Shown here one piece after another: positions 1 through 25,066 of a DNA stretch of 25,066 nt. Within the stretch, counting starts at the first letter, position 1, and each line of letters opens with the position of its first letter. The DNA comes from a virus, in IMG/VR virus record IMGVR_UViG_3300047557_002406, positions 1 to 25,066 of that record. One strand, written 5' to 3'. The notes under the pieces were generated by a model. That model was given only the letters and a program-made list of their open reading frames with translations, searched no databases and was not told the DNA's origin. Made by a program: the position numbers and the translations under genes.

Positions 1-30
1 GCTAGGGTGTGAGGGCGGGGCATAGGCAAC

Positions 31-759
31 ATGATCAAGGTCACCGTCGATTCTTCCGCCGCCAGGCGCGCCCTGGCCTTCGGCCAGAAGCAGGCCCGAT
101 ACGCCGCCGCCGTGGCCCTGACGCGCACCGCCAAGCACGTCCAGGTCGAGCTGGCTGCTCGGCTCAAGTCATCCCTGCCCGGCGCCGGTCCCTACACCAC
201 CACGGTCAAGGCCCAGTACGTCAAGCCGGCCACCGTCGCCAACCTGGCGGCCCGTGTCGGCATGAAGGACCAGAAGCCCTCGCGCGGCACCTCGCCCGCC
301 ATGCTGGTGAAGGAACACTTCACCGGCGGACGGCGCGGCCACAAGCCCATGGAAGTCGCCATGCGCGCCGCCGGCGTGCTGCCGGCCGGCTGGATCGTCG
401 TCCCGGGCGCCGCCATGCCCATCGACCGCTTCGGCAACCCAACCCGGGCGGCCGTCGCCGAGATACTTGGATCGCTCAAGCGCGGCGTCGCCGTGGTTGG
501 GCGGCGCGGCAAGACCACCGTGGCCAAGGTCTACTTCGTGGTCGCGCCCGGCGGATCGTCCCGCACTGCCCACCTGGCCCCCGGTATCTGGCGCCGGATC
601 AACAACCGCGCCATCGCCCCCGTCTTCCTGTTTGTCTCCGCTGGCGCCGCCTATCGCCAGCGCATCGACCTGCGCCGCATCGCCGAAGGCGTGGCGTCCA
701 GGCGATTCGCCGCCGAATTTTCCAACGCCTACCGCCAGGCCCTGGCCACCGCACGATGA
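31..759 (+). CDS. Minor tail protein Z / HK97 gp10-like phage protein
   Basis: A 242-residue basic, Ala/Arg-rich protein. The N-terminal third is helical, with conserved-looking segments in mid-protein (FTGGRRGHKP near residue 98, then LPAGWIVVPG and a DRFGNPT turn near 135). The C-terminal part has HLAPGIWRR and APVFLFV, followed by an RRFAAEFSNAY helix. This pattern (GG.R..K, LP.G, D..GN, PGI..R, PVL.FV) recalls the phage minor tail protein Z / gp10-like tail-completion group; this is recalled similarity, not a search. If correct, it acts at the head-tail joint or tail end during assembly. It is the first gene in the window and its stop overlaps the primase start (ATGA at 756-759), so the two are translationally coupled. 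A virion-type gene directly before a replication gene is unusual. No strong ribosome site precedes the ATG. Confidence 0.6.
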   Translation: MIKVTVDSSAARRALAFGQKQARYAAAVALTRTAKHVQVELAARLKSSLPGAGPYTTTVKAQYVKPATVANLAARVGMKDQKPSRGTSPAMLVKEHFTGGRRGHKPMEVAMRAAGVLPAGWIVVPGAAMPIDRFGNPTRAAVAEILGSLKRGVAVVGRRGKTTVAKVYFVVAPGGSSRTAHLAPGIWRRINNRAIAPVFLFVSAGAAYRQRIDLRRIAEGVASRRFAAEFSNAYRQALATAR

Positions 760-3119
760 AGAACTACGACTCCGTCGTCTCCCAGCTGCGTTCGGTGGGC
801 CTGATCTTCGACCACCTGGACTTCGGCCGTGTGCGGCGCTGCAAGGTCGAGGGCGACCGCGAGAAGCGGGGTTGGTACGCCCTGCACGAAGTCCCGGCCA
901 AGGATGGCGGGCTGCTGATCGTCGGCACCTATGGCATCTGGCGCGGCAACGACAACGGCGCACAGAAGATCCAGATCGAGCGAGCCGCCTTCAACCCCGA
1001 CCAGGCCGCCGCCATCCGCGCCAAGCTCGCCGAAGACCGCAAGCAGGCCGAGGCCGAACGCCAGCGCCTGGCCATGGATGCCGCCAACCGCGCCGCCAAG
1101 GTCTGGCACAGCTACCGCCCGGGCGCCGGTCAGAGCGAATACTTCGCCCGCAAGTGCGTCCAGGCCTACGGCGTGCGCTGGCACCCGTCCGAGAACGGCA
1201 CCGCCGCCATCCCCATGCGCGACGCCGCCGGCAAGGTATGGGGCTTGCAGATCCTGCGCGGCAAGAATCGGCGCCCCGGGCTGCTGGAAAAGGAATACTT
1301 CCCCCGCGGCCTGTCCAAGATCGGCCGATTCCACCTCATCGGCACCATTCTGGACGTGGTTCTTGTTGCCGAAGGCTACGCAACGGGCGCAACGCTGCAC
1401 GAAGTGACCGGCCTGCCCGTCGCCGTCGCCTTCGACGCCGGCAACCTCAAGCCCGTCGCCGAGGCCATAAAGAAAACCAATCGCCGCGCCCGGATACTGA
1501 TCTGTGCCGACGACGACTACCTCACCGAAGGCAACCCCGGCTGCAAGGCCGCCAAGGAAGCATCCCTGGCCGTCGAGGGCGACTGGGTCAAGCCCATCTT
1601 CACCGTAGACCGCCAAGGCAAGAAGCTCACCGACTTCAACGACCTGTACATGCTGGAAGGCCCGCAGCAGGTGCAGAAGACCGTCCAGGCCGCGCTCGAC
1701 AAGATGCCGCAGGCCGTCCGCAGCCCATCCCTGGCGCGGGGCACCCTACCCCAGGGGGGCGGGGAAAGTCAGGGCCACATGCCCTCGCTCATCACGGTCG
1801 AGGAAGCGGTGGTGCGCTACTGGGGCACCTACGGCCTGGGCGGCAAGGTACTGTTCGACCAGGTGGAGCGGCGCCTGGTGCACCGGGACGACGTCATGAA
1901 CCTGCTGCCGCCGCGATCCTGGGACCTGGTCAAGTCATCGCCATTCTGGCGCGTGGCCCGCGACACCGAGATCGGCTTCGACCCCACCGAGCAGGACAAG
2001 ACCATCCGCTGCAACCTGTTCGGCGGCTGGCCCACCCAGCCTGTGGTCGGCAACTGCAATGCCCTGCTTGGCCTGCTCGAATACCTGTGCGGCAACGAGC
2101 CGAACGCCGAAGAAATCTACCTCTGGATTTTGAAGTGGCTGGCCTACCCGCTGCAAAATCGCGGCGCCAAGATGCAATCAGCCATTGTCGTGCAAGGCCC
2201 CCAGGGCACCGGCAAAAGCCGCTTCTTCGAGGCTTATGGACGCATCTACGGCCCCTACTTCAGCGTCATCGGCCAGGATGCCCTCGAAGACAAATTCAAC
2301 AGCGACTGGGCCGAAAAGAAACTGTTCGTCATCGGCGACGAGATCCTCGCTCGCCAGGACATGTTCCACACCAAGAACCGGCTCAAGGGCTTCATCACCA
2401 GCGACTCGATCCGCGTCAACCCCAAGAACGTCGCCGCCCACACCGAAAAAAACCAGATGAACATCGTTTTCCTGAGCAACGAGCGCATGCCGCTGGTTTT
2501 GGAAAATGACGACCGGCGCCACTGCGTGATCTGGGTGCCGCCCAAGCTGCCCGACGACTACTTCGCCGCCGTCAACGAAGAAATGGAAAACGGCGGCATC
2601 CTCGCCCTTTACCACTACCTCCTCAACCTGCCGCTGGGCGACTTCAAGCCCTGGACCAAGCCCCCCATGACCCGCGCCAAGGCCGACCTGGTCGAGATGG
2701 GGCGCAGCAGCGAGGAACGCTTCCTGGCGGAATGGCAACGCTGGGAACTCGAATCCCCCGCCGGCGACATCCTGCCGTTTTGCCCCTGCCTTGGCAGCCA
2801 GCTTTACCGCGCCTACGAAGCCTGGTGCGAACGCCACGGCGAACGCCGGCGCGGCATGAAGGACCTCATCAGCCTGGCCGGCAAGCAACCCGGCTGGCGC
2901 GCCGGGGAATCCATCGGCACCTGGGTCACCATGCACGACCGCACCACCAAAAACCGCAAGCTCATCGTGCCCGCCGAATTCGCCGTAGACCTGGCATGGA
3001 AGGAACACCGCCGCGGCGAACACCCGCCCGCATGGCACCGGGACGCCTTCAGCAGCACCAAGGAATGGCTCACCGCCTGCCACTTCGCCTTCGAACAGGC
3101 CATGGGGCTGGCGTCATGA
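756..3119 (+). CDS. TOPRIM primase / SF3 (D5-like) helicase, phage replication protein
   Basis: A 787-residue replication protein expected to prime and unwind phage DNA. Residues about 1-150 form an N-terminal domain with a charged helix. A DnaG/TraC-like TOPRIM fold follows: LVAEGYATGATL near 203-214 holds the conserved acidic residue, and ICADDD near 249-254 is the metal-binding acidic motif. After a Gly/Pro-rich linker (about 325-345) comes a helicase domain with Walker A GPQGTGKS near 480-488, Walker B-like LFVIGDE near 523-529 and a sensor-like IVFLSNE near 570. This matches the virus-type D5/DUF5906 helicases that occur with TOPRIM or P4-alpha primases. No CHC2 zinc finger is seen. The ATG overlaps the upstream stop by 4 nt; the much longer open frame reaching back to base 9 is a shadow of the upstream gene. 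The iteron array starts directly after the stop. Confidence 0.9.
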   Translation: MKNYDSVVSQLRSVGLIFDHLDFGRVRRCKVEGDREKRGWYALHEVPAKDGGLLIVGTYGIWRGNDNGAQKIQIERAAFNPDQAAAIRAKLAEDRKQAEAERQRLAMDAANRAAKVWHSYRPGAGQSEYFARKCVQAYGVRWHPSENGTAAIPMRDAAGKVWGLQILRGKNRRPGLLEKEYFPRGLSKIGRFHLIGTILDVVLVAEGYATGATLHEVTGLPVAVAFDAGNLKPVAEAIKKTNRRARILICADDDYLTEGNPGCKAAKEASLAVEGDWVKPIFTVDRQGKKLTDFNDLYMLEGPQQVQKTVQAALDKMPQAVRSPSLARGTLPQGGGESQGHMPSLITVEEAVVRYWGTYGLGGKVLFDQVERRLVHRDDVMNLLPPRSWDLVKSSPFWRVARDTEIGFDPTEQDKTIRCNLFGGWPTQPVVGNCNALLGLLEYLCGNEPNAEEIYLWILKWLAYPLQNRGAKMQSAIVVQGPQGTGKSRFFEAYGRIYGPYFSVIGQDALEDKFNSDWAEKKLFVIGDEILARQDMFHTKNRLKGFITSDSIRVNPKNVAAHTEKNQMNIVFLSNERMPLVLENDDRRHCVIWVPPKLPDDYFAAVNEEMENGGILALYHYLLNLPLGDFKPWTKPPMTRAKADLVEMGRSSEERFLAEWQRWELESPAGDILPFCPCLGSQLYRAYEAWCERHGERRRGMKDLISLAGKQPGWRAGESIGTWVTMHDRTTKNRKLIVPAEFAVDLAWKEHRRGEHPPAWHRDAFSSTKEWLTACHFAFEQAMGLAS

Positions 3120-3403
3120 CCCAAAAAACCACGCCAACCACGCCACCAACCACGGCACAAACCACGCCACAAACCCGCATGGATGCTAGAAACCACGCCA
3201 ACCACGCCAAGACCCCTCGCGTACATGTGCGCGCATGCGCGAACACGCACGCAAATTCACATCACGCATCCCTCGCGCGTATGTGTGTATGCCGTGGTTG
3301 GCGTGGTTTAAGTGATATCAATGATTTAGAGCATTTCAGGCGTGGTTTCTGGCGTGGTTTTTTGGCTTGCTGCCGTGGTTTACATACGAAAGGAACGCAA
3401 TGA
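3116..3403 (+). CDS. Doubtful 95-aa reading frame running through the iteron array
   Basis: An open frame begins with an ATG overlapping the primase stop (ATGAC) and would encode a 95-residue protein. Its sequence is dictated by the DNA repeats: Thr-Pro-Thr and Asn-His-Ala runs on the left and Trp-Arg-Gly/Phe-Trp-Arg-Gly on the right. There is no recognisable domain and the composition is unlike any neighbour. The stop overlaps the next start (ATGA at 3400-3403). The two coupled overlaps argue that ribosomes might cross the region. The repeat-driven composition argues that it is non-coding origin DNA. I favour the latter. Confidence 0.2.
   Translation: MTQKTTPTTPPTTAQTTPQTRMDARNHANHAKTPRVHVRACANTHANSHHASLARMCVCRGWRGLSDINDLEHFRRGFWRGFLACCRGLHTKGTQ
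3120..3399. other. Candidate phage replication origin
   Basis: This 280-bp stretch between the primase-helicase and the next gene holds the iteron array. It also has two alternating pyrimidine-purine tracts (3218-3241 and 3274-3291), an 8-bp palindrome TGATATCA (3313-3320) and an AT-rich segment (about 3309-3338) that stands out from the GC-rich surroundings and could serve as an unwinding element. No good protein-coding signal is present. P4-type phages place an alpha-protein primase-helicase near iteron-bearing origins; assigning the same role here is inference. Confidence 0.6.
3127..3380 (+). repeat. Iteron array: 11 copies of AACCACGCC in two opposed groups
   Basis: Forward copies lie at 3127-3135, 3136-3144, 3148-3156 (one mismatch, AACCACGGC), 3160-3168, 3191-3199 and 3200-3208. 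Reverse-complement copies lie at 3291-3299 (variant), 3300-3308, 3339-3347, 3351-3359 and 3372-3380 (variant). Two of the forward pairs (3127-3144 and 3191-3208) and the first reverse pair (3291-3308) are perfect 9-bp tandems. The 19-bp arms 3190-3208 and 3291-3309 form an inverted repeat with a single mismatch. All forward copies lie left and all reverse copies right, so the region is a large imperfect dyad. Clustered short iterons next to a primase-helicase gene are the classic layout of an initiator binding site. Confidence 0.9.
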
Positions 3404-3633
3404 ACCCCGACCCTACTGGTTTTGATGAGTTCCACGACTGCGCTTCCTTATGCCAAACGGGCGGCCTCATCCCATGGGGCATCTCCAACGAATATCTGAT
3501 GGCGGTGGGCGATGACTACGAAGGCGTCGCACCCCTGGACGCGCCGGACTGGATTCCAGGCGGCGGGTGCGACAGATCCGAGGACTGGCTGGGCGAATCC
3601 GTCTGTCAGTACATCATTGCCCGCAATGCTTGA
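3400..3633 (+). CDS. Small acidic hypothetical protein (77 aa)
   Basis: A 77-residue acidic protein rich in Asp, Gly, Trp and Pro, with three Cys. No family is recognised. The ATG at 3400 is chosen because AAAGGAA lies at a good distance upstream (about 3389-3395); an earlier ATG at 3367 would run into the last iteron. It is the first gene after the origin candidate and overlaps the next small gene by 8 nt. Its position before the terminase genes suggests a small early-to-late junction gene, but function cannot be assigned. Confidence 0.6.
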   Translation: MNPDPTGFDEFHDCASLCQTGGLIPWGISNEYLMAVGDDYEGVAPLDAPDWIPGGGCDRSEDWLGESVCQYIIARNA

Positions 3634-3820
3634 CCTAAACCGCGTCCGCGCCGACTTCGCCGACTTCCTGGCGGACCATTCCGGCCGCCGGCACAGCTTG
3701 GACGCCGCCCTTATGCACGTGGTGGAGCAGGCCTACCAGCAAGGCCTGGCCGACGCACTGGTGGTGCCCGTGGCCGTCTCCGCGCCCATCAGCGACCTGG
3801 ACTTCCAGGTGGCCCCATGA
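3626..3820 (+). CDS. Small hypothetical protein upstream of terminase (64 aa)
   Basis: A 64-residue protein starting at an ATG inside the last codons of the previous gene and ending in an ATGA overlap with the terminase small subunit. It has two predicted helices (about residues 3-20 and 24-45) and a hydrophobic C-terminal strand region with VVPVAVSAPI. No motif is recognised. The tight overlaps on both sides support it as a translated member of the operon. The longer frame beginning at 3512 overlaps the previous gene heavily and is not preferred. Confidence 0.6.
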   Translation: MLDLNRVRADFADFLADHSGRRHSLDAALMHVVEQAYQQGLADALVVPVAVSAPISDLDFQVAP

Positions 3821-4416
3821 CCCGCGTCACCCAGGCCGAATTCGCCCGCATGGCCGGCGTCAACCGCTCCACCGTCCACCGCTGGCTCCAAAACGGCCGC
3901 ATCGAAGCCGACGCCCACGGCCTCATCGACCCGGACGCGGCGGCCAGGATGCGCGACGCCACGGAAAGCCCCATGCCGCACCACCAGGCGCGCAAGGCGC
4001 AGTTCGATGAGGCGCGGGAGGGTATTGGCCAGGGTGGCGCGGAGAAAACGCAACAGGCGGGCCAGGAAGCGCAACAGCCCGCAACGCCCGAGCCCATGCC
4101 CGCCATGGAAAAGCTTGGCGCCGCCCTCAAGCTGGAAACCTACAAGCTGCAAAAGGCCAAGGCCGAGACCGCCAACATGGAGCTGGACAAGCTCGCCGGC
4201 GCCCTGGTCGAGCGCGCCGAGGTGGATTTCGTTTTGGCCGACTTCGGCAACACCCTGCGCGGACTGCTCGAAGGCCTGCCCGACCGCATCACCCACGAGT
4301 GCATGCGCATCCGCGACGCCGCCGACATGCACAAATACCTCGCCGACACCTTCGCCGACACCCTGACGGAGATGGCGGAGCACATGAAACGGAAGATGGA
4401 GGAGACGCACCCATGA
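3817..4416 (+). CDS. Terminase small subunit, Nu1-like
   Basis: A 199-residue protein. Residues about 3-45 are a helix-turn-helix/winged-helix type DNA-binding unit (TQAEFARMAGVNRSTVHRWL, then a short wing with LIDPDAAARM), as in the lambda Nu1 family. Residues about 50-95 are a Gln/Ala-rich linker. The rest is strongly helical and charged (about 95-199), fitting dimerisation and contact with the large subunit. It would recognise the packaging site and load the large terminase subunit. It overlaps its neighbours by 4 nt on both sides, and the terminase large subunit follows directly, which makes the assignment firm despite low motif content. Confidence 0.85.
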   Translation: MTRVTQAEFARMAGVNRSTVHRWLQNGRIEADAHGLIDPDAAARMRDATESPMPHHQARKAQFDEAREGIGQGGAEKTQQAGQEAQQPATPEPMPAMEKLGAALKLETYKLQKAKAETANMELDKLAGALVERAEVDFVLADFGNTLRGLLEGLPDRITHECMRIRDAADMHKYLADTFADTLTEMAEHMKRKMEETHP

Positions 4417-6299
4417 CCGCCGCCCCGGCCAACCTCGAACACCTGCCCATCGACGGGCTTATCCCCTACGCCCGCCGCTCCCGCACCCCCATCCCGCACG
4501 CCCGGCGTCACTTCTACGCCCTGCTCGCGCGCTCGGTGCGGCCGCGCCCCCTAACCACCGTCTCCGCCTGGTCGGACAAATACCGCATCCTCACCTCCAA
4601 GGGCTCCGGCGAGCCGGGGCAGTGGCGCACCGACCGCACGCCCTACCTGCGCGAGATCCTGGATAGCCTGTCGGTCAACTCCCCCGCCCAGCGCATCGTC
4701 CTCATGTTCGCTGCCCAGCTCGGCAAGACGGAAGTCGGCCTCAACTGGATCTGCTACGTCATGCAGCACGCCCCCGGCCCCATGTTGACCGTGCTGCCCA
4801 CCCTGGAGGTGCGCAAGCGCTGGGTGCGCCAGCGCCTGGACCCGCTGCTGACCGAGACGCCGGTCATCCGCGCCCTGTTCGACGCGCGCCGTGCCCGGGA
4901 CGCGGGCAATGCCGAGGACATGAAGGACTTCCCCTGCGGCATGCTGGTCATCGGCGGCGCCAACAGCCCCGCCAGCCTGGCGTCCATGCCCATCCGCTAC
5001 GTCCTGTGCGACGAGGTAGACCGCTTCCCCTGGGAGGTGGGCCAGGAAGGCGACCCGCTCGGCCTCATCGACGAGCGCACCAAGACCTTCCCCCGGCGCA
5101 AGGTGCTGCTGGTCTCCACGCCCACGGTGAAGGGCGCCTCGCGCATCGAGGGAGAGTACGAGAAGTCCGACATGCGCCAGTTCCACGTGCCATGTCCCCA
5201 TTGCGGCGAACTGCAGGTGCTGCGCTGGCGCCATGACGACGGCCGCTACGGGCTGATCCACAACGCCGCCACCGGCGCCGTGTACTACGCCTGCATCCAC
5301 TGCGGCGAACGCATCGACGAGCACCACAAGCCCGCCATGCTAGCCGCCGGCCGCTGGATCCCGCGCCACCCGGAGCGCGCGGTGCGCGGCTATCACCTGT
5401 CCGGCCTGTATTCCCCCATCGGCCTGGGCTTCACCTGGGCGGAACTCTGGCGGAAATGGGAGGAAGCCCACGGCGACACCGCCAACCTCAAACGCTTCAT
5501 CAACACCACCCTGGGCGAATCCTGGGAGGAGCAGGGCGACAGCATCGAAGACCTGGCCCTCATCGCCCGCCTGGAGGACTACCCCGACACCCTGCAGGCC
5601 AGCCTGCGCACCGCCGGGGTGGACGTGCAGAAAGACCGCCTGGAAGCCACCATCGTTGCCTGGGGCGCCGGCGAGGAAGGCTGGCTCATCGACCACCTCA
5701 TCCTGCCCGGCGACACCGCCCGGCCGGAAGTCTGGGAAGCCCTGCACGACGCCCTGACCGACGCCGGCATCGCCTTCGCCGCCATCGACTCCGGCTACAA
5801 CACCAGCATGGTCTACGCCTTCACCGAAAAGCGCCGCTGGTCGGTGGCGGTGAAAGGCATCACCGGCATGGGCCGCCCCCTCATCGAGGACGAAAAGAAG
5901 CGCCGCCAGCGCCTGCGCAACCGCCGCAAGAAAGCCGCCCACGTGGAACCCCTGGGCGTGGACCAGGGCAAGGCCCTGCTCTATGCCCGCCTCAAACTGC
6001 CGGTGCCCGGCCCCGCCTACCTGCATTTCCCCAGGGACCCAGCCTTCGACGACGAATACTTCGCCCAGCTCGCCGCTGAAAAGCTGGTGACCAAGATCAA
6101 GGGCACCCGCCCGTTCCAGGAATGGGTCCAGACCCGGCCCCGAAACGAAGCCCTGGACTGCCTGCTCTACGCCCTCGCCGCCCTGCGTTTGAGCGGCAAG
6201 ACGCCGGCGGCGCCGGTGATGGTGCCGGCAGGCGTGGTGTCATCACCGCCAGCCCAGCCCGGCGTGCGCCGCATCGGCCGCATTGGCCGGAACTTTTGA
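4413..6299 (+). CDS. Terminase large subunit, GpA family (ATPase/nuclease)
   Basis: A 628-residue DNA-packaging motor and cutter. The ATPase has Walker A AAQLGKTE near residues 100-107, Walker B YVLCDEVDR with acidic residues D200/E201, and a coupling motif LLVSTPT near 231-237. A zinc-binding pair follows: CPHC at 261-264 and CIHC at 294-297. The nuclease half begins around GVDVQKDR (D404), continues with AIDSGYNT near 457-464, and ends with a conserved DCLLYALAALR segment near 582-592, typical of GpA-type terminases (lambda gpA). Length is close to lambda gpA. The ATG at 4413 overlaps the small-subunit stop by 4 nt; the longer frame from 4299 lies inside the small subunit and is rejected. 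Confidence 0.95.
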   Translation: MTAAPANLEHLPIDGLIPYARRSRTPIPHARRHFYALLARSVRPRPLTTVSAWSDKYRILTSKGSGEPGQWRTDRTPYLREILDSLSVNSPAQRIVLMFAAQLGKTEVGLNWICYVMQHAPGPMLTVLPTLEVRKRWVRQRLDPLLTETPVIRALFDARRARDAGNAEDMKDFPCGMLVIGGANSPASLASMPIRYVLCDEVDRFPWEVGQEGDPLGLIDERTKTFPRRKVLLVSTPTVKGASRIEGEYEKSDMRQFHVPCPHCGELQVLRWRHDDGRYGLIHNAATGAVYYACIHCGERIDEHHKPAMLAAGRWIPRHPERAVRGYHLSGLYSPIGLGFTWAELWRKWEEAHGDTANLKRFINTTLGESWEEQGDSIEDLALIARLEDYPDTLQASLRTAGVDVQKDRLEATIVAWGAGEEGWLIDHLILPGDTARPEVWEALHDALTDAGIAFAAIDSGYNTSMVYAFTEKRRWSVAVKGITGMGRPLIEDEKKRRQRLRNRRKKAAHVEPLGVDQGKALLYARLKLPVPGPAYLHFPRDPAFDDEYFAQLAAEKLVTKIKGTRPFQEWVQTRPRNEALDCLLYALAALRLSGKTPAAPVMVPAGVVSSPPAQPGVRRIGRIGRNF

Positions 6300-6309
6300 A
6301 AGCCAACCC

Positions 6310-6582
6310 ATGAGTGAAGAGGTGCAAGCCATGATCCGCGAACTGGTCCGCATGGTCGAGAAGGAACTGGGCTTTGCCCTGCCCTCCGACGCCACCCACC
6401 GGCTGGAAGCCGCCCTCTGCCAGCAGTACGGCGGCGAGCGGGTCTACGTGCCCAAGCTGCCCAAGCTGGTGCACCAGGTCCGCATCGCCAGCCTGGGCAC
6501 CGCCACCACCTCCATGGCGGTGCTGGCGACGGAATTGGGCATGACCTCCAGGCAGGTGAGGCGGATTGTGCGGGGGAGGTAA
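6310..6582 (+). CDS. Mor-like small DNA-binding protein
   Basis: A 90-residue protein. The first half is helical (ELVRMVEKELGFALP), followed by AALCQQYGGERVYVPK, which resembles the GG..iYiPk signature of the Mu Mor/C transcription activator family. The C-terminus, MAVLATELGMTSRQVRRIV, reads as a helix-turn-helix ending in basic residues. If genuine, it would activate a late or middle phage promoter. It sits between the terminase large subunit and the connector, where lambda-like phages normally have no regulator. Start choice is uncertain: ATG 6310 or 6331 are both possible, and 6283 lies inside the terminase. A 72-bp non-coding gap follows. Confidence 0.55.
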   Translation: MSEEVQAMIRELVRMVEKELGFALPSDATHRLEAALCQQYGGERVYVPKLPKLVHQVRIASLGTATTSMAVLATELGMTSRQVRRIVRGR

Positions 6583-6654
6583 CCGGAACTTTTTTGCCTT
6601 AACTCTCGCCGCGCGCGCGTCCATCCTTGGCGGTATCCCCACCCAGGACCCGCC
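6583..6654. other. Short non-coding gap before the gpW-like gene
   Basis: A 72-bp gap between the Mor-like gene and the gpW-like gene. It contains a T-run (CTTTTTTGCC) and an alternating CGCGCGCG tract. No complete promoter can be read with confidence; it could hold a weak terminator or promoter. Confidence 0.3.
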
Positions 6655-7212
6655 ATGGCCGCCGATATCCCCACGAATGAGCCCACCGCCCTGCGTGCCG
6701 GCGACACCTGGAAGTGGACGCGCAGCCTGCCCGACTGGCCGGCCAGCACATGGACCCTGAAGTATCGCGCCAAGAACGCCGCCGGCGGCTTCGAGATCAC
6801 CGCCGCCGCCTCGGGTGACGACTTCGCCGTGACGGTGGCCGCCGCCACCACCGCCGGCTATGCGGCCGGAGACTACACCTGGATCGCCTGGGTGGAAGCC
6901 GGCACCGAGAAATTCACCGTCGATTCCGGCGCCTGGACCGTGCAGGCGGAATACCGCACGGGCCTGGCCACGGTGGCGCTGGACGACCGCTCGCACGCGC
7001 GCAAGGTGCTGGACGCCATCGAAGGCTGGCTGGAAGGCAACGACCTGGCCGCCGCCGAATTCACCCTGGGCGACCGGCGCATCAAGAACATCCCCATCCC
7101 GGAACTCCTCAAGCTGCGCCAGCGCTACCTGCAGGAGATCGCCACCGAGGATGCCCGCGCCGCGCTGCAAAAGGGCGAAGGCATCGGCAAACGCATCCAG
7201 TTCAGGATCTGA
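6655..7212 (+). CDS. gpW-like head-tail connector with N-terminal beta domain
   Basis: A 185-residue protein between terminase and portal, the same slot as lambda W. Residues about 1-105 look like a beta sandwich (alternating hydrophobics, WTLKYRAKNAAGGFEI, YTWIAWVEAG). Residues about 110-180 carry the pattern ARKVLDAIEGWLEG, then GDRRIKNIPIPELLKLRQRY, which mirrors gpW: helix, short GRR beta hairpin, then LL.LR.RY helix. gpW joins portal and tail and stabilises packaged DNA. The fusion of an Ig-like/beta domain to the gpW-like unit is longer than lambda gpW (68 residues). No strong SD is visible, and only 3 nt separate its stop from the portal ATG. Confidence 0.65.
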   Translation: MAADIPTNEPTALRAGDTWKWTRSLPDWPASTWTLKYRAKNAAGGFEITAAASGDDFAVTVAAATTAGYAAGDYTWIAWVEAGTEKFTVDSGAWTVQAEYRTGLATVALDDRSHARKVLDAIEGWLEGNDLAAAEFTLGDRRIKNIPIPELLKLRQRYLQEIATEDARAALQKGEGIGKRIQFRI

Positions 7213-7215
7213 CCC

Positions 7216-9114
7216 ATGGGCTTCCTCGATTTCTTCCGCCGCAAGCCCGCCAAGTACGACACTAAGCGCGACGCCTACGCCGCCACCTACGGTAACGCCA
7301 GCCCGGGCGGCTTTGCCGGCGCGGCGGTCAACCGCCTGACGGCCAGCATGTCCACCTGGTCCGGCTCGCTCAATGCCGACCTGGACGGCAACCTGGTCAT
7401 CCTGCGCGCCCGGGCCCGCCAGCTTGCCGCCAACAACGCCTATGGCCGCCGCTTTTTGAACCTGGCAGCCACCAACATCGTCGGCAACGACGGCCTGCCC
7501 AAGCTGCAGGTGCGTGCCCTGCAAAACCAGCGCGATCCCAACAAGCCCACCGCCCTGGACAAGGCCGCCAACGACGCCATCGAGATACATTGGGACCAAT
7601 GGGGCCAGGCCGCCGACATCGCCGGCCGACTCACCTGGTCCATGCTGCTGCGCCTGGTGGTCAAGGCCGTCGCCAGGGATGGCGAAGCCCTGGTGCGCCT
7701 GGTGCGCCGCCGCGACCTGCCCTACGGCTTGGCCCTGCAACTGCTGGAAATCGACCGCCTGGACGACGCCCTCAATCGCGTCGGCTCCGGCGCCACCATC
7801 CGCCAGGGCGTGGAAATCGACGGCAGCGGCCGGCCACTGGCCTATTGGGTCAAGACCACCCACCCGGGCGAGGCCTACGCCGTCGCCGCCAGCCAGTACG
7901 AGCGCATCCCCGCCGGCGACATCCTGCACGTGTTCCTGCCAGAGCGCGCCGAACAGGTGCGCGGCTACCCCTGGTTCCACGCCGTGCTCAACGACTCCGC
8001 CCAACTGGGCGAATTCATGAAGTCCGCCGTCATCGCCGCCCGCATCGGCGCCTCCAAGATCGCCGCCCTCGAGCGCAGCGAGGACAGCCTGGACCAGACC
8101 GCCATGATGGGCGACGCCGCCAGCGGCAACGCCATCCAGATGAACGTCGAGGCCGGCGAGATGTTCGAGCTGCCGCCCGGCTACAAGCTGAACAGTTGGG
8201 ACCCGGAATATCCCCACGCCAACTTCGACAGCTTCCTCAAGGCCTGTCTGCGCGGCATCGCCAGCGGCATGGACGTGGCCGCCCACAACCTCACCGGCGA
8301 CATGACCGAAGTCAACTATTCCAGCGCCCGCATCGCAGAACTGGCCGAGCGCGAGCAATGGATGGCCCTGCAGGACTGGCTGATCGCCTGCCTGGTGCGC
8401 CCGGTCTATAAGGAATGGCTGAACATCGCCCTGCTGCGCGGCGACATCACCTTCCCCGTCTCCGGCAAGGCGCTGCCCTTCGACCGCTACGACAAGTTCG
8501 CCGCCGCCTCCCGCTTCCAGGGCCGCCGCTGGCAATGGGTGGACCCTCACGTCGAGGTGGAGGCCGCCCAGCTCCTCATCGCCAACGGCCTCGCCAGCCG
8601 CACCGAGATCGCCGCCGCCAAGGGCCGCGACTTCTCCGACGTGCTGGACGAGCTGCAGATGGAAGACCAGGCACTGGCCGCCGCCGGCCTCAAGATCGCC
8701 ACCGCCGCGCCGCAGGTGCCGGACAAGGAGATCGAGCGCGCCCGCGAGGATGCCTTCCTCCGCCGCCTGGACGAACGCGCCCCCGCCGCGCCGCCCCAGG
8801 TATTCAACATCCACCCCCACGTCACCCTCAACCAGGCCGAAGTGCGTGTGGACGTGCAACCCCAGGAAATCCGCGTCGAACAGCCCGCCATCCACAACAC
8901 CATCCAGGTCGAGCCCACGCCCATCCACATCGCCGCCCCCGAGATCCGCAACATCATCGAAGTGGAGCCCACCCCCATCACCATGGAAGCCCGCATCGAA
9001 ACCCCCGCGCCCGAGGTGACGGTCAACCTCCCCGCCCGGCGCACCGAAACCACCATCGAACGCGACGCATCCGGCAACATCGCCCGCGCCTCGCAGATCG
9101 AAACCGACGCATGA
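7216..9114 (+). CDS. Portal protein, lambda family
   Basis: A 632-residue portal, the dodecameric ring at the head vertex through which DNA is packaged. The N-terminus (GFLDFFRR, then AYAATYGNASPGGFAGAAVN) and the segment RARARQLAANNAYGRR...NIVGNDG (about residues 62-95) are typical of lambda gpB-type portals. Further core segments are KAVARDGEALVRLVRR (about 147-163) and a helical wing/stem region around 330-420. Residues about 528-632 form an extended, non-globular tail with three exact-length 18-residue repeats (8848-9009). Its stop overlaps the endolysin start (ATGA). A protease would normally follow, but the lysis cassette comes next instead. Confidence 0.93.
   Translation: MGFLDFFRRKPAKYDTKRDAYAATYGNASPGGFAGAAVNRLTASMSTWSGSLNADLDGNLVILRARARQLAANNAYGRRFLNLAATNIVGNDGLPKLQVRALQNQRDPNKPTALDKAANDAIEIHWDQWGQAADIAGRLTWSMLLRLVVKAVARDGEALVRLVRRRDLPYGLALQLLEIDRLDDALNRVGSGATIRQGVEIDGSGRPLAYWVKTTHPGEAYAVAASQYERIPAGDILHVFLPERAEQVRGYPWFHAVLNDSAQLGEFMKSAVIAARIGASKIAALERSEDSLDQTAMMGDAASGNAIQMNVEAGEMFELPPGYKLNSWDPEYPHANFDSFLKACLRGIASGMDVAAHNLTGDMTEVNYSSARIAELAEREQWMALQDWLIACLVRPVYKEWLNIALLRGDITFPVSGKALPFDRYDKFAAASRFQGRRWQWVDPHVEVEAAQLLIANGLASRTEIAAAKGRDFSDVLDELQMEDQALAAAGLKIATAAPQVPDKEIERAREDAFLRRLDERAPAAPPQVFNIHPHVTLNQAEVRVDVQPQEIRVEQPAIHNTIQVEPTPIHIAAPEIRNIIEVEPTPITMEARIETPAPEVTVNLPARRTETTIERDASGNIARASQIETDA
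8848..9009 (+). repeat. Three 18-residue repeats in the portal C-terminal tail
   Basis: Three consecutive 54-bp units start at 8848, 8902 and 8956. The consensus is [IV]-x-V-x-P-x-x-I-x-[IV] followed by a second Pro and Ile in most units; units two and three share VEPTPI. Alternating hydrophobics with a fixed 18-residue period suggest a stacked beta-strand or beta-solenoid extension. The flanking residues (VFNIHPHVTL before, PEVTVNLP after) look like degenerate further units. Confidence 0.7.
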
Positions 9115-9536
9115 ACGCCCCCGCCATGCGCCTGGCCGATTACTGGATGGGCCGCAACGAGACCCACGCCGACGACCTCACCGCCGAGATCGTCCGCAAC
9201 GCCACGCACTTATTGCGCCGGGTCAACAACCTGTTGGTGCTCATGCACGACATCCAGATCGAGCCGCACCCCATCCCCGGCAACCCCATCACCTCCGGCT
9301 GGCGCCCGCCCGAGATCAACGCCGGCACCAAGGGCGCCGCGCCGCGATCCAAGCACATGAGCGGCAACGCCGTGGATCTGTACGACCCCGATGGCGAGAT
9401 CGATGCCTGGTGCATGGATCACCTGGATTTTCTCGCCGAGGCCGGTCTGTGGCTGGAACATCCGTCCGCCACGAAAGGCTGGTGCCACCTGCAACAAGTC
9501 CCGCCCAAGAGCGGGCGGAGAGTCTTTTACCCATGA
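9111..9536 (+). CDS. Endolysin: M15-family peptidase
   Basis: A 141-residue zinc peptidase predicted to cut peptidoglycan peptide cross-links at lysis. It has SGWRPPEIN near residues 63-71, the zinc site SKHMSGNAVDL with H82 and D89, a probable catalytic Glu in LWLEHP (E116), and the third zinc ligand H126 in WCHLQ. This order fits the Peptidase_M15_3 family common among phage endolysins. There is no signal peptide, so it needs a holin. The ATG at 9111 overlaps the portal stop by 4 nt; ATG 9126 is an alternative. Membrane protein and Rz/Rz1 genes follow in the same operon. Confidence 0.85.
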   Translation: MNAPAMRLADYWMGRNETHADDLTAEIVRNATHLLRRVNNLLVLMHDIQIEPHPIPGNPITSGWRPPEINAGTKGAAPRSKHMSGNAVDLYDPDGEIDAWCMDHLDFLAEAGLWLEHPSATKGWCHLQQVPPKSGRRVFYP

Positions 9537-9994
9537 AAGCCCTGATCCTGCTGCTCCTCGCCTTCCCCGCCTTGGCCGCCGATTCCTGGTCCACCGCGTC
9601 GTCCTACTCTCAAGCCTCCGCCCAGGCCGGCGCGGTAGCTGGCGCCATTTCCGGCGGCAATACCTTCCAGGGCGGTTCCTACAAAGAGCAGAAGCAGGCC
9701 CCTGCCGTGTTCGCCCCATCCATCGCACCTACCGCGCCCTGCATGGGCGGAACGTCGGCCGGCGGATCAGGCACGGGGTTCGGCTTGTCGTTCGGCACGT
9801 CCTGGACCGATGACGAATGCAACACCCGCGAAACCGCTCGCCTGTTCCATAGCCTTGGCATGGCCTCCGACGCCCTGTCCGTGCTGTGCTCAAGCGCCTA
9901 CGCGGCTGCCGCGCCAAGCTGCGCCGGCCGCGAGAAGCCTTGCCACGCCGACGAGATCGTCGCCCGTCGCTTGGGTGTGGGAGTCTGCAAGTGA
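9533..9994 (+). CDS. Secreted Cys-rich protein of the lysis cassette, unknown function
   Basis: A 153-residue protein with a clear Sec signal (MKALILLLLAFPALA, cleavage near residue 15-16). The mature part is Ser/Ala/Gly-rich (SSYSQASAQAGAVAGA), then a beta-like SGTGFGLSFGTSW segment, then a helical C-terminal half with six Cys in the mature protein, which could pair in the periplasm. I recall similar exported proteins in prophages but cannot name a function; a periplasmic lysis accessory or superinfection factor are both open. It overlaps the endolysin stop (ATGA) and the next GTG start (GTGA), so it is firmly part of the cassette. Confidence 0.7.
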   Translation: MKALILLLLAFPALAADSWSTASSYSQASAQAGAVAGAISGGNTFQGGSYKEQKQAPAVFAPSIAPTAPCMGGTSAGGSGTGFGLSFGTSWTDDECNTRETARLFHSLGMASDALSVLCSSAYAAAAPSCAGREKPCHADEIVARRLGVGVCK

Positions 9995-10092
9995 AAACCC
10001 TGCAAACCCTCGCCGAATACCTGGTCACCGCGATCATCCTGCCGGTGCTGGCCCTGGTGGTGCTGTCGGACTGGCTGCGGGGGAAATTATGA
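9991..10092 (+). CDS. 33-aa single-span membrane protein (GTG start)
   Basis: A mini gene of 33 residues starting with GTG at 9991 in a GTGA overlap with the upstream stop, and ending in an ATGA overlap with the next start. Residues about 10-27 (YLVTAIILPVLALVVLSD) form one transmembrane segment, and the C-terminus is WLRGKL. The double overlap and clean membrane segment support translation. It could be a holin partner, an antiholin or another lysis modulator. No family is recognised. Confidence 0.6.
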   Translation: MKTLQTLAEYLVTAIILPVLALVVLSDWLRGKL

Positions 10093-10313
10093 GCATCGCC
10101 CTGAAACGCTGGCTGCGTGGCCTCATGCGCTCATGGACCGCACACGCCGGCACCTACATCGCCGTGGTGGGCTACCTGCAAACCCAGGACAAGCTGATCG
10201 ACAAGTACCTCGGGTCGGACGCGACGGGCGTGCTCATGATGGTGTTCGGCCTGGCGGTGGTGGCGCTGCGGGCGCGGACGACGGAGAGCCTGACGGCGAA
10301 GGGCTCCAAGTGA
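10089..10313 (+). CDS. Holin candidate (74-aa membrane protein)
   Basis: A 74-residue protein with a basic amphipathic N-terminus (MSIALKRWLRGLMRSW), a first hydrophobic segment (AGTYIAVVGYL, about 20-30), a short polar loop (QTQDKLIDKYLGSD), a second hydrophobic segment (GVLMMVFGLAVVALR, about 47-61) and a polar tail containing RARTTESL. This size and topology, between endolysin and Rz, fit a small holin that permeabilises the inner membrane and times lysis. The LR.RTT ending resembles small phage holin-like proteins I recall. It overlaps both neighbours by 4 nt. Confidence 0.65.
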   Translation: MSIALKRWLRGLMRSWTAHAGTYIAVVGYLQTQDKLIDKYLGSDATGVLMMVFGLAVVALRARTTESLTAKGSK

Positions 10314-10828
10314 TCTTCCCTCCCATCATCCTCCGCTACCTGCCCCACGCCCTGGCCATGCTCGCCGCCCTCGGTGCCGCAGCCTGGGTGTACAGCGGCA
10401 TCTGGGATCGCGGCTACGACTCATGCAAGGCCAAGTGGGACAAGGCCACCGCCGAAGCCATGATTGCCCGCGACGCTGAACTTGACGTAGCCCGCCTGCG
10501 TGGTGAAGCGCTGTCCGCCGGACTGGCGCAGAAAGAGCGCGAACTGTCCACCCTCAACCGGGAGTACCTGACCTATGCGAACGCTATTGTTGGCAACTGC
10601 CCTGATTCTCTCGGCGTGCTCACCGCTGCCGCCGCAGCCGGTCAAACCCTGCCCGCAACCCCCAGCCCATCTCCTGATCCGGCCGCAACCGTTGGAGCCG
10701 CTGCGATTGCCTCCAACATCGCCACCAACTACCCCCGGTGCTGGGAGTGCATCGCCCGGCTCAACGCCCTCCTGGATTGGCATGCCGGTACAAAAGACCC
10801 TGTAACCAAGAAAGAAGAAGAAAAATGA
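10310..10828 (+). CDS. Rz-like inner-membrane spanin (GTG start)
   Basis: A 172-residue protein starting with GTG at 10310 in a GTGA overlap. There is an N-terminal signal-anchor (about residues 9-27, LPHALAMLAALGAAAWVY), then a periplasmic coiled-coil region rich in Lys, Glu and Arg (about 35-85, ending LAQKERELSTLNREYLTYAN), then a Pro/Ala-rich part and a C-terminal helix with two Cys (CWEC). This fits an i-spanin that links inner and outer membranes in the final lysis step. The Rz1 lipoprotein is nested in the +1 frame, which strongly supports the call. It ends in an ATGA overlap with the next gene. Confidence 0.8.
   Translation: MIFPPIILRYLPHALAMLAALGAAAWVYSGIWDRGYDSCKAKWDKATAEAMIARDAELDVARLRGEALSAGLAQKERELSTLNREYLTYANAIVGNCPDSLGVLTAAAAAGQTLPATPSPSPDPAATVGAAAIASNIATNYPRCWECIARLNALLDWHAGTKDPVTKKEEEK
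10575..10805 (+). CDS. Rz1-like outer-membrane spanin lipoprotein, nested in Rz
   Basis: A 76-residue frame lying wholly inside Rz in another reading frame. It begins MRTLLLATALILSAC, a lipoprotein signal with lipobox L-S-A-C and lipidated Cys at position 15. The mature part is short and very Pro-rich (PLPPQPVKPCPQPP and further PP pairs), as in lambda Rz1. It would sit in the outer membrane and bind Rz to fuse the membranes at lysis. The embedded arrangement is the classic Rz/Rz1 organisation. Confidence 0.85.
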   Translation: MRTLLLATALILSACSPLPPQPVKPCPQPPAHLLIRPQPLEPLRLPPTSPPTTPGAGSASPGSTPSWIGMPVQKTL

Positions 10829-11109
10829 CCGCATCAGATCAAACCTGGCGCCTGGAGCAGCACGTCGGCACCATCATGCAGGTGCTCATCGTTGGCTTGT
10901 TGGCATGGTCCCTCAAGACCAACGTGGAAACCACGACACAGATCGGCATCCTCCAGTCCGAGGTCCGCAACCTGCAAACCACCATCGCCCAGGGTACCAA
11001 CGACCGCTATCGCGCCAGCGATGCCGCCCGCGACCTGGCATCCGTCTGGGCCGAATTGCAGCGCCACTCGGCGCGTATGGATGGCCTTGAAAACAAGCAC
11101 CGCCAATAG
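10825..11109 (+). CDS. Membrane-anchored coiled-coil protein (94 aa)
   Basis: A 94-residue protein with a transmembrane segment at about 16-33 (TIMQVLIVGLLAWSLK) followed by a helical, heptad-like region (QIGILQSEVRNLQTTI and DLASVWAELQRHSARMDGL). It closes the lysis cassette. The purine-rich stretch AAGAAAGAAGAAG directly upstream acts as a ribosome site and the ATG overlaps the Rz stop. It could be a second spanin-like or lysis-regulating protein. No family is recognised. Confidence 0.6.
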   Translation: MTASDQTWRLEQHVGTIMQVLIVGLLAWSLKTNVETTTQIGILQSEVRNLQTTIAQGTNDRYRASDAARDLASVWAELQRHSARMDGLENKHRQ

Positions 11110-11118
11110 GAGAAACAC

Positions 11119-11583
11119 ATGGCCGCAGGAACTTTTACCCTCTACCGCGCCAACCTGGATGATCTGCGTATGCAGGACCTGGTGGGCGCAACCGTCAAGA
11201 TCGCGCTCGTCTCGTCCGCCTACACGCCAGATGCCAGCAACACCGGCCACGATGAGTGGGCCGACGTGAGCGCCAACGAGATTGCCAACGGCAACGGCTA
11301 CACCACGGGCGGGGCCACCCTCGCCAACGATGCGGTGAGCACCATCACCAACGGGCACAAGTACGACTCGGACGACCCGGCTTGGACTGCCTCAGGCGGC
11401 AGCATCCCGGCATGGCGTTACGCCGTGATGTACGTCTCCGGCTCGCTGTGGGGCAAGACCAGCCCGGTCATTGGCTACTTCCTGGGCGACAGCACCCCCG
11501 CCGACGTGCCCGCCACCACGAGCGGCAACCCCCTCACCATCCAGGTCAACGCCAACGGCTGGTTCGGCGTGACGCAGGCGTAA
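11119..11583 (+). CDS. Beta-rich phage structural protein (154 aa)
   Basis: A 154-residue protein with a Gly/Thr/Ser/Asp-rich beta composition. It opens with AAGTFTLYRANLDDL, then VKIALVSSAYTPDASNTGHDEW...NGNGYTTGG, DDPAWTASGGSIPAWRYAVMY, and a C-terminal PLTIQVNANGWFGVTQA. I recall this pattern from a widespread family of phage virion proteins near tail fibre or decoration genes. Exact role is unknown. It has a good SD (AGGAG 11108-11112) overlapping the stop of the previous gene and begins the lower-GC accessory module. Confidence 0.65.
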   Translation: MAAGTFTLYRANLDDLRMQDLVGATVKIALVSSAYTPDASNTGHDEWADVSANEIANGNGYTTGGATLANDAVSTITNGHKYDSDDPAWTASGGSIPAWRYAVMYVSGSLWGKTSPVIGYFLGDSTPADVPATTSGNPLTIQVNANGWFGVTQA

Positions 11584-11585
11584 CC

Positions 11586-11768
11586 ATGGCCAACGCATCC
11601 GCCCCCAGCAATTCAGCCATCATTGACCGCTTGTTTGGCTTGATCGAAAAGCTGATTGACCAGCAAGGCCCGAGCCTCAACAGTCGGGTTACTGACCTGG
11701 AACGCCGGCTTGCAGAAATCGAAGCCGAATGGCCCCTGATTCAAGGAGAAAACCATGCCCCTGATTGA
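11586..11768 (+). CDS. Small coiled-coil hypothetical protein (60 aa)
   Basis: A 60-residue, mostly helical acidic protein with heptad-like spacing (SAIIDRLFGLIEKLIDQQ and RVTDLERRLAEIEAEW). It starts 2 nt after the previous stop and overlaps the following gene by 14 nt. The ribosome site of the next gene (AAGGAG) lies inside its last codons. No function can be assigned; a small oligomerising virion or assembly factor is possible. Confidence 0.5.
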   Translation: MANASAPSNSAIIDRLFGLIEKLIDQQGPSLNSRVTDLERRLAEIEAEWPLIQGENHAPD

Positions 11769-12075
11769 CCGTATCGCCGGATTGATTGACCCCGACACCG
11801 GCCCGCCGCGCATCGCCGTGGACCTGTTTTGGGCGCATCTGTACGAGTTGGCCCAAGGCCGGATTACGCAGCAACAGATCATCACCACGTTTGGTCTGAA
11901 TGCCAGCGAACAGACGGAATTGACGTGGCTGATCGGCAAATACAACGCGCAACCTAACGCCACCGCTAAGGCCAAATTTGTTGAGCTTATGCGTGTGATT
12001 TTCTACATGGCGGAAGCTGGCGTTCCTGGGTACATCACCAACGCCGGCCTCGTGGCGCGTATCAACGCGATCTAA
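11755..12075 (+). CDS. Small phage protein of the accessory structural module (106 aa)
   Basis: A 106-residue, mostly helical protein (LIDRIAGLIDPDTGPPRIAVDLFWAHL at the N-terminus is split by a PP turn; later QQQIITTFGLN and KFVELMRVIFYMAEAGVP). It has a strong SD (AAGGAG 11743-11748, 6-nt spacer). Codon usage is visibly less GC-rich than in the packaging genes. It lies just before the large repeat protein. I recall similar small proteins in phages next to tail-fibre-like genes, but no function is known. Confidence 0.55.
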   Translation: MPLIDRIAGLIDPDTGPPRIAVDLFWAHLYELAQGRITQQQIITTFGLNASEQTELTWLIGKYNAQPNATAKAKFVELMRVIFYMAEAGVPGYITNAGLVARINAI

Positions 12076-12081
12076 ACCGTC

Positions 12082-14229
12082 ATGGCTATTACCGCAGTCG
12101 TTGTAAGCGCCACGCTAAACACGACTGGCGACACCGCGTTTACATCTTCTGGCTTTGGTACGCCGGATGCCGCGATCATCCTGATCGGGCGTGGCAGCAC
12201 GACAAACAACCCCGGAACAAACGCTACCTTTACGGGGGGCTTCTGGTGCTCTGATCCGGGGCAGGCGGGCATCACTTTTTGTTCCGAAGATGCTCAAGCA
12301 ACAACCGATACACGGCGCTACGGCGATAGTACCTATTCCGGGCATGTCGCGTCGCCAACCGCCGATTCGGTAGTTATTTCGTATTCCGCATCCAGTACCA
12401 CGGACGGCATCAACCTGACGGTGGCGGCGGGATCGACAACGCTCAACCGCTATGCCAGCGTAATCTTGCTCAAGGGCCTAACCAATGCCCATGTCGGCTC
12501 GATCAACCTGGGCACGGGCACCTCGGCCATCAACGTCACTGCGCCTGGATTCCGCGCCGATCTTGTGCTGCTGCTGTCGGCTTGGGCGGCAGATGCCACG
12601 CTCACCACTCTCGCTCGTGGTTCCTTCGGCGCGGCGCAGATTTCAGCCGGCGGGACGGTGGCACAGGGCTGTATCAGCTACGAATCCACGGACAACGCCG
12701 GAGCGTCCACGGCGAGCACCATCGTACTCAACGACAAGGCTCTGGCGCGGATTACCTCCGGGGCGCTCGCGGTTGAGTGCGCCATCGGGGCCAACGACAA
12801 CGGTTTCAGCATCACCCCGAGCGCGGATTCCGGGTCGCAGTACGCCTACTACCTCGCCATAGAATGTCCCGATCCCGAGGACGCCTATGTGGGCGTGGTG
12901 GATACCATTACCGGCGAAGGTGATCAAGCCTATACCGGCGCGGGCCTCACTCCACAGGCGCTTATCCTGGCGTCCACGCTGGCCACCGCCGTCGATACCG
13001 TCACGGATTCAGGTGCGTTCAACGTGGGCTTCGGCGGGCCGACGACTTCCGAGTGGTCATCGGTTTACATCGACGAATACGCCAGCGACCCGACCGACAC
13101 CGAAGGCTATGTAGATGCAAGCAACATCCTGCATATCCGTTCCGCTGTCGGCACTGAGGATACCGTCGCGGCCCTGACCACGTTTGGTTCCGATGGCTGG
13201 ACGCTGAATTACTCCAACGGCAGCGGCACTGCCAGGAAGATGCTGGCGATTGCCATCGGCAACAGCAGTACCCCGACAACCGTCGCCCCTGGTGCTGGTG
13301 GTATCGCCGTCGCGGGCCAAGCGCCGACGATCAGCCAGCCCCACACGGTAGCCCCCGCTGCCGGTGCTGTTTCTGTCACGGGCTACGCGCCGTCACTGAT
13401 CCATGGCGTCAGCGTAGCACCCGGTGCGGGATCAGTGGCCTATACCGGCCAGTCCCCGGTAATCTTGCAGCCTCATACCGTCGCGCCATCGGCGGGCGCA
13501 GTCGTCGCGCTTGGGTACGCCCCGAGCATCCAGCAAGCTGCTGGCATTTACCCAGGCGCGGGCGAGGTGGTCTACACCGGCCAGACGCCCACAGTCAGCC
13601 AACCACACACCGTCGCCCCCGGAGTCGGGGCCTACGACATCCTGGGCTACGCCCCAACGGTTTCCCAGGCGGCAGGCGTTGCCCCGCTGGCCGGGTCAAT
13701 CATCATCCTGGGCTACGCGCCGAGCATCGCGCAGCCTCACACCGTAGCACCCGCTGCCGGCGCGGCGGCGTGGTCGGGGTATGAGCCAACAATCAGCCAG
13801 ATTGCATCCTCTTTCACCGAGGCCCAGCTTCAGGAAATCCTCGCCTATGTGGAGGCCAACATGGCCGTACCGACAACCTCAGAAATTGCCGCAGCCGTGT
13901 GGGCGGAAATCCTCTCCGGCAGTAGTGCCGCCGACCGGCTGGTGGGGATGGCAACCGCGATCCTGGCGGCTGCCCAGGCCGCGCCGATCCATGCCAATGT
14001 CGTGGCCGGGCAAACGGACATCGCCGACGCGGTATGGGCGGAAGTGCTGGAGGGCACGCTCACAGCGGCCCAGATTCAGCGCATCAATCTGGCCGCCCTC
14101 GCCGGCAAACGCCAGGGCCTTGGCACGGCAACCGAGGAATATCTGGCCCAGGATGGCGTAACGCCGCGCGTGACCTTCACGCCTTCGGATGCGTCCGGCA
14201 ACGGCACCACGGTGGTGGACGGGGCATGA
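12082..14229 (+). CDS. Large beta-repeat virion protein (715 aa), adhesin or decoration candidate
   Basis: A 715-residue protein in three parts. Residues 1 to about 398 look like three tandem beta domains of about 130 residues, each with a G-x-F/P-x-A-x-x-L/I-x-L motif near its start (FGTPDAAIILIG, GFRADLVLLLS, LTPQALILAS) and each ending in a hydrophobic strand (ASVILLKG, YYLAIE, MLAIAIG). Residues 401-576 are eight exact 22-residue repeats. The C-terminal 139 residues hold two copies of IAxAVWAExLxG and end in a beta-like tail with GNGTTVVDGA. This is the architecture of a surface-exposed, extended virion protein that could bind host surface or decorate the particle. Wider GC and A/T-ending codons suggest recent acquisition of this module. 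It starts 6 nt after the previous stop. Confidence 0.7.
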   Translation: MAITAVVVSATLNTTGDTAFTSSGFGTPDAAIILIGRGSTTNNPGTNATFTGGFWCSDPGQAGITFCSEDAQATTDTRRYGDSTYSGHVASPTADSVVISYSASSTTDGINLTVAAGSTTLNRYASVILLKGLTNAHVGSINLGTGTSAINVTAPGFRADLVLLLSAWAADATLTTLARGSFGAAQISAGGTVAQGCISYESTDNAGASTASTIVLNDKALARITSGALAVECAIGANDNGFSITPSADSGSQYAYYLAIECPDPEDAYVGVVDTITGEGDQAYTGAGLTPQALILASTLATAVDTVTDSGAFNVGFGGPTTSEWSSVYIDEYASDPTDTEGYVDASNILHIRSAVGTEDTVAALTTFGSDGWTLNYSNGSGTARKMLAIAIGNSSTPTTVAPGAGGIAVAGQAPTISQPHTVAPAAGAVSVTGYAPSLIHGVSVAPGAGSVAYTGQSPVILQPHTVAPSAGAVVALGYAPSIQQAAGIYPGAGEVVYTGQTPTVSQPHTVAPGVGAYDILGYAPTVSQAAGVAPLAGSIIILGYAPSIAQPHTVAPAAGAAAWSGYEPTISQIASSFTEAQLQEILAYVEANMAVPTTSEIAAAVWAEILSGSSAADRLVGMATAILAAAQAAPIHANVVAGQTDIADAVWAEVLEGTLTAAQIQRINLAALAGKRQGLGTATEEYLAQDGVTPRVTFTPSDASGNGTTVVDGA
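13282..13809 (+). repeat. Eight tandem 66-bp (22-residue) repeats
   Basis: Eight in-frame units with no insertions. The protein consensus is VAPxAGxVxxxGYAPxxxQPHT. Position 13 alternates Gln/Tyr through the first six units (GQxP, GYAP), then is Tyr, and many units alternate endings between QPHT and QAAG-like. This implies a 44-residue ancestral pair that was duplicated. The DNA copies have diverged, with most identity in the GTCGCCCC/GCCGGCGC-type segments. Confidence 0.9.
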
Positions 14230-14387
14230 GCCTGATGCGCCGTGGCGCGCTGTTCGCCGGGGCGCTGTTCGCCGGGGTGTTGTTTGGGCCACAGGCGCAG
14301 GAAGCCGCGCAGCAGCAACAAAGCGGCGGACGCCATCGCCCGCGCTCCCAGGCCGAATACTTTGCGCCCATCCCCTGGCACGCTTGA
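14226..14387 (+). CDS. Small hydrophobic protein (53 aa), possibly the front half of a frame-shifted gene
   Basis: A 53-residue frame with a hydrophobic Gly/Ala/Leu/Phe N-terminus (LMRRGALFAGALFAGVLFG) that could be a membrane or signal segment, then a polar Gln/Arg-rich stretch. The start overlaps the previous stop by 4 nt (ATGA). After the zero-frame stop at 14387, a second frame continues the same DNA to a stop at 14436 with an acidic/Leu-rich end (LRRDDEDAFLLATLL) that looks more protein-like than chance. A slip near CCCATCCCC around 14368-14377, or a mutation, could join the two. Short hydrophobic phage proteins with acidic tails at this slot are familiar to me, but their role is unknown. 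Confidence 0.45.
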   Translation: MSLMRRGALFAGALFAGVLFGPQAQEAAQQQQSGGRHRPRSQAEYFAPIPWHA

Positions 14388-14504
14388 CCTGCGGCGCGAC
14401 GATGAGGACGCCTTTCTGCTGGCCACGTTGCTCTAGCGGACATTTTTTGACTATTTAAGGCCGCTTGGGCTGCCTAGCATGGGCTTATCTTCAGGAGCCA
14501 GCCC
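14388..14504. promoter_or_regulatory. Leader region before the protease-capsid gene
   Basis: A 117-bp stretch holding the tail of the alternative small frame (to 14436), then an AT-rich segment with TTTTTTGACTATTTAA (about 14443-14458) that stands out in this GC-rich DNA. TTGACT at 14447-14452 could be a -35 box, but no -10 box lies at 16-18 nt; TAGCAT (14475-14480) is 22 nt away. The start-codon hairpin follows. A promoter or regulator site is possible but unproven. Confidence 0.35.
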
Positions 14505-14508
14505 ATGC
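14477..14508 (+). promoter_or_regulatory. Hairpin enclosing the SD and start codon of the protease-capsid gene
   Basis: A perfect 9-bp inverted repeat: GCATGGGCT at 14477-14485 and AGCCCATGC at 14500-14508, with a 14-nt loop that contains AGGAG (14493-14497). The right arm contains the ATG at 14505. In mRNA the start codon would be paired while the SD sits in the loop. A second possible left arm, TGGGCT at 14466-14471, could compete for AGCCCA. This looks like translational control of capsid synthesis (inference). Confidence 0.55.
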
Positions 14509-16430
14509 GCAGCGAGCGTACCTTCCACCTCGAAACCAGAGCCGCCGACGATGGCGAGATCAGCCTGGCCGTCTCCTCCGAGGCGCCCTACGAGCGCTGG
14601 TGGGGCATCGAGATCCTGAGCCACGAGCCCGGCGCCGTGGACATGGCCCGCCTGGCCGATGGCCGCCATCCCCTGCTCCTGAATCACGACACCGAAAAGC
14701 AGATCGGCGTCATCGCCGCCGCCGAACTGGACCCCACCGCCCGCGTGCTGCGCGCCCGGGCCCGCTTCTCCCGTTCCGCCCTGGGTCAGGAAATCCTACA
14801 AGACGTGCAAGACGGCATCCGCTCCCTGGTATCCGTGGGCTACTCCATCGACGAGATCGAGGAGCTGGACCCGCAGCCGGACGCCTCCGGCGGACGCCGC
14901 GTGCTACGCACCCTGACCGGCGACGCCTTCGAGCGCGAGATGCAAACCCAACACGGCGAACACTGGCAGCGCGCCGGCCTGGCGGCCGCCCGCGCCAACG
15001 ACGCCACCCCGCCGACCTATCGGGTCACCCGCTGGACGCCGTTTGAGGTCTCCATCGTGCCTGTGCCGGCCGACACCACCGTGGGGATTGGCCGGGCCGC
15101 TGGCGCGGAACGCCGCCCCGAGCAAGAGCCTGTCCCCCCGCATTCCCCACACCCGGAGATCAAGATCATGTCCGACATCACCACCCCCAAGCCCGAGGAT
15201 ATGGAGCGCGCCCGCGTTGACGCCATCCTCAAGATGGGCGAGCAATATGCCAAGTACGTGGACCAGCGCGACGTGGCCACCGCCCTGCGCAACGCCCACA
15301 GCCCCGAGCAGTTCAAGGACCTGATCCTGGCCAAGATGGAGGCGCGCCATACCGACACCTCCGCCCTGCACCTGGGCCTGTCCGCCAAGGAGCGCCAGTC
15401 CTACTCCTTCGGACGCGCCCTGCAGGCCGCCATGACCGGCGACTGGACCAAGGCCGGCTTCGAGCTTGAGTGCTCGCGCGCCGTCGCCAAGCTGGTGGGC
15501 CAGGACCCGACCGGCTTCTATGTGCCGTTCGACACCTTCAAGCGTGACTTCAACGTCGGCACCGCCACCGAGGCCGGCAACCTGGTCCCCACCGAGCTGC
15601 GCACCGACCTCTACACCGACGTGCTGCGCAACGCCCTGGTGATGGGCCGCATGGGCGCCCGCATCCTCACCGGCCTGACCGGAAACGTGGACATCCCGCG
15701 CAAGACCACCGCCGGCACGATTGGCGTGTTGACGGAAATCGGCTCCGCCTCCGAGACCAACCCGGTGACCGCCAAGCTCACCCTGAGCCCGAAGCGCGTC
15801 GGCGCCTACGTGCAAGTATCCAAGCAGGCCCTGATCCAGGCCGCCCTTTCCCTGGAAAACATGATCCGCGACGACCTGGTCCAGGGCGCCGCCGTGCTCA
15901 TGGAATCCAAGATGATGTCCGGCACCGGCACCACCGAGATCCTCGGCCTGCGCAACGTCACCGGCATCGGTACCGTGGTCGGTGGCGCCAACGGCCTGGC
16001 TCCAACCTGGGGTCACCTGGTTGACCTGGAATCCGCCTGCGCGGTGGCCAACGCCGAGCCCGACATGGTTTCCGGCTACCTGGTCAACGCCAAGACCCGG
16101 GGCAAGTACAAGCAGACCCAGTACGGCACCAACCTGCCCATGATCTGGACCCCCGGCGATCAGCAACTGAACGGCTACCGCGTCGCGGTGAGCAACAACA
16201 TGCCGTCCAACCTGACCAAGGGCACCAGCACCACGGTCTGCTCCACCGGCCTGTTCGGCTCCGACTGGTCCATGGCCACCATCGGCCTGTTCGGCGCCCC
16301 CGACGTGACGGTGGACCCGTACAGCCTGGCCGCCACCGGCCAGGTCCAGATCACCCTGAGCCAGTTCGCCGACATGGTGGTCCGCCTGCCCGCGGCCTTC
16401 GCCAAGATCGACGACTGGATCACCGGCTGA
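14505..16430 (+). CDS. Prohead protease (S78)-HK97 major capsid protein fusion
   Basis: A 641-residue polyprotein. Residues 1 to about 195 are a U35/S78 HK97-type prohead protease: LLLNHD with catalytic H61, then GIRSLVSVGY with probable nucleophile S110. A Pro/Glu linker (about 200-220) joins it to a scaffold-like helical delta region (about 225-310) and an HK97-fold major capsid protein (about 330-641: TATEAGNLVPTEL, IPRKTTAGTIG, then YVQVSKQALIQAALSLE, and a C-terminal VRLPAAFAKIDDW). The protease would cleave itself and the delta region during head maturation. An internal in-frame ATG at 15168 (residue 222), preceded by GGAG, could give separate 420-residue capsid protein. There is no separate protease or capsid gene elsewhere in the window. 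Confidence 0.93.
   Translation: MRSERTFHLETRAADDGEISLAVSSEAPYERWWGIEILSHEPGAVDMARLADGRHPLLLNHDTEKQIGVIAAAELDPTARVLRARARFSRSALGQEILQDVQDGIRSLVSVGYSIDEIEELDPQPDASGGRRVLRTLTGDAFEREMQTQHGEHWQRAGLAAARANDATPPTYRVTRWTPFEVSIVPVPADTTVGIGRAAGAERRPEQEPVPPHSPHPEIKIMSDITTPKPEDMERARVDAILKMGEQYAKYVDQRDVATALRNAHSPEQFKDLILAKMEARHTDTSALHLGLSAKERQSYSFGRALQAAMTGDWTKAGFELECSRAVAKLVGQDPTGFYVPFDTFKRDFNVGTATEAGNLVPTELRTDLYTDVLRNALVMGRMGARILTGLTGNVDIPRKTTAGTIGVLTEIGSASETNPVTAKLTLSPKRVGAYVQVSKQALIQAALSLENMIRDDLVQGAAVLMESKMMSGTGTTEILGLRNVTGIGTVVGGANGLAPTWGHLVDLESACAVANAEPDMVSGYLVNAKTRGKYKQTQYGTNLPMIWTPGDQQLNGYRVAVSNNMPSNLTKGTSTTVCSTGLFGSDWSMATIGLFGAPDVTVDPYSLAATGQVQITLSQFADMVVRLPAAFAKIDDWITG
15155..15170 (+). promoter_or_regulatory. 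Possible internal ribosome site for free capsid protein
   Basis: GGAG at 15155-15158 with a 9-nt spacer to an in-frame ATG at 15168-15170. It lies exactly in the linker between protease and scaffold/capsid parts and is preceded by a Pro/His-rich stretch. Translation from here would give MSDITTPKPEDM... as a scaffold-capsid protein, which would let capsid exceed protease in amount. Confidence 0.45.
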
Positions 16431-16445
16431 TCGTAGCCTCACCCG

Positions 16446-16467
16446 AGCCGCCCCGCGAGGGGCGGTT
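16446..16467 (+). terminator. GC-rich hairpin after the capsid gene
   Basis: Seven base pairs CCGCCCC (16448-16454) and GGGGCGG (16459-16465) enclose a GCGA tetraloop of the stable GNRA type, extendable by a G-U and an A-T pair. Only TT follows rather than a T run, so it may be a weak terminator or an mRNA 3'-end stabiliser for the abundant capsid message. Confidence 0.5.
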
Positions 16468-16491
16468 CCCATGAGGCCACGAGGAGACAGA

Positions 16492-18036
16492 ATGAGCTGG
16501 TATCCGGACGCACCCCAAGGCGACGAAGCGGCCAAGTGCCGCTTCGACGTATTGCCCTATCTCGCCAAGGGTGGCATCGACATCGGCTGCGGCATGCGCA
16601 AGGTCTGGCCGCACCTGGTGGGCGTGGACAGCGGCCTGGACCAGCAGCTTTTCGGCATCCCGGTGAAGGCCGACCTGATGGTGGGCAACGCCGCGCGCAT
16701 GCCCCTGTTCGCCGACGAAGCCTTCCACGCCGCCTTTTCCAGCCACCTGCTGGAACACATGACCGACCCGCTGGCCGCCCTGCGCGAATGGTGGCGTCTC
16801 ATCAAGGTGGGCGGCCACCTGGTGCTCTACCTGCCCCACGCCGACCTCTACCCCAACATCGGCCAGCCCGGCGCCAACCCCGACCACAAGCACGATTTCC
16901 GCCCGGACGACGTGCTCGCCCTGCTGCGCCATGCCGCGCCCGACTGGGCCCTGGCGGAAAACCAGACCCGGCCCGAAGGCCTGGAATATTCCTTCCTGCT
17001 GGTGGTCAAGAAGCTGCCACCCGGCGCCGGCCAGCACGAAAGCCTGCCCATCCGCCCGGCCAAGACCGCCGCCGTGGTGCGCGTGGGCGGCCACGGCGAT
17101 GCCCTGTGGGCCTCGTCGCCGGTGGCGTTGCTGAAAGAGCGGGGCTACCACGTCACGGTCTACACCGCCCACACCGGCGCCGAAGTGCTGGCCCATGATC
17201 CCCACATCGACCGGCTTATCAGCCTGCCCGACGGCATCCTCACCGATGAGGACCTGATCGCCTACTGGGCCCATGAAGCGCCCAAGTACGACTCGTTCAC
17301 CAACCTCATCGGCTCCGTCGAGGTGCGCCTGCTGGCCCACGCCAACGAGCCCGCCTTCTACCTGCCCGCCGCCGTGCGCCAAAAGTTCATGAACATGAAC
17401 TACCTGGAAGTGGTGCACGACTATGCCGAGATGCCCTACGACTTCCGCCAAAAGTTTTACCCCAACGAGTTCGAGGCGGCCTGGGCCAAGGAACAGCGCG
17501 AGCGCCTGGCCGGCCCGGTGGTGGTCATCAACCCGGCCGGCTCCGGCCCCACCAAGTTCTGGCCCCACACAATGGCCATGGCCCGCAAGCTGGCCGGGCA
17601 CGGCGTGCATTCCGTCATCCTGGGCGACCTGGACTACGCCATGGCCGCCGACATCGAAGACGTGGAACCCTGGATACACGTGGTTGGCAAGGCCTGGCCG
17701 GTGCGCGCCGCCCTGGCCTACGCCCAGGTGGCCGACGCCGTGGTGGCCACGGAAAGCCTCATCGCCAACAGCGTGGCCATGGAGGACATGCTGAAGGTGG
17801 TGACGCTTTCTCACAGCAGCAACGAGAACCTGACCAAGCACTGGAATAACACGGCGGCCATCGAACCCAAGGCCATCGCCTGCCATCCCTGCCACCGCAT
17901 CCACGGCCACACCTTCGCCTTCTGCCAGGTGGACACCGCCACCGGCTGCAGCGCCTGCCAGGCCGCCGCCGGCCCCGACCTGGTGGCCGGCATCGTGCTC
18001 GACTGGCTGCGCCGCCGCCAGGAGCGCGCCGCATGA
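16492..18036 (+). CDS. SAM methyltransferase-GT9 glycosyltransferase fusion
   Basis: A 514-residue two-domain enzyme. Residues about 15-175 are a class I methyltransferase: motif I IDIGCG at 29-34, an acidic GVDSG next strand near 44, MPLFADEAFHAAFSSHLLEHM near 76-95 and a WWRLIKVGGHLVLYLPH strand near 100-116. Residues about 193-514 resemble glycosyltransferase family 9 (heptosyltransferase-like): VVRVGGHGDALWASSPVALL at the N-terminal subdomain, VVVINPAGSG near 343-352 and VADAVVATESLIANSVAM near 413-430. A C-terminal Cys/His cluster (ACHPCHRIHG, then CSACQ) ends the protein. The start at 16492 is chosen over 16471 because GAGGAG (16481-16486) lies 5 nt upstream. It sits between capsid and head-tail joining genes and overlaps the latter by 4 nt. 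Substrate is unknown: phage capsid, host LPS or DNA are all open. Confidence 0.82.
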   Translation: MSWYPDAPQGDEAAKCRFDVLPYLAKGGIDIGCGMRKVWPHLVGVDSGLDQQLFGIPVKADLMVGNAARMPLFADEAFHAAFSSHLLEHMTDPLAALREWWRLIKVGGHLVLYLPHADLYPNIGQPGANPDHKHDFRPDDVLALLRHAAPDWALAENQTRPEGLEYSFLLVVKKLPPGAGQHESLPIRPAKTAAVVRVGGHGDALWASSPVALLKERGYHVTVYTAHTGAEVLAHDPHIDRLISLPDGILTDEDLIAYWAHEAPKYDSFTNLIGSVEVRLLAHANEPAFYLPAAVRQKFMNMNYLEVVHDYAEMPYDFRQKFYPNEFEAAWAKEQRERLAGPVVVINPAGSGPTKFWPHTMAMARKLAGHGVHSVILGDLDYAMAADIEDVEPWIHVVGKAWPVRAALAYAQVADAVVATESLIANSVAMEDMLKVVTLSHSSNENLTKHWNNTAAIEPKAIACHPCHRIHGHTFAFCQVDTATGCSACQAAAGPDLVAGIVLDWLRRRQERAA

Positions 18037-18323
18037 CCTTGCGCGCCGCCCTGCTGGAAAGCGAAAGCGCCCGCCGCGTGACGGCCGCCCTGGCCAACGC
18101 CACCCTGACCTGGGGCGCCTACAGCGCCGACGGCGTGCTCGACAGCGCCTATGCCGACCGCCTGGGCCTGGTGAGCAAGGAAACCCGCTTCACCGCCCTG
18201 GCCAGCGCCCTGCCGGCCATCGCCCAGGGCGCCGCCGTCACGGTGGGCGGCGTGGCCTACACCGTGCGCAACGTGGAACCCGACAACACCGGCCTGCTGG
18301 CCCTGGTGCTGGAGCGCGCCTGA
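18033..18323 (+). CDS. Head-tail joining protein, lambda FII-like
   Basis: A 96-residue protein whose C-terminal half is beta-rich (AVTVGGVAYTVRNVEPDNTGLLALVLE), the typical end of the FII/Phage_attach family, with a helical N-terminus (LRAALLESESARRVTAALANA). FII completes the head and connects it to the tail. It overlaps the upstream fusion enzyme by 4 nt and precedes the tail terminator, the same order as in lambda. Confidence 0.75.
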   Translation: MTLRAALLESESARRVTAALANATLTWGAYSADGVLDSAYADRLGLVSKETRFTALASALPAIAQGAAVTVGGVAYTVRNVEPDNTGLLALVLERA

Positions 18324-18337
18324 TGGTGGGCAAGTAA

Positions 18338-18781
18338 ATGGCCGATCACCTCCACAAGCAGATCCGCGCCGCCCTGGTGACCGCCCTGACCGGCCTGACC
18401 ACCAGCGGCGCCCGGGTTTACGCCAACCGGCTCTATCCCATGGACAGCGCCAACCTGCCCGGCTTGCGCATCTTCCTGGACGGCGAGGAGGCCGAAATCC
18501 TCACCGTCCACGGCCCCGCCGTCTATGACCGCCGCCTGGCCCTGTCCGTGGAATGCTGCGCCAGCGCCGTCAGCGGCCTGGACGACACCCTGGATCTGAT
18601 GTCCAAGGAAGTCGAGATCGCCCTGGCCTCCGGCATCACCGTCGCCGGCCGCAACCTGCCCCTGACCTACGCCGGCATGGCCTTTGAAGACCTGCCCGGC
18701 GACAAGCCCGCCGGCGTCAAGCGCCTCACCTTTTCCCTCCCGTTCGCGGCCGCAGCCAACGCCCCGGACACCCTCGTCTAA
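18338..18781 (+). CDS. Tail terminator, lambda gpU-like
   Basis: A 147-residue alpha/beta protein: an N-terminal helix (HLHKQIRAALVTALTGL), a strand pair (GARVYANRLYP, LRIFLDGEEAEI), a strand-rich core (RRLALSVECCA), a long helix (LDDTLDLMSKEVEIAL), and a final RLTFSLPF strand. This order fits the gpU/tail-terminator fold, the ring that caps tail polymerisation and joins it to the head. Its position between FII-like and tail-tube genes supports the call. Confidence 0.75.
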   Translation: MADHLHKQIRAALVTALTGLTTSGARVYANRLYPMDSANLPGLRIFLDGEEAEILTVHGPAVYDRRLALSVECCASAVSGLDDTLDLMSKEVEIALASGITVAGRNLPLTYAGMAFEDLPGDKPAGVKRLTFSLPFAAAANAPDTLV

Positions 18782-18792
18782 GGAGTCACACC

Positions 18793-19455
18793 ATGGCCAC
18801 CATCACCAAATGGAGCAACGTGGCGATTGCCGTGCAATCCGCCCTTGCCGCCGCCAAGACCATCACCGGCATCACCAAGGCCGCGCCCGGCGTGGTCACC
18901 TCCGTGGCCCACGGCTACAGCAACGGCGACTATGTCTATTTGGACGTGCTCGGCATGCGCCAGATCCATGACCGCGTGTTCAGGATCGTCAACAAGGCCG
19001 ACGACACCTTCCAGCTCGAAGCCGTGTCCGGCGGCAGCGGCATCGACACCAGCGCCTTCGACACCTTCACCAGCGGCAGCGCCTACAAGATCACCTTCGG
19101 CACCTCGATCACCACCGCCACCAGCATGAACATGACCGGCGGCAACTTCGAGAGCCTGGACGCCACCACCATCCACGACACCCAGCGCATCGTGGTGCCC
19201 GGCCTGCCCGACGAGACCAAGGCCGAGTTCGAGAACCTGTGGGACCCCACCGACGCCGGCCAGATCGCCCTCAAGGCGGCCAGCGATTCCCAGGCCAAAC
19301 TTGCCTTCAAGTTCACCTTCGGCACCGGCGGCAAGATCATGGTGTTCGTGGGCTATGTCGGCTTCGCCGGCGCGCCCCAGGGCGGCGCCCAGGAGATCGT
19401 CAAGACCTCGGCGATCATCACCAGCCAGGGCACGCCCACCTACTACAGCGCCTAA
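18793..19455 (+). CDS. Major tail tube protein, gpV-like
   Basis: A 220-residue beta-rich protein. Residues about 28-80 (APGVVTSVAHGYSNGDYVYL, RVFRIVNKADDTFQLE) resemble a small FCCH-like/ubiquitin-activating E1-type beta insert found in some phage proteins. The rest, including DTQRIVVPGLPDETKAEFE and the ending FVGYVGFAGAPQGG...TSAIITSQGTPTYYS, fits a siphovirus tail-tube subunit with a long beta hairpin. The hexameric tube forms the DNA channel. A strong SD (AAGGAG 18780-18785) suits a highly expressed structural protein. The tail chaperone genes follow. Confidence 0.85.
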   Translation: MATITKWSNVAIAVQSALAAAKTITGITKAAPGVVTSVAHGYSNGDYVYLDVLGMRQIHDRVFRIVNKADDTFQLEAVSGGSGIDTSAFDTFTSGSAYKITFGTSITTATSMNMTGGNFESLDATTIHDTQRIVVPGLPDETKAEFENLWDPTDAGQIALKAASDSQAKLAFKFTFGTGGKIMVFVGYVGFAGAPQGGAQEIVKTSAIITSQGTPTYYSA

Positions 19456-19458
19456 CCC

Positions 19459-19788
19459 ATGTCGGCCCTCGACAAGCGCCACAAGGCCCGGGAGTCCGTG
19501 GTCGCCGCCGGCGGCCACGCCTACACCCTGCGCCGGCCCACCGCCGCCCAGCTCGCCCGCCTGTCCGACGGCTCCCGCCTGGACATGCTGCGCGAATGCG
19601 TGGTGGGCTGGGACCTGCGCTACCTGGATCTGTTCCCCGGCGGCGACCCGGTGCCCGCCGTGTTCACGCCTGAACTCTGGTCCGACTGGCTGGACGACAA
19701 CCCGGACCTCTGGGCCCCTCTCGGCGAAGCCCTGCTGGCCCTCATCCGCGCCCACCACGAAGCCCTGGAGGCCGCCGAAAAAAACTGA
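19459..19788 (+). CDS. Tail assembly chaperone, gpG-like
   Basis: A 109-residue protein with basic N-terminus, a beta segment (VVAAGGHAYTLRRPTAAQLARL) and a helical acidic C-terminus ending EAAEKN. It lies between tail tube and tape measure, the fixed position of lambda G. It binds the tape measure during tail assembly. The last sense codons GAA AAA AAC, followed directly by TGA, form a -1 slippery sequence that extends it into the next frame (see the frameshifted product). Confidence 0.8.
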   Translation: MSALDKRHKARESVVAAGGHAYTLRRPTAAQLARLSDGSRLDMLRECVVGWDLRYLDLFPGGDPVPAVFTPELWSDWLDDNPDLWAPLGEALLALIRAHHEALEAAEKN

Positions 19789-19997
19789 TTGCCTGGGTTG
19801 AGCGCGCACAGATGCCGCTTGGCCCAGGCGCAAGCTGCGACGCCGCCACCGCCCTGGCGATCAAGGCCTGGAACTGGATGGGCGGGACGATAGACTGGGC
19901 CGGCCTGCCCCTGGTGGCAAGCATGCTCGGCATCGAGGACCTGGAAATCCTGGTGGCGCAACTCGCCGCCTTGCGTGACTGGCAACGGAAAACCTGA
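19459..19997 (+). CDS. Frameshifted tail assembly chaperone, gpGT-like
   Basis: Expected product of a -1 slip at 19779-19785: the 109 residues of the gpG-like protein plus about 70 more (LIAWVERAQMPLGPGASCDA... to AALRDWQRKT). The extension is helical with many Trp and Leu (IKAWNWMGGTIDW, GIEDLEILVAQLAAL). Lambda makes gpG and gpGT in the same way to chaperone the tape measure. The second frame has no good independent start before ATG 19812 and no SD there, so fusion is favoured. Its stop overlaps the tape-measure start as TGATG. Coordinates span the whole frameshifted product; the frame changes at 19785. Confidence 0.8.
19779..19785 (+). promoter_or_regulatory. Programmed -1 ribosomal frameshift site A_AAA_AAC
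   Basis: The heptamer A AAA AAC is in the correct zero-frame phase (GAA AAA AAC TGA). It is immediately followed by the zero-frame stop and is a canonical X_XXY_YYZ slippery sequence. A -1 slip enters a frame open from 19785 to 19997. The uninterrupted run of seven A (19778-19784) could also allow polymerase slippage. Confidence 0.85.
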
Positions 19998-21676
19998 TGG
20001 CCGACAACAAGACCTCGATCCTCCTCACCGCCGACGACCGCACCCGCGCCGCCTTCGAGAGCGCCAAGCGCGGGCTGGCCGGGCTGGAGACCTCCGCCCG
20101 CAGCATCAACGGCGTGCTCGCCGGCCTGGGCGCCGGTGTCTCCGCCGGGGCCCTGACCGCCTTCGTCAAGGGCACCATCGACGCGGCGGACAGCATGAAC
20201 GACATGGCCATCCGCACCGGCACCAGCGTCGAGGCCCTGGCCCGCTACCAGCTCGCGGCCAAGCAATCCGGCACCGACCTGGAAAGCCTGTCGCAAGCCA
20301 TGGGCAAGCTGTCCGTGTACATGGCCAAGAACGCCGACGAGGCCGCAAGGCTGGGCATCACCGCGAAAGACCCGGTGGACGCCTTCGCCCAGTTGGCCGA
20401 CGTGATCGGCCAGGTGGAAGACCCGGCCCAGCGCAACGCACTGGCCATGAAGGTCCTGGGCAAGTCCTATGCCGAGGTGATGCCCCTGCTGGCCCAGGGC
20501 GGCGACGCCCTGCGAGAACAATCCGCCGCCGCCGGCCCCTACGCGGAACGCATGGCCACCCTGGCCAAGGCCGCCGACGAGTTCAACGACAGCCTGGCGT
20601 CCATCGGCCAAAGCGCGCAGTCGGCCATGTTGCCCATGGTGCAATACCTGACCGCCACCGCGAATGCCGCCGCGCAGGCCGCCGAAGGGCTGGAAGGCAT
20701 GGAGGCCGCCCTGGCCGGCCTGGGGCAGTTCGGCACCGTGGGCCAGACCGTGGCCGTCACCTGGACCAACGTCGCCTATGTGTTCGACCAGGTTGGCACC
20801 GAGATCGGCGGCATCGCCGCCCAGCTCGCGGCCCTGGCCACCGGCGACTTCAAGGGCGCGGGCACCATCTCCAAAGCCATGAAGGAAGACGCCGCCGCCG
20901 CCCGCGCGGAACTGGACGCCCTGGAACAGCGCATCCTCAACCCCGCGCCCACCCTCACCAAGGTCGGCGGCAACCGCTACAGCGGCGCCACCGACTTCAT
21001 CAAGGAGCAGGAAAAGGCCATCGCCGCCCTGTCCAAGGGCGGCAAGGACCTGGGCGACTTCTTCGGCGACGATGACGCCGACAAGATCAACAAGGCCCTG
21101 GCCAAGGCCTTCGATACCAAGCCCCTGGACGATTACCTGGCCAGCTTCGCCGACCGCCGCACCAAGATCGTCGCCGAATACGCCAAGTTGAAAGCCGACC
21201 TGACCGGCACCGCCAACCAGCCCGGCGCTACCTCCACCGACTTCGCCGTGGACCTCACCCGGGGCCGCGAGGCCCTGGCCCGGGGCGACGCCGCCGGCGC
21301 CTCCGCCTTCGCCGCCAACGCCAAGGCCACCCTGGGCAACTACAAGGAAGGCGGCGGCGACGCCACCGTGGCCGGCTACCTGTCCGAGCAGCTCAAGGCG
21401 TTTGAACTCTCCATGGTGGATGCCGAGGAAAAGACCGCCAACGCCGCCGCCAGCGCCCTGCGCAAGTCCCTCGACGCCGCCGCCGCCCAGGTAGCCCAGA
21501 TGGACCCCATCGTCGTGCCCCTGGCCTCGGAAGCCATCGCCAACGACCTGCGCGCCAGCATCGACATCATTCGCAAGGAACTGGCCGCCAACCCGCTCAA
21601 GATCCCGGTGCAAGCCACCAGCCCGCAGGGGGTCTACACCCTGACCGGCACCTCCACCGCCGTGGGAGCCCGCTGA
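19997..21676 (+). CDS. Tail tape measure protein
   Basis: A 559-residue, Ala/Lys/Asp-rich, mainly helical protein. The N-terminus has the coiled-coil pattern seen in tape measures (LTADDRTRAAFESAKRGLAGLETSARSIN), then a hydrophobic Gly/Ala segment (VLAGLGAGVSAGALTAFV, about 40-57), a conserved-looking block LARYQLAAKQSGTDLESLSQAMGKL (about 82-106), and a second hydrophobic region around 255-290. It sets tail length and may help DNA entry. It directly follows the G/GT chaperones. At about 0.15 nm per residue, a tail near 80-90 nm would be expected (estimate, not measured). It is short next to lambda gpH (853 residues). Confidence 0.9.
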   Translation: MADNKTSILLTADDRTRAAFESAKRGLAGLETSARSINGVLAGLGAGVSAGALTAFVKGTIDAADSMNDMAIRTGTSVEALARYQLAAKQSGTDLESLSQAMGKLSVYMAKNADEAARLGITAKDPVDAFAQLADVIGQVEDPAQRNALAMKVLGKSYAEVMPLLAQGGDALREQSAAAGPYAERMATLAKAADEFNDSLASIGQSAQSAMLPMVQYLTATANAAAQAAEGLEGMEAALAGLGQFGTVGQTVAVTWTNVAYVFDQVGTEIGGIAAQLAALATGDFKGAGTISKAMKEDAAAARAELDALEQRILNPAPTLTKVGGNRYSGATDFIKEQEKAIAALSKGGKDLGDFFGDDDADKINKALAKAFDTKPLDDYLASFADRRTKIVAEYAKLKADLTGTANQPGATSTDFAVDLTRGREALARGDAAGASAFAANAKATLGNYKEGGGDATVAGYLSEQLKAFELSMVDAEEKTANAAASALRKSLDAAAAQVAQMDPIVVPLASEAIANDLRASIDIIRKELAANPLKIPVQATSPQGVYTLTGTSTAVGAR

Positions 21677-21677
21677 C

Positions 21678-22196
21678 ATGTTCGCCCACGACATCAAGAT
21701 CGCCGGCGTCACCCTGCCGTTCGACGCCGCCTGGCAACTCTCCCAGACCTACGAGACCCTTGGCGGCCGCGCCCTGCTGCGCACCCTCAACGGCACCGGC
21801 GTGCTGCAAAGCCACTGGAGCAAGGTGCGCACCGTCATCCGTGGACAGGGCCGCTATCCCGACGCCCTGTCCGCCGTCAACTGGGCCACCAGCATCAGCA
21901 TCGAATGCGCCGCGCCCCTGGGCATCCATTCCGCCGGCACCGCCGTCACCCTGCCCGCCGCGCGCCGCACCGACTGGGCGCCCTTCGCCCAGGCCGTGGT
22001 GGACGGCCGCACCGTGCCAACCTCGCTGTCCATCGCCGTCAACGCCGGCACCCTGGGCGCGGTGGCGGGCGCCTCGTCCTACATCACCTACTACTTCCCC
22101 ATCCTCACCTGCTACGCCGTCCAGGCCCCGTCGAGATCGTTCGACGGCCGCGTGGCCGGGCAGGCGGGCTGGGAACTGATCGCCGAGGAGGCCTGA
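21678..22196 (+). CDS. Tail protein following the tape measure (172 aa), distal-tail candidate
   Basis: A 172-residue protein of mixed strands, with an opening beta segment (HDIKIAGVTLPFDAAWQLSQTY), the segment RALLRTLNGTGVLQSHWSKVRTVIRG, and a C-terminal GWELIAEEA strand. The LRTLNGTGV..SHWSK.R..I.G arrangement is familiar from phage tail proteins placed directly after the tape measure, where a distal-tail or tail-tip adaptor is expected. No family can be named with certainty. It starts 1 nt after the tape-measure stop. Confidence 0.6.
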   Translation: MFAHDIKIAGVTLPFDAAWQLSQTYETLGGRALLRTLNGTGVLQSHWSKVRTVIRGQGRYPDALSAVNWATSISIECAAPLGIHSAGTAVTLPAARRTDWAPFAQAVVDGRTVPTSLSIAVNAGTLGAVAGASSYITYYFPILTCYAVQAPSRSFDGRVAGQAGWELIAEEA

Positions 22197-22199
22197 GTC

Positions 22200-22886
22200 A
22201 TGCGCATCATCTACGCCAACAATTTCAGCGAGGCGCTGACGGCCGGCAAGGACGGGGCCACCGATTACCTGACCGTGGCCAGCGGCGGCGGCGATTTCGG
22301 CAGCCTGTATGGCAGCACCAACAATAGCGATTACGCCGTGCCGATCACGGTGGTGAGCGCCGACGGCGCCACGGTGAAAGCTGTTGGTTATGCCGTGAGC
22401 TGGGATTTCGGCAGCGAGGACGGCAAGGTCTATGTATCACCCGAGGTGCGCGACGTGGTCCTGGTGTCCGGCGACCTGGTCAAGTGCCGTTTGCGCGCCG
22501 GCGAACTGAATGCCGGCGAATCCAGGCACCGGGACATCCGCGCCATCGACAACGACAGCTATACGCTGGTGGCGACCTACACCCACGTGACCGTGGCCAG
22601 CGGTGGTGCCGAGATCCGCCCGCCAGATTCCAACGGCGTCGTGGAGGTGACCACCGGGGCTACCTATGCCGTGGTAGACACGACCCCGCGCGAGTTCATG
22701 GTGGTGCTCCATGACAGCGGCGCCACCCAGCCGACCCTGACGTTCGGCGTCAACAACTACGATGATATCCATTGGGCCGATGGCAGCGCCCCCGCGTTCT
22801 CCGCCGGATACGCCCGCCTGGTGGTGCGCCTGGTGCTGGCGGATCAATACCACTGGCTGGGAAGTTGGACCAAGCACGCGGATTAA
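22200..22886 (+). CDS. Tail-tip structural protein of unknown family (228 aa)
   Basis: A 228-residue, beta-rich acidic protein (RIIYANNFSEALTAG, YAVPITVVSADGATVKAVGY, TYAVVDTTPREFMVVLHDSGA, HWLGSWTKHAD). Tyr/Trp/Asp-rich loops suggest a virion surface protein. It lies between the putative distal-tail protein and the hub-like protein and ends 3 nt before the hub-like GTG start. No known domain is recognised. Confidence 0.6.
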   Translation: MRIIYANNFSEALTAGKDGATDYLTVASGGGDFGSLYGSTNNSDYAVPITVVSADGATVKAVGYAVSWDFGSEDGKVYVSPEVRDVVLVSGDLVKCRLRAGELNAGESRHRDIRAIDNDSYTLVATYTHVTVASGGAEIRPPDSNGVVEVTTGATYAVVDTTPREFMVVLHDSGATQPTLTFGVNNYDDIHWADGSAPAFSAGYARLVVRLVLADQYHWLGSWTKHAD

Positions 22887-22889
22887 GCC

Positions 22890-24794
22890 GTGAACGAATT
22901 CGACATCAACGGCGGCGAGGTCAACGGCTCCGGCGGCGGCGTCCTGGATCTGCGCCCGGTCATCCGCGTCACGGTGGCCAACCCCACCGGCGCCGCCACC
23001 GCCCCCATCGCCGTGTCGGTCTCCACCACCGACACGGCCGACGCGCCCATATCGGTGGGCGTCATCTCCTCGGAATTGACCACCGCCTGGAGCGTGGCCG
23101 TCAGCCTGGCTGTGGCCGATGTCTCCGCCCGCCTGACCGGCGGCCTGCGCGTGCGGGCCGAGGAAGACGCCGCCCGGGTGGCGGAATTCACCCTGCTGCC
23201 CTCGGCCGGCGTGGTGGACCCCCTGGACTGGACCAGCGCCGCCGTCACCATCGACTTCATCCGAGCCCTGCCCACCGGCAACGTCCCGCGCCGCATCTTC
23301 ACCGGCAAGGTGGACCTGGCCGATTACGACCCCAATACCCGCCAGGTCAGGTTTCAATGCACCGACGACCTGCAGAACGTGGTGGCCGCCCTCACCAAGC
23401 CGGCCATCGACGCCATCGTCGGCGGCAGCCTCTCGCGCGGCGCCCAGGGCGACATCGACGAGCACTGGGACTATGCCCAGGCCCGCCTGGAATCGGTGAC
23501 CGGCTCCCTGGACTGCAACGCCTACGCCGGCCCGCGCGTGAGCCTGTGGGATGGACTGACCACCTGGAAGGTATTCGACGATGGCGACATCCTCGACCAG
23601 TCCCTGGCCATCGAACTGCCCCGGCGCAAGGAGCTGGTGAACCAGATCGAGATCGCCTACGAATACCGCTACCACCGCCTGCGCGAACGCTACGCCTCGG
23701 TGGGCTACTCGGCCACCATCCTGGGCACCGCCGCCTATGCCCGCGGCTACACCTTCCCCAAGCGCCAGGAAATCGAGTCCGCCCTGGGCGCCCTTGGCTG
23801 GCACGTCATCAGCACCGCCTTCCAGCAGTCTTATGACTACGTCAAGATCGGCGATCCGGCCGGCGCCCCGGCGGGCGGCGAGGGCGACTGGTGGATCGTC
23901 ACCGGCGGCGGCGTCTCCAACATGCAGGCGCGCCTGGCCCAGCGCCACGCCCAACCCATCACCGAAGCCTATACCCTCACCGTCACCGCCCCCGACAGCC
24001 TGGCCGCTAACGGCCTGCTGGCCAAGCCCCTGCGCGGCGCCCTGGCATCGGAATGGAACCCGGCCGCCTGGGAGGCCGACATGGACGAGCTGCCCGACGC
24101 CAGCGCCGGCAACGTGGACCACGCCCCGGACGCCACCCGCGCCGAATCCGACGCCGCCATCACCGCCCTGGTCAAGATGGCCCGCCGCACCATCCTGGCC
24201 AGCCACCGCACCGCCCGCGTGCGCTGGTCGGTGCCCTGCCTGCCCGAGATCGACCTGGACCGGGCGGCCGAGATCGACACCAGCACCGTGGAAGCCACCG
24301 GCAAGATCGCCGAATTCGAGCACCAGATCGACATCGGCGCCGGCAGCGCCATCACCCGCATCGGCATCGCCCTGTCCGGCGTGGCCGCCGGCGGCATCGC
24401 CGTCAGCGACCCGGTCGCCGTGCCCACCGCGCCGGACGTGGACACGGAAGTGGGCGACGACGACTGGATGAGCGGCCTGCCCGACTTCGACACCCACGTG
24501 GGCGGCATGAACACCAGCAATTACAACGACAACCTGATGGGCTACCTGTGCAACGCCCCGCCCACCCTGACCGCCTACAACTTCACCCTGGCCCAGTCGT
24601 TCAGCTTCGAAAACCCCTATTACGACCCAGCCACCCTCAACGGCGCCATCCTCAACGGCTACGACTTCCCGGTCACCGGCTTCCGCGCCCGCATGCCGGG
24701 CGTGGCCGGCAGCCACCGATCCGCCACCGAGATCCCGGTCATCCAGGCCTATACCCTGGCGATCCCCGAGGACTCCTTCACCCTGTCCGCATGA
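22890..24794 (+). CDS. Baseplate hub-like tail protein (634 aa, GTG start)
   Basis: A 634-residue protein with GTG start at 22890, 3 nt after the previous stop. Residues about 20-75 are a Thr/Val/Ala beta region. Residues about 85-160 include VAEFTLLPSAGVVDPLDW and RRIFTGKVDLADYDPNTRQVRF, which read as the first beta barrel of a gp27/phage-D-like hub. Residues about 250-420 hold long beta strands and QIEIAYEYRYHRLRERYA. The C-terminus after about 520 has DVDTEVGDDDWM and Asn/Tyr-rich loops. It probably forms part of the tail-tip hub around the tube exit; the similarity is structural impression, not a search result. Confidence 0.65.
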   Translation: MNEFDINGGEVNGSGGGVLDLRPVIRVTVANPTGAATAPIAVSVSTTDTADAPISVGVISSELTTAWSVAVSLAVADVSARLTGGLRVRAEEDAARVAEFTLLPSAGVVDPLDWTSAAVTIDFIRALPTGNVPRRIFTGKVDLADYDPNTRQVRFQCTDDLQNVVAALTKPAIDAIVGGSLSRGAQGDIDEHWDYAQARLESVTGSLDCNAYAGPRVSLWDGLTTWKVFDDGDILDQSLAIELPRRKELVNQIEIAYEYRYHRLRERYASVGYSATILGTAAYARGYTFPKRQEIESALGALGWHVISTAFQQSYDYVKIGDPAGAPAGGEGDWWIVTGGGVSNMQARLAQRHAQPITEAYTLTVTAPDSLAANGLLAKPLRGALASEWNPAAWEADMDELPDASAGNVDHAPDATRAESDAAITALVKMARRTILASHRTARVRWSVPCLPEIDLDRAAEIDTSTVEATGKIAEFEHQIDIGAGSAITRIGIALSGVAAGGIAVSDPVAVPTAPDVDTEVGDDDWMSGLPDFDTHVGGMNTSNYNDNLMGYLCNAPPTLTAYNFTLAQSFSFENPYYDPATLNGAILNGYDFPVTGFRARMPGVAGSHRSATEIPVIQAYTLAIPEDSFTLSA

Positions 24795-24803
24795 GGCATT
24801 CCC

Positions 24804-25066
24804 ATGGCCACCACCTACAAGATCTACCATGACAGCGCCCTGACCTCGGAAGTGACCGCCGCCAACCCGGTGGAAATCACAGCCCTCCACCCGGGCGGCG
24901 CCGCCACCGACGTGCAGCTATGGATCGGCTCCACCGCCACCGACACCCAGGCCCAGGCAACCAGCGACCCGGGCGTGGATGACATCGAGATCAGCATCGC
25001 CGACAGCGACGGCGGCGGCTCCGGCAACGCCACCACCGCCTGCAAGCTGGCCACCGGCCAGGCCGG
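24804..25066 (+). CDS. Partial tail-tip or fibre-associated protein, cut by the window end
   Basis: An open frame begins at ATG 24804 and continues past the last base with no stop (87 complete codons). The protein opens MATTYKIYHDSALTSEVTAA and is Thr/Ala/Asp/Gly-rich with beta character (VQLWIGSTATDTQAQATSDPG). It lies 9 nt after the hub-like gene. It is the first visible gene of a probable distal tail or receptor-binding region lying further right. Frame and context support it as real; function is unknown. Confidence 0.65.
   Translation, partial: MATTYKIYHDSALTSEVTAANPVEITALHPGGAATDVQLWIGSTATDTQAQATSDPGVDDIEISIADSDGGGSGNATTACKLATGQA

Follow-up and report, generated by a model that had tools for sequence, protein, structure and literature searches.

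An opposed array of lineage-specific iterons behind a primase-helicase gene is predicted to form a replication origin of tailed phages

The DNA analyzed here, hereafter the window, is the full 25,066 nucleotides of IMG/VR virus record IMGVR_UViG_3300047557_002406, a linear 25-kb contig that may be incomplete. Near its left end lies a gene for a fused primase-helicase, followed by an array of short repeats and then by a small open reading frame (ORF; 3400-3633) and genes for TerS, TerL, portal, capsid, tail terminator, major tail protein and tape measure. These downstream terminase, portal, capsid and tail genes mark the window as a complete-phage module; virion genes are present, whereas a PICI satellite is recognized by the lack of a full virion gene set. 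Several virion-region genes have features of their own. TerL (4299-6299) finds its best named-phage matches in the terminases of Wolbachia phage WO, at about 44% identity. For a 715-aa ORF at 12082-14229, located between the genes for portal and capsid, neither PHROGs nor Pfam gave a match. A 521-aa protein encoded between the capsid and tail genes (16471-18036) contains a Methyltransf_11 domain (E 7e-10) and weakly matches glycosyltransferase 9, which makes its gene an unusual piece of cargo for a structural operon.

The primase-helicase comprises a TOPRIM domain (residues ~200-300), an SF3/D5-type helicase domain (DUF5906, VapE-like; 480-588) and a C-terminal winged helix (~675-745). Comparison with homologues places its start at the ATG at position 756 rather than at the GTG at position 9. 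An AlphaFold2 model was obtained with a pLDDT of 89.7, and Foldseek matched it to the NrS-1 helicase (6k9c, E 6e-18) and to the SaPI5 primase-helicase (7ola, E 8e-10). The winged helix of the model has a recognition helix at 701-709 and wing strands at 715-723 and 731-738, an arrangement in which 718/720 and 733/735 are alternate residues on paired strands.

Searching for AACCACGCC with at most one mismatch revealed eleven 9-mers between 3127 and 3380, comprising eight exact copies and three copies of the variant AACCACGGC (Table 1). The copies are split by orientation, with six forward iterons on the left (3127-3208) and five reversed iterons on the right (3291-3380). The first of them begins 8 nt past the stop codon of the primase-helicase gene, a placement shared by relatives. 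The inner arms (3190-3209 and 3290-3309) pair over 20 nt at 95%, with one mismatch. The first-pass annotation had described eleven 9-mers, eight of them exact, divided six against five, with inner arms pairing at all but one position and the whole array directly after a TOPRIM/SF3 primase-helicase gene; each of these observations was borne out. The window thus holds 6 + 5 recognizable sites, and by direct reading the expected sixth position on the right (~3282-3290) matches 5/9 letters. The eight exact copies within 281 nt exceed both the maximum of five in 2000 first-order shuffles and the maximum of four across 486 other stretches of the window, and chance is no explanation for the array.

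Table 1 Features of the primase-helicase gene and of the array behind it, in window coordinates
Feature	Position	Strand	Basis or remark
Primase-helicase/initiator gene, 787 aa	756-3119	+	Pfam/PHROG matches, AlphaFold2 model, Foldseek, homologue starts
Winged-helix coding sequence, residues ~683-740, predicted iteron reader	2802-2975	+	Secondary structure of the model, covariation of 718/720/733/735
Predicted whole replication origin	3120-3399		Primase stop to next gene; synthesis of evidence
Left outer iterons 3127-3135, 3136-3144, 3148-3156 (AACCACGGC), 3160-3168	3127-3168	+	
Left inner iteron pair 3191-3199, 3200-3208	3191-3208	+	
Left copy of the central element CGCGTACATGTGCGCGCATGCGCG, a 24-bp tract of unbroken purine-pyrimidine alternation	3218-3241		Sequence reading; element kept in relatives and second set
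Right central element CTCGCGCGTATGTGTGTATG, match to CTCRCGYGYRYRTA	3272-3291	+	Conserved in relatives and second set
Right inner iteron pair 3291-3299 (AACCACGGC), 3300-3308	3291-3308	-	
IHF-like site TATCAATGATTTA, exact match to WATCAANNNNTTR	3316-3328	+	Right inner-outer iteron gap, 27% GC
Right outer iterons 3339-3347, 3351-3359, 3372-3380 (AACCACGGC)	3339-3380	-	

Other identities for the region were considered. A coding region was rejected, the repeats overlapping only accidental ORFs (2732-3403, in another frame), and relatives change the 9-mer while keeping its spacing, a pattern unfit for a protein. No Rfam match was found anywhere in the window, and no homologous stretch at the DNA level was found in known phages.

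To follow the array beyond the window, relatives were collected by a primase search that yielded 80 viral and 8 genomic loci, and each was given an array score, defined as the best-repeated 9-mer in the 340 nt after the primase stop codon. Among 87 homologues the score had a median of 8.1 and a minimum of 4.0. Shuffled sequences gave a median of 2.4, with 95% below 3.4 and a maximum of 4.8, and control stretches within the gene and 1 kb further on gave a median of 2.4, with maxima of 4.1 and 3.8. The lowest real scores (4.0-4.8) reach the control maximum of 4.8, which marks a small number of arrays as weak or degenerate. Results were similar in a second and wider set, 68/72 loci scoring at least 4.9 with a median of 8.7. 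The linkage of array and gene is therefore nearly universal, and the same layout, written in other repeat letters, occurs in more than 100 related viruses. Named phages that carry it include Stenotrophomonas S1, Moraxella Mcat4, Pseudomonas PG1 and Turba, and Halomonas H4907, and one relative (L085) sits in a Nitrosomonadales MAG. In phage S1 (L109, NC_011589), the annotated hypothetical protein gp2 (2454-2804) covers the iteron array (2470-2734) and probably reflects a false gene prediction across the origin. The first-pass annotation had proposed looking for the array after homologous primase genes, taking homologues without repeats as evidence against an origin; nearly all relatives keep it, and the reading was not refuted. 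Its remark that the iteron was one it did not recognize is explained by the 9-mer being lineage-specific, with examples such as AACTACGCC, TGTGCAGGG, TGTTCCGGG and CCGCACGGG.

The geometry of the array is kept across these lineages: outer sites, a gap, and an inner pair or triplet at 9-bp spacing lead to a centre of about 75-95 bp, beyond which the order is repeated as a mirror image. Allowing up to two mismatches, the commonest number of sites per arm is six (left, 28/56; right, 29/56) and the commonest total is 12 per array, numbers that would suit two hexamers of an SF3 helicase. Single outer iterons are inverted, with their positions kept, in loci L044, L050, L052, L112 and L113; this suggests a flexible tether between the DNA-binding domain and the helicase.

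Two further elements recur within this framework. In the gaps that separate inner from outer iterons, the IHF consensus WATCAANNNNTTR is over-represented, and the strand that carries it in the right arm is opposite to that in the left. IHF-like sites with no more than one mismatch were found in only 42% of right arms, compared with 6% of shuffled sequences and 7% when the wrong strand was read, and in only 25% of left arms compared with 3%; the corresponding values in the second set were 31% versus 2% (right) and 29% versus 1% (left). Adjoining each inner iteron group is an alternating purine-pyrimidine central element close to CTCRCGYGYRYRTA and its inverse, which fits with 2.4-2.8 mismatches, compared with 4.4-4.6 in shuffles; the window's two copies occupy 3218-3241 and 3272-3291. 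This element may mark where the duplex is opened by the helicase ring or where primers start, and the alternating purine-pyrimidine tracts have the potential to form Z-DNA. The centre has a GC content of 57% in the window and averages 54% across loci, against 58% for the contigs; the AT-rich part of the window's array is the right-arm gap (27% GC), rather than the centre as in PICI/SaPI-type origins.

Across loci, the letters of the iteron vary together with the C-terminal winged helix of the upstream enzyme. After correction for helicase identity, the strongest correlation with iteron similarity lay in residues 701-745, where partial r reached 0.31 as against 0.21 or less in other parts of the protein, and in a re-run with 58 loci the observed partial r of 0.28 was reached by 0/500 permutations. 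Tables compiled from the first set associated R at residue 720 with G at iteron position 2, and D/E with C/T; R/K at residue 733 with G at position 3, and N with C; and, for position 5, K/R at residue 735 with A and the remaining residues with C. These rules were applied to 61 new, held-out loci whose C-terminal domains are 31-78% identical to the nearest member of the first set. There, R720 was accompanied by G2 in 35/37 loci, D/E720 by C/T2 in 10/11, R/K733 by G3 in 9/9 and K/R735 by A5 in 18/19, while other residues at 735 went mostly with C (32/42); the wing rules held, with tallies of 35/37, 9/9, 4/4 and 18/19. Fisher p values range from 2e-6 to 1e-10, with relatedness ignored and the loci being related rather than independent events. 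A tree-based test of coincident changes (Fitch parsimony) did not single out the wing, which supplied 8 of the top 100 pairs against 6.3 expected, and whole-protein mutual information enriched it only about 2.3-fold (16 of the top 100 versus 6.8). The null coincident-change test and the modest mutual information indicate that part of the covariation is shared ancestry, which inflates the pattern. Taken from sequence comparison, a few amino acids of the enzyme appear largely to predict the repeat letters of each virus, and the covariation and the structural model together predict that the C-terminal wing hairpin of the primase-helicase reads the iteron.

The same comparison bears on whether the array might be a packaging site (cos/pac) bound by TerS. 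The TerS gene lies 440 nt downstream of the array, a TerS-like gene occurs within 4 kb in 62/62 core loci whose downstream sequence was long enough, and the N-terminus of TerS is DNA-binding. Iteron similarity nevertheless tracks the initiator wing (partial r 0.28) more than TerS (0.14), and the residues that predict iteron letters belong to the wing of the primase-helicase. In Halomonas H4907, Moraxella Mcat4, Pseudomonas PG1 and Turba, moreover, the array stands behind the primase gene while the listed adjoining genes are not terminase genes. A packaging function is accordingly very improbable.

The closest published layout is the origin of PICIs and SaPIs (pri-rep-ori). PICI origins consist of two iteron sets that flank an AT-rich centre 3' of rep, with iterons that vary between elements (PMC6092414, PMC7581432). 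The C-terminal domains of SaPI Rep and of Cch2 bind iterons just downstream of their own genes (PMC7581432), and in Gram-negative PICIs the gene and origin sustain plasmid replication (PMC6092414). The window shares with these origins the opposed iteron sets around a centre, the position immediately 3' of the rep or primase-helicase gene, the element-specific iterons and a helicase fold related to that of SaPI5. It differs in belonging to a complete tailed-phage gene set rather than to a satellite, in its TOPRIM primase as opposed to an AEP primase, in a GC-rich centre with purine-pyrimidine alternation as opposed to an AT-rich one, and in the IHF-like sites between inner and outer iterons. 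A paper from 2018 described the layout as unique to PICIs and present in no other known replicon (PMC6092414); because the window is a complete-phage module, that claim of exclusivity is contradicted.

Other replicons share single aspects of the arrangement. At the SCCmec Cch2 origin, too, direct repeats placed shortly after the gene are bound by the C-terminal domain of a D5-type helicase (PMC7581432), but this origin contains only three 5-nt iterons and relies on a separate primase-polymerase. The primase-helicase of phage NrS-1 provides the closest solved helicase domain, although it is a deep-vent phage protein and the likeness is to the helicase domain.

Initiators often autoregulate, and the array lies between a replication gene and packaging genes. 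It could accordingly be an operator at which the primase-helicase or another repressor acts on the downstream late genes, with replication starting elsewhere. Opposed, symmetric 6+6 arms around a conserved centre go far beyond the needs of an operator, however; the array is found 3' of the gene for the initiator, and its layout matches that of functional PICI origins (PMC6092414). We regard the operator reading as highly unlikely.

Phage P4, to which the first-pass annotation had likened the locus, is comparable in kind: it has a fused primase-helicase with a C-terminal winged helix and crr type 1 repeats (TGTTCACC) just past the alpha stop codon, and in a tentative alignment its wing residues H, Q and N fit the iteron TGTTC. 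As the nearest published layout, P4 gives way to the PICI/SaPI origin. P4 needs separate ori and crr loci, whereas the window has a single, mirror-symmetric iteron cluster, and crr consists of two 120-bp repeats in which the sites face both ways. The P4 precedent, in which crr immediately follows alpha and ori lies apart at 9086-9809, raises the further question of whether the array is a crr-like accessory in cis, its forks starting at a second locus outside a 25-kb linear record that may be incomplete. No second iteron cluster was found in the 25-kb window, where the remaining one-mismatch matches are scattered, and the array combines two opposed arms with a conserved centre, features that are absent in this form from P4 crr. 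A role as an accessory to a second locus is thus unlikely.

We therefore favour, at a probability of roughly 0.87, the reading of 3120-3399 as a theta-type tailed-phage origin at which the upstream primase-helicase acts as its own initiator, with two opposed, wing-bound hexamers and an opened centre. The array is very probably the docking place of the copying enzyme for starting viral DNA copying. The origin proposed in the first-pass annotation is strongly supported, in that nearly all relatives have an array behind their homologous primase gene and the iteron tracks the wing of the enzyme. By analogy with SaPI Rep, Cch2 and PICI origins, we infer the following course of events. The C-terminal winged helix would read each 9-bp iteron through its wing hairpin, and six subunits per arm would assemble into two opposed hexamers with the 80-bp centre between them. 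The right-arm gap between inner and outer iterons may be bound and folded by IHF or a comparable DNA-bending protein. The SF3 motors would then melt the central region and move apart as bidirectional forks, with the fused TOPRIM domain laying primers.

We lean modestly toward a broader proposal, namely that a mirror-symmetric 6+6 origin serves a large set of complete tailed phages, that a simple residue-to-base code in the wing of their D5-type primase-helicase allows lineages to diverge toward mutually incompatible origins, and that a GC-rich alternating purine-pyrimidine element takes the place of the customary AT-rich one. The present analysis offers a predicted origin for a broad set of phages, for which none was found described in the openly accessible literature. 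The natural series of initiator-iteron pairs, together with the candidate residue-to-base code, can be tested by simple binding assays; if the code is true, origin specificity would be readable from protein sequence. The conserved GC-rich central element also prompts one to ask how these SF3 helicases could open the duplex where no AT-rich stretch is present. A layout of origin once regarded as exclusive to satellite islands is now seen in complete phages, which bears on how phages and their satellites separate or share replication systems.
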